Part shown: piece after piece, positions 1 to 64,000 of the stretch
How the letters are laid out: every line of letters starts with the position of its first letter
Position numbering within the stretch: position 1 is the stretch's first letter
Source: a virus
Virus record (IMG/VR): IMGVR_UViG_3300036715_003541
Location: 1-64,000 of that record
Reading direction: 5' to 3' (one strand)
Length of the DNA stretch: 64,000 nt
The notes under the pieces: generated by a model
What the model was told of the DNA's origin: nothing
The model's database searches: none
The model's input: only the letters and a program-made list of their open reading frames with translations
Program-made: the position numbers and the translations under genes

Positions 1-252
1 AAGAAGAGAATTATAGGAAGAAGGTTCTATTTTCTTAATAGGTAATAAGAGTATTATAGTATAAGTTAAGTATAATAAGAGTATATATAGTATTATAGTA
101 TATATAATAGAGAAAGAGAGCGCGCACACGATCCTTATTATATACACCGTGTGTGACTTATTACTCTTGTTTTTAATAAAAAAAAATATATGTTAAAATA
201 CTAACAGTTATATTTCATTGAAGTCAGGATTATTATTAATGTATTATGATAC
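1..252. other. AT-rich non-coding end with short repeats and a hairpin
   Basis: No convincing gene is seen here. The stretch lies downstream of the minus-strand gene that ends at 253. It holds two copies of taataagagtat (43-54 and 73-84), two copies of tattatagta (52-61 and 91-100), and runs of alternating T and A. An inverted repeat, cacacg at 125-130 and cgtgtg at 148-153, could form a 6-bp stem with a 17-nt loop. It sits in a short GC-richer patch (cgcgcacacg). A regulatory or structural role is possible but not shown. Confidence 0.45.
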
Positions 253-648
253 TTATATAGCAAAAGTAATTGGAATTAAACCAGAGCCAGATCCTTTTTT
301 AGCAGCAGCATCTGCAGAGGCTCTTACTTGATCTAAATTCTTTTTAATAAAAGAAGCATATCCTTTTGCAATTGTGGATAATACTTTTGATTTAAATTTA
401 CCTTGAGCATCTGTGTCAACTTTAGCACCTTTACCTGGTTCTGCAATAAATTGAATATTTACATTTCCACTTAATCCAGCTTCTTTCATTTCATCCAATA
501 CACTCATGAATGGTGCAAATGAATTTAAAAAATTAGTAAAGCTTTTTTGCGCAGAGTCATCACCGAAAAATAATTCAGTAGTTCCGGTTTGACTAACAAC
601 AGGTGCTTGAGCGTATTTTAAAAGTAGTTTCAACGTTTCTTTGTTCAT
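253..648 (-). CDS. Hypothetical phage protein, 131 aa
   Basis: I do not recognise a family. The 131-aa product begins with a helical Lys/Leu-rich stretch that contains LLKYAQA, an example of the hydrophobic-K-x-A motif that recurs in the virion proteins of this window. It ends with a Gly/Ser-rich, Ala/Lys-rich tail (KKGSGSGL). The ATG at 648 is preceded by an AAGGA ribosome-binding site. It is the last minus-strand gene before the window end and lies directly downstream of a broken homing endonuclease. A small virion protein is plausible from the motif, but this is inference. Confidence 0.6.
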   Translation of the reverse strand: MNKETLKLLLKYAQAPVVSQTGTTELFFGDDSAQKSFTNFLNSFAPFMSVLDEMKEAGLSGNVNIQFIAEPGKGAKVDTDAQGKFKSKVLSTIAKGYASFIKKNLDQVRASADAAAKKGSGSGLIPITFAI

Positions 649-665
649 AGTATTATTCCTTTTTA

Positions 666-1669
666 TTAACAGTAACTTTCTGTAAATATAGATTTAACTA
701 TATCATATTTTCTATCAAGATAAATTGTTGCATCTTTATACAAAAAATCAACTATTTTTTTAACACACCATTTCCGCCATATTCCAATACACCACAACTA
801 GAAGATATTCTAATATCTTTTGTCCTATTTTCTAATTCACATTCTTTCTCTAATACTTCTCTGCATTCTTTTAAAAATGAAGTAGTTCCACGTAAAGAAA
901 AAAACAATTATTTAACTGTTCTATTACCACTTAGTTTAGGGGTGTGAAAACACACATCACCATCATTGTAACCTCTTATAAAATGATGTTTTAATGGGTG
1001 TGTTTTTAGCCATTCAGGAAATGTATATGTAAACGTCTTTCTTTCTGTTATATTAAATCTAAGCAAATCAGCGCACATCTTTCTTGATGTAATTGCTAGC
1101 TCACTTTTTTCTGTATCTTTCCATTTTTCGTTACGATTGCTATGTTTTACAATATATTTATGAACTTTTGCATCAGATTTCATTGTGTCTCTTAATTTTA
1201 TTAAAAAACTCTCATCTCTTGATGATAATACAATATACAATAAATTTGTTTCTTTACTATTACCATGATTTTTAACACAACCATCAGCGGCTATAAATCC
1301 TGCGAGATAAAAAGATTCTTCATTATCTCTTGAGAAAAAATCATGATCACATGTGTGTCTTACCTGTGGCTTGTATTATAAACCAAAAGAAATCATTTTA
1401 TTTTTAACAGTACCTGGATCACAGTTCAAAAATCTTGCAACTTGTTTTAATGTGCCTAATTTACAATACAATTCTTCTAAATATTCTTTTGTCATATCTG
1501 GAATGGTTGTGTTTCTTTTACAATCATATCCTATTATTTCAAAAGCAGAATACAATGTAACAAAACTTATATTATAATACTCTTTTAGTTTTTTTAATGA
1601 TTTTATACGCTCAAAATCAGCTATTAGCTGTTCTGGAGTCACATTTAGTAGTAGTTTATTTTTTCTCAT
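666..1669 (-). pseudogene. Decayed LAGLIDADG homing endonuclease (two nonsense codons and a frameshift)
   Basis: Three reading segments join into one endonuclease when read on the minus strand from ATG 1669. The N-terminal part (to 1379) has two helix-turn-helix-like repeats. The middle carries LAGFIAADGC (near 1320-1350), a first LAGLIDADG helix, and HHFIRGYNDGD (near 940-990), the second. The C-terminal part contains LRGTTSF and ends in a segment with IYLDRKY, typical of the family's C-terminus. Three lesions separate them: an in-frame TAA at 1376-1378, an in-frame TAA at 908-910, and a one-base loss in an A7 run at 755-761 that shifts the frame. The flanking protein sequence continues in frame across both stops. 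The intact gene would encode about 335 aa. No group I intron core is visible around it, so it looks free-standing, between 1698-2600 and 253-648. Active products are unlikely. Confidence 0.8.
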
Positions 1670-1697
1670 ACTGTGATAAAACCGGCATGCCCTACCC

Positions 1698-2600
1698 TTA
1701 ATAGTATCTTTTTTGGCGCACGTGGCGTAATCTATTATAAGCAGGAGAAAGACCACTGGAAGTAAACGAAAATGTTCCCATTGATTTTGGAAATGGTCTC
1801 ATAGAATTTTTAATCATCTTTGTGTTATCATTCCACATTGTAATAAGAGAGCCAGATTGTGTGTTTAACAAATCAGAAATAGAAGGTGGTGTGAAGTTAA
1901 TTCCTTGATCACTAATATTTACCTCATATCCTTTTGCAATTAAAGCATGACTTGCCATAGCATAAGCGGCAGCACCATCAACAATAATTTGACCAAATTG
2001 CGCGACAAACCCACTATCATCAAAGTTGAAAAATGTAAAGTAAGGTATGCTATTAAAATGGCTAAGTGCTGAACCTAAAAATGTCACAAGCATATCTACA
2101 GAAAAAATATCACAATCAACATAAATAACATTTCCATATTGATCTTTGCTTTTTGTTTTGCCGGAGCTATTTAGTCTGGCTCTTAACATTTTTAGCAACT
2201 TATTTATGTTATTTATTGCTGCTTGCGAGTAAGTAAAAGGAAAGTCATCTCCAAGATGTGCATATCCATCTGAGTTTATACTTGGTATATCTGTTTTAAC
2301 AACTGTAAAGCTTAATGTACTTTCAACATAAAAGCCTGATATTAACCCAGACCATAAATCATTGTATGTTCCATAAGGACCATTGATGGGAACTTGGAAT
2401 GCATATTGATATTTACCTGGAGCAATAAGAGTTACGCCAGTTGTAGTTGGTGTAAGTAATATATGTCCAGTTGGTTGTATGATAGATACAGATGGTAAAG
2501 TATCTGTATTTACGGGTTGCCCTAATGAGTCTTTAAATTGAACAGTTAGGTTTACTATATCATTTACGTCAATTGTTTGACCACGGGATTTTTCAGCCAT
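1698..2600 (-). CDS. Virion structural protein, probably neck, tail or baseplate, 300 aa
   Basis: The N-terminal ~110 residues look like a beta-sandwich (alternating beta pattern, QFKDSLGQPVNTD, then a PGKYQYAFQVP segment) of the Ig-like kind often found in phage virion proteins. The rest is mixed, with a helical middle (INNINKLLKMLRARL) and an aromatic- and Arg-rich C-terminus. It has one copy of the D-G-Y motif shared with the fibre/baseplate genes (SDGYAHLG). An AGGAG site precedes ATG 2600. It lies at the edge of the structural module and diverges from the plus-strand cassette at 2701. The exact virion position cannot be assigned; the structural call rests on composition and context. Confidence 0.55.
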   Translation of the reverse strand: MAEKSRGQTIDVNDIVNLTVQFKDSLGQPVNTDTLPSVSIIQPTGHILLTPTTTGVTLIAPGKYQYAFQVPINGPYGTYNDLWSGLISGFYVESTLSFTVVKTDIPSINSDGYAHLGDDFPFTYSQAAINNINKLLKMLRARLNSSGKTKSKDQYGNVIYVDCDIFSVDMLVTFLGSALSHFNSIPYFTFFNFDDSGFVAQFGQIIVDGAAAYAMASHALIAKGYEVNISDQGINFTPPSISDLLNTQSGSLITMWNDNTKMIKNSMRPFPKSMGTFSFTSSGLSPAYNRLRHVRQKRYY

Positions 2601-2652
2601 AAGTATCTCCTAAAGTAATAAATATCTTTAGCTACTAGATATATGTTAAAAG

Positions 2653-2681
2653 TTGTAGTTTTGAAAAATCTTTTATATATT
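2653..2681 (+). promoter_or_regulatory. Possible sigma70-like promoter for the plus-strand cassette
   Basis: TTGTAG (2653-2658) and TATATT (2676-2681) are separated by 17 nt, a weak match to sigma70 -35 and -10 boxes, upstream of the only plus-strand genes in the window. A second TATAAT lies at 2693-2698, immediately before the first ATG at 2701. No Shine-Dalgarno precedes that ATG. AT richness makes chance matches likely. Confidence 0.3.
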
Positions 2682-2700
2682 AACAATTAACGTATAATAA

Positions 2701-3081
2701 ATGACTATTACTATGATGAAAGAAATTTGGATAACTAACTTTACAAAAAAAGATATTCTAATAGAAGACCTTGGTATAAAAATACCAAAAATGTCTATTG
2801 TAAATTTATTTAAATACAATTTGCTTGAGGAAAATATTTTAAAAAGTATTCAATCAGGCTCAATATTTAAAAAATCACAATATATAAGAATTCGTCAGAC
2901 TGCACCGGAATTTAGAAAAGAAAGAAAATTAGTATCTGATCAGCCATCGATTAGACTTCAGAAATCTGGTTTCACGCAAGAGAAAAAAGAGTATGATGAA
3001 TTAAGAATAGATGATGAATTGTTTTCAAGTCAATTTGGCGATGGTGAATTTGATGAAAATGAAAAAAAGGATTTACTATGA
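2701..3081 (+). CDS. Hypothetical protein, 126 aa, first gene of plus-strand cassette
   Basis: This gene is unrecognised. It is one of only three plus-strand genes in the window. The N-terminal half (IWITNFTKKDILIEDLGIKI) looks like a small beta-rich domain. The C-terminal half is charged and ends with an acidic tail (DDELFSSQFGDGEFDENEK). The start is uncertain: ATG 2701 has no Shine-Dalgarno and follows a TATAAT by two bases, and ATG 2713 or 2716 (MMKEIW) is an alternative. Its stop overlaps the next gene as ATGA at 3078-3081, so the cassette is probably co-translated. It may be a structural or accessory late gene, without direct evidence. Confidence 0.55.
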   Translation: MTITMMKEIWITNFTKKDILIEDLGIKIPKMSIVNLFKYNLLEENILKSIQSGSIFKKSQYIRIRQTAPEFRKERKLVSDQPSIRLQKSGFTQEKKEYDELRIDDELFSSQFGDGEFDENEKKDLL

Positions 3082-3227
3082 GTAATACAGCTTTAAAATA
3101 CCCAGAATATAATGAAAACTTCTTTAAAGTGGAAGAAAACATTATATCAGAATACAAAAAACTAAATGATAAGTGTGATTCGATTATAGAAAAGATTAAG
3201 AAAAGAAAATACAAAAATGAGGAGTGA
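3078..3227 (+). CDS. Small hypothetical protein, 49 aa
   Basis: A 49-aa ORF from ATG 3078 to TGA 3225-3227 that overlaps the upstream gene by an ATGA junction. It runs into the ribosome-binding site of the next gene: the GAGGAG of its last codons lies just before ATG 3230. The product is helical, rich in Lys and Glu, and ends in a basic stretch (KIKKRKYKNEE). No family is recognised. Tight coupling on both sides is the main support for its being real. Confidence 0.5.
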   Translation: MSNTALKYPEYNENFFKVEENIISEYKKLNDKCDSIIEKIKKRKYKNEE

Positions 3228-3229
3228 GT

Positions 3230-3484
3230 ATGGCTAATCCAAAAGAACAAGAAACAAATGCTTTAAATAAAACTGATTTGGCTGTTATTTTGGAAGTAAA
3301 TAAAAAAGCCATCGAGTTACAAACAGCAGCTGTTTCTCAAAATGAAGAAATTATAGAAAATTTAGAAAGCATAAAAACAAATATAGAGAATTTAGAAAAA
3401 TCTCTATATAAATTGCAAATTATGTTGATAGCTGGCGCGTTGCCAATTATTTATGAAATAATCAAAGTGATTACTACTAAATAA
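3230..3484 (+). CDS. XhlA/holin-like small membrane protein, 84 aa
   Basis: The product has a coiled-coil-like N-terminal two-thirds (repeated hydrophobic heptads around NEEIIENLESIKTNIENLEK), then one hydrophobic C-terminal segment at about residues 63-81 (LQIMLIAGALPIIYEIIKVI). A short coiled coil followed by a single C-terminal membrane helix is the layout of XhlA-type haemolysin/holin accessory proteins, so a role in lysis or membrane association is a reasonable guess. ATG 3230 is chosen over GTG 3224 because GAGGAG lies 6-10 nt upstream of it. The stop at 3482-3484 abuts the stop of the convergent cold-shock gene with no spacer. Confidence 0.5.
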   Translation: MANPKEQETNALNKTDLAVILEVNKKAIELQTAAVSQNEEIIENLESIKTNIENLEKSLYKLQIMLIAGALPIIYEIIKVITTK

Positions 3485-3700
3485 TCAAACAACTTCTACT
3501 TCAATCGCTTTGGGCTTACCATCGTGATTTAATCCAATACCAAATCGTACATCCTGACCTTTTACAAGCGTCTTAAATCCATCTGCCAAAATATCAGAGT
3601 AATGCACAAACATATCTTTTTGTGGTACTCCGTTTTTTTGCCACGTAATAAAACCAAAACCCTTTGTAAAAAACTCAACTTTACCTGTAAACTTTTCCAT
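3485..3700 (-). CDS. Cold-shock domain protein (CspA family)
   Basis: This 71-aa protein is one complete cold-shock domain, the usual length for CspA-family proteins. The RNP1-like motif KGFGFI lies at about residues 13-18 and RNP2-like MFVHYSDI at about residues 30-37. These carry the aromatic residues that stack on single-stranded RNA or DNA. The family acts as RNA chaperones or antiterminators. The phage copy may help late transcription or translation at low temperature, which is inference. It is transcribed alone after a 51-nt gap that contains the small inverted repeat GGGA/TCCC near 3723-3734. It converges with the plus-strand cassette. Confidence 0.92.
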   Translation of the reverse strand: MEKFTGKVEFFTKGFGFITWQKNGVPQKDMFVHYSDILADGFKTLVKGQDVRFGIGLNHDGKPKAIEVEVV

Positions 3701-3751
3701 TTATTTTTCCTTACACTTAATAGGGATACTTCCCACAAACTTATAGCTTAA

Positions 3752-4069
3752 TTATAGTAGAATAATTGGGCTATTTTCTTTCTCTTCTTTTTCGGTCTGC
3801 TCTTTATCTTCGTATACCAATTCACCATTGATTACTAAATGCCCACCACCCGCTCGTCCAGCCAAAAGAAAATAAACTTCTTTTGTTCCATGCTTACCAA
3901 TATCTAATCTTTCTTGATCTGTTTGAGCATCCTTTAAATACTGATCATACTTTTTAAAAATATTTAACAAATCAGGAAGACAACCAAGTTCTTTTGCTAG
4001 TTTAATAAATTGTTTTCTTGTTGCGTTTTCTGGCAATATTTTAAAACCAGATGATGTATCGACTTTCAT
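3752..4069 (-). CDS. Hypothetical protein, 105 aa
   Basis: This gene is unrecognised. The first two-thirds is predicted helical (RKQFIKLAKELGCLPDLLNIFKKY). It is followed by a short segment with VYFLLAGRAGGGHLVINGEL, which could be a beta hairpin. The C-terminus is strongly charged and ends in a hydrophobic PIILL. ATG 4069 lies one base beyond the stop of the HNH gene at 4071, so the two are likely co-transcribed. Confidence 0.55.
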   Translation of the reverse strand: MKVDTSSGFKILPENATRKQFIKLAKELGCLPDLLNIFKKYDQYLKDAQTDQERLDIGKHGTKEVYFLLAGRAGGGHLVINGELVYEDKEQTEKEEKENSPIILL

Positions 4070-4070
4070 A

Positions 4071-4385
4071 TTATACCTTGTATGTTTTGTTTGTGAATTC
4101 TATGTATGGAGAATTTATTCCTTCAATATTTTTTTTACCATCTAACTCATAAACAACTGTTCTATAATTAGGCAGCTTTGTAGATGGGAATATACCTATA
4201 ATAAATAATCTGCCTTCATGAATATATTTATGATGCTTATCACAAACAATCATTAAATTTAAATCATGATTATTTGTATTATCTTCTGTACGCTCAATAA
4301 TATGATGCAAATGAAGATACTCTGTTTCTGCACATTCATTGATTTCACATTTATTTTTTATAAGTTTCTTTTTCTTTGAAGCCAC
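4071..4385 (-). CDS. HNH endonuclease, 104 aa
   Basis: The protein shows the beta-beta-alpha metal HNH signature. There is a Cys pair at residues 13 and 18, then LHLHHII with the catalytic His pair at 27-28, an Asn-rich linker (NTNNHDLNL), and CDKHHKYIH with Cys48 and His51/52/56. HNH proteins of this size in phages are free-standing homing nucleases or small DNA-nicking enzymes. The position between a fibre-like gene and a cold-shock gene gives no functional partner and fits a mobile gene. The basic N-terminus (ASKKKKLIKNK) may contact DNA. Homing activity is inferred. Confidence 0.8.
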   Translation of the reverse strand: MASKKKKLIKNKCEINECAETEYLHLHHIIERTEDNTNNHDLNLMIVCDKHHKYIHEGRLFIIGIFPSTKLPNYRTVVYELDGKKNIEGINSPYIEFTNKTYKV

Positions 4386-4408
4386 AACAAATATATATCA
4401 CCTAAAAT

Positions 4409-4437
4409 GAAAAAAGGCACTTTAAGTACCTTTTTTC
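4409..4437 (-). terminator. Rho-independent terminator after the 1303-aa gene
   Basis: gaaaaaaggcact-tta-agtaccttttttc forms a hairpin with one C-A mismatch, flanked by A and T tracts, so it may work in both directions. On the minus strand it follows the stop of the large fibre-like gene at 4439 by one base. Confidence 0.8.
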
Positions 4438-4438
4438 A

Positions 4439-7400
4439 TTATGATGTTTTTATGCAGACGTAACCCAAAGTTGCACCCACACCAGCAACCGCTGTTCTCA
4501 CTCTAACAAACTTAGCATATACTGTGGCGTAACTTAAAGCAACAGTACTATTTGCTACGCCTGTTAAGTTCGCCCCAATTACATACCAATTTGTACCATC
4601 CTCAGATCCTTCTAAAACAAATTGTGGAGCCGTTGTTGTAATGGCACCCATAAAAACAATTAAATTGGCTATACCAGATCCATCAGAGTTTAATATAGCA
4701 GATATGCTATTTAAAGTATTTGGATCAATTGTTCTGTTAAATATTTGTCTAAATCTTTCTCCTGCAACAGAATAGTTCAATCTATTCAAAGATCTTGTAA
4801 ATGAAGGCGTAGTACCTGCAACTGTTTGAACATATCTAATTCTGTTACCCGTAAGTCTCAGTAAGGGAGTTCTATATGAACCCGTTGTAGTAATTCTTGG
4901 AAAATCATAAATTCTATACCAACTTGTACCTGAGTCATCAGATTCCTCAATACCAACATCCATGGTTGGTGTGGTGCCTGTTACAGCTGTGACTTGAATA
5001 TTAAATTCGGCAGATTGAGCGTTACCTTGTGTGACCGCCGCTGTTGTTGTAGTTGTTGTAAGTGCTGCAGAAGCAATATCATTAACTAAAACACCAGCAT
5101 TTAAACCAGCTCCAGTAACTGCTGCAACTGTAGTTACACCAGTTACAGTTGTAACCGTACCAATATTTGGTGTGTTTTGAATATTTACAGGTATTGAAGA
5201 TGTTTGATCAGATAATGGACGACCAAGTATTTCAACTCTCTCTCTATCATAATCAAATACACGCACAAAAGATAGTCTAAAATCTGTACGTTTAATTACA
5301 CCACCACCACAGTTTGTAACTGTAAAATCAGCTGGAGCAACCATAGAGCCAATTGGCTCTAATTCTAATGTTGTTGTTGCGATGTTTCTAATTCTCCACG
5401 CACCATCAACACCTAATGTACCACCATTTACAGCATTTCTAACACCAACAAGATTAATATAGTCACCAATAAGTAAACCAGACCAAGAAGCGTTTCCAAC
5501 AAGTGTTAAAATACCAGATGTAAGTGTTGCGGTAGATGCAACAACAGCATTATAACCTAAAGCAGAACCTAAGTTACCACCCTGCACTTTTGCTACAAAA
5601 CCACCATAACTTGTTGCAGTTGCAATTGCACCAAAGGATACTGTAATAGATGTAGGGTTAACAATAGACGTAATTGGTGCCGCTGTTAGTTGATTTTGGA
5701 AATTTGTTTGGTCCCTAACACCATAAATAATAATTTGATCTGCAGTTGTGAGATTATGAGCAACATCAAATACAATCGTAGCAACTGCTGAACCTGATTT
5801 AGTAATAGATACAATTTGTGCTGTTGGTACTGTTAAAGAATCTGAATTATATGTTCTAAATCTTAACTTATAATAATTCAAATGATTTGGACAAACTTGT
5901 GTTCGAGTATATCTTGCAATAGTTCCAGTAGTGCCGTCAACAACACTATCATGCCACTGCAATCTATCTACCTGAATAGCAGCTCTAAACTCAGTTGTTG
6001 GTTGAAACGTGTAATTATAAGCAGCGTTTACTGCTTGAAGAGAAGCTGTTGTTGAGATTGTTGAAGAATGATTTCCAGCAATAGTACCACCTGGTAAAAC
6101 ATCACCAGCTTCACTTCTTGCATAAAATGAAGCGTTTGTTACGGTGGGGTTTTCAAAAATTATAGCTGTGCCATTTTGAGCACCTTGCATTGCTGTTCTG
6201 TAAAAAACAAAGCCAGATGTAAATGGACCCGCAGTAACGCTTGGTAAAGTGCCACCAGGACCAGCTGTAGCTGTAAATTGTGTGGATGATGGAGTACTTG
6301 CAACAACTAAAGCTGGATAATTGAAACGAGAATCAGATACGCCCTTAATACCAACTCTATAACCAACCTTCAAATTGTGAGCAACAGATGTGTTTACTGT
6401 TAATGTTGTTGTATTTTGAGAGATAGAAGATATTGCTATATCAGCTATTGTGGCAGTTGGAGTAGATGTATCAATAATTTCAGCTGAAAATTCTTGACCT
6501 AAAGTTCTTTGAGAGAGTGACAATCCAAGACTTAATTCAATAGGTAGTTGAAAATTAATAGATGATTCTATTTTTGATGTAGTTCCTGCTGTTAATGGAT
6601 CTTTTGAAATAACCAAATAAGAAGCCGCTGCGGCATTACCATCTAACATGATAATATCACCAGATCCTTTTGTCTCAATCCATTTTAAGTTAGGAGTATA
6701 GGATTCAAAAGCCTCTCTAAATTTTGTTGTAATATTTGTTAAACTTTTAACAGATGTTGCTGTAAATGGAATTGATCTTTCTAATGCATGAGCATCCAAT
6801 CTAATAGTACCAGATGTATAAGAGGTAACTCTTATACGAATGTATTTATAACCATAAGATGGCAAGAAGAATACTTGACCAGCAATATTTGCATAAGAAC
6901 TTGTATCATTTGTTGATGGACTATAAGCTTCAATATTTGTCCAACCAGAATCATCTAAATAATTTGTTCCTTGAAAATATATATTTACATTATTCCAAGA
7001 AACTGGCGCTGAAAATTGTAATAAAACACCAGAAATTTGAGAGCAATCTAAAGTTAGTAAATTTGTATTATTTGAAGATGCTGTTAGGTTACTAAAAACT
7101 TTACCAGGTGAAGCTTTTGCAATAATCCCATCACTTTCAGATAATGTTGATACTTGAACGGCATTGTGATTTTTAACTGTAATATAAGAAATATTAACTG
7201 TAGTATTTGAAGCCACCATACCAGTGTTGACCATCTTAACACCAGCATCCATAATATCAAAGGAAGTGGGTATAACTAAAGAATGTTCAGCAACTTTAAC
7301 ACCATTGATGAAAAAGTATACAACTTCTGTAAATATTTCAACCCTATAATCAACATCATTTGCTGTTGTTAAACCTGTTGGTAAATTAACTAATGTTTGT

Positions 7401-8350
7401 TGTAAATCAGAACCAGTTGGTACTGCAGTTGGATTTCTACCTGTTTCACAAATAATTTGTGTATCTGAAGTTCCATTTGCATTAAATCTTGCTAACCATC
7501 TTGGGTTTGTTGCAGCTTCATCAAAACCAAATCTAATTTCTTGATTCACTATTCTTTGAGAGATAGAAATTACTGCACGATAAATTAATGGTAAATAATC
7601 AACACCCCTACCAAAAGCAATATTTGATCCACTTGTTGTTCCAGAATTTAATGTAGCTTTACCAAATCCAATTGTATAATTTCCACCATTCGCTTGAGTG
7701 GTCTTCATTAAAGATCTAGATGCTGCACCAGAAGTTGAACCTGTGTAAGCAGATACTAATTTTAATTTTGTATCCGAAATAATACTTTCGATTTGTGTAT
7801 ATTTAGATTCATTATCAGCATTGATTTTAAAATAATCTTTATAATGAACATCATAAGAGTAAAAACCAGTACCAGTTACAATATCTCCAGATACAGTGAC
7901 ATTACCAATAGAATAATCTAAAGTTGAATTAGGGAAGTTAACTCTAAATGTACCTTCATCTGTTAATACTGCAGATCTTGTTTGTAAATTACCACCTTGA
8001 TCAATAGATGGTTGTACTAATAAACTATCTTTTGGTCCACTATAATTTGGATAAAATGATGATCTTGGTAATAACTCAGATGTTTGAATTGCACCACCAC
8101 TTGTTCCCTGCAAAATCAAATCACCTAAAGATGGAGCTGATGCTAAATCAGTATCTGTTGTTTGATTTCTCCATATCGTTGATGATAAAGAAGGAGATGC
8201 AGAAGAAACGTCAAATATTTTTGTTTCAACTAATACATCACCAATAGATGCATTTGTGAAAGAATTTTTAACAATATAAATAGAGTTCACAAGCTCTCTA
8301 TCTACACTAGAGCCTGAACTGCCACTGCCAATGCTACCAAATGAACTCAT
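4439..8350 (-). CDS. Large tail-fibre or baseplate protein, 1303 aa
   Basis: This is a long, Ser/Thr/Asn-rich, beta-structured protein typical of phage adhesins. A Gly/Ser-rich N-terminus is followed by a lectin-like stretch at about residues 220-400 (FGFDEAATNPRWLARF, YRVEIFTEVVYFFINGVKVAE), resembling a concanavalin/LamG-type sandwich. Two or three related modules later each contain an AHNL-type segment followed by a loop ending in IxGVRD or IKGVSD (about residues 645-700 and 880-930). The C-terminal ~200 residues include a WYxI segment in two similar copies (GTSWYRIYDFPR and GTNWYVIGANLT), suggesting repeated domains. It follows a terminator at 8393-8424 and is closed by its own terminator, so it is transcribed as a single gene. 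Host-surface binding is inferred. Confidence 0.75.
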   Translation of the reverse strand: MSSFGSIGSGSSGSSVDRELVNSIYIVKNSFTNASIGDVLVETKIFDVSSASPSLSSTIWRNQTTDTDLASAPSLGDLILQGTSGGAIQTSELLPRSSFYPNYSGPKDSLLVQPSIDQGGNLQTRSAVLTDEGTFRVNFPNSTLDYSIGNVTVSGDIVTGTGFYSYDVHYKDYFKINADNESKYTQIESIISDTKLKLVSAYTGSTSGAASRSLMKTTQANGGNYTIGFGKATLNSGTTSGSNIAFGRGVDYLPLIYRAVISISQRIVNQEIRFGFDEAATNPRWLARFNANGTSDTQIICETGRNPTAVPTGSDLQQTLVNLPTGLTTANDVDYRVEIFTEVVYFFINGVKVAEHSLVIPTSFDIMDAGVKMVNTGMVASNTTVNISYITVKNHNAVQVSTLSESDGIIAKASPGKVFSNLTASSNNTNLLTLDCSQISGVLLQFSAPVSWNNVNIYFQGTNYLDDSGWTNIEAYSPSTNDTSSYANIAGQVFFLPSYGYKYIRIRVTSYTSGTIRLDAHALERSIPFTATSVKSLTNITTKFREAFESYTPNLKWIETKGSGDIIMLDGNAAAASYLVISKDPLTAGTTSKIESSINFQLPIELSLGLSLSQRTLGQEFSAEIIDTSTPTATIADIAISSISQNTTTLTVNTSVAHNLKVGYRVGIKGVSDSRFNYPALVVASTPSSTQFTATAGPGGTLPSVTAGPFTSGFVFYRTAMQGAQNGTAIIFENPTVTNASFYARSEAGDVLPGGTIAGNHSSTISTTASLQAVNAAYNYTFQPTTEFRAAIQVDRLQWHDSVVDGTTGTIARYTRTQVCPNHLNYYKLRFRTYNSDSLTVPTAQIVSITKSGSAVATIVFDVAHNLTTADQIIIYGVRDQTNFQNQLTAAPITSIVNPTSITVSFGAIATATSYGGFVAKVQGGNLGSALGYNAVVASTATLTSGILTLVGNASWSGLLIGDYINLVGVRNAVNGGTLGVDGAWRIRNIATTTLELEPIGSMVAPADFTVTNCGGGVIKRTDFRLSFVRVFDYDRERVEILGRPLSDQTSSIPVNIQNTPNIGTVTTVTGVTTVAAVTGAGLNAGVLVNDIASAALTTTTTTAAVTQGNAQSAEFNIQVTAVTGTTPTMDVGIEESDDSGTSWYRIYDFPRITTTGSYRTPLLRLTGNRIRYVQTVAGTTPSFTRSLNRLNYSVAGERFRQIFNRTIDPNTLNSISAILNSDGSGIANLIVFMGAITTTAPQFVLEGSEDGTNWYVIGANLTGVANSTVALSYATVYAKFVRVRTAVAGVGATLGYVCIKTS

Positions 8351-8392
8351 TGAATACCTTATTGTTTGTAAAAGTTTTACTAATATAATAAT

Positions 8393-8424
8393 GAAAAATG
8401 CATAACATATATATGTTACGCATT
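8393..8424 (-). terminator. Rho-independent terminator after the lipoprotein gene
   Basis: On the minus strand aatgcgtaacat-atat-atgttatgcatt forms a long stem with one G-T pair and is followed by TTTTTC. It lies 24 nt past the stop of the lipoprotein gene and ends that transcription unit. Confidence 0.8.
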
Positions 8425-8447
8425 CTTAACTATAGATAAGGTTTTGT

Positions 8448-11351
8448 TTAGTTTACAGAAACTACTTTAGTACCAGTTAAAGTTTTATTTAATGTTAACC
8501 AAAGTTCATTCGAACCATCAAAAACAACTTTTGATGCAAAGTAGTCAACATCTTCAACAAGAGTTACACCATCCAATTTAACAACTGGGGAAGCACTTCC
8601 TGTATAAGACTTAACACGTAATACTGGGTTTTTCAAAGTTTTTGTACTTAAAGTAAATGTTGCAGATAAAACATTTGCGTTTGCTGTAAATGTATATGCA
8701 CTATATACTGGATCGAAACTTGAACTACCATAACTCAAAGATGTTGAGTCACTTACACCAGCTGGACCGGATGTTGTTACACTTCCTGTAGACGCTGATA
8801 CTGTTGCTTCCAAGGAATATTGCGAATCAGTTACAATTGAATCAACAGATCCTTTTGATCCCAAGTTAAACAATAAACTGTAGCTTCGTTTTGGATATCC
8901 AGAGGAGGAAGATGCGTCACCATATGTTGGGAATGAAGTTTGACCAATTGAACCCATGTTTGTACCCCAAGCCATTAACTTTGAGTTAGCGTCATAAGGT
9001 AAATTGTATTGATTTAATTGATATGTCCAATTCCAGTCATAAGGTAAACCAGAAGCTCCAATACCAGAGTCAACAATTCGTGTGGAACTTGTTTTACCCC
9101 AATTTGTATAGAACCAACCTTGACCAGCATCCTTAGCTGTATATTTTTCAGTTTGAACCAATGACATTTCACTGTTATTTGAATTTGTCCACATTACAGT
9201 GTGTGGCATAAGTGTGGCTACATTGTATATCCATGTTCCTGATGAAAGTGATACTGGTGAACTTGTTGTTCTAAATTTATAATGGTCACCCCATCCTAAA
9301 CCAGAAATTGGTCCTTCAACACCATCATATTTCAATGCTCCGTAAGGTGAGCGATCATCTGCATTAAATGCATTTGCCGCTAACAAAGAGCTATCAATAG
9401 TATGAGCCCAAACAATACTGTCACGACCCGTTGAAAACACATAATGAATTTTTGTTTTTACTGGTCTATCAACTTGTGGGTAAGTAGGTAGCTCACCCTG
9501 TGAACGTAGTACATCCCAAGAGTATTCGTAAATAGAATGATGCTTTCCTGCGAAAATCGTTCTAAATGTACCCGCAGCACGACGTGATGACATTGTATCT
9601 CGATCTGCACCACCAGATAAATGATGTACTGTATATCCCCAGCCTGGAGCCTCTGTTCTTGCAGCTGCGTCCACCACTGTTGAGGCAAGTAAGTAACTGC
9701 ATTTTACGATATAACCACCATAAAAACCAGATGGGTCTAAAGCGTCATTTCTAACTAAATAACATGATCTTTCTTTATTCGCAGAATCTTTCCATGTAAA
9801 CAAATCTGAATTATATCCAGACAAACTCACATTCGAATATGCAATTGCTGCAAATGGTGTAGGTGGAGCTACAATTGAATCGTTTACACTAAATGTATGT
9901 GTGCCTGTGAAGCTTTTCTTTAAAACAACAAATAATGTTTGACTTGCACTATCAAGAGAAGTTACATAATCAGTAGTTGTTAAAGTAATATCATCATACT
10001 TTAAATCTGTTGGAACAGCTGTTGTATATGGCTTAATTCTAAACATAGGATTAACAACCGTTTTTGTACCAGCAGCCATACTCACAACCATCGCATTGTA
10101 AGTGTCAGGTGTTACATCAATTGTTCCATAAATTGGATTATATCCATTTGATAAACTAACCGTATCTGACCTGCCAATACCAGCAACAGAAGTTGTTACC
10201 AAAGAACCACGAGTTGCTGTTGTTGCCAATGCTACCAATGCTTCTTGACGAGTTACGGCTGTTGATGTTACTGTTTTTTGACCAAGCAATACATACAAAG
10301 AATAACTTTGATATGGATAACCTGTAATTGTACCTACACCACCAGTTGCATATTTAGAGGCTGAATTTGTACCAACTGCACCATATTGCATTTGCCAACC
10401 AATAGGCTTTGAAGTTGTTGTTGGTAATTGCCATTGATGCAATGAATATGTCCAGTTCCAATCATATGGCATATTTGGAGTTGCTGGCATACCAGAGTCA
10501 ACTACTTTTGTTGCTGATGTTTTTGTCCAATTTGTATACAACATTCCTTGTCCAGCATCTTGTTTTGTATAAGGTGATGTTGCTAACAAACCAATTTCAG
10601 CATTTTTTGTGTTATTCCAAGAATAAACATAAGGTAATGTGTTTGCAACATTGTATGTCCATGTTGAACTCATCGTTGCGGGGGCACTTGTAGTTAAAAA
10701 TTTGTATTTATCACCCCAACCCACACCGTCAATAGTTGATGTTGCTACATCTGCATACTCTAAATCTCCATAAGGTGATTTAGCATCCCCCGAATAACCC
10801 GCCAATGCATATGAACTTGTATCATGTGTTACAGTATATACTGGATGATCTTTTCCAGAAATAAACATCCATTGTACTTTTACTGGAACATTAATAACTG
10901 CTCCTCCAGATGATTTTAATTGAGAGTAACTATACTCAATGATTGTATGCTCCGCACCCGAAGATACAACTGTCTTTACTCCACCAGGTGTGTATTTTGT
11001 GGAAAACAAAACATAGTCACTTCCCCTTTGCGTTGCAGCAAAACCAAAACCAGGTTGAGTCGCCCCTGCCGTAACAGTCCGTGTTACATTTGTTGGTAAT
11101 ACATATGTGTATTTACGAAGATAACCACCGTAAGATCCAGAAGGATCTGTTGTAGTGGTTGGATCTACCATAAATGCGGTACGTGTTTTTCCACCTGAAT
11201 CTGTCCAAGAAACTGTTGTTCCAACATAACCAGCATCTGTTGTTGCAGATGAAGTTAACTTACTGGTTGATTTACCGACATCAATATTATTTTCACACGC
11301 CAGTGAAAATAAAGTAAATAGTAAAATCATTAATGACATTATTTTTTTCAT
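8448..11351 (-). CDS. Putative secreted lipoprotein with a duplicated ~450-aa module (moron-like), 967 aa
   Basis: From ATG 11351 the protein starts with MKK, a hydrophobic stretch and LFSLAC, a lipoprotein-type signal peptide with a candidate lipidated Cys19 (the -3 residue is Ser, so the lipobox is imperfect). The body consists of two homologous halves in tandem. Each has a DPSG-YGGY segment, an SPYG-L-Y segment, GWGD-YKF, KDAGQG--YTNW, a VDSG-----PYDWNWTY segment and a YSL closing strand. I do not recognise the fold; a secreted carbohydrate-active or surface protein is possible. ATG 11351 has GAGGAG 5 nt upstream, whereas a longer reading to 11444 would run through the promoter hairpin. 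Promoter and terminator flank the gene, so it looks like an independently expressed host-modifying moron inside the fibre cluster. Confidence 0.65.
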   Translation of the reverse strand: MKKIMSLMILLFTLFSLACENNIDVGKSTSKLTSSATTDAGYVGTTVSWTDSGGKTRTAFMVDPTTTTDPSGSYGGYLRKYTYVLPTNVTRTVTAGATQPGFGFAATQRGSDYVLFSTKYTPGGVKTVVSSGAEHTIIEYSYSQLKSSGGAVINVPVKVQWMFISGKDHPVYTVTHDTSSYALAGYSGDAKSPYGDLEYADVATSTIDGVGWGDKYKFLTTSAPATMSSTWTYNVANTLPYVYSWNNTKNAEIGLLATSPYTKQDAGQGMLYTNWTKTSATKVVDSGMPATPNMPYDWNWTYSLHQWQLPTTTSKPIGWQMQYGAVGTNSASKYATGGVGTITGYPYQSYSLYVLLGQKTVTSTAVTRQEALVALATTATRGSLVTTSVAGIGRSDTVSLSNGYNPIYGTIDVTPDTYNAMVVSMAAGTKTVVNPMFRIKPYTTAVPTDLKYDDITLTTTDYVTSLDSASQTLFVVLKKSFTGTHTFSVNDSIVAPPTPFAAIAYSNVSLSGYNSDLFTWKDSANKERSCYLVRNDALDPSGFYGGYIVKCSYLLASTVVDAAARTEAPGWGYTVHHLSGGADRDTMSSRRAAGTFRTIFAGKHHSIYEYSWDVLRSQGELPTYPQVDRPVKTKIHYVFSTGRDSIVWAHTIDSSLLAANAFNADDRSPYGALKYDGVEGPISGLGWGDHYKFRTTSSPVSLSSGTWIYNVATLMPHTVMWTNSNNSEMSLVQTEKYTAKDAGQGWFYTNWGKTSSTRIVDSGIGASGLPYDWNWTYQLNQYNLPYDANSKLMAWGTNMGSIGQTSFPTYGDASSSSGYPKRSYSLLFNLGSKGSVDSIVTDSQYSLEATVSASTGSVTTSGPAGVSDSTSLSYGSSSFDPVYSAYTFTANANVLSATFTLSTKTLKNPVLRVKSYTGSASPVVKLDGVTLVEDVDYFASKVVFDGSNELWLTLNKTLTGTKVVSVN

Positions 11352-11389
11352 ACTACTCCTCATTGTCATACCCAAAATATGACTCACAA

Positions 11390-11419
11390 AATATAAGACG
11401 CGCTCAACAAAAATGTCAA
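11390..11419 (-). promoter_or_regulatory. Sigma70-like promoter of the lipoprotein gene
   Basis: On the minus strand a perfect TTGACA (11414-11419) is followed after 18 nt by TATATT (11390-11395); TTATAT one base earlier gives a 17-nt spacer. This is the best sigma70 consensus match noticed in the window and lies 38 nt before the lipoprotein ATG. Confidence 0.6.
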
Positions 11420-11423
11420 GCGC
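11400..11423 (-). terminator. Hairpin overlapping the lipoprotein promoter, possible terminator of the upstream fibre gene
   Basis: GCGCTTGACA-TTTT-TGTTGAGCGC pairs over 10 bp (two G-T pairs), followed by a U-poor GTCTTATATTTTG. It lies 21 nt after the stop of the 354-aa gene, so it may end that transcript. The 5' arm contains the -35 box, so it could also act as an operator. Confidence 0.5.
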
Positions 11424-11444
11424 CTCGTGTCGTTTAAATTTCAA

Positions 11445-12509
11445 TCAAACATCTGTTTCAATGTACTGACTGATAACATCTATTGATGTTGCCGCAGCTG
11501 TTGTTCCATTATTAATCCATATTTGTAAATCTAATAATTGAGTATCCGCTGGTCTACGTGTGGAAATTTGATCATCATATGTAGCACCATTATCTAATCG
11601 TAATAACCTTGTTGAAATTTTACTTGTAACAGGTGTACTTATAATAGTTACTTCATATGGAATATTTATAGTTTGTGCAGGAAAACCGGCGCCAGCATCA
11701 GTTAACAATGCACCAACTGTTGTGTCATTTTGAATTAAATTTACATTCGCTCCACCTGCATCACAACCAAAACCAATAACATTTGTAAGTGTGCTTGGAT
11801 TAACGTTACCAATAACGGCAGCTGATCCAATTAAACCAACAAACCATCTATTTGTTGCGTTAGCTGTACTTACAAAAAATCTTGCTTTGTAAATAAAACC
11901 ACCACGATTCAACGCGCCACCAACTGTAAATTGTAAAGCACCATTTCTAATACCAGCGCTTGTTCCAGCAGTAGTAGAACTGACATAACCAATTCTTCGA
12001 GATTGTGTGGCAACGTTTGTTACCGCTACTGTTCTAGCAGTTGCAGTACCCGTTACAGTAGCGCCCATACCAATTGCAGATACAGTTGTACTATTTCCAT
12101 TTGCTGTAAAAAAACCAACTTTATTATCTGAAAGACATGGTTGTATAGGTGCATAGTTTAAACCAGGTCTATACATACAAAGTCTTTCATAATTTTTAAC
12201 AAGTTCTGTAAATAATACAACCCCACCCAGATAAGCTGGTGCTGTTGGTATTGTTGTAGTATTACCAACAACTAAACTACCTGTTGATTCTACTGTTAGC
12301 TTAGAAGCTCCTGCAAAAGCGCCTGCATTATTGTATTGCACTTGACCTGTAGTACCACCTGGTGAGCCGCTGCCACCAGTAACAGCTACTGTTGCAGTTG
12401 AACCAGATACTGTTGCCGCGACAGCAGTGCCAGTGAAATTAACTGTGTTTACAGGACCTTGATCAGCCCCTTCATCTTGTATAATAATAGGTGGATTATA
12501 TAAAGGCAT
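11445..12509 (-). CDS. Tail-fibre-like protein, 354 aa
   Basis: The N-terminal region (about residues 20-65) is Gly/Thr/Val-rich with GTAVAATVSG repeats, then GGSGSPGGTTGQVQYNNAG, the segment commonly found at the start of phage fibre head domains. The C-terminal ~200 residues look like a compact beta domain (NRWFVGLIGSAAVIGNV, YEVTIISTPVTSKI). Charge is low and Ala/Thr content high, as in other fibre proteins. It is followed by the hairpin at 11400-11423 and preceded by the repeat-rich fibre gene. A receptor-binding or fibre-tip role is likely by type, but no specific family is claimed. Confidence 0.7.
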   Translation of the reverse strand: MPLYNPPIIIQDEGADQGPVNTVNFTGTAVAATVSGSTATVAVTGGSGSPGGTTGQVQYNNAGAFAGASKLTVESTGSLVVGNTTTIPTAPAYLGGVVLFTELVKNYERLCMYRPGLNYAPIQPCLSDNKVGFFTANGNSTTVSAIGMGATVTGTATARTVAVTNVATQSRRIGYVSSTTAGTSAGIRNGALQFTVGGALNRGGFIYKARFFVSTANATNRWFVGLIGSAAVIGNVNPSTLTNVIGFGCDAGGANVNLIQNDTTVGALLTDAGAGFPAQTINIPYEVTIISTPVTSKISTRLLRLDNGATYDDQISTRRPADTQLLDLQIWINNGTTAAATSIDVISQYIETDV

Positions 12510-12519
12510 AACTAAACTC

Positions 12520-13899
12520 TCATGTTAACTGTGTGATACGAGCACTGCCAACCGCAGATACCCATATACCATCTATAACACCAGTATAAGAAGAAGGAAC
12601 TTCATAATAACCTGATGGAGCAATTTTTACCGTAAAAGATGTTGTCGATGCTGTGGCACCAAGTTTTAAATATAAGAAGGAAGAACTATCATTATAAAAT
12701 GTAGCCCCTTTTCTTAATGTATTTAATGCCAATAAAGTAACGGTTGTTATGGATGCCGCAACGCTTGTTATTGCACTTGTTGTTGAAGTGTCAGTGGTAA
12801 CAGGAATAGCTGGTTGATCGGAGGCTAAAACAACTGGAGCAGAGTTTGCTGATGTTTTTTGACCTAATGTATTTAATCTTGCTGTTAAAGTTGCATCTAA
12901 TGCTAAACCATTAGTTGTACCAATATTCGCTGTTACTGTACCTGATACAACAGCATTTAAATTGCTTCCAGTCGCTTGTGTGACAGTAACAGTACCAGAA
13001 ACAGCTTGCGTTCCAGATGGAATATTACGCACAATTAATCCATATTCAGAACCAACTGGAGTTGTATTTGTTAAAGCAGCATTATTTGTGCCATCACTTA
13101 TCTTAGTGCGTGCTGTACCGCCTGTTAAAGTTGCATCTAACGCCAAACCACCAGTTGTACCAATGTTAGCTGTTACTGTACCAGTAACAATAGCGTTTAA
13201 ATTGCTTCCTGTAGATTGCGTAACTGTAACAGTACCTGATACAGGCTGTGTTGTTGTACCTGTTGGATCAATCCTTACAGTGCCATCTGTAGCGACTCTA
13301 ACAGCTTTTAACAGAGTTCCGTCAGATCCACCCATAAATGTAGCGGAAGCTGGTACAGCTGAACCTGTGGCAGAAACAGAGGCATTGTTAAAATTACCTG
13401 AAGCAACAACAGTTGCATTTAAGTTTGCGGCTGTTGCTTGTGTGACAGTAACAGTACCAGAAACAGCTTGCGTTCCAGATGGAATATTACGCACAATTAA
13501 TCCATATTCAGAACCACCTGGAGTTGTATTTGTTAAAGCGGCATTATTTGTACCGTCACTTATCTTAGTACGTGCTGTACCGCCTGTTAAAGTTGCATCT
13601 AACGCCAAACCACCAGTTGTGCCTACGTTTGCAGTAACAGTACCAGTAACAACAGCGTTTAAATTGCTTCCTGTAGATTGCGTAACTGTAACGGTACCAG
13701 ATACAGGTTGAGTTGTTGTTCCAGATGGATCAACTTTTAAAACACCAGTATTATCTGTTTTTAAATATCTAAAATTAGTACCATCAGAACCAGCAACTGT
13801 TAAAGCAGAAGTAGTAGCAGTAACTGCTTTACCATTTGTGATAGCGGCTTCATAGCCATCGCTATTATAAATAATTGAAATTGGGGACTCTAAAGACAT
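12520..13899 (-). CDS. Repeat-containing fibre protein, 459 aa
   Basis: The protein is built of short beta repeats. GTVTVTQ-tg-NLNA and the NVGTT/NIGTT-GLALDATLT unit recur three or four times, with an SDGTN-AALTNT segment between. The last ~90 residues (FYNDSSSFLYLKLGATASTTSF... VPSSYTGVIDGIW) form a separate C-terminal domain seen in many phage tail proteins. One D-G-Y motif lies at the N-terminus. At DNA level a 297-nt block is repeated nearly exactly with a 462-nt period (see repeat entries), so the repeats are recent or maintained by recombination. It is an elongated fibre or whisker by analogy. Confidence 0.72.
   Translation of the reverse strand: MSLESPISIIYNSDGYEAAITNGKAVTATTSALTVAGSDGTNFRYLKTDNTGVLKVDPSGTTTQPVSGTVTVTQSTGSNLNAVVTGTVTANVGTTGGLALDATLTGGTARTKISDGTNNAALTNTTPGGSEYGLIVRNIPSGTQAVSGTVTVTQATAANLNATVVASGNFNNASVSATGSAVPASATFMGGSDGTLLKAVRVATDGTVRIDPTGTTTQPVSGTVTVTQSTGSNLNAIVTGTVTANIGTTGGLALDATLTGGTARTKISDGTNNAALTNTTPVGSEYGLIVRNIPSGTQAVSGTVTVTQATGSNLNAVVSGTVTANIGTTNGLALDATLTARLNTLGQKTSANSAPVVLASDQPAIPVTTDTSTTSAITSVAASITTVTLLALNTLRKGATFYNDSSSFLYLKLGATASTTSFTVKIAPSGYYEVPSSYTGVIDGIWVSAVGSARITQLT
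12975..13271 (-). repeat. Direct repeat copy within the fibre gene
   Basis: A 297-nt segment that matches 13437-13733 with only scattered differences by eye (offset 462 nt, 154 codons). The period keeps the reading frame. It encodes the TVTVTQ/NLNA/NIGTT/GLALDATLT/SDGTN/GLIVRNIPSG block. Confidence 0.85.
13437..13733 (-). repeat. Direct repeat copy within the fibre gene
   Basis: Second copy of the 297-nt block at 12975-13271, in the same frame and orientation. Most differences are silent third positions, consistent with recent duplication or gene conversion. Confidence 0.85.
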
Positions 13900-13920
13900 T
13901 TTTTTACCTTACTTTTAAAA

Positions 13921-14643
13921 TTAAGAAATTACACGCACTCTACTTACTTCAAAAACACCTGAGTAAGTTATATTTTCTGTACAAGTTGTTACGATAGCAT
14001 TAAATTCATCATATACATGCCACAATATTTGATTAACTGTTTTATTTGGATTATAAGATATTGTCTTATCATATATCTTGTTTGTTTTAGCTATAGATGT
14101 ATACCATGTAATTACCTCAGGAAATGGTGTACCATAAACATTTATAATTTCTTTATAAGCACCAGAGGCGTACCCTTCAAAAGGTCCATTTATAGATAAG
14201 TGTATTAGTTTCCTAATAGAATCATGATCAATATAAGATGGAGATCCATCCACAATGGATAAAAAATACCCATCTGCACCAGGCAATAAAGCTTCCCATT
14301 GTGTACTATTTAAAAATGGAATAGCACCTGGAGCTTGACTTAATAAATGAAAATTAATAACATTTGGATTTGGGAAGTAACCATCTAAATCCCCACCTAC
14401 CGGACCTGTTACAGTAGTGCTAACTTCCAATGGAAACCAATAAACATTAGAATCATCTCTACGATAAATTGTATTTGTATCTGTTCTCCAAATAACTTCA
14501 CCTGGATATGTAGATACTGGAAATGAACTTAAAGCTGGTAAAGATAATATACCACCATGCGCCCTATCAAATGAATAAGCACCTGTAATTGTTTTATCCG
14601 AAGAATCATTTATATTTACTTGAACTATAGCTACTGCGCTCAT
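13921..14643 (-). CDS. Virion structural protein with fibre-type modules, 240 aa
   Basis: The sequence has a segment near residues 40-65 (YPGEVIWRTDTNTIYRRDDSN) resembling the loop found at the ends of phage fibre and baseplate proteins, then a GPVGGDLDGYFPNP collagen-like stretch typical of fibre connectors. The C-terminal ~100 residues (VITWYTSIAKTNKIYDKTI...) look like a small beta domain that also occurs, more divergently, in the neighbouring 234-aa protein. Two D-G-Y motifs are present. It sits within the run of structural genes 12.5-18.4 kb. Exact location in the virion is unknown. Confidence 0.62.
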   Translation of the reverse strand: MSAVAIVQVNINDSSDKTITGAYSFDRAHGGILSLPALSSFPVSTYPGEVIWRTDTNTIYRRDDSNVYWFPLEVSTTVTGPVGGDLDGYFPNPNVINFHLLSQAPGAIPFLNSTQWEALLPGADGYFLSIVDGSPSYIDHDSIRKLIHLSINGPFEGYASGAYKEIINVYGTPFPEVITWYTSIAKTNKIYDKTISYNPNKTVNQILWHVYDEFNAIVTTCTENITYSGVFEVSRVRVIS

Positions 14644-14659
14644 ACTATCCTCATAAATG

Positions 14660-15364
14660 TCATATAATTCTTATGTATTCAACGTTCTTTATATAGTTCC
14701 TATCATAAACAATATTTATTGTTAACAAAGATACCACAGACCCTATATTATTATAGCATATTGAATTTACTTTTGTTATTTTATTTAGTGTATAAAATAT
14801 TTCATATTCTTGATTTTTTTCAGCTAATGTATTATCCTTATATATTGTGTAATTTATTGGTTTTTGTACAGTGTATCCATCATATGTAATTACACCATAA
14901 CCATCAATAACATAATCATGTGCTAATGTATTTAATCTTTCATGACTATTTATAGAAAGACCTGTTGAATTTTGCGCCAAATAATCTAAAGCAGATTGAA
15001 CGTTATTTGCTGGTATCAAAGAAGTGGAATTATCATAGCCAATTACAGATGCACCAGATCTATAAATAAAATGACAATACCCATCTAAAGAATCTGATAT
15101 TGTTTCATATGTATTAAATGTACTATCTGATAGTATTTGTTTAATTGTAACATAGCCATCAATTGTACTTGTTTTTAAATAAACTCTATCAAAAATATCT
15201 GGCTTTAATTCATCAAACAATAAATTAAAACCAGAAACAGATAATATACCTGATGTAATAGAAGATAGTGTAATATTAGATACAAAAGAGTAATACCCAT
15301 CAGAAGAAATCTCTTTCTTATATGGTATATCAGATCTTTTAATATCAATATTACGTAAAGTCAT
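14660..15364 (-). CDS. Virion structural protein, 234 aa
   Basis: I do not recognise a specific family. The protein is beta-rich and carries five D-G-Y tripeptides (SDGYYSF, IDGYVT, LDGYCHF, IDGYGV, YDGYTV), the highest density in the window. The middle (PANNVQSALDYLAQN) is a helix typical of phage fibre or baseplate proteins that precede a C-terminal head. The C-terminal half resembles the C-terminal part of the upstream-neighbour 240-aa protein (SICYNNIGSVVSLLTINIVYDRN). Its start overlaps the 106-aa gene by ATGA at 15361-15364, so the two are translationally coupled. Confidence 0.6.
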   Translation of the reverse strand: MTLRNIDIKRSDIPYKKEISSDGYYSFVSNITLSSITSGILSVSGFNLLFDELKPDIFDRVYLKTSTIDGYVTIKQILSDSTFNTYETISDSLDGYCHFIYRSGASVIGYDNSTSLIPANNVQSALDYLAQNSTGLSINSHERLNTLAHDYVIDGYGVITYDGYTVQKPINYTIYKDNTLAEKNQEYEIFYTLNKITKVNSICYNNIGSVVSLLTINIVYDRNYIKNVEYIRII

Positions 15365-15681
15365 TCTTTAGCCCAAGCATCCACTCTTACAACAGAGCTA
15401 CTTCCAGATTTTAATCGAAACCAAATTTTATTACATGTTCTATGATCAAATAACAATGCACCAACAGTTGCAGGATTTAATTCTCCATGCACCGTGAAAC
15501 CATTAAATGAATATTCAACAATACCAGTACCTTCATTATACAAAGAAAATGATTGTACCGGAAATGTAATTAATACATCAGGATAATAACCATCTACTGG
15601 TGAGCCAAATGTTGCACTTGATATTGTTTTCTTTTGAAAGAAGTTATAATCTCTTCCTAGTGATACTCTATAATCTGCCAT
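15361..15681 (-). CDS. Small virion protein, 106 aa
   Basis: A 106-aa beta-rich product with the motif PVDGYYPDV near residue 30, then a compact domain ending in WFRLKSGSSSVVRVDAWAKE. The last segment (IWFRL-SG-S-VRV-AW) is the kind of strand seen in small baseplate or fibre-tip proteins that cap a trimer. Start ATG 15681 follows a TAGGAG site. It is coupled to the next gene by a 4-nt overlap. The structural role is inferred from neighbours and composition. Confidence 0.58.
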   Translation of the reverse strand: MADYRVSLGRDYNFFQKKTISSATFGSPVDGYYPDVLITFPVQSFSLYNEGTGIVEYSFNGFTVHGELNPATVGALLFDHRTCNKIWFRLKSGSSSVVRVDAWAKE

Positions 15682-15714
15682 AATACTCCTAAAATTATTA
15701 TCAAATTAATGCGA

Positions 15715-17136
15715 TTACATGTATATTATATATGTAATTACATCACCTTTTGTAAGTGACTGATAAAATTTAACATGTGTTGAATCTATTTCCATATAAG
15801 AAGCTGAACCTTCAATTGCACCAGGATGTTTTAATAATCCCCTAACAAATATCTGCATGTTTTGACCACTTACAGATGGAGTATAACTATTGCCACCAGG
15901 TAATACTCTTGTTGTATTTGCTGGCACATCTACTGATACAATTTCATTTACACGTAAACCTGTAGAAGATCCGCCTGATGCATTGCTTAATGCTTGTAAG
16001 CTTTGTGTGATACTTTGACCAGATGTTAGTATTCCACCTGAATAATTTCTATTTCCCACTTCAGCATTTATTAAATTAACAATATCCACAATAGATGGCG
16101 TAGTTGATAATCCACTGAAAATAAAATTTGTTGTTTTGTTTGTTAAATTACTATACAAATCTAAACTATTTGTAGCCCCAATCAAATTATAAACATCTGT
16201 TAAATTTACATTTTGAGGGCGACTATTTCTAAAAGAATTCTCATCAATCACATCTAATCTTTCTCTAAATGGATAGTAAAATTTCATAGAAGATGGTTGT
16301 GTGCCCTCCCAAGTATAAGGCACACCATGATCAATTGTATCTCCAATAGCTATTTTAAAAAAAGCAATTTCGACAGAATTTGGAGAGATGGAACTTCCTG
16401 CTCTTGTTCTACCAAATACTTGATAACCATCTGGTACACCTGTTTGATCAAAATCAACAAATGTTGACTCATAATTTAAAGAATCAGCACCATCAGAAAT
16501 AGGCACACCAAGATTGTTTATTAAATTCGCATGATGAAAATCACCTGTAGAAGATAATGTAATATATCCATCACCAATATTTACTGTACTTACTTTATTC
16601 TTAGTAATAACAAATGATTTTGCATCTGTTGTTTTGCCAGAAAGATTTGTTAAATTAGTAGGTATATTTGTGGATAAATCATTTGGTCTTAGATATGTCG
16701 GGATATCTGAGTAAAAACTAGATGTTCCTTTGATGTTTTTTCTATCTGTTCTTATATAGTTAATATCATCTTCTAAAGAATATGGCTTTCTTTCTTGCCA
16801 TGAAATACTTCCGTTATTACCATCTGTTGCACCAACACTATTTTCAATGGTAATAGATGTATTTGAGTTTACATTTTTTATTAGAAACGTTCCATTGTTA
16901 TTTGAATTTGATGCATTGTATATTGTAATAAAATTACCAATAGAATTGCTTGTAAAACCAGTTAATCCAGATATTTCTATATTAGCACCTAATATAATAG
17001 ATGCTGATGTACCTAATTTACCAGGTATTGTTTCACCAAGTTTATTAAACTCATCAATAAGAGACATTGATGAGTTTTGATTTAGTGATCCAGAAATATC
17101 AAGATCTTGTTTTAAGGAATTATATCTTGTAGTCAT
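15715..17136 (-). CDS. Baseplate or tail structural protein, 473 aa
   Basis: The N-terminal third includes an SGLTGFTSNSIGNFITIYNASNSNNNGTFLI module, a motif found in phage tail proteins where a beta domain follows a linker. The middle carries two D-G-Y motifs, and the C-terminal ~100 residues (VPANTTRVLPGG... IFVRGLLKHPG... YMEIDSTHVKFYQSLTKGDVITYIIY) match the pattern of a terminal domain recurring in phage baseplate wedge proteins. No enzymatic motif is seen. It is immediately downstream of the 200-aa gene (1-nt gap) and part of the same operon. Assignment as baseplate is by context. Confidence 0.62.
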   Translation of the reverse strand: MTTRYNSLKQDLDISGSLNQNSSMSLIDEFNKLGETIPGKLGTSASIILGANIEISGLTGFTSNSIGNFITIYNASNSNNNGTFLIKNVNSNTSITIENSVGATDGNNGSISWQERKPYSLEDDINYIRTDRKNIKGTSSFYSDIPTYLRPNDLSTNIPTNLTNLSGKTTDAKSFVITKNKVSTVNIGDGYITLSSTGDFHHANLINNLGVPISDGADSLNYESTFVDFDQTGVPDGYQVFGRTRAGSSISPNSVEIAFFKIAIGDTIDHGVPYTWEGTQPSSMKFYYPFRERLDVIDENSFRNSRPQNVNLTDVYNLIGATNSLDLYSNLTNKTTNFIFSGLSTTPSIVDIVNLINAEVGNRNYSGGILTSGQSITQSLQALSNASGGSSTGLRVNEIVSVDVPANTTRVLPGGNSYTPSVSGQNMQIFVRGLLKHPGAIEGSASYMEIDSTHVKFYQSLTKGDVITYIIYM

Positions 17137-17137
17137 T

Positions 17138-17740
17138 TTATACCCTTACAGTATAGCTGCAGCGTAAATCACTTAATGCACTTGGTAGGAAACTAATGAT
17201 TTCAATAGAATCATACCCACTACCTGTTCCGCCTGATTCTAACACGCGATAATCAACGCCTTCAAAAATACCCCTACCATTATGAGTAACTGAAATGTGG
17301 AACTTATTTCCATCATACAATCCATTTATAAATTTTTCAGGTGTGTAAAAAATTCTATTTGAACTATTTTTTATTCCTATTAAAAAAATATCCTCTCTTT
17401 TTGCGTATGTTAATGCGCCAATTGCAGCCGTCACTTCCAATCCGTTTGTAATACCAGCTGACATTAAAAATTGTTTTTGATTATCATTAAATTGCAATAA
17501 GTCAACATCAGAGCAAACAACACGTATTTCACCCGCTCTTATTTTTGTATTTAACTCACCTTTTAATAAAGATATTCTTATTTCAGATTCACCAACACCA
17601 CGGATAGCTAATAAATCTCGTGTGCATCCATATAAAATTGGATTTTGGAATATTTGTAATGTCTTTCTTATTGGCGAGATATTTAATACTATAAAACAAC
17701 CATATTGTTTTAAATAAGGACCAAAAGAATTATTTCCCAT
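17138..17740 (-). CDS. Virion structural protein, 200 aa
   Basis: No recognised family. The protein is mixed alpha/beta. An early segment includes LAIRGVGESEIRISLLKGELNTKIRAGEIRVV, and the C-terminal half (FHISVTHNGRGIFEGVDYRVLESGGTGSGYDSIEII) looks like a beta domain common in phage baseplate proteins, where a VDY-V-E-GG segment forms an exposed loop. Its start overlaps the end of the 228-aa gene by 11 nt, and it ends one base before the 473-aa gene, so all three are coupled. Confidence 0.58.
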   Translation of the reverse strand: MGNNSFGPYLKQYGCFIVLNISPIRKTLQIFQNPILYGCTRDLLAIRGVGESEIRISLLKGELNTKIRAGEIRVVCSDVDLLQFNDNQKQFLMSAGITNGLEVTAAIGALTYAKREDIFLIGIKNSSNRIFYTPEKFINGLYDGNKFHISVTHNGRGIFEGVDYRVLESGGTGSGYDSIEIISFLPSALSDLRCSYTVRV

Positions 17741-18416
17741 CTTCCACCAATCTATCTTTAATCGTAATAGTCACTGTTCTTTCTACATTTGGATTTTCTT
17801 TGTTTGCTTTTACACCACCAAATAATTTTTCTAATAAATCAGAATAAGATGAAACAGTAACATCATGTTTGGTAATTTTTTCAGGTTCAGATCTCATTAA
17901 ATCTTCATCTTTTTTTAAGATGATTGTTTTTATTTCAGATTCTGATTTTTCTTTAATATCATCCATTGTTAAACGATATCTAACATGCAATAATTGTGTG
18001 ATATACTCTAAATTTCCAACAGCTGGTTGATTTGAACTATACTCATTATCATCAATATTAACACGCAAACATTTATCCAATGTGTTTTTTAAAATTCTAC
18101 AATAACTATCTTGCCATTGAGGATCTTTTTGATAATCTTGGTGAATATCATCCAATATGCCTTTTAACTTTTTAAATACCTTTAATTTAGCAACTGTTGC
18201 TTCAGAAATGAAAGATTCACTTCTATTATAATTTTGTAAGCCTCTTCTGGAGATAAATTCAGTTTCAGAATTTACATGCCTTGTATCAAATGCTAATTTT
18301 TGAAAACCATTTGTATTATTTAATAGTGACTTTCTAAAAAACAAATATTCTTGACGTTTAGAGATACCATCTCTTACATCAAGAATAGTTTTTATTATAT
18401 CCAACTGAATGCTCAT
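17730..18416 (-). CDS. Virion-associated hypothetical protein, 228 aa
   Basis: Mostly helical and charged, with no signal or membrane segment. Features visible are an N-terminal helix (LDIIKTILDVRDGISKRQEYLFFRKSLL), a middle segment rich in Lys/Asp, and a charged C-terminal part with LLEKLFGGVK and a final beta-like RTVTITIKDRLV. No family is recognised. Overlap with the 200-aa structural gene suggests a co-translated partner, perhaps a baseplate or tail-terminator component, but this is only context. Confidence 0.55.
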   Translation of the reverse strand: MSIQLDIIKTILDVRDGISKRQEYLFFRKSLLNNTNGFQKLAFDTRHVNSETEFISRRGLQNYNRSESFISEATVAKLKVFKKLKGILDDIHQDYQKDPQWQDSYCRILKNTLDKCLRVNIDDNEYSSNQPAVGNLEYITQLLHVRYRLTMDDIKEKSESEIKTIILKKDEDLMRSEPEKITKHDVTVSSYSDLLEKLFGGVKANKENPNVERTVTITIKDRLVEDGK

Positions 18417-18450
18417 GGATATATGACTTTTTAGCCATTATATTCCAATT

Positions 18451-19017
18451 TCATTTTTTTAATTTTTTAAGAGTTTTCAAAGCATCATCTGCTTTTTTAG
18501 CTATCTTCTTGGCTTTTTGGGCGATTGCCGATGTTTTATGTACATCTGCATTACCAGCTCCTGGAGTTGCTTGTAATGAACCTGCAGGAAAAGCGGGCGA
18601 GCCAGGAGCGATTACTCCACGTTCATCTGCACGTGGCTTTTGACTCACATATTGAGCTTTAGAAACTGCATCTTTAATCAATTGTGGTTCAGCTGGATTT
18701 CCGGTAGCTGGATAACCATGCTGTTTGCAATAATCAATTACAGCTTGATACAATTTTGGTCCCCAAAGTTTTGGATTATGTGCAGATGGCACATAAAAAC
18801 CTTGCATAAGCAACATGTAATAAACTTCTTCTTTTTCTGGAAGACTTTCCCATGTTTTAGAAAAAGCAGTCCATGGTTGTGGAGCGTGAACAACTTTTTG
18901 TGGGGTTACAGATTGATGACCAACGCCAATAGGACCTAGTGGCATCCTTGATTGATTTTCTGTTTCCGGAAATGATGCATATTGACCATATTTTGCGAAT
19001 AATTTATATAAACTCAT
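18451..19017 (-). CDS. Virion-associated hypothetical protein, 188 aa
   Basis: The N-terminus (SLYKLFAKYGQYAS) resembles the Lys-x-Ala leader seen in many virion proteins here. The middle is Pro-rich (QKVVHAPQPWTAF, EEVYYMLLMQGFYVPSAHNPKLWGPKLYQ). The last ~40 residues are extremely Lys/Ala-rich (KTSAIAQKAKKIAKKADDALKTLKKLKK), which could bind DNA or an acidic partner. No known family is recognised. The gene is separated from the next downstream gene by only 34 nt. Confidence 0.55.
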   Translation of the reverse strand: MSLYKLFAKYGQYASFPETENQSRMPLGPIGVGHQSVTPQKVVHAPQPWTAFSKTWESLPEKEEVYYMLLMQGFYVPSAHNPKLWGPKLYQAVIDYCKQHGYPATGNPAEPQLIKDAVSKAQYVSQKPRADERGVIAPGSPAFPAGSLQATPGAGNADVHKTSAIAQKAKKIAKKADDALKTLKKLKK

Positions 19018-19035
19018 AAGTTCATGTTAAAATAA

Positions 19036-19332
19036 TCATAAAAATAATCTTGTTTTTGCGTAAATGGCAAAATGTTTGTTATTTTTGAATGCGATTAAAT
19101 AAGGAAAATGTTCAGCATAAAAATAAGCTGTTAAATTTTTGAAATGATATCCAACCATAATATTATCAATATAATAATATTTATTTTCCCCTGAAATAAC
19201 AGCAGGACCATATTCATTATCTAAAAAATTCAACTTATTATCCTTATAAATGTAAATATCTTTATCAAAAAATATCTTGTAATATCTTTTATTGAAAACA
19301 ACTTTATACAATTGTTTTGTAATATTTGACAT
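19036..19332 (-). CDS. Hypothetical protein with a GPAVI-type repeat segment, 98 aa
   Basis: Start ATG 19332 is preferred because a longer reading to 19353 would run through the terminator hairpin of the capsid gene. The protein is small, aromatic-rich (YYKIFFDKDIYIYKDN) and contains NEYGPAVISGENKYYYIDNIM. This resembles the GPAvi--G---yy-NG repeat of phage MORN-like proteins of unknown function. It sits between the major capsid gene and the 188-aa gene as a single-gene insertion after the capsid terminator. Confidence 0.5.
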   Translation of the reverse strand: MSNITKQLYKVVFNKRYYKIFFDKDIYIYKDNKLNFLDNEYGPAVISGENKYYYIDNIMVGYHFKNLTAYFYAEHFPYLIAFKNNKHFAIYAKTRLFL

Positions 19333-19343
19333 AACCAAATAAC

Positions 19344-19369
19344 AAAAAACCACCCGAAGGTGGTTTTTT
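19344..19369 (-). terminator. Rho-independent terminator of the major capsid gene
   Basis: AAAAAACCACC-CGAA-GGTGGTTTTTT is a perfect 11-bp stem with a CGAA loop and T tract, lying 21 nt after the capsid stop codon (19390). Strong and probably bidirectional. Confidence 0.9.
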
Positions 19370-19389
19370 AAGTTACTTTATTCTAAGAA

Positions 19390-21235
19390 TCAGACGCCGT
19401 TTGTAACGCTCTTGCGACCAGCGGCAACACCGCGTGGATTGACAATTGCGATACCGATTTCTTCAGAAACAACCCAACCAAGTTTTAGTTGTTTTGGTTC
19501 GTCAGCTGGGATAACAGAGATGCCTTCGCGGATTGGCATGACACCAACGAACTCTGCATCTGCGCAAGCATAAACTGTTCCTGGTGGAATGATTTTGCTG
19601 ACGATGATATCTGCACCGAACAAAGATCCATACAAACCTGTTTGGAGAATTTCACGTTGGCTAACTGGGTCGATTTCTCCACCACCTGTGCCTTGACCAC
19701 CACCAGAACCCCAGCGAAGGATATCAGCAAACTCATTGATGTTCATGAAGTACTTAGCAGTTACTAAGTCCCAGTGATCAATTTGAGTCTTTAGCTCGAT
19801 AAGATCGCGTTTGAGTAAACCGCCATCGGTAATATCTTGAACAGTGTTTTCAACACCAGCAGCAGAGTCAATGGCTGCGAAAACGTTTGCGTCTTCTTGT
19901 GCCATGATTTCTTGCTTTGCCTTTTGAACTGCACGGTCAATGATATTGAAACGGCGTCTACGAACTTCGTTCATACGAACGGTTGGGTTGGCATAAAGTT
20001 CAAAGGTTGGAACAACAACGCGATCTCCCCATGTACGGCTTTCTGGACCAGAACCGTTTGCTGAAACAACAACGGCAGTAACATCAATATCACGTTCGTA
20101 AGTTGGGTTTGCACCTTGTTCGAGTTCGTCTACAACGAGTGCACGACGAGCGACACCTTGGTAGTCTAAGTTTTTGCGACAAAACTTGTTACAATTACTA
20201 CCTAAATTGGCTTAGTCATTTCTGCTAAGCTCTTTACATTCCTGTAAAGATCAGACTATATCATCATTCTTTTTGAATGTTTGGCATGTAGTCGTTGAGG
20301 ATTCTAAAGTGTGTAAAACCAAATATTTTTCAATTATATTATATAGTTTTATTGAGTTTTTTTTATTTAGATATAAACCATAATATTTTTTGGTTTTATA
20401 CATTCTTTCTACAATCTTTGATCGTAAATCAAAACATCTTAATAAATAACTCTGAAGTTTTTTATTTTCATCTAATGAATATTTGCTTGTATCAAATCTT
20501 ATTTGCTGATCGTTTATTTTCGCCCCTGATAGGAACCAATAAGCCAAAGATTCTTCATTCATCATAAAATCTAAATTGTTACTAATTGTTTTTTTTCCAT
20601 TTAAATAAAATTCTTTATACATCTTATTTAAATCTTGATGATAACAAGTTACAATTATATTTTTTATATTCACATTATTTACAATTCTTTTTATCTTGTC
20701 TTTAATTATGTGAATCAATAATTCATTTGAAAATTTAAACCTAGCATTATCTTTTATTTCTAACTCACCACCACCAAGCAATAATCCAAATATTATATTT
20801 AGTTCACTTTTTGATAATGGTCTTTTTCTTAAAATTCTAGGTTTTACTTCAATCACTTTAGTCTTTCCTGCTGATTGTCTATATCATCTTTTATCTGTTA
20901 CTTTAACTATTTTGAAGCTAGCTGCAGTGCATAGCCTATTGAGTGTTAAAGTGTAAAAGCTTTTAGAGTTTCCAGCATATAGCCAAATTTTAATCCCACT
21001 CGAATCAGTTAATGGGATTTGCCATTGCTTGAGCAAGGGCTACTTTACCGTCTTGTGTCATCATTGCACGGGTAACAAGATCATCGCGCATTTCAGAAGA
21101 AATACTTGGTGCTCCCGAGAAACCTTGGCTTGAAGATGCGCCATCTTGAAAGACAGAAGCTAGTTTTGTAATAAGTTGCATAACTTCACTGTGTGAAGAG
21201 GCATTAAGTTCGCCTTTTGAGTTAAAATAAGACAT
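19390..21235 (-). CDS. Major capsid protein (HK97-type, jumbo-phage class), split by a group I intron
   Basis: Two exons are read on the minus strand: exon 1 from ATG 21235 to 21012 and exon 2 from 20179 to the stop at 19390, together 1014 nt (337 aa). The junction restores a continuous frame, NPI-RKNLDYQG, after removal of intron 20180-21011. Visible hallmarks of the capsid family are LDYQGVARRALVVDELEQGANPTYERDIDV, then a region with RTWGDRVVVP, RMNEVRRRRFNIIDRA and ADAEFVGVMP. The N-terminal ~26 residues end at ITKLAS, which may be a cleaved delta domain. A CGGAG site precedes the ATG. Unlike most neighbours the gene uses GC-richer codons, as expected for a highly expressed structural gene. 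Confidence 0.9.
20180..21011 (-). ncRNA. Group I self-splicing intron (832 nt) in the major capsid gene
   Basis: The 5' splice site is fixed by P1: exon end AATCCCAT pairs with GTGGGATT inside the intron (20992-20999), with the U-G pair at the cut. The 3' end is the omega G at 20180, followed by exon 2 starting TCGC. P10 (exon UCG with CGA before the guide) is plausible. Core elements seen on the minus strand are P (TGCTGGAAAC, 20977-20968), Q (CAATCAGCAGG, 20877-20867), R (TCAACGACTA, 20298-20289) and S (GATATAGTCTGA, 20262-20251). GACTA/TAGTC gives P7 and TGCTG/CAGCA gives P4. P9-type hairpins lie at 20231-20248 (CTTTACAGGAATGTAAAG) and 20209-20230. Splicing joins the frame exactly. An ORF lies between Q and R. 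Confidence 0.9.
20251..20856 (-). CDS. Intron-encoded LAGLIDADG homing endonuclease, 201 aa
   Basis: The ORF starts at GTG 20856, just after the Q element, and its C-terminus runs through the intron's R and S sequences, ending in the TGA of the S element (20251-20253). The N-terminal FGLLLGGGELEI resembles a first LAGLIDADG helix and LAYWFLSGAKI the second, in the order of a double-motif family (LAGLIDADG_2-like). Later segments TSKYSLDENKKLQSYL and YYGLYLNKKNSIKLYNII fit the family's C-terminal half. The protein would cut intronless capsid alleles and spread the intron by homing. It appears intact, unlike the free-standing endonuclease at 0.7-1.7 kb. Activity is inferred. Confidence 0.85.
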   Translation of the reverse strand: MIEVKPRILRKRPLSKSELNIIFGLLLGGGELEIKDNARFKFSNELLIHIIKDKIKRIVNNVNIKNIIVTCYHQDLNKMYKEFYLNGKKTISNNLDFMMNEESLAYWFLSGAKINDQQIRFDTSKYSLDENKKLQSYLLRCFDLRSKIVERMYKTKKYYGLYLNKKNSIKLYNIIEKYLVLHTLESSTTTCQTFKKNDDIV

Positions 21236-21339
21236 GATACTCCGTTTTTTTTTGTGATTAAATTGCCAGCAAAATTGCCAACGAAAAGGTGAAGCTCTCC
21301 TTTTTCAAGAAGTCAATCCCCGCTTCGAGGGATGTTTTA

Positions 21340-22011
21340 TCAGAGACCGTAGAAGTAGAATAAAGCGTATGAATAGCTTTGTGAGGTAGCAACTGCACCA
21401 ACTGGTGAGTTAAGAGCGGAAACCATTTTGCTTTGTGTGGTAACGAGTGAACCAGATGTCTGGAACTCAACAAAACGACCAACTGCGACAGTTTCGAAAG
21501 CTGAACCAGATGTTGGGGTTAAAAGACCTGTACTTGTTGCATAGATTGCTGAACCTGCATCAATTGAGGTATTTGTTGGGACAAGACCTGTTGAAGCGTT
21601 GGTATCAACTGCATCAAGAGAAACTGCGTAAAGACCTTGTGTATACCAGCAGCTAACTTTTCCAGAAGCTAAGGCAGTGTGTGGTCCGAGAACCGCTCCA
21701 CCTGTAACTTGTTGACCAACTGTTCCGCCAACTACTGTGCCGAAAAGTGTGCCGTAACCAACAACACCGTCGTCAGATAACATGAGTGGGCGTTTGCCAG
21801 AGGTAAGAGTTCTTGTAGCAACTGTGCGTTTTGCAACACCAGATGGATTGACATATCCATCTGCAGAATCATAAGCAGATTTATCGCTGCCAGATACTGC
21901 AACTGAAGTTAATGTGAGGATTTCGCCACCTTTGAGAGAAGAAAGTTCGGAGTCAAGCATATCATATGAGTATGCAGTTGCACCGGCTGTTTGTACTAGT
22001 TTAAGAGCCAT
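21340..22011 (-). CDS. Head decoration or structural protein, 223 aa
   Basis: The gene lies directly upstream of the major capsid gene and, like it, uses GC-richer codons. The product is Ser/Thr/Gly/Ala-rich and beta-structured (AVGRFVEFQTSGSLVTTQ, GQQVTGGAVLGPHTALASGK), as in capsid decoration or fibre-type proteins. No charge clusters, coiled coils or membrane segments are seen. One D-G-Y motif occurs (DSADGYVN). Position and composition favour a capsid decoration protein, but the sequence itself does not prove it. Confidence 0.55.
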   Translation of the reverse strand: MALKLVQTAGATAYSYDMLDSELSSLKGGEILTLTSVAVSGSDKSAYDSADGYVNPSGVAKRTVATRTLTSGKRPLMLSDDGVVGYGTLFGTVVGGTVGQQVTGGAVLGPHTALASGKVSCWYTQGLYAVSLDAVDTNASTGLVPTNTSIDAGSAIYATSTGLLTPTSGSAFETVAVGRFVEFQTSGSLVTTQSKMVSALNSPVGAVATSQSYSYALFYFYGL

Positions 22012-22098
22012 TGTATATCCTAATTTGTTTTAATACTTACACCTAAGAGAGAATACAATTAGATTATGATTTATTACCTGTTTTACTAAAAAAAACGA

Positions 22099-23334
22099 TT
22101 ATTTTTTCATTTTTCTAAAAGATTCCAAGAAATCTGCCTTGTCATCAACCTTTTTTTCACTTAAATCATTTTTTTTAGATTGATATGTATTTAAAATCTC
22201 ATCCAAATTATTACCTGGACTATGTGTGTCTTTATAAATATCAGTTTTTACTTCTTTTACATCACCAAATATATTATCTTCTTGCTTTGATTGCTCAATT
22301 TTTTTCTCACCATAAGAACGCAAAGAAGAAAGTGTTTCTTTTAATTCTGACATTTTTAACTTGAATGAATTTATAGATTGTACCATTTCATCAAAGTCAC
22401 TTGTAAATAAAGAAAAATCTTTTGAATTCGGATTATGTAAATAAGGAACTTGATCCACATATTTTTGCAATTCACCAGTTTGCTTTATATTCGCTTCTTT
22501 GTATCCAGGTTTTGAGAAATTATCAATCATGTCATTAAACATTTTTTCTAATACATCAGAATACTTCAAATAATTTTCATACAACTTTACAGAAGTATCC
22601 ATATTTGAACTTGAACTACTTAATAAAGAAAGTAATCTTTTACCAATCTCAGTAATAGCTTTAGAGTTTTTTTCTATGCTTTTTGCTTGGGCTTTCAATG
22701 AATCAGAATATTCGTAATCAAAACCAAGTGTTGTTGAGCCTTCGTAAATATCTTTACAATCTGCTTCTAATTTGTCATACGCTTCTTCCATTGTATTTAC
22801 AATAGGTGACATATGTGAAATAGCTGCACCAGCAATAACTGGTAATACAACTGCTAAGCCAATTACCCATGGAGCAAATGCTTTTTTAACAATATTATTT
22901 TGATCAGCACAATGGTCAGCTAAAACTAACAAATCATCATGATTACCATCATCCAATTTATTGGCTATTGTTAATAGATTTCTATACAAATTTTGCTTTG
23001 CCAATGAGTATTTCATTTTGACTTGAGATAAGTCACGTACTTTCATTTGATTAAGAATAATATTTTGACGTTCCTTATCATTCTCAATTAAACCATTTAA
23101 CTTTTCATGCGCCCTAAATTTTACAACAGATTCAGGGTGAGCTTCCTCAAGCATTGACTTCTTACGTTTTGATTGATACAACTTCTCAAGTCTTTCCATT
23201 GTATCCGAAGAACCACGGGGATCTTTTTCTAATGCTTTTTTAGAATCCTCAGAAGTAAGTTCTTTTGCATTCGAAACAAGACCTGTTTCCAATGCGATTT
23301 TGCAATATTCATCAAATATATTGTATCTAGCCAT
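22099..23334 (-). CDS. Virion-associated coiled-coil protein with a central hydrophobic segment, 411 aa
   Basis: Mostly helical, with long charged regions and a single hydrophobic segment around residues 155-178 (WVIGLAVVLPVIAGAAISHM) directly after IVKKAFA, an occurrence of the hydrophobic-x-K-x-A motif. The later half is a coiled-coil-like stretch with SLLSSSSSN and many Lys/Glu repeats. No family is recognised. It lies in the head gene module. An inner-head, injected or membrane-interacting protein is possible, and the K-x-A site might be processed by the prohead protease (inference). Confidence 0.52.
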   Translation of the reverse strand: MARYNIFDEYCKIALETGLVSNAKELTSEDSKKALEKDPRGSSDTMERLEKLYQSKRKKSMLEEAHPESVVKFRAHEKLNGLIENDKERQNIILNQMKVRDLSQVKMKYSLAKQNLYRNLLTIANKLDDGNHDDLLVLADHCADQNNIVKKAFAPWVIGLAVVLPVIAGAAISHMSPIVNTMEEAYDKLEADCKDIYEGSTTLGFDYEYSDSLKAQAKSIEKNSKAITEIGKRLLSLLSSSSSNMDTSVKLYENYLKYSDVLEKMFNDMIDNFSKPGYKEANIKQTGELQKYVDQVPYLHNPNSKDFSLFTSDFDEMVQSINSFKLKMSELKETLSSLRSYGEKKIEQSKQEDNIFGDVKEVKTDIYKDTHSPGNNLDEILNTYQSKKNDLSEKKVDDKADFLESFRKMKK

Positions 23335-23360
23335 AATTTTTCCTATATTTTTATATGATA

Positions 23361-24317
23361 TTATCGAACTTCTTCTAAAACATTATCCATAAAATAATCA
23401 ATTAGTAGGTTTTTACTATCAAATATTTCTGGTATCAATATGTTTTTATTCAATGTCTTTAAAGATGATTGCAAAATCATATTCTTTGCAACTTGAAATT
23501 CTTCGTTGTTAATAATTTGATTTTTTATCTTATCCAAATTATTATACTTCTCTTCTGCCAAATCTAATAAATACTGAGTAATACTAGCGTCAGTTGCGAG
23601 AATTGGAGCTGATCTAGCTGCAGTGCTAAAATATTTTTTATCTGTAAAGTTTCCATTGATAGGATATTTTGATTGTACAGCTGCAGGAACAGAAGTTTGT
23701 GGTTGATTTGGTTCTGTTACTTTTGAAATACCTTTACCTAATGCCTTACCAATAAGAGCAGAAAAGAAATGCTTAAAAAATGTTCGTAAACCTTGACTTA
23801 ATAAAAATGAAGATATACCAGCTGTTTTATCTATTGAATAAATATACATTGCTGTTTTAAACCTTCTATGAATAGCGTCCAATTGCTCAATGGTTGAAGC
23901 TGTTGCTTCTAAAGGTAACTTCTCACCAATAGACTCATCTACAATCTGAGAAATATCTTCATTTGATGGTTGTTTTTCTTGTTTTGCAAAAGAAAATATC
24001 TTTTTACAAATATTAGATACAATATCAAAAATATCTATATGAAAAACCTCCAATAAAACACTTGTCAATAAAGAAAAAGCAGGGTTTATATTTGCAGCTT
24101 TAAAAATTAAAGAAATAACAGCTGGTTGCAATACTGCTTTTACAACACTCCAGCCAGTTTCCCCTTTAAACCGCTCTTGTAAAAAAGAAGTAATATCTGA
24201 TAATACCCCAGATGGAGAAATAGATATTTGGGCAAACTTATATATTGGTTCATTAATATTTAATAAGTCAAATGCCACCTTTCTTTCATACTCATACAAA
24301 TCAAATTCTTTTGTCAT
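23361..24317 (-). CDS. Virion-associated protein with hydrophobic segments, 318 aa
   Basis: The N-terminal third is amphipathic, with YKFAQISIS near residue 28 (K-x-A). Two hydrophobic stretches follow at about residues 60-90 (AVLQPAVISLIFKAANINPAFSLL) and 165-190 (FLLSQGLRTFFKHFFSALIG), the second directly after IDKTAG. This looks like an injected or membrane-active virion protein. The ATGA overlap with the 566-aa gene (24314-24317) shows co-translation. No family is recognised. Confidence 0.52.
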   Translation of the reverse strand: MTKEFDLYEYERKVAFDLLNINEPIYKFAQISISPSGVLSDITSFLQERFKGETGWSVVKAVLQPAVISLIFKAANINPAFSLLTSVLLEVFHIDIFDIVSNICKKIFSFAKQEKQPSNEDISQIVDESIGEKLPLEATASTIEQLDAIHRRFKTAMYIYSIDKTAGISSFLLSQGLRTFFKHFFSALIGKALGKGISKVTEPNQPQTSVPAAVQSKYPINGNFTDKKYFSTAARSAPILATDASITQYLLDLAEEKYNNLDKIKNQIINNEEFQVAKNMILQSSLKTLNKNILIPEIFDSKNLLIDYFMDNVLEEVR

Positions 24318-26014
24318 ACAGGCTTCTCACTTCTAGCTGCAAAATCATTTAAACTTCTTGATATTTGACCCATAAGTAAACGATTTTGACCAGCTGGTTT
24401 GTCTGTATCAAATCCCGTTTCACCAATTTGAGAATTAATATACTCAGATAATGCCCCAGATATGTTTCTTCCAGCCATTCTTTGTATTGCTCGTAATGTT
24501 TTTGATATAATTTGAACCAATTCATCGAGAGAAACAATAAGTGGTTGAAAATATTGCTTGTTTAATGAACTTGATGTGCTTTTTCCAGTTTGACCCTTAT
24601 TATATACAGAGTTGAAAAAATTACTAAGAGAATTATAACCAAAAATTCCTCCTAAATCAATTTCATCATCACCAAATACTCCAATTTTAGGAAGTTGACT
24701 GTAAATATTACTCAAAGAAGCATCAATCATTTGAGCATATTGACCTAAACCTATTTGTTTCAAAATATTCGAAAAATTACTTATATTTGTAAAGTTAATT
24801 ACATTAAGTGATAAAGGTTTTGGCACATTTGCTGAAAATGTTTTGTTTAATAAACCAACATCTGCTGATTTACCAGATCCATTTTGTTGGGTGGCTGAAG
24901 GGGTTTGTTGTCCTTGTTGATTTTGTTGATTTTGTGTATTATTTTGTTGCGTAGCAGATAAACCTGTAATTTGTGTGGTTGGTATTGGACAATGACTTTG
25001 ATTACGGATAATTTTATCCATAAATGAAAGATACATTTTGACACCTTTTGCTGCTGTAGCTAAAGATGGATTATTTGAAGAGCCAATAATTTGTTTTGAT
25101 AAATACAAAGCTCTTAGATAAAAGTTTTGATATACTTGGCATCGCCACATATCAATACGTTCTAACTCAGGTGTACTTGGATTAAAGGGTACTTTTGGTG
25201 TTAAACCAGAGGCATTGATAAATGAATTAAATGCACCTTCATCTGAAATATCTTTAAGTGTAACCTTATGAGAAAATGCATTTAGTAATGCTGGTTTATC
25301 TTCTAATGCCGCCTTCATAACAACATCTAAGCCATCTTTTTCAAAGTTCTTTTGATCAATTTGTGTGGCATTAAATGCATCAATTACATAATCATCAGAT
25401 TCATTTAGTAAATCTTGCTCTGATTTTTTATTATCTTCATCTTCAATGGAGACTTTTGGTTGCAACACTTGATTTCCAGTTAATCTTGCTTCTGTATTAA
25501 AAGACTCAATGGATTTACCAATCATTGCTTTAAAAACAGGATTACCTTCTCTAGCAGCTGTATCTCTAAATGCTGCTAAAGCTTCTTTGATTGTAGATTT
25601 ATTCACCCAAAATTGATCTTTTACAGGTTGGCTTTGATCTGTACGAGCGCGATCGAATGTCATTGCATCAATCAATAGCCAATTTGTTCCAGGCGCGTTT
25701 TTTTGAGTTGCAGCCGAAATAGATAAAAGAGTTCCTTTGTATTGTATTTGATTTTCAGCAAGCCAACGTATAAAATCACCAAAGTTTCTTAAATTTTCAA
25801 CATTTAATGAAACGGGTTGACCGGATCCACTTGAAAAATAAGAAGATACATCCGCAACTTGTTTACCAGTTACTTTGGATTTTAAATTGTTAACAAGTTC
25901 TTTTAATACAGTACTAGGGACAACTTCTGCTTGAGCAGATTGTCCCTCAGATTTCAAACCTATTGCTAGTAATTTATTTATTAAATCTGTTCTATCTAAT
26001 TTGTTTAATTTCAT
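24314..26014 (-). CDS. Virion-associated protein, 566 aa
   Basis: A long helical protein with a Gln/Asn-rich low-complexity insert near residues 350-380 (TQQNNTQNQQNQQGQQ). The C-terminal part includes YINSQIGETGF and a charged end (RSLNDFAARSEKPV). No enzymatic motif or membrane helix is seen. The first 30 residues contain two LxxLL-like repeats (KLDRTDLINKLLAIG). It is coupled by ATGA overlaps to both neighbours (26011-26014 and 24314-24317). It probably belongs with the 318- and 360-aa genes as parts of one complex. Confidence 0.52.
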   Translation of the reverse strand: MKLNKLDRTDLINKLLAIGLKSEGQSAQAEVVPSTVLKELVNNLKSKVTGKQVADVSSYFSSGSGQPVSLNVENLRNFGDFIRWLAENQIQYKGTLLSISAATQKNAPGTNWLLIDAMTFDRARTDQSQPVKDQFWVNKSTIKEALAAFRDTAAREGNPVFKAMIGKSIESFNTEARLTGNQVLQPKVSIEDEDNKKSEQDLLNESDDYVIDAFNATQIDQKNFEKDGLDVVMKAALEDKPALLNAFSHKVTLKDISDEGAFNSFINASGLTPKVPFNPSTPELERIDMWRCQVYQNFYLRALYLSKQIIGSSNNPSLATAAKGVKMYLSFMDKIIRNQSHCPIPTTQITGLSATQQNNTQNQQNQQGQQTPSATQQNGSGKSADVGLLNKTFSANVPKPLSLNVINFTNISNFSNILKQIGLGQYAQMIDASLSNIYSQLPKIGVFGDDEIDLGGIFGYNSLSNFFNSVYNKGQTGKSTSSSLNKQYFQPLIVSLDELVQIISKTLRAIQRMAGRNISGALSEYINSQIGETGFDTDKPAGQNRLLMGQISRSLNDFAARSEKPV

Positions 26015-27093
26015 TTTATACCCATAGGTGCAGTTGATACTTGAGTTTGTTGCTCAAGCAAATCAATGTATTGTAAAAGAGTTGTTTTTATTTGCTCTCT
26101 TGTAAATGTTGGTTTAATCGCACCCGCACTCATAAGTATTTGTTGAAATTTATTTAAATCTAATAAAGCATCAACGGGTACATTTATACCATTTAAACCA
26201 ATTGGCGCATATTGTTTGCCAGTACTAATATCTTTTTTGATTTTATCAAATGCTTGTTGATTTATCTTGGATTCTGAGCCACCTGAAGTAATTGTAAACA
26301 AAGGTTGACGAGGACCTTGACCATCCACGCCAGAAGAAATATAAGATTTTAAACCAGCACGATCCGCATAGTTAATAAAGTTTTGGAAATATTTCTTTAA
26401 AGCTTGTATAAAAGAAATTGCATATCCAGCTAATTTTTCTTGGTCTTTTGCTGGTGGCTTTTCTGCAGTGTTAAACTTCTCATAAATTGCTTTTAAATAT
26501 TTTGTGGCACGTGGATCAAATTGAACTTCTGATTTACCTTCTAAAGCATCAATCGCGTTCTCTAAAGCATCACCAAACATAAAAATGATTTTAAGAGCAT
26601 TTTGTGTGCGTGGTCCCCATACACCATCTGTAATGCTTTCAGATTTGTTTTTTGGTGAACCAATTTGTGTGAGGGTTTGTGCTAGATTTTTCCCTTCAAT
26701 AAAAGATGTTCCACGAAGTTGTTTTGCAGCATACTCCATTTCATTTTCTTTTGATGTAAATTCTTGAGCATCAGAGCTTGTTTGTATATTTTGTGCACCA
26801 AGAAAGTTTTCATCAATCCAATCTAAAATTGCTGCTTTACCTTTATCTAACTTTGCTTCATTTGGTTTTTCATTTTTATTACCAGAGGCATACATGATAA
26901 GATATTGCGCAAAAGATTGTATCTCTTTTTGCATTTCTTTTATTTTAGCAGATGCTGATATAATTTCTCCAGATTGTGAGTTTTGTGGGGAAAAAGAACT
27001 TGGAGCAATAGAATTTTGATTTGGAGCTTTTTTTGGAGCCCCAGCTATATCTGTAAAAGAAAACTGACCTGGTTTTTTATTGGCTGGTGGCAT
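26011..27093 (-). CDS. Virion-associated protein with a peptidoglycan-binding-like segment, 360 aa
   Basis: Residues ~148-163 (ESITDGVWGPRTQNAL) match the signature of peptidoglycan-binding domains, D-G--GP-T--AL, suggesting an affinity for cell wall or a related fold. The N-terminal 60 residues are Pro/Ser/Asn-rich and disordered. The C-terminal half is helical and ends with LQYIDLLEQQTQ. No hydrolase residues are seen. It is in the operon of injected or internal virion proteins. A wall-contact function is possible but uncertain. Confidence 0.5.
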   Translation of the reverse strand: MPPANKKPGQFSFTDIAGAPKKAPNQNSIAPSSFSPQNSQSGEIISASAKIKEMQKEIQSFAQYLIMYASGNKNEKPNEAKLDKGKAAILDWIDENFLGAQNIQTSSDAQEFTSKENEMEYAAKQLRGTSFIEGKNLAQTLTQIGSPKNKSESITDGVWGPRTQNALKIIFMFGDALENAIDALEGKSEVQFDPRATKYLKAIYEKFNTAEKPPAKDQEKLAGYAISFIQALKKYFQNFINYADRAGLKSYISSGVDGQGPRQPLFTITSGGSESKINQQAFDKIKKDISTGKQYAPIGLNGINVPVDALLDLNKFQQILMSAGAIKPTFTREQIKTTLLQYIDLLEQQTQVSTAPMGIK

Positions 27094-27101
27094 TTATATC
27101 C

Positions 27102-28229
27102 TCACAAATATGCGTTTTCTAATTTAACTAAGACACCTTCTAAATATGAAAACTTAGAATCAATCTTTTTTTGATTTACAGGTTGGTTTGAATTTAAATA
27201 TCTATCCAACTCTTCCAAACGTGAAGTAATTAATGTATAAGATGGTTGAATAACATTATTATAATCTTTATCCCAAGGTGGCGACTTCATTTCTGCATCA
27301 CCTTCTATAGCATTTTTAAAAGCAAGATATCTTTTCTTTAAAGCAGATAATCTAACTAAATTATTGCTGTTTATTTTAGAATCTTCTTTATCTTGCTTTA
27401 CTTCATCATCTGTTTTGGTTAAACTTTCTGATTCAATTTTTTTAACAATAGATTCACACCAATCAATTCTATGTGTGAATTCAGATTTTAATTTATCATA
27501 CAATGCACGTCCATCAGAAGATAAATCATTTGCATCAAACCAATTATTATACCAATCAGATTTTAATTTATTTTCAAATGATTTTATTTCATAAAGACTT
27601 GATAAAGTGATTGTACCAGATTTTGCAAATGAAATAATCTCATCTGCTTTTTTGCTGCAAGATAAAGCCACATCAGCTGCCTTACTAGAATCAGATGAGC
27701 TACTATCTGTTGAAATTAAAGAGCCCATAGATCGTATAATTTGAGCTATACCCACTAAATGTTGTGAAAGTATTTTTTTATCTTCAGAAAGAGTAGCATA
27801 TTTAAACAAACTAGCAATAGCGGCTAATTTTGATTTTTTCTTTTTTTGTTCAACAGCTTTTAACATACTTTCTTGCACGTCATAAATATCATGAACTTCA
27901 TAACCAGCAATTTCTGCAGATTTTGGATGTGCATCTTTAAAATAATCTTCGTAAGATTTTATTTTTATGTTGTAAAGATTTTCCGCTTTTTTAAAAGCTA
28001 AAAAATTATCCTCAAGAACATCTGCTTCTATATGAAAGCCCTTGTCACGCAATCCGGCGCACAATTTGATAATATCACCGTCTTTATTATTTGTTGGTGT
28101 ATAATCCTTTTTAACTTGCTCTAAAGAAGCTTGCTTTTGCAATTCAGGTTTGATCCAACCTTTTTTAAATGCAATTTTTTCAAGCTCTTTCATTACTTCT
28201 TCAGTATTGGAATTTGATTTGTGTGACAT
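27102..28229 (-). CDS. Virion-associated helical protein, 375 aa
   Basis: Entirely helical and highly charged, with runs of Lys, Asp and Ser. Multiple K-x-A occurrences are seen (LEKIAF, LQKQASL, LFKYATL). A Ser/Asp-rich segment near residue 175 (STDSSSSDSSKAAD) is probably a flexible linker. The C-terminal 100 residues contain a coiled-coil-like pattern with SYTLITSRLEELDRYLNSNQ. No family is recognised. It follows the 229-aa gene after 37 nt. An internal head or scaffold-associated role is guesswork. Confidence 0.52.
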   Translation of the reverse strand: MSHKSNSNTEEVMKELEKIAFKKGWIKPELQKQASLEQVKKDYTPTNNKDGDIIKLCAGLRDKGFHIEADVLEDNFLAFKKAENLYNIKIKSYEDYFKDAHPKSAEIAGYEVHDIYDVQESMLKAVEQKKKKSKLAAIASLFKYATLSEDKKILSQHLVGIAQIIRSMGSLISTDSSSSDSSKAADVALSCSKKADEIISFAKSGTITLSSLYEIKSFENKLKSDWYNNWFDANDLSSDGRALYDKLKSEFTHRIDWCESIVKKIESESLTKTDDEVKQDKEDSKINSNNLVRLSALKKRYLAFKNAIEGDAEMKSPPWDKDYNNVIQPSYTLITSRLEELDRYLNSNQPVNQKKIDSKFSYLEGVLVKLENAYL

Positions 28230-28266
28230 AAAATCCTATGATATTAATTTCTTATATTATGCTTGT

Positions 28267-28956
28267 TTAGTACCAAAGCAATTGTAAATTTGCGTTGAAT
28301 GGACTTGGCGGACCAATTACCATACCCACTGGTGGATGATAAGGACTTGCTTTTGCAGTTGTAAATTTTCCATTTCTACTAATATATAAGTTTGCGTTTA
28401 CAAGATATTGTTGATTTGTTTCAAATTGATCTGTTTCTACCATCATTCTTTGAAACCAAACTGTAATCCTACCTGATGCTGTTGAATCATCACCTGGCAT
28501 ATTTGGTATGTAATAAGTATAATTTACTACATTTTTTATAGAGTCATAAGTTGTTCCAGATATGGAATAATTAAGAGGAGTTCCAGCTGGAAAAATAACC
28601 ACACCATTCACTTCTTTTAATTGGCAACTAACAATTGAAAAGAATGTATTTTTTAATATATTTGCATTATCCAAAGGATATGTTAAATCTCTTAATGTAA
28701 CCGCCTCATTATTTGGACCTGTACCAATGGAATCACAAGGAACAATAAAGCTTTCATTCCAAGCTGTAGATGTAAAAGCATTTGTACGTAGATCATCAAT
28801 AATTCCAACTGGAGACAGACCATCAGATACCGTAGCCATTACGGTATTTCCAACAACTGTAAGTTGAGCTGCTTGACCAGGCTGAAAAGATGCGGATGGG
28901 TCGCACGCAAAAGAATATGGAATTGCGTTTCCCGTTTCTAAAAGTCTAAAATGCAT
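28267..28956 (-). CDS. Beta-rich virion protein, 229 aa
   Basis: No signal peptide or membrane segment. The sequence reads as a beta protein with alternating hydrophobic residues (VVIFPAGTPLNYSISGTTYDSI) and a long Pro-rich C-terminus (HPPVGMVIGPPSPFNANLQLLWY). An early segment, LSPVGIIDDLRT, is like the loop found in small capsid decoration or head-completion proteins. It lies between two helical virion genes, so it is most likely a minor head protein. I would not name it further. Confidence 0.52.
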   Translation of the reverse strand: MHFRLLETGNAIPYSFACDPSASFQPGQAAQLTVVGNTVMATVSDGLSPVGIIDDLRTNAFTSTAWNESFIVPCDSIGTGPNNEAVTLRDLTYPLDNANILKNTFFSIVSCQLKEVNGVVIFPAGTPLNYSISGTTYDSIKNVVNYTYYIPNMPGDDSTASGRITVWFQRMMVETDQFETNQQYLVNANLYISRNGKFTTAKASPYHPPVGMVIGPPSPFNANLQLLWY

Positions 28957-28965
28957 AGCTTAACC

Positions 28966-29823
28966 TCAATATATTTTTTTATCCAATAAATCGCTGGCAT
29001 CATCTTCTGATACAACAATACCTGGATCATCAGCATAAGATATATCATCTGAATACATTTTTTTATCAAAAAGAGTTCCTGTTTGTTTTAAATTTTTTAG
29101 ATATTTATTCACTTTTCCAGGTAATACTGATGGTGTGCGAGCAGATTGTTCATCAAATGCTTTTGATAAAGAATCTTTTAAATCATCAAACTCAGTAAAT
29201 TCTTTGCTGGATGGTGCTTGTTCTGGTTTATTATCCACAATTTTGCTACGACCAATAAAAGCGCTTGGATGACCATGTTCCAATATCTTTGTAAGAGTAT
29301 GATTATCAATTCCAAGAGCACCGGAAATAATATCTAAAGAAAATACCTTTCCATCTTCATTTTTTATTTCCTTACCAGCTGGCATGTTTACTGCACTGAT
29401 ATATCTTTTTAAAATAGAAAATAAAGCACGTGCACTTTCATGGTACTCAGGATCCAATTTGTTTAAATTCTTCATATCTAAAACAATCCTGGAAGCGACT
29501 TTAAAATCTGTGTATACTTTGTGTGGAGTAAGACCAAGACGCTTTGTAAGCGAATCTGGACCTTCTAAAAAGCTAATGTACGCAGCTGCATGGCTAATGT
29601 CTTGAGCCCTTGTCATATCAGCAGCCATAACTTCTAATAAATAAGTCATACTTTCTGCTTCAGCGTATTTTTTTGACACTTCAAATTTATCACAATAATA
29701 AGCGACTTTTTTAAAAGTCTTCATATTTCTATCTTGCAATGATAAATTTTGTTGTGCATTCTTCTTTAGATTTACTTGCATCTCCGCAATAAACTCATTT
29801 TCATCGAATTTAAATTTAAACAT
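28966..29823 (-). CDS. Virion-associated protein, 285 aa
   Basis: A helical N-terminal 90 residues (FKKVAYYCDKFEVSKKYAEAESMTYLLEV) are followed by a middle region with FISYLEG-type helices and PHKVYTDFKVASRIV, and a C-terminal region with a Ser/Asp-rich linker and several acidic clusters (EDDASDLLDKKIY). No known family. It is the last gene before the hairpin at 29839-29878, and so starts the head-protein operon from 29823 downwards. Confidence 0.52.
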   Translation of the reverse strand: MFKFKFDENEFIAEMQVNLKKNAQQNLSLQDRNMKTFKKVAYYCDKFEVSKKYAEAESMTYLLEVMAADMTRAQDISHAAAYISFLEGPDSLTKRLGLTPHKVYTDFKVASRIVLDMKNLNKLDPEYHESARALFSILKRYISAVNMPAGKEIKNEDGKVFSLDIISGALGIDNHTLTKILEHGHPSAFIGRSKIVDNKPEQAPSSKEFTEFDDLKDSLSKAFDEQSARTPSVLPGKVNKYLKNLKQTGTLFDKKMYSDDISYADDPGIVVSEDDASDLLDKKIY

Positions 29824-29838
29824 ATGTTTTCCTAATAA

Positions 29839-29878
29839 AAAACTCCTAGCAAAATGCTTTAAGATTGCTAGGAGTTTT
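29839..29878 (-). terminator. Rho-independent terminator upstream of the 285-aa gene
   Basis: AAAACTCCTAGCA (29839-29851) pairs with TGCTAGGAGTTTT (29866-29878) around a 14-nt loop, with A/T tracts on both sides. It ends the 259-aa transcript 14 nt after its stop (29893). Confidence 0.85.
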
Positions 29879-29892
29879 AATTGTTTTAAAGA

Positions 29893-30672
29893 TTATTTTC
29901 TTTTTTCTTTTGATTTTTCAAGCATTTTCTTGGCTTTCGCTTCTTCTTCTTTTGCTTTTAAATCTAGTTTTTTCTTTTTGTCGCGGGCTGCCATCTCATC
30001 TTTTTTGGCTTTTTCTTTGGCAGCTTTTTCTTTTTCTTTTGCCTTTTCTTTAGCCATACGATCTTTTTCTTTTTGTTTTGCAGCTTTTTCTTTTTCTTTT
30101 AATTTAGCAGCTTTTTCTTTTTCTTTTTGATCTTTGTCATTTTTCTTTGCAGTAACAACAAACTCAGCTAATTCAAGTGCAGCTGTTGCTGTTTTAGAGA
30201 AATTCATATTATCTAAGGCTTCAGATGCAGCGATTAAATGAGCAATTGCTGTGGAAGCGCAGGCACTTAATTCATCATCTGCCATTGCATAATCAGAACC
30301 CAATCGACCTTCTTCATCACGAATATCTTTGGAGTAATCTCCACCAATATCTTCCCCTTCATCTTCATCTTCAAAATCTACTGGGGTATCGTGAGATTTA
30401 TCATAACTATGATCTTTGGCGGATTCACCAGATAAATCACAAAGTTCTTGCAATTTTTCTGTTGGTAGATCCATTAAAGAAACACGTAAAGCATCTAGTG
30501 CTTTGGATGGTGTTCCCATTTTTTTATAAGAATCCAAAATGCTTTCTACTAATTCTGCCGCACTTTTCTCACCATCTTCAAAGCTTGCTTTTTTGAATAA
30601 TGATTTAAATTCTTTGCTGTTTAAAATTGTTTGCATATCGCGAGCTACTGTGTCGCCGTATTGATTTTTCAT
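29893..30672 (-). CDS. Virion protein with an acidic centre and a Lys/Glu helix tail, 259 aa
   Basis: Two motifs of interest. FKKASFEDGE (about residues 26-35) and FSKTATAAL (about 165-173) both show K-x-A. The central region is acidic (EDEDEGEDIGGDYSKD). The last ~80 residues are almost pure Lys, Glu and Ala (KEKEKAAKLKEKEK and further) and should form a long, charged single helix. This is the composition of scaffold or internal core proteins, and together with the large protease gene it suggests a capsid-assembly factor. No family name can be given. Confidence 0.58.
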   Translation of the reverse strand: MKNQYGDTVARDMQTILNSKEFKSLFKKASFEDGEKSAAELVESILDSYKKMGTPSKALDALRVSLMDLPTEKLQELCDLSGESAKDHSYDKSHDTPVDFEDEDEGEDIGGDYSKDIRDEEGRLGSDYAMADDELSACASTAIAHLIAASEALDNMNFSKTATAALELAEFVVTAKKNDKDQKEKEKAAKLKEKEKAAKQKEKDRMAKEKAKEKEKAAKEKAKKDEMAARDKKKKLDLKAKEEEAKAKKMLEKSKEKRK

Positions 30673-30706
30673 GTATAAGACCTCTTTTTAAAAATATTAA
30701 AAAATA

Positions 30707-30728
30707 AGGGCTAACCGAGGTTAGCCCT
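30707..30728 (-). terminator. Rho-independent terminator of the protease/scaffold gene
   Basis: AGGGCTAACC-GA-GGTTAGCCCT pairs over 9-10 bp, 7 nt past the stop at 30736, and is followed on the minus strand by TATTTTTTAA. Confidence 0.9.
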
Positions 30729-30735
30729 CATAATA

Positions 30736-33700
30736 TCAGAATAATTTGCGACCAATTCTTGGGCTAGAGAAAGCTTTTTCCAATTGATCAGCGAGAGATT
30801 CAGACTCTCCAGTGCTGACAGATTCTGTAACACCAACTTGTGGCATTACACCAGCTTTTCTAACAATTGGCTTAGCTTCAACAATACGTTGCAATGTGGT
30901 GAATTGCTCATCAGCAAATGACATGAGTTCATTTACTTGGTTTGCAATGTGTGATTCGGTTGAATCACAGAATCCACGAGCAGCCATTTTATGAGCCAAG
31001 TTATAGGCACGAGCCATTTTAACTTTGTAAACTTCGAGATCTTTTTCCATAGCAGCTTTTGCATGTTCTTTTACAAGTTCACCTGCAAATTCACCACCAC
31101 CATCTGCTTGACCCCAATATTTCTTGTAATAGTCAATGGTTGTTTTATCAACACCTTGAGCTGCAAGTTCATCCAAATCTGATTCATCTAGTTGACCAGA
31201 TGAAATAAGTTGGTGAATTTTTTCAGCATCTTTTTTGACCTTTGCTTTTGACAAAGAATCCATCATTGCATCATGAGTATCTTCTAATGTTTTGAATTCT
31301 TCAAAACCATCAGATTTTGTGGTAAGTGAATCCATAGAAACACTTCCTTCTGGATGAGCTTTGTCAAGCATTGGGTTCATCTTGAGTGTTTCAGCAGCTA
31401 ATTTTTGACGAGCTGCAACGCGATCTGCACGGGTAGCAAGACTTGCTGTAACTTTGGAACCATCTGGTACAGTTACTTTACCACCTGAAGGTGTTGTGAA
31501 TTGAGTGTCTGCATCTTGTTCATCTTCATCTTCATATGATTCCTCTGAATCTTCAGAGTCATCAGCAGAGTAAGAATCATAAGCATCGGAATCATCTTCC
31601 GAAGAATCTTCACCAGAAGAATCATCTGCATCCATGATCATATCGTTGACTGCTTGCAAATCATTATCAACATCTTTAATATCTTTGCTCAAAATATCTG
31701 CCATAAAATCATCTGCTGTCATATCATCATCCATTCCTGTATCGTAGGCTTCCTCTGCGCTTTTAACAAGTTCATTACCTAGTTTGCAATATTTAAGGAA
31801 AGCAGCGATCACTTGGAAACCATCTGCGATTGCAGATTTTGCTTCACTGACTGCATAAGCAGTTGTGCTATCGATAATTTCACGATTTGCTTTTTTGGTA
31901 ATTCCTCTGCTGTACAATGCACTAAGAGAGGTAAGTTCAGTTTCTGAATCTCGTAATTCGGCGATAACTTCTTTGAAGGTTTCAGCAAGTTCACCATTTA
32001 ATTGTCTACGTAATGAATGCATTCCGCGTTGTGATGCAGCCGCTGCCATTGGAGCTACTTCACCCATTTCAGCTTTTTCATTTGTTAAATCGCGATAAGC
32101 TTCCAATGCATCTGAAATAAGTTCTTGACATTTTTCAAGAGTAGATTGAAGTTGTTCTTTTGGATCGCCATCACCACCCATGTCTGGCATTGGCATATCT
32201 GCACCCATAGAACCTGATTCTTCTTTTGCTGGAGTTGGTGCTGGGCTAACGCTAACTTCTGCGGCTGGAGCAGCTGGTACTTGAGCGATTTTAAATAATG
32301 ATTTAACTGCGCTTACGCCAGCTGTACGAACTTGGTTTACCAATTTTTGACCGAATTCACGAGTGGCAATGCTATCTCTTAGCATTTCATTTTTCTGAGT
32401 AAGTTCATCAACAGTTAAGCTAAGAACAACTTTGTCATCACTTGTGATTTGCCAGACAGATTCGCCTGCATCAGCTTTGCGATAAAATGAAGCTTTTAAT
32501 GCACCAGCGCGAGAAAGTTTTTGTTTACGCTTTAGCTCATCACGTTCACTAACAGATTCAGGGCTTGGATGCAAGCCATCAACATCACCAACACCTGGAA
32601 ATGGTTTTTGACCATGAAGATGTTTATCTAATTTGCGGGCTTTTTCATTCCCTGGATCAACTGGGTACTTGCGTTTGCCCAATGTTGGCTCATTAACATC
32701 GCCACCACCTTGGTAATAAGACTTTGCTTCCAAAGCTGTTTCGGCTACACCTAATGCAGCACGTCTGCGAAGTTCACGACTTTCAATTTCTGCACGAGCT
32801 AGCATTTTTTTACGTTCTAACTCGCTTTGTGGAACACTTTTAATGCCAGGATGTAATCCATCACGACCACCCATATCATCAACTTGCATTTGTTTGTCGC
32901 CATGATTACGAACATCTTCGTTCATTGGTTCTTTTGGATATTTGACTTCACCAGGTGTTGGTTCATTTACGCCTCCGCCACCTTGAAAATAAGCTGTTCT
33001 ATTTTGTAATTTACCTGACATTTCTTTTTCCTTTTCAAATTTATTTAACTGGTCTTGCATTGTTCTTAACTGAGCTTCTATGGAAGCAATGGATTGTAAA
33101 AGATATTGATCTTCTGACGCGTATCGTGCAGCTGGAGGCGAAATTTGGTCTACCTCTGCGATTTGTGAATCATCTGAATTTTGAATGTCTGAATCTATTT
33201 TAGATTCATCATTATGCGTAGTTTCTGATAATGCATCAATGTATTCTAATGTTTTTTGTATTTCTGCTTTTAACTCGTCCAATGTTTTGATACTATTACC
33301 ACCAAATGATTTTACGTTATTATCATCTTTTGCAACATCAATATGAAAGTTAAATGAAGAAGCTGTTTTTAAATTTCTTGCTTCAAAATATTTATCAATG
33401 TTTTGCTTCATAGCAATAACATGTTTGATTGTAGCTAAACGGTCAGCAGGTGTTACAACAATAGATAATTCAATTGGATTTAACTTTAAATTGATTTCAC
33501 CTTCAGCTGTTTTTGTACGCATGTGAGTACAAAAATCTGATTCAACAGTTGCTTGTTTTTGGCAATTCATGCAAACAGCAACGCCAACTCCAGTACCCAT
33601 AGATACATTGTTAGATACGCCTGTTGAAACTTTTCTAGCTAAATCAGGATAATTTATTTTATCCAATGCACATAATGCTATAACTCTTTTTCTATCATGA

Positions 33701-34173
33701 TCATAATAAGTATCAACAATGAAACCTCTAACATGATCTACAGATGAAGATTTGTGATCAACACATAATGGTTTACCAACCCATTTTTTATATGCTGGTA
33801 TTTTTTCACCGTCTTCTTCAGCATGAGCCAATAACTCTGACTCTGGGAATATATCACCATTTGCGTTTTTGTATGGACGAATTGTTGGATCATTGGTAAT
33901 CCAACGCCATTTTTCATCCCAAGATACCTTTACAGGTTCGCCACTTTTTGTAATTTTAGATTTACCAGTGCCATCATATGCAGATGCTTCAGCAGCATGA
34001 ATAATTGTTGCTACGAAATAAAGAAAATCTTTTGCTTTTGGCGCTATATTTTTTAAATTATGTGCGATTTTTTTAAAATCATCTATAACAACATCATCTA
34101 TAATTGGTGAGTCTGCATTAAACGCCTCAATCTTATCAATAGAAAGAGCTTCGCCTATTTTTTTAAAACCCAT
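30736..34173 (-). CDS. Prohead maturation protease fused to a scaffold-like region, 1145 aa
   Basis: The N-terminal ~220 residues look like a prohead protease of HK97-like fold. Motifs are WVGKPLCVDHKSSSVDHVRG (candidate catalytic His140) and NNVSMGTG (candidate Ser191). A zinc-type cluster (CMNCQ at 201-204, C215, H217) follows, and LNPIELSIVVTPADR closes the domain. Two repeats of ~85 residues (about 394-480 and 486-565) start with QGGGGVNEPT or QGGGDVNEPT and contain DGLHP. They are followed by helical, acidic regions rich in Asp, Ser and Glu, with several K-x-A sites (FRKADA, FKIAQV, VRKAGV). The length far exceeds a lone protease (~200 aa), so protease and scaffold appear fused, as in some jumbo phages. 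An AACGAGGA site precedes the ATG, and a terminator follows the gene. Confidence 0.75.
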   Translation of the reverse strand: MGFKKIGEALSIDKIEAFNADSPIIDDVVIDDFKKIAHNLKNIAPKAKDFLYFVATIIHAAEASAYDGTGKSKITKSGEPVKVSWDEKWRWITNDPTIRPYKNANGDIFPESELLAHAEEDGEKIPAYKKWVGKPLCVDHKSSSVDHVRGFIVDTYYDHDRKRVIALCALDKINYPDLARKVSTGVSNNVSMGTGVGVAVCMNCQKQATVESDFCTHMRTKTAEGEINLKLNPIELSIVVTPADRLATIKHVIAMKQNIDKYFEARNLKTASSFNFHIDVAKDDNNVKSFGGNSIKTLDELKAEIQKTLEYIDALSETTHNDESKIDSDIQNSDDSQIAEVDQISPPAARYASEDQYLLQSIASIEAQLRTMQDQLNKFEKEKEMSGKLQNRTAYFQGGGGVNEPTPGEVKYPKEPMNEDVRNHGDKQMQVDDMGGRDGLHPGIKSVPQSELERKKMLARAEIESRELRRRAALGVAETALEAKSYYQGGGDVNEPTLGKRKYPVDPGNEKARKLDKHLHGQKPFPGVGDVDGLHPSPESVSERDELKRKQKLSRAGALKASFYRKADAGESVWQITSDDKVVLSLTVDELTQKNEMLRDSIATREFGQKLVNQVRTAGVSAVKSLFKIAQVPAAPAAEVSVSPAPTPAKEESGSMGADMPMPDMGGDGDPKEQLQSTLEKCQELISDALEAYRDLTNEKAEMGEVAPMAAAASQRGMHSLRRQLNGELAETFKEVIAELRDSETELTSLSALYSRGITKKANREIIDSTTAYAVSEAKSAIADGFQVIAAFLKYCKLGNELVKSAEEAYDTGMDDDMTADDFMADILSKDIKDVDNDLQAVNDMIMDADDSSGEDSSEDDSDAYDSYSADDSEDSEESYEDEDEQDADTQFTTPSGGKVTVPDGSKVTASLATRADRVAARQKLAAETLKMNPMLDKAHPEGSVSMDSLTTKSDGFEEFKTLEDTHDAMMDSLSKAKVKKDAEKIHQLISSGQLDESDLDELAAQGVDKTTIDYYKKYWGQADGGGEFAGELVKEHAKAAMEKDLEVYKVKMARAYNLAHKMAARGFCDSTESHIANQVNELMSFADEQFTTLQRIVEAKPIVRKAGVMPQVGVTESVSTGESESLADQLEKAFSSPRIGRKLF

Positions 34174-34296
34174 ATTGTTCCTCGTTAAATCAACTTTAAA
34201 TTTGTAATCTCAGATATTATATATTAAATTTACCATATCAGAAGATGAAAGGCTGAATTTCATAATATATATAGCATTTTAAATGGACTACAATAA

Positions 34297-34325
34297 AAAA
34301 TAATACGCATATTGCGTATTATTTT
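34297..34325 (-). terminator. Rho-independent terminator
   Basis: AAAATAATACGC-ATATT-GCGTATTATTTT is a perfect 12-bp stem with flanking A and T tracts. It ends the operon whose last gene stops at 34329. Confidence 0.9.
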
Positions 34326-34328
34326 CGT

Positions 34329-34469
34329 TTAATTGCTTTTAACTTCCACTTCTTTCTTCGGAGTGGTTTTTTTTAATTTTAAAGGTTCTTTGGTTGCTTT
34401 CTTCTCTTCAACCAAATCTTCTTCTTTTATTACTGCATCAATTTTACCATCACCGTTTTTAATAAACAT
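34329..34469 (-). CDS. Small Lys/Glu-rich protein, 46 aa
   Basis: A 46-aa ORF from ATG 34469 to TAA 34329-34331, too short for most gene calls. The start has GAGGAA upstream with 5-nt spacing; that site is the end of the 200-aa gene. The product is nearly all Lys, Glu, Val and Thr (KKTTPKKEVEVKS), like the tails of the head proteins, with no family. It is the last gene before a terminator, which supports its reality. Confidence 0.6.
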   Translation of the reverse strand: MFIKNGDGKIDAVIKEEDLVEEKKATKEPLKLKKTTPKKEVEVKSN

Positions 34470-34471
34470 AA

Positions 34472-35074
34472 TCATTCCTCATTATATAAACGTAAAAGCA
34501 ATGGAGTTCTTTTTTGAAGCTTTAAATCCAAATCTTTACTCACTTGGTTCATCCAATTTTCTGACAATATATTTTCTTGAATATATTTCTTTACACGATC
34601 TTTCATAAGATCTTGCAATTCCTCAGATTGTACCTTTATAGAATCAATAGATTTAATTGCATTTGAAATAAAATCTTTGGAATCAATGGATTCAAATAAT
34701 TTTACAAAATCATTGATTTTATCTTCTAAAATATCTATGGAAGATATAAAAGATTTTGTTATTTTTACAATTTGTGTATCAGATGAAAATGGTGTTAATG
34801 ATTTAACACATTCTAAAGATGATTTCTTTAAATGATTAAAATTCTCAACAACTTTATCTCTAAATCTACGGAAAGCAGATCTGTGATTAAAATTTTCTTT
34901 TGGATCTACATTTTGCGCATCTTTGAACGAAGTGTAAATAATATTTAAATGGTCCAATGCACCATCCAATATTTTTTGGTTTCGTTTAAAACAAGAAATA
35001 GCGTGCATTGCTTGCTTTTTTTCTTCTGTAGTTACGTCATAAGACATGTTTGTAATGTAAGCTTTTTTTATCAT
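34472..35074 (-). CDS. Virion-associated hypothetical protein, 200 aa
   Basis: Predicted to be all helical. The sequence is rich in Lys, Asp and Ser, with a segment (FIKAFKNHRS-type) that gives no family hit by eye. Start ATG 35074 opens with MIKKAYITN, a K-x-A pattern. The stop overlaps the ribosome-binding site of the 46-aa gene. It belongs to the operon that runs from the portal gene downwards, so a virion or assembly role is likely. The C-terminus contains IQENILSENWMNQVSKDLDLKLQKR, amphipathic. Confidence 0.52.
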   Translation of the reverse strand: MIKKAYITNMSYDVTTEEKKQAMHAISCFKRNQKILDGALDHLNIIYTSFKDAQNVDPKENFNHRSAFRRFRDKVVENFNHLKKSSLECVKSLTPFSSDTQIVKITKSFISSIDILEDKINDFVKLFESIDSKDFISNAIKSIDSIKVQSEELQDLMKDRVKKYIQENILSENWMNQVSKDLDLKLQKRTPLLLRLYNEE

Positions 35075-35083
35075 ATCATCCCA

Positions 35084-35728
35084 TTAAACAGAGTTTAAAT
35101 CACGCATTTGAGTTGGACCTAATCCATATATCAAGTCGGCACCTTCAGTTTGACCGTTTTGAGGAAACTGCTCTGTTATTTCTCCAGTCATAACCTCAGA
35201 TTTACTACTTGTATTTCTTCCATCAGTTTGATCATCATAACTTCTATAAGAAGGTAAAAATGGTGCTAAAGAAGTTGTATAATTACCCTCTACAACAGAT
35301 GCCTTATCATCATCTACATTTTGTCTTGAAAGCATTAATATGTCATCCGTGAAAAATGTATCAAGATTTTTTATCGTTTTTTCCAAAACATGTTCTTCCA
35401 TATAATCTCGCTTGTTTTTCATACATTGTAAAAACTGATTATGGTATTCTTTTAAAAACAAAATAACTTGATCTTCATTGCATCTCTTGCGAAGTAAACG
35501 CATAATCCCACTCAATGTGGTTGAATCTGCATCTTCTAAATTTATTGTTTCAGCGGTTTTATTTTCAAAGTGAATTCGCTTAAAATTCTTCTCAGCTTCA
35601 TTGTAACTATTATATTCACCCATTTTTTTTCCACCCTCGGAAAAAACAATGTACTTACCTTTTGCCTTTTTAATAAAAGCAACCTTAGCAAGCTCTTGAA
35701 TAAGATAATTTATTTTTGTGAAATTCAT
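35084..35728 (-). CDS. Virion-associated hypothetical protein, 214 aa
   Basis: The N-terminal segment (ELAKVAFIKKAKGKYIVFSEGGKKMGEYNSYNEAEKRF-like) resembles a small beta-hairpin domain, with K-x-A at the start. The middle is helical. The C-terminal 60 residues (SLAPFLPSYRSYDDQTDGRNTSSKSEV) are Ser/Thr/Asp-rich and probably flexible. It overlaps the 129-aa gene as ATGA at 35725-35728. No family is recognised; it is likely an internal head protein by position. Confidence 0.52.
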   Translation of the reverse strand: MNFTKINYLIQELAKVAFIKKAKGKYIVFSEGGKKMGEYNSYNEAEKNFKRIHFENKTAETINLEDADSTTLSGIMRLLRKRCNEDQVILFLKEYHNQFLQCMKNKRDYMEEHVLEKTIKNLDTFFTDDILMLSRQNVDDDKASVVEGNYTTSLAPFLPSYRSYDDQTDGRNTSSKSEVMTGEITEQFPQNGQTEGADLIYGLGPTQMRDLNSV

Positions 35729-36114
35729 TTGTTGTTTTTAAAATAATTAGCTATATCATTAACTTTTTTGCTGGAAACCATTGTATCTTGCAAATTACCA
35801 TTATTATCCGCTATATTTACAGCTTTGATCGCTTTCTCATGAATAATAACAATATTTCCAGATTTTATATTTTTTGTTTTTTGATCTACAGAAATAGAAT
35901 CTAATATAATACACTCACCATATGCGCCAATAAATTTACCAACAAATACAGCTGAATAATTAAATGAATTTTGATCTAAATGAACTTCCTCGAAAGCATC
36001 ACCTGTATAAATTTCAACAATTTCATCTTCTAAAAAAGAAAACAAAAATTCACAAAATGAATTTGAACTTTTCTTAGATTCATTTATCTTATTTGTGATA
36101 AATTCTTTTTTCAT
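35725..36114 (-). CDS. Hypothetical protein, 129 aa
   Basis: A 129-aa mixed alpha/beta protein. After a helical N-terminus (KKEFITNKINESKKSSNSFCEFLFSFLEDEIVEI) comes a beta domain (SAVFVGKFIGAYGECIILDSISVDQ), possibly related to SH3-like small barrels. No known domain can be named. It overlaps both neighbours by 4 nt (ATGA), so it is translated with the transglycosylase gene upstream and the 214-aa gene downstream. Confidence 0.52.
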   Translation of the reverse strand: MKKEFITNKINESKKSSNSFCEFLFSFLEDEIVEIYTGDAFEEVHLDQNSFNYSAVFVGKFIGAYGECIILDSISVDQKTKNIKSGNIVIIHEKAIKAVNIADNNGNLQDTMVSSKKVNDIANYFKNNK

Positions 36115-37139
36115 AAAGAACCTAGTACCTTTAATGCAAATAATCTACCCATTGAATCAATGGAATGCTCTGTTAACTCAGAGGCATAAGGACTTCCAGT
36201 AGATATTTTAAAACTAACAGAAGTAAATCCTGATTTTTTCAATGTTTTATTGAAATGTTTTTCAATTGTTTCTAACAATAAAGCAACAGCTTGCTTTTGT
36301 GTTGGCTTTAATGCTTTATTAAAAGAAAGTTCTGTGCAATGCAATCTATCTGAGTGTATAGAAGATGCTAAATTAAATTCTTCATACAATGCAAGTGATG
36401 CTATTTTTGAAAATTCAACCGCGCAATGAGAATCATTATGATTTATGATGATTTTAGTTGCTGATTTTGGAAAATCTGTAAGTATTTGATTCATTAGTGC
36501 CCCAATTTCTTTTGATGCGTCTTTATTATCTGATTTTATTGATTCATTATCCGATACATTTGAATTTGTAGCCATATAATAAGCTTTTAATGCATCTTGA
36601 TACAACTTTGATTTTTTTTTATGATCAAGTATTCTTTCCAAATCACCAAAAGTAATTTTACCATCCTTATCCTCGTCTAAACCAGGATTTTGTTGATAAA
36701 CCAATCTTTCATATTTAGCGCTTTGACCAGGTATATGAGAGGTCACCGCATTCTTATCTACCAATATAGCATTTGAATCTCCAGCTTGAATATCTTTTCT
36801 AGATAATAATGATGGTAAAAAGTTTGAACAATAATATTGAGCAGCACTCGAAAACGGTTTACCACCATTCATCTTTTTTTGACCCTCTAATATTTTTTCA
36901 ACATAATTTAATTGCTCGAAATCTTGCAACTTAGCAAATTCTTTATGAGAGCCAGTAAAACCAGCTGCAGATAATGTTTGTGTTGTAGCGGCAATTAAAC
37001 CTGACGCAATATGATTTCCAGCAGCTGGATTTAAACCAGATTCACTACTCATAATTAAAAGAACATCCTCAGGCTTCATAGAAACCTTTTCGCATATCTC
37101 TTTTAATTTGATGAAAAATTTATTCGATAATTTAGACAT
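36111..37139 (-). CDS. Lytic transglycosylase (SLT-like) with an EF-hand, 342 aa
   Basis: Residues ~24-60 show an SLT signature: VLLIMSSESGLNP with catalytic Glu33, then ASGLI in place of the usual GLMQ/GLIQ segment, and a later helix with AQYYCSNFLPS. This type cleaves peptidoglycan glycan strands. An EF-hand loop lies at 155-166 (D-x-D-x-D-G-x-I, Asp at position 12), so calcium may regulate or stabilise it. The C-terminal ~150 residues look like a separate domain (KIIINHNDSHCAVEF, ELTEHSIDSMGRLFALKV). Overlaps of 4 and 8 nt couple it to the 129-aa and 929-aa genes. It is more likely a virion-borne wall-piercing enzyme used at infection than an endolysin. EF-hands are unusual in phage lysins. 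Confidence 0.72.
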   Translation of the reverse strand: MSKLSNKFFIKLKEICEKVSMKPEDVLLIMSSESGLNPAAGNHIASGLIAATTQTLSAAGFTGSHKEFAKLQDFEQLNYVEKILEGQKKMNGGKPFSSAAQYYCSNFLPSLLSRKDIQAGDSNAILVDKNAVTSHIPGQSAKYERLVYQQNPGLDEDKDGKITFGDLERILDHKKKSKLYQDALKAYYMATNSNVSDNESIKSDNKDASKEIGALMNQILTDFPKSATKIIINHNDSHCAVEFSKIASLALYEEFNLASSIHSDRLHCTELSFNKALKPTQKQAVALLLETIEKHFNKTLKKSGFTSVSFKISTGSPYASELTEHSIDSMGRLFALKVLGSL

Positions 37140-39921
37140 TGTATTTTTTATATTTTTCTAACAAATACCCATTGTTTCTATATGTTTTTGCAATTTTTCT
37201 GTTTGCTTTATTCTTAGAGATTTTTAACAGCATTTTCTTTATAGACTTTATACTCGCATATGCAGAATCTTTTCTAGCATCCTCATCTTTTATTTCATCT
37301 GTATAAGTATGAGGTTCAACTTCATCCTCCATAGACTCCGTATCAATTTCATCTACTTTTAATTCTTGTTTTGCTGGCTTCTCAGATTTCATGTCTGCTA
37401 ATTGACTCACCAAAAACATCTTTATTTCTTCAAGTTGTTTTTTTGTTTTCTTAGATAAGCTACTTTTTAAAACATCCAATTGTTTACTAGTCATTTTATT
37501 TATCTTGCTTGTATTTTTTAAGATAAATTGTATTAACTCATCATTATTTTCAGATTCTTCAACTTGCATCTCAGGCTCAGTAGAAGATTGTTCCGGTAAA
37601 GATTCAACTGGCTTAACAGTAGTATCTTCATATACAACTTCACTTGGAGCATTACTTAGCTCTACTTCTTCTTGGATAATTGCTTGTATAGAATTTATTG
37701 CTGAAATTAAATTTGATTTATATTCATTGTCAGGATAATGTTCTATTTCATTTTTTAAAGATAAAAATTTAGAATAAAGATTGGTGAGCAACTCTTGTTT
37801 TTTATCTTTATTTAATTCAGAAGTTTCACCATTGTAGATTTTATCTACAAAAATACGATTACCATCTGTAATGTATGTGAATAATGTTTTTATTTTTTTA
37901 ACAACACTTTCAATACCTTCTTTGTCTAGTAAAGATCTTCCAATATTTGAAAACAAACCATTTAACTTGGAAGATGTATCTTCCACTAAAAGATTATTTA
38001 TATTTTCATTTGTCTTGCTTTTTTCTTTTGAATATTGATATTCAAAAATGTTAGAATGAAATATGAATTTACCATTTTCATAAGAGCCAAGATTCATTAA
38101 CTCAGATTCAACTTCACTTGGTAATTGACTTGTTGCAAGCAAATAATTAATAGAAGATAACTCTTTGTTAAAACTTCTTGTGATATATTTTTCCAAATTT
38201 TTTATAGATTCTAATGTTTGATTTTCTTTCTTGAATTTCATGGATTCTAATAGTGATTTTATTTTTGAAATCATTTTTTCATTAAAAGAAATAAATGAAG
38301 AATTCAAATCCTCCAAATCTACATCTGACAAATTATCAGAACTTACCAACACACCATGTTCTTCAAACAAATCCATTAAATCTTTTTCGGATTTTGTTCC
38401 TTCATTCATTTTTTTCTTGAATGCAACAACAACTGGAATTTCTGGAGATTCAGTGGGTTTATGTTCTGTAATTAATGGCGCACTTTCTGTAATAACTTCT
38501 GTTGCTGTTTTTACAGCCGCTTCAGTAATTGCTGCAGCCTCTGGATTTTTAGGAGTTTTACGTGGTCTGCCTCTGCCACGCTTTACAGGCTCTTCTACCT
38601 TTGTTGGCACTACAGTTGTGTCTACTACGATTGGAGCCGTAGAATCGTTATCTATGGGGCTTACAGGTACTATCTCTGGACCTACTGCCATTGCTGTATC
38701 AATGGCTGCATCCGCAATGGATGAATCTGTATCCAATGATTGTTCTATCTTCTCATAAGAAGCGGCTGCAATATCTGATAATTCTGCATTGTCTGAAGAT
38801 TCTAATTTCTTTAAAGATAAAACGGTAGCTTTTAATTTTGGAGAAGATACTTTTTTCTCCGAAGCTTGTATCGCCAAAGCGGCAACAGAATCTGTTAATG
38901 CCTTAATTTGATCTTGAATACCAGCTAAATTATCTTGGCTTCTGGAATTTAAAAGCATTAACATTCCATTTAATTTATCTTCTAAAGAATTTGAATATGC
39001 AGCCTCACTAATAGATTGTTCATTTAACTCACCGGGTACCACAGAATCGATTTCTTTTTGAGCAACTTTCTTTTCTACCAATTCTTTTTTTACTGACTCT
39101 GTGTAAACTTCAGAACTTGGTAAAATAGATAAAATAGGTTTTAATGTTGTTTCTTCAAATTTCTTAAAAGAAGCTAAAGCATTGTTTGCATCACGTGTAA
39201 TACCAGCGAAAGAATTTAAATAAGAAGAGTAATTTCTTTTACTTAAATAAAGCTTCATTGCCTTAAATTTATCACGTATGCTTTTTTCAATAGATTTTGC
39301 TTTACGCAATTCTAATTCTGTATTTTGTGCAAATTGTTTGAATTTTGGATCAACTCTGCAAAGTTCATTAATACTTGAGCCAAAGAAAAAGTTTATAACC
39401 ATAGAGCCAGCGAATGAATCCAATAATGAATCCATAACGCCAGCAGTTTTTACAAGTTGTTGACGAGATAATCTTGCTTCTTTTGTACCCATTCTTTGCA
39501 ATAAATTTTGTATTTCTTGCTTTTGTTTTTCAGAATAGTTTTTAGATCTATCTCGATAAAGATTTTCAGCAAATTGTTTTACATATTGACTATTTTCAAT
39601 ATCTGAAGAAAATTCCGCACCTTTTGCAGTAATTTCACCCAAACGATAATAAAAATTAGAAATATAAGTGGAAGCCAAAACATAATCTTTATCTTTAATA
39701 GCAGTTGTTGCATTTTTTAAAATTCTTTCAAATGTTTCTGAAGAACTAAAACCACTCGCATCACCAACTGCTATTTTACGAATATCACCATCAAGTGCAC
39801 GAATCGCATCACCATATTGTTTTAAATCAGATGAAAAGAATTCTGCGATAGTTCCAGCAATATTTGTATTAAAATAAAAGAAGTTTCCAACTTCGTATTC
39901 AGATTGAGCTTTTTTTTTCAT
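37132..39921 (-). CDS. Long internal virion or head protein with an AT-hook, 929 aa
   Basis: A helical, Lys/Glu/Ser-rich protein with a hydrophobic patch near residues 170-190 (SFAGSMVINFFFGSS) directly after LVKTAGVMDS. At about residues 440-455 the segment KRGRGRPRKTPKNP is a textbook AT-hook that binds the minor groove of AT-rich DNA. The flanking stretch is Pro/Thr/Ala-rich and disordered. Later regions are coiled-coil-like and acidic at the end (DTESMEDEVEPH). With ~70% AT DNA, a packaged or ejected DNA-binding protein is plausible. It overlaps the transglycosylase gene by 8 nt. No family name is claimed. Confidence 0.58.
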   Translation of the reverse strand: MKKKAQSEYEVGNFFYFNTNIAGTIAEFFSSDLKQYGDAIRALDGDIRKIAVGDASGFSSSETFERILKNATTAIKDKDYVLASTYISNFYYRLGEITAKGAEFSSDIENSQYVKQFAENLYRDRSKNYSEKQKQEIQNLLQRMGTKEARLSRQQLVKTAGVMDSLLDSFAGSMVINFFFGSSINELCRVDPKFKQFAQNTELELRKAKSIEKSIRDKFKAMKLYLSKRNYSSYLNSFAGITRDANNALASFKKFEETTLKPILSILPSSEVYTESVKKELVEKKVAQKEIDSVVPGELNEQSISEAAYSNSLEDKLNGMLMLLNSRSQDNLAGIQDQIKALTDSVAALAIQASEKKVSSPKLKATVLSLKKLESSDNAELSDIAAASYEKIEQSLDTDSSIADAAIDTAMAVGPEIVPVSPIDNDSTAPIVVDTTVVPTKVEEPVKRGRGRPRKTPKNPEAAAITEAAVKTATEVITESAPLITEHKPTESPEIPVVVAFKKKMNEGTKSEKDLMDLFEEHGVLVSSDNLSDVDLEDLNSSFISFNEKMISKIKSLLESMKFKKENQTLESIKNLEKYITRSFNKELSSINYLLATSQLPSEVESELMNLGSYENGKFIFHSNIFEYQYSKEKSKTNENINNLLVEDTSSKLNGLFSNIGRSLLDKEGIESVVKKIKTLFTYITDGNRIFVDKIYNGETSELNKDKKQELLTNLYSKFLSLKNEIEHYPDNEYKSNLISAINSIQAIIQEEVELSNAPSEVVYEDTTVKPVESLPEQSSTEPEMQVEESENNDELIQFILKNTSKINKMTSKQLDVLKSSLSKKTKKQLEEIKMFLVSQLADMKSEKPAKQELKVDEIDTESMEDEVEPHTYTDEIKDEDARKDSAYASIKSIKKMLLKISKNKANRKIAKTYRNNGYLLEKYKKYNV

Positions 39922-39957
39922 TTATATTTCTCCAAAAGAAATGAGATAATATTCATA

Positions 39958-41685
39958 TTACTCAGGTAATCCAGGTGAAGCTGGCATTGGTGGTGCACCT
40001 AAATCTGTTGGTCCACCTGGTAATCCCATTCCGCTATTACCATCTGGATTTTCTCCAGGTACAAGATCATCTTTTGCTTCCGGAATTTCATCATCATCAT
40101 TTAATGATCTTAGTTCATTTAATGTCATTGTTTCAAGAGAGGCTTTTTCTTTTTTCAAAATAGCTTCTTGAACCAATTCTTTCCTCATTTTAATGACTTC
40201 ATCTTGATAATCTAAACCAAGTGATCTATACAATGTATGAGAAGACACACGTTTTGAACCATCTTGACCTGGAGTTGATAATTCTTTTAAAGTAGAAATA
40301 TAATCTGTAGCGTCAAACAAATTCATGTGATTCCAGTCAACTTCTGGAATAATTAATTTTTTAACATCACCATCATATTCATAAAATTCATGAATTTGTG
40401 CAATTGGAGCAAATACCTTTGTCTTGAGCCAATTTGACATTATATTTCTAAAGGTCATATAACGTTGACGCAATACATCTAACGCAACACCACCATTGGC
40501 ATAACTAATATCCGATGATCCGTCCATAACCACAGATGGTACCATTAAACCAATATACATTTCTTTTAATAATTGTGTGATATCATTTCCAATATCATAA
40601 ATACCACTACCAAATCCAATTCTATCAATAGTTACACCATCATGAGTAAATATCTTGAAATTCTTATCTCCTTCAGCTTGCTCAAAAGTAGCTCTATATG
40701 CTTCCAAGTCAGCTAATGTTGGTTTGAAATCAGCGCTACCAATTTTAACAACAGTTGTTGGATTAACCATAGATGAAGCTTGAACATATTTACTTTCACG
40801 CAACATATCAAAAAGCATTAAGTTTCTAAAAATAGATAATGGTAAACCAGAACCACGAACTTCATAAGAAGACGTTTTATTCGCCAAATAAGAGGCATTG
40901 AAACTATTCATAACAATGTTACCACCCTTACGAACAGCATCTACAATGTAAGGATTTAACTGTCTACGTTCTTCAATATCAGATGGCTTATTTGAACTTA
41001 CTAATTTTTTCAAACGATCATCTGGCTTCATCATAATAATAGGATGATTGCTTGATGGGCTTTTTTGAACAATCATGTAATCTGGATTTTGAATAATAAT
41101 TCTACTCCACTTACCTGTTGATTCATCCAACTCTAAATAAGGGAATACCTCACCCAAAAGCCAATACTCATGAGCCATTTCTATACAAACATTCATTAAA
41201 TCTATTTCTTCAATCATTTCTGTGAAGAATCTTTCAATATCTTTGTTTGCACATTTAATATTTAATTTACTAATAGGATAAGTACTATGTAAACTAATAG
41301 CATTTCTTACAATTGGATTTAAAGCATAAAAAGCACGTGCCCATGCATTTACTGTAACTCTATCACGTGGTAAGCTTAAATTAGATGTAAGCCATAATGG
41401 AGAATATATCTCTGTTGCTTGACGGAAAGAATCCCCTTGTGAACCTGAGTATCCACCGGAACTGGCTGCAATTTGAGCTTTTTTAGAAATACCACCTAAC
41501 ACAATACCACTTGATGTTAAACCTTCTTTTCGGGTAACATAAGATCCTTGTCGGAATAAACCATTTTCAACATCTTGAGTAATTTGTTCGCGACGAAACT
41601 GAGACACACTTCTTCGTATTGTTTCTGTTGCATCTGGTAAGTGGCTTTTATTTGACATGTATTTTTCGGATTTAGAGAAAGTCAT
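39958..41685 (-). CDS. Portal protein
   Basis: This is the ring protein at the capsid vertex through which DNA is packed. Its 575 aa sit directly after the large terminase gene. Core segments are seen: RVTVNAWARAFYALNPIVRNAISLHSTY, a helical region (EMAHEYWLLGEVFPYLELDE), a RNLMLFDMLRESK helix and MYIGLMVPSVVMDGSSDISYANGG, followed by LDVLRQRYMTFRN, all matching portal family patterns. The C-terminal ~60 residues are Pro/Gly-rich and disordered. Residues near 68 carry ISKKAQ. ATG 41685 has AAGG upstream, and an alternative ATG lies at 41658. The terminase gene ends 11 nt before it. Confidence 0.85.
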   Translation of the reverse strand: MTFSKSEKYMSNKSHLPDATETIRRSVSQFRREQITQDVENGLFRQGSYVTRKEGLTSSGIVLGGISKKAQIAASSGGYSGSQGDSFRQATEIYSPLWLTSNLSLPRDRVTVNAWARAFYALNPIVRNAISLHSTYPISKLNIKCANKDIERFFTEMIEEIDLMNVCIEMAHEYWLLGEVFPYLELDESTGKWSRIIIQNPDYMIVQKSPSSNHPIIMMKPDDRLKKLVSSNKPSDIEERRQLNPYIVDAVRKGGNIVMNSFNASYLANKTSSYEVRGSGLPLSIFRNLMLFDMLRESKYVQASSMVNPTTVVKIGSADFKPTLADLEAYRATFEQAEGDKNFKIFTHDGVTIDRIGFGSGIYDIGNDITQLLKEMYIGLMVPSVVMDGSSDISYANGGVALDVLRQRYMTFRNIMSNWLKTKVFAPIAQIHEFYEYDGDVKKLIIPEVDWNHMNLFDATDYISTLKELSTPGQDGSKRVSSHTLYRSLGLDYQDEVIKMRKELVQEAILKKEKASLETMTLNELRSLNDDDEIPEAKDDLVPGENPDGNSGMGLPGGPTDLGAPPMPASPGLPE

Positions 41686-41696
41686 TTGCTACCTTG

Positions 41697-43571
41697 TTAA
41701 TATCTTCTTGAACTATAACCCAATATAGCAAGTGGTTTTTTATTTTTTTCTAAATTGTTTTTCTGTGATAACTGACTTGTATCTTTAAATGCTGATGTAA
41801 TTAAATACTTATAAGCTAAATAAGCATTTAACAAAGCCATCAACCCGTCATTTGGTGTGCTTCCTTTAATATAAGTAATATTAGGTTCACCTGTAACAAG
41901 AGGAATTGCTGCTTTCAACTCCATACTGCAACAATGTTCAATCAACCATGCTATTGCATCATAATTTTTTAATGGAAATCTAATAGATCCAGATTTAAAC
42001 AAATCAAATATTTCACCAATATAATAACTTCTTTCAAATTGAATTTCTGGAACATCCATATTTCCAACAAATCTCGCTCTTCCAGCAGCTTTAATAGAAC
42101 CTTGGGCGCGAGAAACAATATATTTATCACCATGCTCCAAATGTAACATTTGAGACAAGTCATTAGAGAAACCGATATCACCAACAACCAAATCTACAGA
42201 GTATTTTCGAATTAACTCAGCTATAATTTGTTTCTTATATTCAGGTGTATTTTTCTTTAACTTAATAGCAAGTTCAATGTCAAATAAGTTAGGTCCTTTA
42301 ACAGATAATATAACTACTGTTGAATAAGATTTTCCCTTTCCACTTTTATCAGGGTAAGCCAATTGTTCGGCATCAGACTTGCCACCAAAGTCGATACCCA
42401 TAATAACCATTTTTTCATCACCTTGTTTTATTCCCGCTCTCATAGCGCGATCAAGATCACCACAATTATTATAAATTTCCTCTGTATCCATAGGAGAGGT
42501 ATCTCCTTGGTAAAATTCTCCTAATGTTTCATTTTGATAACTACGCTCTGTAACGTTTGGATTAAAACTTGGCTTTTGTTTTAATAAATCTTCCTTAGTA
42601 ATGTTAGGCATGTATAATTGATTGATATGATAACCAACATACATACATTTATCTTCGTTTTCATTAAAAGCAACCCATTTACCTCTACCAGCTGCGGGTC
42701 TTTTATCTTGTTCATGACCACAATGTGTACATTTTACAGTGTAACCTGTAATCCAAATGTTTTCCCATTCATTTGATTCTGGTGTATACAATGGGAAATA
42801 TTCTTTACAAGATTCACACCCCAAATAATAATATTGTTGATTTGAACTTAACCACATTTCATGGAAGTCAGATCCTTTTTTCTTTGCGGTACCAAAGTAA
42901 ACTTGCACACCACTACCTGGTGGTCCTATTTTTGATTGATTGAGGATTTTTGTACAATTGTTTATTGCATCCAATCTCATATCTTGCACTTCGTCAAAGA
43001 AAATAATATCACAAGTACGACCACGAATACGGTCGCCGTTTGCGCCTGTTGATTCAATCGCCAATGTATTTTTATTGAATTGTTTAAAACTTAATGATTC
43101 TTCAATACCTTTATCCAACTTGGAAACCATAAAAGGTATTTTATTTTGTACTTTTTTTGTTTTTTTATTTACTGTAACTTCAGTTTCTAAAACAATAGGA
43201 ACTGATTCTTGAATCATTGGTTGAAATTTTGTTTTTGAATAAATTTGAGCCAAACCAATTGTTGGGAATAAATGAATAATTCTTAATGGTATTCTATCTT
43301 CCACACCATACAAGCCAGATGCTAAAAAATAACATTCCATAACAGAAGCCATGGTTGTTTTACCAACCTGACGTGAAGCAACAATAACAAGTGGTTTGCC
43401 TTGTCTTTCAATAGACTTTAAACCAACATATCTATAAATATCAGCAAATGGCTTCCAGCTAAGTTCACTTACTCGAAATTTACCACCATCAATGGTTAGA
43501 TATTTTTCAACAAAATAAACGGGATCATAATTTAATATTTTTTCTTTTAATTTATCAAAAAAATCTTGCAT
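41697..43571 (-). CDS. terL: Terminase large subunit (ATPase and nuclease)
   Basis: Packaging motor that pumps DNA into the head and cuts it. Walker A SRQVGKTT lies at about residues 66-73 and Walker B IIFFDE at 189-194. A four-Cys zinc-type pair (CESC and CTHC, about 252-284) lies between the ATPase and nuclease domains. The RNase H-like nuclease shows MGIDFGG (Asp~394) and VVGDIGFS (Asp~465). ATG 43571 gives a normal N-terminus (FDKLKEKILNYDPVYFVEKYLT). The longer reading from GTG 43616 would encode the terminator hairpin and is rejected. No good Shine-Dalgarno is seen. Just upstream, the terminator at 43585-43611 ends the previous gene. Confidence 0.93.
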   Translation of the reverse strand: MQDFFDKLKEKILNYDPVYFVEKYLTIDGGKFRVSELSWKPFADIYRYVGLKSIERQGKPLVIVASRQVGKTTMASVMECYFLASGLYGVEDRIPLRIIHLFPTIGLAQIYSKTKFQPMIQESVPIVLETEVTVNKKTKKVQNKIPFMVSKLDKGIEESLSFKQFNKNTLAIESTGANGDRIRGRTCDIIFFDEVQDMRLDAINNCTKILNQSKIGPPGSGVQVYFGTAKKKGSDFHEMWLSSNQQYYYLGCESCKEYFPLYTPESNEWENIWITGYTVKCTHCGHEQDKRPAAGRGKWVAFNENEDKCMYVGYHINQLYMPNITKEDLLKQKPSFNPNVTERSYQNETLGEFYQGDTSPMDTEEIYNNCGDLDRAMRAGIKQGDEKMVIMGIDFGGKSDAEQLAYPDKSGKGKSYSTVVILSVKGPNLFDIELAIKLKKNTPEYKKQIIAELIRKYSVDLVVGDIGFSNDLSQMLHLEHGDKYIVSRAQGSIKAAGRARFVGNMDVPEIQFERSYYIGEIFDLFKSGSIRFPLKNYDAIAWLIEHCCSMELKAAIPLVTGEPNITYIKGSTPNDGLMALLNAYLAYKYLITSAFKDTSQLSQKNNLEKNKKPLAILGYSSRRY

Positions 43572-43584
43572 ACATATATGCAAC

Positions 43585-43611
43585 AAAAAAGCCCATAAAA
43601 ATGGGCTTTTT
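43585..43611 (-). terminator. Rho-independent terminator before the terminase gene
   Basis: AAAAAAGCCCAT-AAAA-ATGGGCTTTTT is a perfect stem with A and T tracts, 2 nt after the stop of the 191-aa gene. It separates the upstream operon from terL, although only 13 nt lie between it and the terL start. Confidence 0.88.
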
Positions 43612-43612
43612 A

Positions 43613-44188
43613 TCACATATTGCTTTTAAATCCGAATGGATCATCTTGAATATCATCGAATTCAACTTTTTTATCTACTCGACCTAAACGGCTTTCATCT
43701 TGATTATTAGGTATCTTAGATCTTTCTTCTTTGTTTGCTTTGCTTACATAAAGAATCAAGCGTTCATCTCCCCAATGTTTTGAACTTTTGCTTTCTTTTG
43801 AATAAATCTTTTGCAGTCTTTCAAAAATAGCAGGTACAGGTAGTAAGCCTTTTGTATCTTGTATGATATTATGTATTGTATTTTGTATGGATGGTAATTC
43901 TTTGAAAATTTCAGGTTCACCCCTGTCAACATTACCTTCAGCTTCCATAGGTGATTTTTGTTGTTGTGCTTTTTTGCCTTTCAAGTAATCATAATAACCA
44001 CTACGCTTTTGCATATCTTCAACAATTGCTTTTACAGTTGGAAATTTTGATTTTTTATTCAAAATATTATTGATTTGATCAATCATAGATGAACTTGGTT
44101 GAACAGCTTTTTTATTAAGTTCCTCTTTGAAATATTTTTCAATTTCTGAGGAATTGTCGGATACTTTAGAAAATGGTTTATATTTCAT
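43613..44188 (-). CDS. Hypothetical protein, 191 aa
   Basis: Start ATG 44188 has an AGGA site 5-8 nt upstream, and the longer start at 44236 would overlap the previous gene. The product is helical and Lys/Glu/Ser-rich, with a Pro/Gln/Lys segment in the middle (KKAQQQKSPMEAEG) and a terminal basic/acidic mix (GRVDKKVEFDDIQDDPFGFKSN). NKKAVQPS near residue 27 shows a K-x-A-type site. No family. It immediately precedes the terminator and terL, so an assembly or packaging role is possible, but nothing in the sequence shows it. Confidence 0.5.
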   Translation of the reverse strand: MKYKPFSKVSDNSSEIEKYFKEELNKKAVQPSSSMIDQINNILNKKSKFPTVKAIVEDMQKRSGYYDYLKGKKAQQQKSPMEAEGNVDRGEPEIFKELPSIQNTIHNIIQDTKGLLPVPAIFERLQKIYSKESKSSKHWGDERLILYVSKANKEERSKIPNNQDESRLGRVDKKVEFDDIQDDPFGFKSNM

Positions 44189-44207
44189 AATTGTCCTAAT
44201 GTTAACT

Positions 44208-45086
44208 TTATGATTGATAACTTGCAGCAAAATCAAAATTATCTGAAGAAGTCAAATCAATATTATCATCTCCAAATAAACCACGATCCAAACGTAGTGG
44301 ATATCCCATATCTTTTAATAACAACATCATTTCCATTTTTTCACGCTCATCCAATTTATATTTTTTAGCCAAAGTCATAAATGTTTCTTCCAAATCATGA
44401 CCAGCAGATACTTTGCTATTTATACAAATTTTGCACAAACCTAAAATAAGTAAAGGAACAGTTACACTAATTCCATGGATTTTTGTACTACCAGCATTCT
44501 TTACAAACTGAGAGTCATATACAGAGAAAAATGCTTTTTTCTTTTTTCTTTGCTTTACTCTTTCCAATCTATTTTCTAAAGAATCTAATCCATCTTCTAT
44601 TTTTTGACGAATAACTTCTATTTTTTCATGAGGAAGTTCGCCATCCAAATCCAAACGCATAGCTGTTGATATTTCTTTATCTAGCTTTTCCATATAAGCA
44701 ATGGCTCGCTCTAATCCCGCAGTATCAACCCCTGAATGTCTAGGTACAGAATTGACTCTTTCTTGTACCCAAGGAACAAACCCCTCTGGACCGTATGCCT
44801 CCCAATCCCACTTGTCTTTTGGAGCGTTTGATTGGCTGTCAAACTCACTTTCTTCTTCTTCATCTTCATCTTCATCAATAACAATTTCTTCAATTGGACC
44901 ACTTACACCCAATAACTCAGGCATTACAATGATCTGTGGCTCTTCTTCATCTGCAATTTCCACAACATCTGTTGGTAGTTCGTCGATGATCATATCACCA
45001 TCTTCATCCATAGAAATACTAGCTTCTGGTGCATGTTCCAATTTTGAAAAAATTGCTTCTATTAATTCTTGTGCTGTTTTATTCAT
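44208..45086 (-). CDS. Conserved-type phage protein with an acidic N-terminal region, 292 aa
   Basis: Residues ~65-80 are almost all Asp/Glu (DEDEDEEEES), followed by a segment with KWDWEAYGPEGFVPWVQERVNS. The C-terminal half is a helical domain (KKKKAFFSVYDSQFVKNAG, then TVPLLILGLCKICINSKV, and a segment with LRLDRGLFGDD). I do not recognise the family but the sequence is orderly. The start overlaps the stop of the 175-aa gene by one base (TAATG). The position between the nucleotidyltransferase and terL leaves the function open. Confidence 0.55.
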   Translation of the reverse strand: MNKTAQELIEAIFSKLEHAPEASISMDEDGDMIIDELPTDVVEIADEEEPQIIVMPELLGVSGPIEEIVIDEDEDEEEESEFDSQSNAPKDKWDWEAYGPEGFVPWVQERVNSVPRHSGVDTAGLERAIAYMEKLDKEISTAMRLDLDGELPHEKIEVIRQKIEDGLDSLENRLERVKQRKKKKAFFSVYDSQFVKNAGSTKIHGISVTVPLLILGLCKICINSKVSAGHDLEETFMTLAKKYKLDEREKMEMMLLLKDMGYPLRLDRGLFGDDNIDLTSSDNFDFAASYQS

Positions 45087-45613
45087 TAAAACCTCTTATA
45101 GTTACGTACTATTGTATTATTTATATGATAATATTTATTATCATCATAAAATTTTGTTTGAAGATCTGGATCATCCACTTCATCTTCTGGTAAACCTTGA
45201 TTCAAATAAGAATTTTCAAACAAAGATTGAATAGATTTATTAATTCTTTCCATTTTACATTTAAGTTTTTGAGACTTATTTTCATCTATAACTTTATCAT
45301 CTAAATCGTAACCATAATTTAATTGATCTTGAGTTTTACCAGCATCATCTGGTTCATACACAGGGTAACTATCAAAACTAAATGGATTTATATTTAATGT
45401 TGGTTCTATTGTAGAATAATTATCAGCATGAAAATCAAAACCAAGTGATACAAATGCTTGCCTTTTTATTTTTCTTTTCTTTCTAGCATTTCTTTTTTTT
45501 CTTGATTTATCTAAAAAATCTTTCACACTTTTATATTCAGACATATGCTCATACAAGCCAGCGCCAGGACCCGTTGGATCATCTACTTTATCGTAGTTTT
45601 TAAAAAATATCAT
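45086..45613 (-). CDS. Hypothetical basic protein, 175 aa
   Basis: Start ATG 45613 is preferred over 45670 because it overlaps the upstream gene as ATGA, the rule in this operon, and GGGACA precedes it. The sequence has a very basic cluster at about residues 37-52 (SRKKRNARKKRKIKRQ), a possible nucleic acid binding arm, and a long acidic and Asn/Tyr-rich C-terminal half (EPDDAGKTQDQLNYGYDLDDK). No family is recognised. Its last base overlaps the start of the 292-aa gene. Confidence 0.52.
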   Translation of the reverse strand: MIFFKNYDKVDDPTGPGAGLYEHMSEYKSVKDFLDKSRKKRNARKKRKIKRQAFVSLGFDFHADNYSTIEPTLNINPFSFDSYPVYEPDDAGKTQDQLNYGYDLDDKVIDENKSQKLKCKMERINKSIQSLFENSYLNQGLPEDEVDDPDLQTKFYDDNKYYHINNTIVRNYKRF

Positions 45614-46350
45614 TTGTCCCTGCTCTTGTAAAAAGGATATAAAGTAGTTGTAATTGGTATTTTTTCCCACAAATTTGTTTTATTAATTGTATCAATTGTT
45701 TTCTCAAGATTTAACTCTAAACATTGATCTATTTTCTTTTTTAAATAAGATGCCTGATCAATCACAATTGGGCTTTGTCTTAAAAATTCTATACAATCAT
45801 CATTTAAATTGTAATCCAATTTCGCGCAAAGATAAATAGCTCGTATAATCCTTTTGTCATCATGAAAGGTTGTCTCAGCATCAATAGGAGGCAAAAGCAT
45901 CTTTGTTTTTACACTTTCTGAGCCTTTGTTTGTTGGATCAAATATCTTATGGAAATTCATATCTGACAAAAAAGCATTGCATGTAAAATCTCTACTATAC
46001 ATTTCTTTTAATAAATTTGTTGGATTTACATTTAAATCTTTCAACTTGTTTTCAATATCTGGATGATTATAATTTGAAGAAAAATCCATTTTAATATTCG
46101 CAAATTGAACGGATTTGTGACCATCTGTTGCTGTTGTGGTAGTGATATTAAAAGACTTCTTGAAATAATTGGAAACTTCATCGGCTAATAAGAAAACAGA
46201 TTTATCACCCGTTGTAATATCAATATCATTGATATCGGATAAATCACCACGGTATTTATCACGAACAAGACCACCACAAAGATATGGAGTAGAAAACCCA
46301 TTATCTTTTGCGATGGTATCAATGGTTGATAAAATTTCCTTTAGTTTCAT
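45610..46350 (-). CDS. Class II nucleotidyltransferase, poly(A) polymerase / CCA-adding family, 246 aa
   Basis: Motifs in order are CGGLVRD (about residues 25-31), NDIDIT (Asp42/44, the metal-binding pair), a YSRDFTCNAF segment (119-127, the RRDFTINA motif of the family) and FHDDKRIIRAIYLCAKL (162-178, the E/D-R-RI-RA motif). These define the head domain of CCA-adding enzymes and bacterial poly(A) polymerases. The C-terminal body domain is short (~70 residues), so the protein is much smaller than the ~400-aa bacterial versions. Whether it adds CCA to tRNAs, tails RNA or has another role is unknown. The gene sits in the virion/packaging operon with ATGA overlaps on both sides, an unusual place. 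Confidence 0.8.
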   Translation of the reverse strand: MKLKEILSTIDTIAKDNGFSTPYLCGGLVRDKYRGDLSDINDIDITTGDKSVFLLADEVSNYFKKSFNITTTTATDGHKSVQFANIKMDFSSNYNHPDIENKLKDLNVNPTNLLKEMYSRDFTCNAFLSDMNFHKIFDPTNKGSESVKTKMLLPPIDAETTFHDDKRIIRAIYLCAKLDYNLNDDCIEFLRQSPIVIDQASYLKKKIDQCLELNLEKTIDTINKTNLWEKIPITTTLYPFYKSRDK

Positions 46351-47924
46351 TTAACTTCCGTTGGAAGGTTAGGCGCTACTGGAGCTGCTGGTGTAACTGG
46401 AGTTTGTGTGGATGCTGCTGGAACAGCCGCTTCTTCTACTTCAATTTCTGGCGCTTCTTGTTTATTGATTGAATCGTTTTCTTTTTGTTTTTTCATTTCA
46501 TACTTTAACTTTTCATTTTGTTCATCTTTTTCAAGACCTGATTTTAAAGCATCAACTTCTGGGTTTGAAATTTTAGTGGAATTATCTTGTGATAAATCTA
46601 AATTTTTAATCTTCAAACTGCTATACAAACGAGATAAAATAGCGTCAATACGAGTAGCAACATAGTTATTTGATTCTAAGCTTTTATTTGTTGCTTCTGA
46701 TAATTCAGGAAAATAAGTTGATAAATCTAATTTATTTAACATTAAATCGACCAAAGATAATTGTCTTGGTATCTCACGTGTTTTAAAGATTTTTGATATT
46801 TGCTCAAGCTTATTAATAACATCTTGCAATTTAACATTACCTAATGCTCCATCTAATAGCGAATCAAATTCATTGGCATTAATTTCGCCTACTTGCCCCG
46901 TGGAAGCGTCTTCGCCTACCTCAATATCTGCTTGTGGCTTATCAATAGGTGCAGTTGTTACAGGAGCTTGTGCGCTGTTTAAAGCATTACCCTCTGGAAG
47001 CTGTTGAGCAAATGATGTTAACTCCGATTCTTCTTGACCCTCATCATAAATAACAATTTCATCTTTTTCATCTTCTTCTTCTTCCTCTTCTTCATCATCA
47101 TCTGAATCAAATGTATCTGATTCAAAATTATCACCATTTAGTTTTTTTATAAAACTTTCAATACCTGAGTCATTATCTACTGGTGGAGAAGATTCTGGTG
47201 CAGCTTGTGGGGGTGCTGAGGAATCACCACCAAATGCATCGCCAGTATTTGTTGTATCTGTTAAATTTGGAGTTAGATTTGGTAGGAAGTTTGTGGCTTC
47301 CCCTGTATCTGGACCTTTACCAACCATTTGAGCGATTTTATAAAGATAATTAGCTCCCACTGAAAAACCATCGCGAGAAAGTTTATTACCTTCTCGAACA
47401 ATCATATCTTCATATATTTTTCCACTTGTACTTGCTTTTTTTATTTTTGCAATTGTCTTTCTAACATTATGTAAAGCATCAATAACATTTTCATACTCTT
47501 GACCAATTAAATCGGGAGCATATTCATGTTCAAGTAATTTTTCGGCAGCTTTTAATCGTGCAAGTATTTTTGTTCTTAATTTCATCAATTGATCATTTTT
47601 TATATGATCATTTGCATGTGATTCATCAATGGTTTGATCGGGTTGTTTATAAAAAGGAAGATCAATTGGTAACATATAATCACCATTCGTATAATATTTT
47701 TGCGCTTTTTTATATTTCAAGTGAACTCCTTCTTGATAAAATTTTATCCAATTTAAAAAATGTTCCTTTTCATTATCAGACCAAGATTCGGTGAGAAAAT
47801 GAAAGGCGTTTTTATTTTGCTGTTTATAATACTGCAAATCTTCAAAACATTTAACCCACTTTTCAACATCATATGTTTTACCTGGATTTATGAAATCAAA
47901 AGTTGGATAAGATATTTTTTTCAT
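46347..47924 (-). CDS. Virion-associated protein with acidic centre, 525 aa
   Basis: The N-terminal ~190 residues are helical (FLNWIKFYQEGVHLKYKKAQKYY) and end at LYKIAQMVG, a K-x-A example. The middle is highly acidic and Ser/Pro-rich (SDDDEEEEEEDEKDE). A helical segment follows (VINKLEQISKIFKTREIPRQLSLVDLMLN), then a Pro/Ala-rich C-terminus (PAASTQTPVTPAAPVAPN). No enzyme motif is seen. A function in the packaging or neck module is guessed from position. Overlaps of 4 nt with the nucleotidyltransferase and the candidate TerS couple translation. Confidence 0.52.
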   Translation of the reverse strand: MKKISYPTFDFINPGKTYDVEKWVKCFEDLQYYKQQNKNAFHFLTESWSDNEKEHFLNWIKFYQEGVHLKYKKAQKYYTNGDYMLPIDLPFYKQPDQTIDESHANDHIKNDQLMKLRTKILARLKAAEKLLEHEYAPDLIGQEYENVIDALHNVRKTIAKIKKASTSGKIYEDMIVREGNKLSRDGFSVGANYLYKIAQMVGKGPDTGEATNFLPNLTPNLTDTTNTGDAFGGDSSAPPQAAPESSPPVDNDSGIESFIKKLNGDNFESDTFDSDDDEEEEEEEDEKDEIVIYDEGQEESELTSFAQQLPEGNALNSAQAPVTTAPIDKPQADIEVGEDASTGQVGEINANEFDSLLDGALGNVKLQDVINKLEQISKIFKTREIPRQLSLVDLMLNKLDLSTYFPELSEATNKSLESNNYVATRIDAILSRLYSSLKIKNLDLSQDNSTKISNPEVDALKSGLEKDEQNEKLKYEMKKQKENDSINKQEAPEIEVEEAAVPAASTQTPVTPAAPVAPNLPTEVK

Positions 47925-48676
47925 AATTTACTGGATATCGATTCTGTAAGTAACTGTGCTTCTATATAACGTTCTTCTGTGCTTTGAACCGCTGTTGATA
48001 GTTCTTTTACTTTATTCATTTTATCATGAAACTTTTCCATAAACAACAACGAAGATTCAACATCAATTTCACTTAATGTTTCTCGCAATGCTTCATAAAA
48101 TACTGTTGCACTTTGATCAATCATATTAAAAGTAATATTATTTGTTGTATTCGCTGCAGCCAATTGTGGTGGCTCAATAACAAGTTTGTGATATTTTTCA
48201 AGCATTGTACCAAGTCTATCAAACCACTCCATTAAAACTCTATCTGCTTTTATAGTATCTGGATTGTCTTGAATTTGATCGAAAACTTGAGCTGTTCTTG
48301 TTTCAATATTTACAATCATTGTTAATAACATTGATTTTATATCCAACTCATTATTTGCAAGTTTTGTTAATGCATCTTTATAAGATGAATTGTTTTTAAC
48401 ATTAAGTTCAAGTTCTTTTGATAAATCAATATTTGATTTTATAGAAGCAGATGTTTTTGCCAAATCTTCTTTTAATGCAATATGAAAATCAAGATATTTA
48501 TCTTGATATGTTTTTAATAATTTTTCAGACAAAATAAAATTTGACTCATCTTTATCTGTGTATTTAGCTGATAACCATTCGTGAATATCTTTTGCAGAAA
48601 TACCAATAATCAACTTAGATGTGATTTCATCTAAATCTGGTGAGCTAAGTATTTTTTTTATAGATGGGTCTTTCAT
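47921..48676 (-). CDS. Candidate terminase small subunit / helical DNA-binding protein, 251 aa
   Basis: The N-terminal ~65 residues (EITSKLIIGISAKDIHEWL, then LSEKLLKTYQDKYLDFHI) have the helix-turn-helix-like pattern of some phage small terminases, where a short L--G-S---I--WL motif precedes a KTY helix. The rest is a long coiled coil (ASIKSNIDLSKELELNV) and a C-terminal helix bundle (LREKLSE-type). It lies about 4 kb upstream of terL in the packaging operon. The assignment is by pattern and context, not by a diagnostic motif. Confidence 0.4.
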   Translation of the reverse strand: MKDPSIKKILSSPDLDEITSKLIIGISAKDIHEWLSAKYTDKDESNFILSEKLLKTYQDKYLDFHIALKEDLAKTSASIKSNIDLSKELELNVKNNSSYKDALTKLANNELDIKSMLLTMIVNIETRTAQVFDQIQDNPDTIKADRVLMEWFDRLGTMLEKYHKLVIEPPQLAAANTTNNITFNMIDQSATVFYEALRETLSEIDVESSLLFMEKFHDKMNKVKELSTAVQSTEERYIEAQLLTESISSKL

Positions 48677-48683
48677 AACAAAA

Positions 48684-49397
48684 TCACATTCCTAGTTTTT
48701 CTTCACGAGTTTGATAAGATTCGTTGTAATTTGGTTTCTTATAATATTGAGATTGATTTTGAACGCTTCCACCTGGAACTTTATCACCATTTAATAATGT
48801 ATATCCAGCTGGGTAATTATACACACGACCATCCAATGAACATTGATATGTATCCTCTGATAATCTACGCATTTGTGCGCCAGCATGATCTGGACAGCTT
48901 CTTGTTTGCAAAGCATGTTCCATAATTGTATATTCCTTCATAGATGGATGATCTTCAACTTCTTTTTTTACATCACCTAACTTATTAACTTCTTCAAATC
49001 TTTTTGAGCTTTCTTCATAACGCTTCTTCATTTCTTCAATGCGTTTGTTATCAGATTCTTTTCTAGCTTTTATAGACTCAGGAGTTGCTGCAATTGTAAA
49101 TAATAATTGATCCAATACAGAGGCTTTTTTTTGTAAATCTGGATCACCAGAGGCATCCAAATCAGAGGCGAAAGAAGCCAAATCTTCAAGATGTTCTTTG
49201 GTTAAAAAAACGTCTGAATGTGGTTCAATTTCTTCAAGTTGTTCGGCAGCATTTTTTAAAATTTTTGCTGCTGCGATACAAGCTGTTGCGACAATAGCTA
49301 AACAATCATCATCATCCTCAGCGAGTAATAACGCTTCGTTTTCTGTAGATTCTAAAGAGTTTGCGATAGCTTTTAACATTTCGGAAGATTTAATCAT
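48684..49397 (-). CDS. Zinc-ribbon-like phage protein, 237 aa
   Basis: Helical and acidic N-terminal half (LLLAEDDDDCLAIVATACIAAAKIL), then a K-x-A site (LQKKASVL), a charged coiled-coil stretch, and a C-terminal Cys motif near residues 175-200 (TRSCPDHAG ... QCSLDGRVYNYPAGY). This C-terminus resembles a zinc-ribbon-like element that I believe recurs in large phage structural genes, without a known function. A TATAAT at 49441-49446 lies upstream and after a terminator, so it probably has its own start of transcription. Confidence 0.55.
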   Translation of the reverse strand: MIKSSEMLKAIANSLESTENEALLLAEDDDDCLAIVATACIAAAKILKNAAEQLEEIEPHSDVFLTKEHLEDLASFASDLDASGDPDLQKKASVLDQLLFTIAATPESIKARKESDNKRIEEMKKRYEESSKRFEEVNKLGDVKKEVEDHPSMKEYTIMEHALQTRSCPDHAGAQMRRLSEDTYQCSLDGRVYNYPAGYTLLNGDKVPGGSVQNQSQYYKKPNYNESYQTREEKLGM

Positions 49398-49462
49398 AAA
49401 ACACCAGTATTTATTGTTTACTTTACTTTAGTAATGCTTTATTATAGCTACTAGAAAATAAA

Positions 49463-49490
49463 AAAAAGCAGCTTGTATAAGCTGCTTTTT
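49463..49490 (-). terminator. Rho-independent terminator
   Basis: AAAAAGCAGCTT-GTAT-AAGCTGCTTTTT, a 12-bp perfect stem, ends the transcript from the 532-aa gene (stop at 49510) 20 nt downstream. Confidence 0.92.
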
Positions 49491-49509
49491 ATATAACGTA
49501 GTTATTTTA

Positions 49510-51108
49510 TCACATGAAAATTTTATTATAAAAGAAACCAACAGTTGGGTTATTTACAGTCTCATGATTTCTATCTACTGCACAGCAATTTCCAAATTTA
49601 TCCTGAACAACCTTATCAATTGGTAAATTCAAGTGACCACAAACTGGTTTCAAACTTGTTTTGCTTTTAACAACAAGTGAACATGTTGATTTTGGAGCTG
49701 CTTCTTTCTTAGCATTCAAGTTAGACATATATTCTTTTACAGCGATTGTATAAGAGTTGTTGTCACCACTTTGCAATATAATATTCATTGCATCTTCTGC
49801 ACGATCAAAGTTGCTATCTAAAGCTGCTTGTCTAACGATTTCAATAAGCTCAGAATTTTTCATTCCATATTGAGGAGAAACCAATGCGGCTGATTTTTTA
49901 TCAAACACACCATTGTTGCTCATTTCAATTAATGTATTTTCAGATATTGGAGAAATTGAACCTTCGCAAATCAAAACAGATGGTTTTAATGCTTTACCTT
50001 CTTTTACCTTTACAGGTACTGTGAAAGACAATCTACCACCGCCAGTGCTAACTGCAAAGTAAATAGATGACTTATCTGATTTTGCAACTTTTATTTGATT
50101 GTATTTTTCACCAGCTTGTTTCAAAGCTTGATCAACCAAATCACGTGCTTTGTTTACAAAGCTTGTACCAAAAGTAATTTCAGCGGCACCTTTTGCAGAA
50201 GCTAACTTTTCTTCAAATGTATCTGCTTCTTCTAAACGAAGTTGTGGAACTTCTTTTGCTTCTGGATAGAATGTTGTTAATATAGAATTATTAAATACTT
50301 CTGTTTTAGGAGCTTCTTCTGCTTTTTTGATTTTTAATGCAGCAACTGCTAATTCTGGTTGAGAGAGTTTTTCTGTTTTTTCTGTAACTAAATCTAAAAC
50401 AACAGAAGCTGTGACATTTAATTTGCTACCCGCTTTATTTAACAAATAACTTGTTAATGAAGCTTTAGATATTTTCTCAGCACCATTGTTTCCTAAAAAC
50501 ACTTCTGGTGAGGATATTCTTTTTTCTTTTGTTTTAACAGGAATAAATACAGCAGTTTTGCCACGTGGTGTAGTGAAAGAAGCATTTACAATAATATATT
50601 GTTCATTACCAGAGGCAACAGATAATTGAGCTTCAGGTAAATCATGAAGGTTTAATACTGTTTTTGTTTGATTTAAAGCTTTTGTAGCAACTTCTTCAGA
50701 GTATGCTTTAGGTTCTTCGCCTGAAAATACACTGGAAAGTAAATTTTGCAATACTGGGTCTGCAGATGCGTATAAAGAAATGACTTTTCCATCTTGTTTT
50801 TCAGCATATTTGGGTTTTAAAAAATTGATTTCTTGATCACCAATTTCTTCCTTTAGTAATTCGCCAGCCATAGAAGATACTGTGTAAAATCTATTATAAA
50901 TGTTTACTAGCTCCGCTTTCTTTGTAATCAATGATTTTTCACCCATTTTATTAAAAACCTGAGCCATTTGAATAATGGTTTGGTCATTTGGGTATTTCTC
51001 AGCTAATTTTGCTAATTTATTTTGTAACACAGATGTGAGAAATGGTTTTTCATTATCCATCTGTGCAGCAAGATTTTGAGAAATTTCAGTAAGTTTATTA
51101 AATTTCAT
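49510..51108 (-). CDS. Hypothetical protein with repeated beta modules, 532 aa
   Basis: Two similar modules appear: SYYITVNASFTTPRGKTAVFIPVKTKEKRISSPE-like and, later, SIYFAVSTGGGRLSFTVPVKVKEGKALKPS. Each runs from an internal beta hairpin to a PVKxKE turn and then -PEVF or -PSVL. A Cys/His-rich C-terminal end (PVCGHLNLP... GNCCAVDRNHE) may be a small zinc site. No known family. It is the last gene of the operon that begins near 54.6 kb, and is followed by a strong terminator. Confidence 0.55.
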   Translation of the reverse strand: MKFNKLTEISQNLAAQMDNEKPFLTSVLQNKLAKLAEKYPNDQTIIQMAQVFNKMGEKSLITKKAELVNIYNRFYTVSSMAGELLKEEIGDQEINFLKPKYAEKQDGKVISLYASADPVLQNLLSSVFSGEEPKAYSEEVATKALNQTKTVLNLHDLPEAQLSVASGNEQYIIVNASFTTPRGKTAVFIPVKTKEKRISSPEVFLGNNGAEKISKASLTSYLLNKAGSKLNVTASVVLDLVTEKTEKLSQPELAVAALKIKKAEEAPKTEVFNNSILTTFYPEAKEVPQLRLEEADTFEEKLASAKGAAEITFGTSFVNKARDLVDQALKQAGEKYNQIKVAKSDKSSIYFAVSTGGGRLSFTVPVKVKEGKALKPSVLICEGSISPISENTLIEMSNNGVFDKKSAALVSPQYGMKNSELIEIVRQAALDSNFDRAEDAMNIILQSGDNNSYTIAVKEYMSNLNAKKEAAPKSTCSLVVKSKTSLKPVCGHLNLPIDKVVQDKFGNCCAVDRNHETVNNPTVGFFYNKIFM

Positions 51109-51120
51109 ATGTTTCCTGGA

Positions 51121-51579
51121 TTAGCCTAATTCTGGAAATTTTTTAATTATTTCTTGACGCATAGATGCAGAAACTTCTTTTAACAAATTAGAAACCATTT
51201 TCTTATTTTTTAACAGCGTTTTTGGCAAATACTCTGGCACGAATGCCAATTCTTTCTTATCTAATCCTAATTTATTAGCTGCAACTTTTGCTATTTGCTC
51301 ATTTTTATAAAAAATAGATAAATTATCTTTGCCCACCTCAACATACCAAGGGTTTGCAGAGGATGCTTGTTTCTCTAAAAGATCATCATACATAGCTACT
51401 ATGTATTGCTCATCATCATTATCACCATTAACAACTTGCCACAAATTAGACATATCATCATTATCTTTAAATTTTACAACATCAAAAGCAACTTTAACAA
51501 TTTTATCTTTAACATCAGATAACTTATATGCTTTTTTTAGCAAAATTTTCTCTAAAAGAGTTTTATTATAATCAATCAT
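51121..51579 (-). CDS. Hypothetical protein, 152 aa
   Basis: A charged, mixed alpha/beta protein. It begins with a helical Lys/Leu-rich N-terminus (KTLLEKILLKKAYKLSDVK), includes VKVAFDVVKF and DLLEKQASSANPWYVEVGKDNLSIFYKNEQIAKV, and ends with a basic helix (LLKEVSASMRQEIIKKF). No recognised domain. It is 12 nt upstream of the 532-aa gene and shares its operon. The middle resembles the beta segments of that protein, so the pair may act together. Confidence 0.52.
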   Translation of the reverse strand: MIDYNKTLLEKILLKKAYKLSDVKDKIVKVAFDVVKFKDNDDMSNLWQVVNGDNDDEQYIVAMYDDLLEKQASSANPWYVEVGKDNLSIFYKNEQIAKVAANKLGLDKKELAFVPEYLPKTLLKNKKMVSNLLKEVSASMRQEIIKKFPELG

Positions 51580-51636
51580 ATTTATCCCTGATATTTTAGT
51601 TCAAATTTTATATTGTTTTATTGCTTGTTTTTATTG

Positions 51637-52092
51637 TTAAAATTTTTCTTCCCTTAATTTTTGCATTTTGTCAAGTATTGTTTTGATTTTATTATCCTTC
51701 TCAACTATTTTCTTTATTCTTTGAAAAGAACCACCATATTGTGTTTTTTTATCTTTTTTATAATCAACATTTCCATGTAACGATTTAGTGATTGAACTTT
51801 GATTTACACTTAAAATTTTTGCAATTTCCATTTGTGTGTAACCATCTTTTACTGACAATGTAATTACTTCTCGTTGACGATCTGTAAGCATTGTATCAAT
51901 AATCCTCCAAAGTTCTTTTTTTAATTCATCCTCTAATGCAAATAATTCTTCATCATATGCCCAAGGGTTTAATCGAGATTCAATTGAATCATTGTTCGAA
52001 AACGCTTCCATCATATCATGAGAGCAAGATTGTTCAACAATTAAATATTGATAAGAGTCACTTCTATTCTTACGTTTTTCAGATTTTTCCAC
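51637..52092 (-). CDS. Sigma-70 region 4-like transcription factor, 151 aa
   Basis: Residues 69-107 (LTDRQREVITLSVKDGYTQMEIAK-type segment, then SVNQSSITKSLHGN) form the helix-turn-helix of sigma region 4, which reads the -35 box, preceded by a short helical region. The protein lacks a recognisable region 2, so it may be a sigma-like adaptor or an alternative sigma factor specific for phage promoters. A basic C-terminus (IKTILDKMQKLREEKF) follows. It precedes the genes 51121-49510, and could switch expression to late genes (inference). Confidence 0.72.
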   Translation of the reverse strand: MEKSEKRKNRSDSYQYLIVEQSCSHDMMEAFSNNDSIESRLNPWAYDEELFALEDELKKELWRIIDTMLTDRQREVITLSVKDGYTQMEIAKILSVNQSSITKSLHGNVDYKKDKKTQYGGSFQRIKKIVEKDNKIKTILDKMQKLREEKF

Positions 52093-52148
52093 ATAACCTC
52101 CATGCGACTTAATATAATATATCTCACCATTTTTGTTATGTTTGATTT

Positions 52149-52892
52149 TTAATAAGATGTTATCTCTAAAGAAAACTGATGATTCCTTGTAATATATTCA
52201 TCAATGTCTTTATATCCCATGGGTACCGATAAATGTGTGATAATTGCTTTATCACCATATTTTTCATCTATTTTTTTGCGACCCTTTAATCCAGCTTCAT
52301 CATTGTCAAACACAATAATAATATTATCTGTATATCGAATAAGAGTTGCAAATTGATAAGCTGATAAAGAAGAAGATCCAACTGCTACAACATTTTTTAT
52401 TCCAAACTCATAGCACTTAATCGCATCTAATTGACCTTCAACCACATATGCAAAACCTTCTTTTAAAATATGCTCTTTTGCAAAGTTTAAGTTAAAACAA
52501 TAGTTACCTTTTTTAAATACAGTATTCTTATATTTTATAAGACTTCTTTGCTTTCTTTCTTCTTCACCTAATAATGTCCTGCCAATAAGAGCAATAGGTG
52601 TGTTATTTGCATTGTAATATGGTATCACTAAACCATGATTTTCAAAATAAGAAAATAAACCAGATTGCTTTTTCCAAGCTAAACCAACATCTATTAAGTC
52701 TTTACTTGATATTGCGTTAGATATCAAATTCATGTAAATAGAAGGTGGGAAATAACCTATGTTATATTTATTTATTATCTCATCTGATAGTCTTGAATAA
52801 ATATATGTTCGATATTCTTCCGCTTCTGAGAAATTTAATAGTAAGTTCTTTGATATTGATATTACTTTTTCAAAAACTTCAGATTTAAACAT
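52149..52892 (-). CDS. DnaG-type primase core (TOPRIM domain) lacking its zinc domain, 247 aa
   Basis: The sequence covers the RNA-polymerase core of bacterial primases. It starts with a short helical region, then NHGLVIPYYNANN (the core-entry motif), a segment with IALIGRTL, and the TOPRIM motifs: VVEGQLD (Glu152) and IVFDNDEAG (Asp196/Asp198), separated by VGSSSLSAYQ. There is no N-terminal CHC2 zinc domain and no helicase-binding C-terminal region. The next gene upstream (52894-53217) encodes two zinc ribbons and stops 1 nt before this start, so the two may be a split primase. Confidence 0.82.
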   Translation of the reverse strand: MFKSEVFEKVISISKNLLLNFSEAEEYRTYIYSRLSDEIINKYNIGYFPPSIYMNLISNAISSKDLIDVGLAWKKQSGLFSYFENHGLVIPYYNANNTPIALIGRTLLGEEERKQRSLIKYKNTVFKKGNYCFNLNFAKEHILKEGFAYVVEGQLDAIKCYEFGIKNVVAVGSSSLSAYQFATLIRYTDNIIIVFDNDEAGLKGRKKIDEKYGDKAIITHLSVPMGYKDIDEYITRNHQFSLEITSY

Positions 52893-52893
52893 A

Positions 52894-53217
52894 TTACTTT
52901 ATTTTCTTCAATTGCTCAATCATCATTATTTTAAATGGGACAGACAACTTATAAGCTTGTCCACAACCACTGCATAATACATTTTTTTCATCTTTGGATA
53001 TTTTAGGCGTTTCTATAGAGCCACAATCACACTTTATATTCCAAAAGGGTTTTTTATCACCTGAACGCCAAAGTTGCAATGTTTCTAATTGATACTTTAA
53101 GTAATGATTATCTGGCTGCACTTTATCACAATTTCCACAATGAATTTTCTTTGTTTTTTTATCCAAACAAGGTTCCGATTGTTTTTTACATAATTCACAA
53201 TTTAATGATACACGCAT
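52894..53217 (-). CDS. Zinc-ribbon protein next to the primase core, 107 aa
   Basis: Two zinc-ribbon pairs are visible: CELC (residues 7-10) with CGNC (27-30), and CDCG (62-65) with CSGC (82-85). Between and after them lie basic helical segments (LKYQLETLQLW, FKIMMIEQLKKIK). Ribbons of this kind bind DNA or RNA. The gene is immediately upstream of the primase core (1-nt gap), so it may supply the zinc-binding function a complete primase holds in one chain. That link is inference from adjacency; the spacing does not match the classic CHC2 pattern. Confidence 0.55.
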   Translation of the reverse strand: MRVSLNCELCKKQSEPCLDKKTKKIHCGNCDKVQPDNHYLKYQLETLQLWRSGDKKPFWNIKCDCGSIETPKISKDEKNVLCSGCGQAYKLSVPFKIMMIEQLKKIK

Positions 53218-53218
53218 A

Positions 53219-54067
53219 CTACTCCAATGCTTTCTTTACTTTTAAGAATTCTTCATTTGTTAAAAAAGAAACACTCACCCTCACAAGGTGATCCGTTGTT
53301 TTATTCTTTGATTTAATACCTTCGTTTTTGATAACTAAACAATCTTCATTCCTTGTGTTTGCAGGTATAATAATCGTTTTTTCACCATGAATTGTTTTTA
53401 CTGATTTTGAACAGCCAAGTATTGACTCTGTAAAACTAATATTAAGGTAAGAAATAATATTATTATTTTCTATCGAAAAATACTCACTATCAAAAACCTT
53501 TATTTGAATAAAAGCATCACGCTTTATATCCTTGTAAAAATCACCACCACCAGATATTCTTAATACAAAACCATTGATTGTACCAGGGTCTATTTGAATA
53601 GAATAACTTTTTGTTACAAATGAATATCCATTGTCACAATCGCAAGAAGATGTACATTCACACATTACTGTTTTATAAGAAGTCTTATTACATTTATTGC
53701 AATTAACATCTTTTACTTTACCAAATCCAAGGCATTTTTCACAAAGAGATTTACTAGTTATTTTTACATCTTTCACACAACCAAGTGTGGCTTCCAAAAA
53801 AGATAATCCCAAGATAACATGTATATCAGATAACTTTAAAGTGTGTGAAAAATTATGTTTAAAATCTTTTATCTCAACTTTTTCTTTATGGTTTTTCTCA
53901 AGAAAAGAATAAGCTAAATTTATTTTCTTTAAAATTTCTTCAGATTGTGGATCTTTGTTTACATCTGGGTGATGTGTTTTTACTAACTTTTTAAATTTTA
54001 ACTTTATATCATTTAAAGAATGATAAGAAGTTGCACCCAATGTTTTGTAAGCTTCTTTTAAGTTCAT
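53219..54067 (-). CDS. dnaJ: DnaJ-like co-chaperone (Hsp40), 282 aa
   Basis: The N-terminal J domain has KLVKTHHPDVNKD with the HPD triad at residues 33-35, which stimulates DnaK ATPase. The next part is a degenerate zinc-finger region (CEKCLGFGKV, CNKC, CECTSSCDCDNGY), shorter than the usual four CxxCxGxG repeats. The C-terminal domain (SYSIQIDPGTINGFVLRISGGGDFYKD, INISFTESILGCSKSV-type) fits the substrate-binding region of DnaJ. It overlaps the resolvase gene by ATGA at 54064-54067. Phage DnaJ may recruit host DnaK in replication or head assembly. Confidence 0.8.
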   Translation of the reverse strand: MNLKEAYKTLGATSYHSLNDIKLKFKKLVKTHHPDVNKDPQSEEILKKINLAYSFLEKNHKEKVEIKDFKHNFSHTLKLSDIHVILGLSFLEATLGCVKDVKITSKSLCEKCLGFGKVKDVNCNKCNKTSYKTVMCECTSSCDCDNGYSFVTKSYSIQIDPGTINGFVLRISGGGDFYKDIKRDAFIQIKVFDSEYFSIENNNIISYLNISFTESILGCSKSVKTIHGEKTIIIPANTRNEDCLVIKNEGIKSKNKTTDHLVRVSVSFLTNEEFLKVKKALE

Positions 54068-54636
54068 TTTTTCTTTGTTTTTTTAACTTTGGGATTGTTA
54101 GCTTTCAATGCATAAGCTAGTGCTACTGCAATACCATCAGCACGGTCATAGTTTTCGACTTTAAGCTTACTTGCACCTCCCCGTGGCTTGGAGTGCTCCC
54201 AAGGGAATGTAATCCCTAAATGCTCGGAAACAAGGTCTGGCACTTCGGTTTTATCAGGTAGCACCTTTGTTTTTTTTATGGCATGACGTATTGTCATAAC
54301 ATTTAATAATTCAACTGTTGCTCCATTGTGAGCGTTTAACCAATCATGACAAATTAAACCAATTGTTCTATTAAATACAGACAAGGCAATAATTGTTTTT
54401 GCAGTGCTTTTACCCTTCATAAATTGAATAATATCTTCAATGATAACTTTATCAGGATTGTATTTTTCTAATATTGTTAACACCCATTTTCGTAAAGCTA
54501 CTAACTTTTCAAAGACAGATCCTTTTTTTAAAGGCTTGTAATAACCAGAATCAATATATGTTATTTTTGAATCTTTATTTTTAATTACTGACCAACCAAC
54601 TGTATTTGTAGATACGTCAAAACCTGCTATAATCAT
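54064..54636 (-). CDS. RuvC-like Holliday junction resolvase, 190 aa
   Basis: RNase H-fold motifs in order are GFDVSTNTVGW (Asp7), VIIEDII (Glu67/Asp68) and a C-terminal DRADGIAVALAY (Asp164/Asp167). They match the acidic tetrad of RuvC and phage resolvases that cut branched recombination intermediates. The basic tail (KKTKKK) probably binds DNA. Its place in the RecA/SSB/primase region fits recombination-dependent replication, or trimming of branched DNA before packaging. The gene overlaps DnaJ by 4 nt and is followed on its upstream side by the SSB terminator. Confidence 0.8.
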   Translation of the reverse strand: MIIAGFDVSTNTVGWSVIKNKDSKITYIDSGYYKPLKKGSVFEKLVALRKWVLTILEKYNPDKVIIEDIIQFMKGKSTAKTIIALSVFNRTIGLICHDWLNAHNGATVELLNVMTIRHAIKKTKVLPDKTEVPDLVSEHLGITFPWEHSKPRGGASKLKVENYDRADGIAVALAYALKANNPKVKKTKKK

Positions 54637-54661
54637 AATTTATCTATAACAACAAATAAAA

Positions 54662-54691
54662 AAAAGAAGAGCCTTTTAAAGCTCTTCTTTT
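54662..54691 (-). terminator. Rho-independent terminator of the SSB gene
   Basis: AAAAGAAGAGC (54662-54672) pairs with GCTCTTCTTTT (54681-54691) around a short loop. It lies 12 nt past the SSB stop at 54703. Confidence 0.9.
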
Positions 54692-54702
54692 AAATTACAA
54701 TT

Positions 54703-55401
54703 TCAAACTTCTGCTGAAGGAAACTCGTCGTCATCATCACTAATCATTGCTGGTGCTGGTGAAGCGGTTGCGCTTGTTTGGGTAGCAGTTGAACCAGTTA
54801 CTGTTTTTGTTGCTGTCACACCATTAACTTTATCTCGGTAAGTCTTGTGATAAGAAGAAACTTGTTCTGGTGTAAGTGGAATACAACGTTGCTCAATAGC
54901 TTCTTTATCGAATGAATCAACCAATTTCATATCTTCTGGAGTAAGAGGGCGTTTTTCATAAGGCATTACCATGTAATAACCGGATGGACCATCTTCTGGA
55001 TGTACAGTGATTGTAATCTCGTATTTTGTTGGATCACCCCATTTTGAAGCCTGTGCATATTTCTTGATTTGTGAATATAAAACATATCCTGTGTCAAGAA
55101 TTTGAATCTTATTTGCTTTGCGATTGATTACAATCAAATACCATCTTGGTTTTGCTTTATTACCAGCTAAGCATAATGGACAATTGTCTTTATTTCCAGT
55201 GCAACGAATACGTGTACCATATTGCTTGTCACTTTCTTCTTTTACTTGATGGACTAAATATTGCATTGGTTTTGCAACAATGCGAAGATCATTTCCTTCT
55301 TGGCTTTTATCTAATTTTAAGAATAAATCTTTTGCGGACTCACGTTTACCACCAGAGCCACCGCCCTCAGACCAATCGATTTCACCAAATGTTGTTGTCA
55401 T
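54703..55401 (-). CDS. Single-stranded DNA-binding protein (gp32-like), 232 aa
   Basis: The core has the pattern of T4 gp32-type proteins of large phages: LRIVAKPMQYLVHQVKEES near residues 39-57, then TRIRCTGNKDNCPLC with metal-type His51/Cys67/Cys74/Cys77, then WYLIVINRKANKIQILDTGYVL. The C-terminus is a flexible Thr/Ala linker that ends in DDDDEFPSAEV, the acidic tail such proteins use to dock partners. Binding ssDNA during replication and recombination is the inferred role. The gene lies in the recA cluster and is closed by its own terminator. Confidence 0.8.
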   Translation of the reverse strand: MTTTFGEIDWSEGGGSGGKRESAKDLFLKLDKSQEGNDLRIVAKPMQYLVHQVKEESDKQYGTRIRCTGNKDNCPLCLAGNKAKPRWYLIVINRKANKIQILDTGYVLYSQIKKYAQASKWGDPTKYEITITVHPEDGPSGYYMVMPYEKRPLTPEDMKLVDSFDKEAIEQRCIPLTPEQVSSYHKTYRDKVNGVTATKTVTGSTATQTSATASPAPAMISDDDDEFPSAEV

Positions 55402-55461
55402 ATATTTTACCTTTTTGTTAAGTTGCTATCTGCAATCTCTATTTTGTTATAGTTTCGTTGA

Positions 55462-55791
55462 TTATTTTTTATTGCTTGTTTTTTGAAAAGTTACAATTCG
55501 TGTTCCACCAGGCATTTTTTTAAATGATACTGAAACTCTTTTGTTTCTTATTTTATTTACAATTTTATTTAATGTAAACCTAAATGAAATTGGGCTTTGT
55601 GGAACATCAATATTCATCTTTGAAAGTTCACTGACAAGTTGTGTCATTGTTCCTGTAAATGTATTTGATGCTAAATCCACAATTGCTTTTACAATTGCTT
55701 CATGGTTACTGTTAGATGTAACATTATTAGTGGTTTTCTTAATGTTTTTCGGTGTTTTTACAACTTTATTTGTCATTTTTTTTTCTTTCAT
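55462..55791 (-). CDS. Hypothetical protein, 109 aa
   Basis: The basic N-terminus (KEKKMTNKVVKTPKNIKKTTNN) precedes a compact alpha/beta region with VDLASNTFTGTMTQLVSELSKM and RFTLNKIVNKIRNKRVSVSFKKMPGGTRIVTF. The second half reads like a winged helix: a helix followed by a beta hairpin with an exposed basic wing (KKMPGGTRIV). DNA binding is plausible. It overlaps the 100-aa gene as ATGA at 55788-55791, with an internal ATG at 55776 as an alternative start. It is in the recA cluster. No family name is claimed. Confidence 0.55.
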   Translation of the reverse strand: MKEKKMTNKVVKTPKNIKKTTNNVTSNSNHEAIVKAIVDLASNTFTGTMTQLVSELSKMNIDVPQSPISFRFTLNKIVNKIRNKRVSVSFKKMPGGTRIVTFQKTSNKK

Positions 55792-56090
55792 TTGCCACTT
55801 TTTACATAAGCCAAATTTTGTATATAATCAACTTTCCTTGATGGAAGAATGATATCAACAGTCTTTGTTGGGTCTAAAAATAATGTGTAATTTTCTCTTA
55901 TGTAATCATCTGTATTTGTCGTTGTGTCTGGTATAAAGACACCTTTTGTTTCGATGAAATCAGGAAAAAAAGAAGGTTTACCTATTGATAAAAAGAATGT
56001 GTAATCGCTAAACATAATTAAGAAAACTGGCTTATTAGGTAGTGGAAACCTAGTTACTTCTCTTACTTCAGGAATATACGCATCAGACAT
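55788..56090 (-). CDS. Hypothetical protein, 100 aa
   Basis: A small beta-rich protein (RFPLPNKPVFLIMFSDYTFFLSIG, FFPDFIETKGVFIPD) ending with a basic helix (DIILPSRKVDYIQNLAYVKSGK). No motif or family is recognised. The start overlaps the recA stop by 8 nt and its stop overlaps the next gene by 4 nt, so it is surely translated with recA. A role in recombination or replication is only suggested by its location. Confidence 0.52.
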   Translation of the reverse strand: MSDAYIPEVREVTRFPLPNKPVFLIMFSDYTFFLSIGKPSFFPDFIETKGVFIPDTTTNTDDYIRENYTLFLDPTKTVDIILPSRKVDYIQNLAYVKSGK

Positions 56091-57246
56091 TTTTTACCTT
56101 CTTGGTCTTAGACACTAAACCCTCCAACAGATCGTCTTCTGGCTTCTCTATAACTGGTTGTGGCAGCCTTTTATTGTTCTTATTATCACGTGCTATTGCA
56201 ATTTCTTCAGTTAATTCTTTTGCCAATGCAGGATCTGATTTAATTCCTTCTTGAAATTTCGCCAATCCAACCCACTTTTGATCCTTGTATTCATGAGTTA
56301 CAGATGATGGTTTTTTAACCACATCATATTCAACTGCTAATTCTGCAATTTCTTCATGAATATCTACAATACCAATATTAAAGTTTACCTTAAACTCACA
56401 TTTGCGTGGATGTGGTCCGAATTTACTTTTCTCAATTGTTGCACGGATTGTGTGACCAATTTTATTATCTTTTTCATCCAAAATTTGTGCATCTTTACGC
56501 ATCACGGATTCAAAATAAATATTTGCACTTAAAGAATGATTGTATGTGTTTCCACCTGTAAATGTATGGTCAGGACCATACATATCCATAGAATCTTTTT
56601 TGTGATTGATAACAATGAATGGAATATCTGCTTTACCAACCTCAAGAATAAGCTTCCTGAATGTTGGAGTAAGGAATCTTGAAAGAAGACTCATATTCAT
56701 TTTACCAATTGCAGATGTATCTTCACCTGGTGGAATGATAGCCCCCAAAGAGTCAAGTACAATAAGATTTACATTGATTTCTTTTTTGCAAATCTTATCC
56801 AATAAACCTTCTTTAGATTTACCTTTTAATACGTGTGATTTTGCATCTTCTTTTGGAACACCTAAAAGCATCTCAAAACATCGACGACCATTTGCTGCTT
56901 GTTCTTTTTCAACAACAATAATTCGACTAATATCACAACCCAATTCCATTGCCCACTTTTCAGAGAATGTACCCTCTGCATCAATAAAAACCTGATAAGA
57001 CTCAGGATCTTGTGCTTGAGCATTTTTGATAGCAATAATCGCCATCAATGTTTTACCAGATCCACCCGATCCATAAAATTGGATAATTCTACCTTTTGGT
57101 AAGCCACCACATGATAATGCGTCATCAAGTAATAAAGAACCTGTTGGTACAACTTCTATTTTTTTATTTTCTGAGGCTATGTAGTAGCCTAGTTCACCTT
57201 CAGCTTCTGCGTATGATTCAAAAAATGATTTGAATTTATTTGACAT
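56083..57246 (-). CDS. recA: RecA recombinase
   Basis: A 387-aa RecA-type recombinase. Walker A is GSGGSGKT (residues 59-66), preceded by the LSCGGLPKGRIIQFYG segment. The catalytic Glu lies in IDAEGT (about 91) and Walker B is LIVLDSLGA (161-169). The L2-region segment (NHKKDSMDMYGPDHTFTGGNTYNHSLSANI) matches RecA/UvsX. The C-terminal 60 residues are charged. It forms filaments on ssDNA and starts strand invasion. It is flanked by an uncharacterised coiled-coil gene upstream and small genes downstream, all in one cluster. Confidence 0.95.
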   Translation of the reverse strand: MSNKFKSFFESYAEAEGELGYYIASENKKIEVVPTGSLLLDDALSCGGLPKGRIIQFYGSGGSGKTLMAIIAIKNAQAQDPESYQVFIDAEGTFSEKWAMELGCDISRIIVVEKEQAANGRRCFEMLLGVPKEDAKSHVLKGKSKEGLLDKICKKEINVNLIVLDSLGAIIPPGEDTSAIGKMNMSLLSRFLTPTFRKLILEVGKADIPFIVINHKKDSMDMYGPDHTFTGGNTYNHSLSANIYFESVMRKDAQILDEKDNKIGHTIRATIEKSKFGPHPRKCEFKVNFNIGIVDIHEEIAELAVEYDVVKKPSSVTHEYKDQKWVGLAKFQEGIKSDPALAKELTEEIAIARDNKNNKRLPQPVIEKPEDDLLEGLVSKTKKVKNV

Positions 57247-57264
57247 GTTTTTCCTATTTTATAA

Positions 57265-57741
57265 TCACCACCCACCAGTATCTACTGGTGAGTGACCTAA
57301 TATTGTTTTTCTTAAACCTTGTGTAATATCTTTTGCATGATGATGATATTTGATAATTATATCATATTTTTTCTCTAATAATGCTTTAGCGCCTTTTGCT
57401 CTGGCTAAGGTTTCCTGCAAAGCCACAACATCTGGATCTGATTCTGAAGCGTATTTCCTCATATCTGCTGTTACTTTACTTCCAGGATCATATTCCAAAG
57501 CAACTTTGTTTTTTAATGAAGATACTTTTGACTCTAACATAGAAGTTGTTTTAACAATTCTACTTAGATATTCAGATAAAAGATCTGCAGCACGTAATGT
57601 TTTTACTTGAACCATTTCCGCATGAGGAATATCTGATAATTGATCCGATGCTAAATGTTGTAAAATTTCTTGAATTTCAGTTAAATCAAAGTCGGAGAAT
57701 TTATCTTCACCCGAACCCATAATATCATTTATTGTTACCAT
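57265..57741 (-). CDS. Coiled-coil protein next to recA, possible UvsY-type mediator, 158 aa
   Basis: A helical protein with long heptad-like stretches (ESKVSSLKNKVALEY, LARAKGAKALLEKKYDII) and a C-terminal KYHHHAKDITQGLRKTI segment. A KY--I---H---KDI pattern reminds me of phage recombination mediators such as UvsY, which load recombinases on SSB-coated DNA, but the identity is weak. It is 18 nt upstream of recA in the same orientation, which supports the functional link. It is preceded by a terminator at 57748-57776. Confidence 0.4.
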   Translation of the reverse strand: MVTINDIMGSGEDKFSDFDLTEIQEILQHLASDQLSDIPHAEMVQVKTLRAADLLSEYLSRIVKTTSMLESKVSSLKNKVALEYDPGSKVTADMRKYASESDPDVVALQETLARAKGAKALLEKKYDIIIKYHHHAKDITQGLRKTILGHSPVDTGGW

Positions 57742-57747
57742 AAAAAT

Positions 57748-57776
57748 GCCTCTACAGATTATATATCCGTAGAGGC
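57748..57776 (-). terminator. Rho-independent terminator
   Basis: GCCTCTAC (57748-57755) pairs with GTAGAGGC (57769-57776), with GAT/ATC pairs within the loop, followed on the minus strand by ATTTTTATGG. It ends the 109-aa transcript. Confidence 0.85.
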
Positions 57777-57783
57777 TGTTTCA

Positions 57784-58113
57784 TTATTTTAACTTTTCAT
57801 CTAAGAGCTTTATTTTCTCATCCAACATAATCATCTTTTGATTTACTTTATCCGATAATTCTTTTATTGTATTATACATAATTCTTGTATGCTGATGCTG
57901 AAAAATACTTATAATAAAAAAAGTTATTTCGTAAGAAATGAAATTCTTAGATGGTGGCTTTATAAATAAAATAATACCATTATCATCAGACTCAAATAAA
58001 TCTTCAAATAAAACAGAACCACCATGAACTTCATAAGATTTGCATAACTTATTGTAAATATTAAATTCATCATCTGTAATATCTACTTTTTTATTATCAA
58101 TTATTCTAATCAT
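57784..58113 (-). CDS. Hypothetical protein, 109 aa
   Basis: A compact protein whose N-terminal two-thirds reads as alpha/beta (KKVDITDDEFNIYNKLCKSY, VLFEDLFESDDNGIILFIKPPSKN) and whose C-terminal third is a coiled-coil-like helix (LSDKVNQKMIMLDEKIKLLDEKLK). The DNGIILFIKPPS segment resembles DNGICVLVDYFI of the gene at 58885-59400, so the two may share a small domain. The start overlaps the 234-aa gene by one base. No known family is recognised. Confidence 0.5.
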   Translation of the reverse strand: MIRIIDNKKVDITDDEFNIYNKLCKSYEVHGGSVLFEDLFESDDNGIILFIKPPSKNFISYEITFFIISIFQHQHTRIMYNTIKELSDKVNQKMIMLDEKIKLLDEKLK

Positions 58114-58817
58114 TACGCTCTCCTAAATCCACCACCAGAACCGTTTAATGCATTTTTTGCTTGCTTTCTTTTTTGCTTTTCTCTTGCATGGAAGATTTTT
58201 ACCGCAGCATCATCTGGTAATGTTTTTGTAGATGCCCTCTTCGCCAAAGCATATGCCAACGGATGAATCTCATTTCCATAATCTTCATCCTCATCCTCAT
58301 AGTCTTCGCCATTGTCTTCGCCATTATCTTCACCGCCATATTGGTTATTGAATAATTTATTCAATGATTTGGCATCTGTGAAGCCTTTAGGGATAGCATC
58401 TCCTGTTGGAGCAAGTAAGAGACTTTCTTCTGACTCACCTTTTTTAAATTTATCTGCTATTTCTTTTAGTTTTGATTGCTTTGTCATCACACCTGCATGT
58501 TGCTTATCCATGAATTTATTGAAAGACTCAGAAGGTTGATCGGATGAATCCGATGAATCTCTTTTGGGTTTTGCTTTTTTGGCGTATGACTCAAGTTCTT
58601 CTGTTGTTAAAACATGCAGCTTTAAATTGGATGTTATCCAATCTTTAATTTCAATTTCATACGTTTCGTAGTATTGTGAATGAATTGCGTTTAAACCAGC
58701 TAAACATGTTTTTAATTCAACACTCATGATCTCTCCACCACAAGATGGACAAATATTTGAATCAATTGCATACTTCCATTTTGGGTCAACTATACTTTGA
58801 CAAGATTTACATTGCAT
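58113..58817 (-). CDS. Zinc-ribbon protein with a charged C-terminal region, 234 aa
   Basis: From ATG 58817 the protein opens with a zinc ribbon (CKSCQSIV, CPSCGGE, residues 3-27). A helical region (FVTLKTCLAGL-type; ITSNLKLHVLTTEELESYAKK) and an acidic stretch (EDNGEDNGEDYEDEDEDYG) follow, and the C-terminus is basic (AREKQKRKQAKNAL). A K-x-A-type site, AKRASTKT, lies near the end. ATG 58817 is chosen because the longer start at 58862 would lie on the far side of the terminator hairpin at 58823-58850. Function is unknown; a nucleic acid binding role fits the zinc ribbon. Confidence 0.55.
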   Translation of the reverse strand: MQCKSCQSIVDPKWKYAIDSNICPSCGGEIMSVELKTCLAGLNAIHSQYYETYEIEIKDWITSNLKLHVLTTEELESYAKKAKPKRDSSDSSDQPSESFNKFMDKQHAGVMTKQSKLKEIADKFKKGESEESLLLAPTGDAIPKGFTDAKSLNKLFNNQYGGEDNGEDNGEDYEDEDEDYGNEIHPLAYALAKRASTKTLPDDAAVKIFHAREKQKRKQAKNALNGSGGGFRRA

Positions 58818-58822
58818 AATAT

Positions 58823-58850
58823 AAAAAACAGGCTTGAGCGCCTGTTTTTT
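58823..58850 (-). terminator. Rho-independent terminator
   Basis: AAAAAACAGGC-TTGAGC-GCCTGTTTTTT is an 11-bp stem with A/T tracts, lying between the 171-aa gene (stop 58885) and the start of the zinc-ribbon gene at 58817. Confidence 0.9.
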
Positions 58851-58884
58851 ATATATCATCACTTTTATCTTCAGATTATTTTAT

Positions 58885-59400
58885 TTACTCTCTTAATAAT
58901 GGTTCATGGAAAGATGTTCTTCGTGGCATATAATGCTCTGGCACATTATCTATATGCAAAATCGTAGCATCAAAAGAACCACCAATAAAATAATCAACAA
59001 GCACACAGATACCATTATCTGATATTTCTAATAAATCGTACATTGATATACTTCTAGATAAGTAATCATCTACTAATTTTTGTGATGTTCTAACACGAAG
59101 CATACGCATTGAATCATTGTCTTCTTCACAATATTTTTCAATAAATAAGTTACCATACTCATCACCAAGCAATGTTAAAATAGGACCTTGTAGATATTCT
59201 AGATCTTCAATTACATCTGGTAACTTTACATTTGGATAAGGTATTCCTTCTTTTTTTGAAAGTTTAGGTCTACCATTTGGAGGCGTAGGTTTATCACTTG
59301 CTTGTATTTCTTCGCCTGTTTTTAATAAGGATAGAACATCTATATATCTATGGTAAATAAATATAAATAATATTTTAATCCATGAAAGAATCTTCGTCAT
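58885..59400 (-). CDS. Hypothetical protein, 171 aa, start uncertain
   Basis: The reading frame from ATG 59400 overlaps the end of dnaE by 26 nt and begins with a hydrophobic stretch (ILSWIKILFIFIYH). The well-formed part begins near YIDVLSLLKTG. The body (VIEDLEYLQGPILTLLGDEYGNLFIEKYC) and C-terminus (DLLEISDNGICVLVDYFIGGSFDATILHI) look like a normal alpha/beta protein. No ATG, GTG or TTG lies between the hydrophobic start and the body, so the N-terminus is uncertain. Function is unknown; the location right after dnaE suggests a replication gene. Confidence 0.5.
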   Translation of the reverse strand: MTKILSWIKILFIFIYHRYIDVLSLLKTGEEIQASDKPTPPNGRPKLSKKEGIPYPNVKLPDVIEDLEYLQGPILTLLGDEYGNLFIEKYCEEDNDSMRMLRVRTSQKLVDDYLSRSISMYDLLEISDNGICVLVDYFIGGSFDATILHIDNVPEHYMPRRTSFHEPLLRE

Positions 59401-62400
59401 CTTCAACCAATCCTTCATTAATAAGTTCATCCTCAATAGAATCTAAATCACTTGAATTAGATTTGTTTGTTTTTAAGCTGACTTTTTTATGAGCCAATTC
59501 TTCTTTAGATGGAATTGGTGGTATTGGTAATACATCATAAATGCCATTCAAAATAAGCCCCATTGTTTCGTTATACACATTTACAGTGCAGTAACTTTTA
59601 ACAGCCACACCAGACTCTACTTTTATATCTTTCTTAATAAATGCATTAAGTAATTTTTCCCAATCATCTGGGAAAACTGTTAAGTCTATTGTTTCATTAT
59701 TCTTGTCTTCAACCATACATTTAGCCATTGTTCGACCAAAGTATTTAGAATCTTCTTTCTTAATCTTAAATGCAAAGAAATCTCTTAAAATAAAATGAAA
59801 TGGATCAACAGGATACTTATCCCTCATTTTCTTTATATCAGCAATTGTTTTATGCTGAGGCTTAAATAAAACAGAATATCCATCTTTTGTTGGGCAAGAA
59901 AAAGCCTCACCAATAAATTTAGTTTCTAAAGCAAACCTTTCTTGAACAGTCCATTCTTTTTCTTTTGGAAATGGATACTCAAATTGCTTTTCTAATGGAT
60001 CATTTTTCTTTAACCAAACTTGTAGCTTTTTACGATAGTCAGATGTATATAAATACATTGTTTTTCTATTCATCTTAAATCTATCAAAACCACCTGAAGC
60101 AATAATTGCTTGTATAGCATTCGCACGAACAGTACGAGAGTTACAGCGACACATAAAATCAAAATAACTTGTAAAAGGTCTGTTTTCAACAATGTTTTTT
60201 ATAGCATCATCACCAACATTTTTTAAACCCTTAAAACCAGTAATTAACTGATTCTTATTATTTATACTATAATTATCTTCTGATTCATTTACATCTGGTG
60301 GTAAAATATTAACGTTTAACTTACGTAACTCATTCTTATATTTCAACACATTCGCATCTGCATCTGGTGCGGAAGAATGACTTTCTTGAATTAAATTCGC
60401 TAACAAAAATTGAATTGGATAATTTGCTTTGTAATAAGCAGTATAATAACTGATCATAGAATACATAATACTATGAGAAATATTAAAACCATAACCACCA
60501 AATGGTAAAACAACTTCATCCCAAATTTTAACAGAAATATCATCAGGTACATTATTCTTTGTAGAGTCATCAATAAATTCTTGGCGCCACTTTAAAGCTT
60601 TTTCTGGATTCTTACCTTTTTCTTTTGTAAGTTTACGTAAACGATCCGCTTCATGCAAAGACCACCCGGCAATATCTTGCGCCAAATACATTAAAGATTC
60701 TTCATACAAACCAAAACCATAGGTTGCTCCAAAAGCCCGATTAAGTCTGGAGTCAATAAGTTTCAATGGTTTCCTGCCATCTCTTGTTGCAATGAAATCT
60801 GTTCTTATTTCTTTTGCAGAAGGACGAGCTAAAGCATTGATATGGCTAATATCTTCAATTGTTTTTGGTTTTATCTTTTTACAAAGTTCAGTTGTTCCAC
60901 CAGATGTCCCCAATTGGAAAACCCCAAGAGTATTACCATCACATAATAATTGATATGTTTTCTCATCATTAAATGGTATGTCATCAATGATTGGAGCTTT
61001 TTGACCTGACTTTTCAATAAGTTCATTTGTCATTGTTAAAATATCTAATGTAGATAATCCTAGTAAGTCCATTTTAACAAGCCCCATTGCCTCTGCATCA
61101 TCTTTTGTTAGCTCAAGGGCAAGTGAGTTGTCTTTATCGTGGCGAAGCGGTACAAGTCCTTTTAAAGACCGTGCGCCTATTACTAAACCAGCAGCATGGG
61201 TTGACCAAGCTCTAATTTTACCAGAAATATCTTTGTATCTAAGAATCTCTGGATACTTTTTACAATACTCAACAAATAAAGGGCATTTTTGATAAGCGGA
61301 TTCTACATTACGAACTTCTTTATCAGAAATACTATCCGCAATTTCATCACCAATTGTAACAGCTTCATCACGGCTTCCACCTAATTCACAAGCACGAGCA
61401 ACGTCTCTTGCATATACTTTTGCTGTAACTGTATTTAAATTGGAAACGTGAGCAACGTTGTTTGAACCATATTTGTTGATAATATATTCTTCAACTTCAT
61501 GACGACGAGAAGTTGCAAAGTCAACGTCAATATCAGGGAATGATGTTTTTTCTTTATTGTGAAAACGAGCAAAGATAAGTTTATATTGAATTGGATCAGC
61601 TTTATGAATGTTGATAAGATAAGCAACCAAACAACCGCCAACAGATCCACGACCAGGACCAACTGGAATGTTCTTTGACTTAGCCCAATTAATATAATCA
61701 GCAACAATCAACATGTAAGATGAAAAGCCATGAAATTCTAATACATCTAGCTCTTCAACCAATCTATCTTCATAAACCTTTTCTTCTTCCTTTGACATTT
61801 CCCTTGAAAGAAATAAGCGGCTTAAACCTAAGTTACATTTATAGCGAAGATAAGATTTATCTTCTGATAATACCTGCACATCACTTGGTTGATTTGATAG
61901 CCATTGCTTATACTCAAAATAATCTTTTTCATCTGATACTGGAAATATTGGCAGTTCTTTACCACTTGGGTTAGAGTGCTTTGGATTTATCCAATCAGGA
62001 TTCTCACACAAATTAGCAAAGTAAACGCTATTATTTACAAATTCAATCGCATCTTCTTTTGGGTAATTTCTAGCAAAAAAGTTAAAAACCTCTTCACCTG
62101 TTTTGAAATAAAAATCAGGATTTGGGAATTTTTTTCTGTAGTTAGAGAATTTATTTTGATGAGAGCCAATAGCTAAAAAAACATCATGTGTTTCATGATC
62201 TTCTTTATTTATGTAATGTGTATTTACAGTTGCAACAATCCTTACATTGTATTTTTTACCTAAATTGTAAATCTGACGATTCAAAAAGTTTTGATCAAAT
62301 GCATTGTAATCATGAATCTCTGGTCTTTTAATATTTGTTGTTTGAACTTCTAAACCAAGATTATCACCAAATAAAGAAATCAAACGCTCCAATGTTTTTT

Positions 62401-62860
62401 CAACATTTTCTTTGTTGTAAGACATTAGGTCTTTTGATAAGATTCCATTACCCGATCCTGTTAAACAAATTAAACCTTCGCTATATTTTTCTAGTAATGA
62501 CCAGTCACAAACAGGAATGGCTTTTTTGTCTGTAAAGATGCCATTTTCAAATGCTTCTTTATTTAATTTCAATAAGTTAGAATATCCAACTTGATTTTTA
62601 GCCAACAATACAATAGACTTTAAAATATCTTCTTTGTTTTTATTATCATCTGTAAAAGATAATTCAACGCCAATAATAAACTTAATGCCTGTATCTTTGT
62701 ACAAATTGTACCCAGACCAAGCACTCGCTAATGAATTTGTATCAGTAATTCCTACTGACTTTTGATCCAATGTCTTTACTTTTTTAAATATTTCCTTAAC
62801 AGTTGATAAGGATGATAATACAGAAAATTCACTATGATTATGAAGTGATACGAATTCCAT
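59375..62860 (-). CDS. dnaE: DNA polymerase III alpha subunit (DnaE type), 1161 aa
   Basis: Full-length C-family replicative polymerase. The PHP domain begins at once (MEFVSLHNHSEFSVL, His7/His9). The polymerase core shows VGPGRGSVGG (about residues 400-409) and PDIDVDF (442-448) with the aspartates of the active site, then a HVSNLNTVTAK-type region and a KMDLLGLSTLDIL segment. The long C-terminal part includes the HhH-like NVGDDAIKNIVENR element. The ATG at 62860 matches DnaE's usual start; GTG 62890 adds ten basic residues. An unusually complete host-like polymerase in a phage suggests the phage replicates with its own catalytic subunit. Confidence 0.92.
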   Translation of the reverse strand: MEFVSLHNHSEFSVLSSLSTVKEIFKKVKTLDQKSVGITDTNSLASAWSGYNLYKDTGIKFIIGVELSFTDDNKNKEDILKSIVLLAKNQVGYSNLLKLNKEAFENGIFTDKKAIPVCDWSLLEKYSEGLICLTGSGNGILSKDLMSYNKENVEKTLERLISLFGDNLGLEVQTTNIKRPEIHDYNAFDQNFLNRQIYNLGKKYNVRIVATVNTHYINKEDHETHDVFLAIGSHQNKFSNYRKKFPNPDFYFKTGEEVFNFFARNYPKEDAIEFVNNSVYFANLCENPDWINPKHSNPSGKELPIFPVSDEKDYFEYKQWLSNQPSDVQVLSEDKSYLRYKCNLGLSRLFLSREMSKEEEKVYEDRLVEELDVLEFHGFSSYMLIVADYINWAKSKNIPVGPGRGSVGGCLVAYLINIHKADPIQYKLIFARFHNKEKTSFPDIDVDFATSRRHEVEEYIINKYGSNNVAHVSNLNTVTAKVYARDVARACELGGSRDEAVTIGDEIADSISDKEVRNVESAYQKCPLFVEYCKKYPEILRYKDISGKIRAWSTHAAGLVIGARSLKGLVPLRHDKDNSLALELTKDDAEAMGLVKMDLLGLSTLDILTMTNELIEKSGQKAPIIDDIPFNDEKTYQLLCDGNTLGVFQLGTSGGTTELCKKIKPKTIEDISHINALARPSAKEIRTDFIATRDGRKPLKLIDSRLNRAFGATYGFGLYEESLMYLAQDIAGWSLHEADRLRKLTKEKGKNPEKALKWRQEFIDDSTKNNVPDDISVKIWDEVVLPFGGYGFNISHSIMYSMISYYTAYYKANYPIQFLLANLIQESHSSAPDADANVLKYKNELRKLNVNILPPDVNESEDNYSINNKNQLITGFKGLKNVGDDAIKNIVENRPFTSYFDFMCRCNSRTVRANAIQAIIASGGFDRFKMNRKTMYLYTSDYRKKLQVWLKKNDPLEKQFEYPFPKEKEWTVQERFALETKFIGEAFSCPTKDGYSVLFKPQHKTIADIKKMRDKYPVDPFHFILRDFFAFKIKKEDSKYFGRTMAKCMVEDKNNETIDLTVFPDDWEKLLNAFIKKDIKVESGVAVKSYCTVNVYNETMGLILNGIYDVLPIPPIPSKEELAHKKVSLKTNKSNSSDLDSIEDELINEGLVEDDEDSFMD

Positions 62861-62905
62861 GTTGTCTTTCTTTACCCTTTTAAAAGCCACTTATATTTCA
62901 AAGCA

Positions 62906-62965
62906 TTACTGACGACGTGCCAGTGCAAGAGCGTTTTTGAACACCAGCTTCCCGTCCAGGGTTCA
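62906..62965 (-). other. GC-rich in-frame continuation after the metalloprotease stop
   Basis: Directly after TGA 62963-62965 the minus strand stays open in frame for 18 codons (TLDGKLVFKNALALARRQ) to TAA 62906-62908. The codons here, and in the last ~13 of the preceding ORF, are much GC-richer than the surrounding DNA (for example CTGGACGGG, CTGGCACGTCGTCAG). It could be readthrough, a nonsense mutation, or the 3' end of an imported gene. I cannot tell. Confidence 0.4.
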
Positions 62966-63556
62966 AGCGTCACTATAACCAAGCAATTCGGGGGTCAATT
63001 CAAAATCATTCCCTCTTATTTTTTCAATAACCAAAAACTTATTCTTCCAAGCTTTTTTGTTTTTGGATTTCTGCAATAATATTTTCTTCAATCTATCATA
63101 TTTTGTATATTTATGTCTTAATAAAAAATGAGAAAGTAATGAAATATCATTCCAATAATATTGCACCAATTTGTATGTTTTTTTATATAGCTTTTTTTTA
63201 TAATTTGTTCGGTTTGTTTTTTTGTTTAAATTTGATTTTGCAATAATTTTTGATATTTGAGTTAAATCAAAAGAAGATGGTCTTTTTAAGAAAAAAGGTA
63301 ATTTGGAGTTTCCAGTAGACAAATAATAATGGTAACTTTCAGAAGCTAAACCAGCATAGAAAAATTGTATTATTTTTAAAGCATATTTATCATCATCAGA
63401 TTGATAATCTATATAAAAAGTTTCACCATGAATATACTTTTTGCTATGCATAGAAATAGAATCAATAAACAAACAATGATGTAAACCAATGATAGCATGT
63501 GCTGCTTCATGGAAAGCCAACAAAATTTTTTCATATACCAAGCCTGTATTTCTCAT
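62963..63556 (-). CDS. Small M41-type (FtsH-like) zinc metalloprotease domain, 197 aa
   Basis: HEAAH at residues 16-20 (AFHEAAHAIIGL) is the zinc HExxH site of M41 peptidases, and FFYAGLASES at about residues 65-75 corresponds to the family's AG-AAE segment. It lacks the membrane part and AAA+ ATPase of FtsH, so it is a stand-alone protease domain. The rest is Lys/Asn-rich and helical. The gene is in the accessory end of the window, beside a decayed nuclease and an imperfect hairpin (63576-63603). A 3' GC-rich extension follows the stop. Substrate and role are unknown; M41 proteins elsewhere act in protein quality control. Confidence 0.7.
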   Translation of the reverse strand: MRNTGLVYEKILLAFHEAAHAIIGLHHCLFIDSISMHSKKYIHGETFYIDYQSDDDKYALKIIQFFYAGLASESYHYYLSTGNSKLPFFLKRPSSFDLTQISKIIAKSNLNKKTNRTNYKKKLYKKTYKLVQYYWNDISLLSHFLLRHKYTKYDRLKKILLQKSKNKKAWKNKFLVIEKIRGNDFELTPELLGYSDA

Positions 63557-63575
63557 TTTTATTACTTCCTAACGA

Positions 63576-63603
63576 TTGGAGCGTTCAGTCGAACTCGAAC
63601 CAA
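63576..63603 (-). other. Imperfect hairpin between the IscB-like remnant and the metalloprotease
   Basis: On the plus strand GTTC-AGT-CGA-ACT-(C)-GAAC forms a small stem with a one-base bulge, and outer TTG/CAA pairs lie around it. It could be the end of an IS200/IS605-type element, given the neighbouring IscB-like sequence, or a fragment of a structured RNA. tRNA T-arm resemblance was considered and rejected. Confidence 0.3.
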
Positions 63604-63629
63604 AAACAACTAGAATGGAAACCCACTAA

Positions 63630-64000
63630 TTATCCTAAAAATACCATTTTGTATTTTAAATACGTTTTTATTTTTAAATCTTCTGATTTAATATTTTGCG
63701 CCAATCTTTTATAATTAAAAGTATCATGTAAACTAACTCTATTATTACTAGTGCACCAATTAAACAATATCCATATTTCTTATGTCTCACCAATGTCCCG
63801 CGCTTTATTCCAAGACTCATTGTTGATCCATATTTCTTACGAATACATCCTTTTGATGGTATTAATACATGTAACTACCTTCTGGAAAATACTAATGGTT
63901 CTAAATATGTTAATCTTTTATTCTCTGGTAACTTATCGCCACCTAAAACTAAATTACATAATGTCCAACTATCTACAGCATGTGCCTCAAATATTTTATC
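63630..64000 (-). pseudogene. Decayed C-terminal part of an IscB-like (RRXRR/HNH) nuclease, truncated by the window edge
   Basis: Read on the minus strand from the window end, the protein EAHAVDSWTLCN ... SRR, then LHVLIPSKGCIRKKYGST ... KRGTLVRHKKYGYC, then SNNRVSLHDTFNYKRLAQNIKSED matches the C-terminal half of IscB-type RNA-guided nucleases (the EAH helix, the RR-LH arm, the KRG--VRH and RLxQNxKxED segments). Two lesions break it: an in-frame TAG at 63875-63877, where the family has Q (SRRQLH), and a one-base loss near 63751-63757 that shifts the frame (GGTGGCACT to GGTGCACT is the likely change). It ends at TAA 63630-63632. The N-terminal half lies outside the window. Identification is from memory of family motifs. 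Confidence 0.62.

Follow-up and report, generated by a model that had tools for sequence, protein, structure and literature searches.

The window analysed here, a 64,000-nt stretch comprising positions 1 to 64,000 of the IMG/VR record IMGVR_UViG_3300036715_003541 (full record 85 kb), carries on its minus strand a major capsid gene interrupted by an 832-nt insert, which in turn holds an I-SceI-type LAGLIDADG open reading frame (ORF) (Table 1). Both flanking coding segments match phrog_2522 and cover this profile in order (positions 10–69 by exon 1 and 141–317 by exon 2), which bears out the identification of the gene as that of the major capsid protein. Read without splicing, the capsid frame (21235..21005, minus strand) terminates at NPIN*. 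Removal of 832 nt (21011..20180) leaves 224 + 790 = 1014 nt, that is, 337 codons and a stop with the junction NPI|RKNL, exactly the restoration of the frame that the initial annotation of this DNA had described. The GC content of the insert is 25.8% versus 45.5% in the exons.

Among cultured phages, Bacillus phage G has the head protein closest to this capsid protein (50.5% identity over residues 45–327). Since relatives lie on contigs of up to 472 kb, the 85-kb record probably represents part of a jumbo phage genome. Elsewhere in the window we noted a DNA polymerase III alpha-like gene (59375–62890; PHP, alpha, finger and HHH domains) with RecA-like (56083–57246), DnaJ (53219–54067) and DnaG-like primase (52149–52892) genes near it, and a 1145-aa protein (30736–34173) of which residues 102–222 match a head maturation protease (phrog_18299), the remainder giving weak or unassigned matches only.

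Table 1. Features of the interrupted capsid gene, its intron and the intron-borne ORF (window coordinates).
Feature	Position	Strand	Details
Major capsid gene, exon 1	21012..21235	-	224 nt, ATG start; ORF; phrog_2522 major head protein, E 2.4e-5
Group I intron	20180..21011	-	832 nt; starts UAAC, ends with omega-G; RF00028 38.1 bits (3' half, E 5.9e-8) + 18.5 bits (5' half); R1 157.5 + 115.1 bits (model built with this copy included, hence not independent evidence)
P10 5' strand CGA	21000..21002	-	pairs with UCG, first 3 nt of exon 2 (20179..20177); 94% paired
Internal guide sequence	20993..20999	-	forms P1 with exon end 21018..21012, with U.G at cut; 95.8% of cells paired; 4 pairs changed on both sides
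P3 5' strand UUUGGC	20982..20987	-	partner 20285..20280; 99% paired, 3 pairs compensatory
P4, P5, extended P5a–c domain	20869..20977	-	Q element at end; pairs counted in the 17-intron alignment
P6 5' strand GGA	20866..20868	-	partner UCC 20301..20299; GGA/UCC here versus GGG/CCC in L002, a compensatory pair
LAGLIDADG_2 ORF (I-SceI type)	20251..20856	-	201 aa, GTG start; PF03161 66.9 bits; pLDDT 83.4; I-SceI fold E 5.6e-11
ORF codon 29, GGT (Gly)	20770..20772	-	first motif LLGGGEL versus LLGDGCL (Asp) in homologues
ORF codons 110–111, Ser-Gly	20524..20529	-	second motif WFLSGA versus W..DDG; DD in all 27 homologues
R element, P8 hairpin and S element	20254..20293	-	R / P7 5' 20293..20289, P8 20279..20265, S / P7 3' 20258..20254; under the ORF C-terminus
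P9, P9.1 and P9.2 hairpins	20192..20249	-	96–100% paired; 16/17 pairs compensatory
Major capsid gene, exon 2	19390..20179	-	790 nt including stop; phrog_2522, E 4.1e-52; intronless relatives align across the junction

A search of IMG/VR run without selection for introns provided 80 capsid relatives on ~79 distinct contigs. Sixty-eight of them run uninterrupted across the position of the window's intron, and the joined window exons align with these empty sites without a gap at the junction, so that the spliced capsid fits its intronless relatives exactly at the site. An interruption is present in the other 12 entries, which come from 11 contigs, some of them near-identical. With 11 of ~79 distinct contigs affected, the statement that introns in capsid genes are uncommon fails for the phage group of the window.

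To set intron boundaries, intronless capsids served as the standard against which U|...G| splice pairs were scored, and 17 related introns were delimited in this way; their ORFs were removed, the cores were aligned, and a structure comprising P1, P3–P10 and both pseudoknots was drawn by hand. The top-ranked pair for the window was 21011..20180; the search required a 3'-terminal G, which is therefore not independent evidence. P1 is formed by the exon end AATCCCAT and the guide GTGGGATT with a U.G at the cut, a pairing already pointed out from the window itself; across the relatives the U.G at the 5' splice site is kept in 16 of 17 introns and replaced by U-A in the remaining one. Both sides of P10 vary in all three pairs across relatives. 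In P1 the exon pairs with the guide, and in P10 the guide pairs with the 3' exon; since both helices covary with the exonic sequence at each insertion site, the splice sites given in Table 1 have strong support.

The P, Q, R and S elements, the P7 pairing and the P9 hairpins that had been recognised by eye were all recovered. The intron has no P2, its P5 bears a long P5a–c extension, and the ORF lies within the P6 loop. In the core, pairing covers 99% of cells in P3, 100% in P4 and P6 and 91% in P7; P3, P6 and P7 also show compensatory changes. Over P1 and P3–P10 together, 96.1% of cells are paired and 51 of 75 pairs have changed on both sides (222 cells in 17 introns), compared with 33–41% paired and 13–37 both-side cells when the 3' partner was slid by 1–3 columns, a control that is somewhat biased toward a structure drawn with the window sequence as the reference. 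Folded as a single sequence, the window core had a z-score of −3.6 relative to shuffles. The insert is thus confirmed as a group I intron with a conserved P3–P8 core in which P7 is pseudoknotted with P3.

Covariance models agreed with this assignment. RF00028 recognised the 3' half of the intron and, weakly, the 5' half; because its best score of 38.1 bits is below the Rfam gathering score of 50 bits, a curated cutoff and not a definition in biological terms, a default scan at the gathering threshold gives no match in the window. The ORF splits the core, and the relatives also score low with RF00028. R1, a covariance model constructed from the 17 introns, gave no match in the window better than E 0.8 apart from the two intron halves. 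Annotation pipelines see such capsid genes as broken, and the Rfam threshold misses these introns.

The ORF frame passes through R, P8 and S, in line with the reported overlap of a homing-type LAGLIDADG ORF with R and S, and its stop codon lies right behind P7. The motif AGGAAAG in P6, located 6 nt ahead of the GTG start, fits a ribosome-binding site and possibly serves the ORF as one. The encoded protein matches PF03161 (LAGLIDADG_2) over 2–166 of 168 positions, with two motifs in one chain, and its AlphaFold model reached a pTM of 0.79; I-SceI was the best solved match both by fold (window ORF against PDB) and by profile (family alignment). Among 28 aligned homologues, the window copy is the only one in which both catalytic aspartates are missing: 26 of the 27 others keep the first (the exception, L088, has Asn in its place), all 27 keep the second, and 26 keep both. 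The protein is ~120 aa shorter than its relatives, without the ~95 N-terminal residues that in homologues form HTH-like repeats (as judged by eye) and without several other segments; the conserved MKYK segment is gone, strands are shortened, and, of 53 core positions with strong conservation, 23 are altered or absent. Because both catalytic aspartates and the N-terminal HTH are lost, the window copy probably cannot cut DNA or home by itself, and the idea that the intron drives gene spread is left unsupported for this copy. With the window ORF as the sole query, IMG/VR yielded a single relative and the named phages none; GTDB genomes likewise contained no relative of it.

A near-identical phage, L002 (IMGVR_UViG_3300000234_000531), carries the same intron at the same site of its capsid gene, with a complete and intact endonuclease of 320 aa. 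The capsid exons of the two phages differ with a dS of 0.094 and a dN of 0.010, and the ribozyme halves by ~1 change in 260 nt (99.6% identical core), whereas the ORFs show a dS of 1.33, a dN of 0.60 and 42–48% amino acid identity. The similarity breaks sharply at P6 on both sides, and the third P6 pair is altered on both sides together (A-U versus G-C). We favour, with moderate confidence, a cassette exchange in which a divergent ORF replaced an L002-type ORF through recombination in the conserved ribozyme halves. The ORF tree places the window copy beside L002, which would fit very fast evolution in place as well, and the donor ORF was not found. Such an exchange is compatible with either of the two fates of the ORF considered below.

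The ORF, still an open frame, may be either a remnant or a maturase. That it is a recently dead endonuclease heading to loss, as in the Goddard–Burt cycle, is in our estimation about an even prospect. The loss of the HTH, of both aspartates and of the MKYK segment, together with the shortened strands, points in this direction, and so do other decay stages among the relatives, namely the Asp-to-Asn change in motif 1 of L088 and the first intron of L156 (L156:4921-5551), a clear case in which an 87-aa N-terminal ORF remnant has its nuclease domain deleted; degradation after fixation is also the usual fate of such elements (PMC13405050). Simple decay, however, does not predict 201 codons without a stop or frameshift at so high a divergence. 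In a neutral simulation, ~0.08 substitutions per site were enough to bring the chance of 186 codons remaining open under 5%, and the frame is open here although the ORF dS to L002 is ~1.3 with a dN of 0.60. Every gap is in frame, the codons of the DDG motif differ at 7 of 9 bases, and the fold is still confidently predicted. For the branch leading to the window copy, a home-made codon model rejected omega = 1 (2 delta-lnL 22.7), the synonymous sites being saturated so that the branch omega itself has no estimate. For this reason we conclude only that selection acted on the frame along most of this branch.

These properties would also suit a LAGLIDADG protein that no longer cleaves DNA but attaches to the RNA of the intron and is retained since capsid production needs efficient splicing. 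There is precedent in the maturase-like LAGLIDADG proteins of Thermotoga and I-AniI (PMC3984707), and maturase takeover or decay after fixation has been discussed (PMC3984707, PMC13405050). A dedicated phage-encoded group I maturase that would secure splicing of a heavily expressed late gene nevertheless seems unlikely to us, though it deserves consideration. The changes extend beyond the active site to those 23 altered or deleted core positions, and purifying selection may wholly predate the loss of catalysis, the saturated dS blurring the timing. Moreover, ORF-less relatives with intact cores (L083 and L105) indicate that the lineage has no obvious need for a protein, with the caveat that each of these genes also holds an ORF-bearing intron.

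Taken as a whole, the locus is very probably an essential capsid gene harbouring a group I intron that is capable of splicing, comes from a lineage established by homing and has an endonuclease that is now dead. As judged from the anatomy and covariation, guanosine would attack at NPI|, with the 5' site defined by the U.G of P1 and the 3' site by P10 and omega-G, and ribozyme splicing would restore the 337-aa capsid protein; in unspliced RNA, translation would end one codon into the intron. The lineage would have colonised the capsid gene through endonuclease homing, and the coding cassette within the P6 loop would now specify a divergent, trimmed LAGLIDADG protein; as this has no catalytic acids, the element would be expected neither to cut DNA any more nor to home alone. 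The open ORF may help its intron fold or may represent late decay, and we propose that the intron is maintained because it is seldom lost precisely and, being spliced out, remains neutral. An intein, or a plain interruption that kills the gene, is very improbable in view of the stop that follows in frame after a single codon of the insert, the complete group I core with covariation and the junction equal to that of intronless relatives. By mechanism, then, this is an ordinary, real group I intron in an uncommon host gene. Of the initial reading, the group I intron, the LAGLIDADG ORF, the major capsid gene and the splice sites all stand; gene spread by this copy and a role in regulating capsid synthesis gained no support, and rarity does not hold within this group.

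The intron belongs to a family that has repeatedly landed in the same gene. When IMG/VR was searched with a profile of the ORF family, 30 loci were recovered, 29 of which hold pieces of the same capsid gene. In phage-G-like jumbo phages, related introns occur at no fewer than six places in this gene (in window numbering: codon 71; three within 6 nt at 74–76; after 87; 94; ~163; 248), with up to three per gene and a shortest exon of 12 nt. Spliced models were verified for L083 (three introns of 265, 1181 and 306 nt; exons of 212, 12, 56 and 728 nt), for L105 (three introns of 283, 270 and 1068 nt; intervening exons of 49 and 19 nt) and for L099 (two introns), where the splice sites of L099b were set by analogy with L083b after a first choice was discarded. 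Three introns are apparent in L098, L100, L103, L106 and L156. Several introns in one phage gene are known from Twort. Introns without an ORF were seen only next to an ORF-bearing one, which may reflect sampling, as most loci were found through the ORF.

In L082 the first splice choice was dropped, as the end of the 3' domain seems to be absent; at L082:3939-4060 the intron apparently lacks P9.2 together with the first residues of exon 2 (the RKNL equivalent) and may be damaged or imprecisely deleted. In L101, a LAGLIDADG ORF of the same family (L101:3007-3774; motif 1 GDS) is located outside the capsid gene, a short way upstream of its start at 3915; it may be free-standing or sit in an upstream intron.

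One capsid gene, in a large group of uncultured jumbo phages, is almost the only place where this ribozyme lineage has settled; it has done so more than once and at several positions, in places with three introns per gene and exons of 12 and 19 nt, and intronless alleles coexist. Empty, occupied and ORF-less alleles of this one gene occur alongside alleles with an active or a dead nuclease, a natural series that lends itself to tests of the homing cycle, of cassette exchange and of a possible takeover by a maturase. Within this series, the endonuclease-dead yet open ORF of the window next to a near-identical phage with an intact enzyme is of particular note.

Phage group I introns have been described as preferring genes of nucleotide synthesis and DNA metabolism, a preference that was called mysterious (PMC12350094), and capsid-gene examples are already known from LittleE and Tuc2009 (PMC3706429). 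The closest parallel is mycobacteriophage LittleE, with an intron of ~820 bp, probably of group I, in its major capsid gene and a LAGLIDADG-like ORF; splicing was demonstrated by RT-PCR and protein N-terminal sequencing (PMC3706429). Compared by description, the LittleE ORF differs from that of the window in lying on the opposite strand and in being related to I-CreI, the phage is a different one with a much longer capsid protein, and its authors call the intron class unclear (PMC3706429). Lactococcal phage Tuc2009 likewise has a group I intron in a capsid gene and, as far as its description as cited in PMC3706429 goes, is unrelated to the phage of the window. I-SceI of the omega intron, also a LAGLIDADG enzyme of a group I intron, represents the closest solved fold and the best sequence match of the ORF family but keeps both catalytic aspartates and resides in mitochondrial rRNA. 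The huge phages named Jug carry many group I introns, some with splicing confirmed by metatranscriptome, which are spread over terL, nrdD, DNA polymerase and other genes (PMC12363816), whereas the lineage of the window is almost confined to the capsid gene in the records scanned. Jumbo phage phiPA3 also has an intron-borne endonuclease, which unlike the window copy with its missing catalytic residues is active (PMC11620839). A literature search, light on subscription journals, found no paper on capsid introns of phage-G-like jumbo phages.

The gene preference of the lineage was examined with R1, which at a threshold of 1e-4 had no match among the intronless capsid loci searched. On 26 whole records (~20 of them >190 kb), R1 matched in the capsid gene only in 11, and a twelfth gave one stray match of 19 bits. 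In the same records RF00028 detected one group I intron outside the capsid gene (G003:C1:298120-298314, corresponding to L233:1921-2115; 52.1 bits). As a control on cultured phages, R1 gave 16–93 bits to introns of DNA polymerase, nrdE and further genes (93.4 bits for the DNA polymerase intron of Thomasclavelia phage TR-TP1, 58.3 for nrdE, 47.3 for a cell wall hydrolase and 44.5 for RNA polymerase). Strict specificity of R1 for capsid introns was therefore rejected, and since the model scores introns of other genes, the capsid bias is an observation on the loci found and not a property of the model.

Two scans of IMG/VR for short ribozyme motifs (the Q or R element), followed by R1, extended the comparison. 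Among the matches listed were introns in the other capsid families phrog_267, 283, 9953, 1328, 10 and 334, tail-gene introns in L264 (major tail) and L292 (tape measure), and introns in L266 and L271; HNH-type ORFs are present in some of these introns. A broader capsid bias beyond the closest lineage is provisionally apparent among these listed matches. In four loci, L115, L124, L135 and L169, HNH-ORF introns occupy a similar place in phrog_267-type capsid genes.
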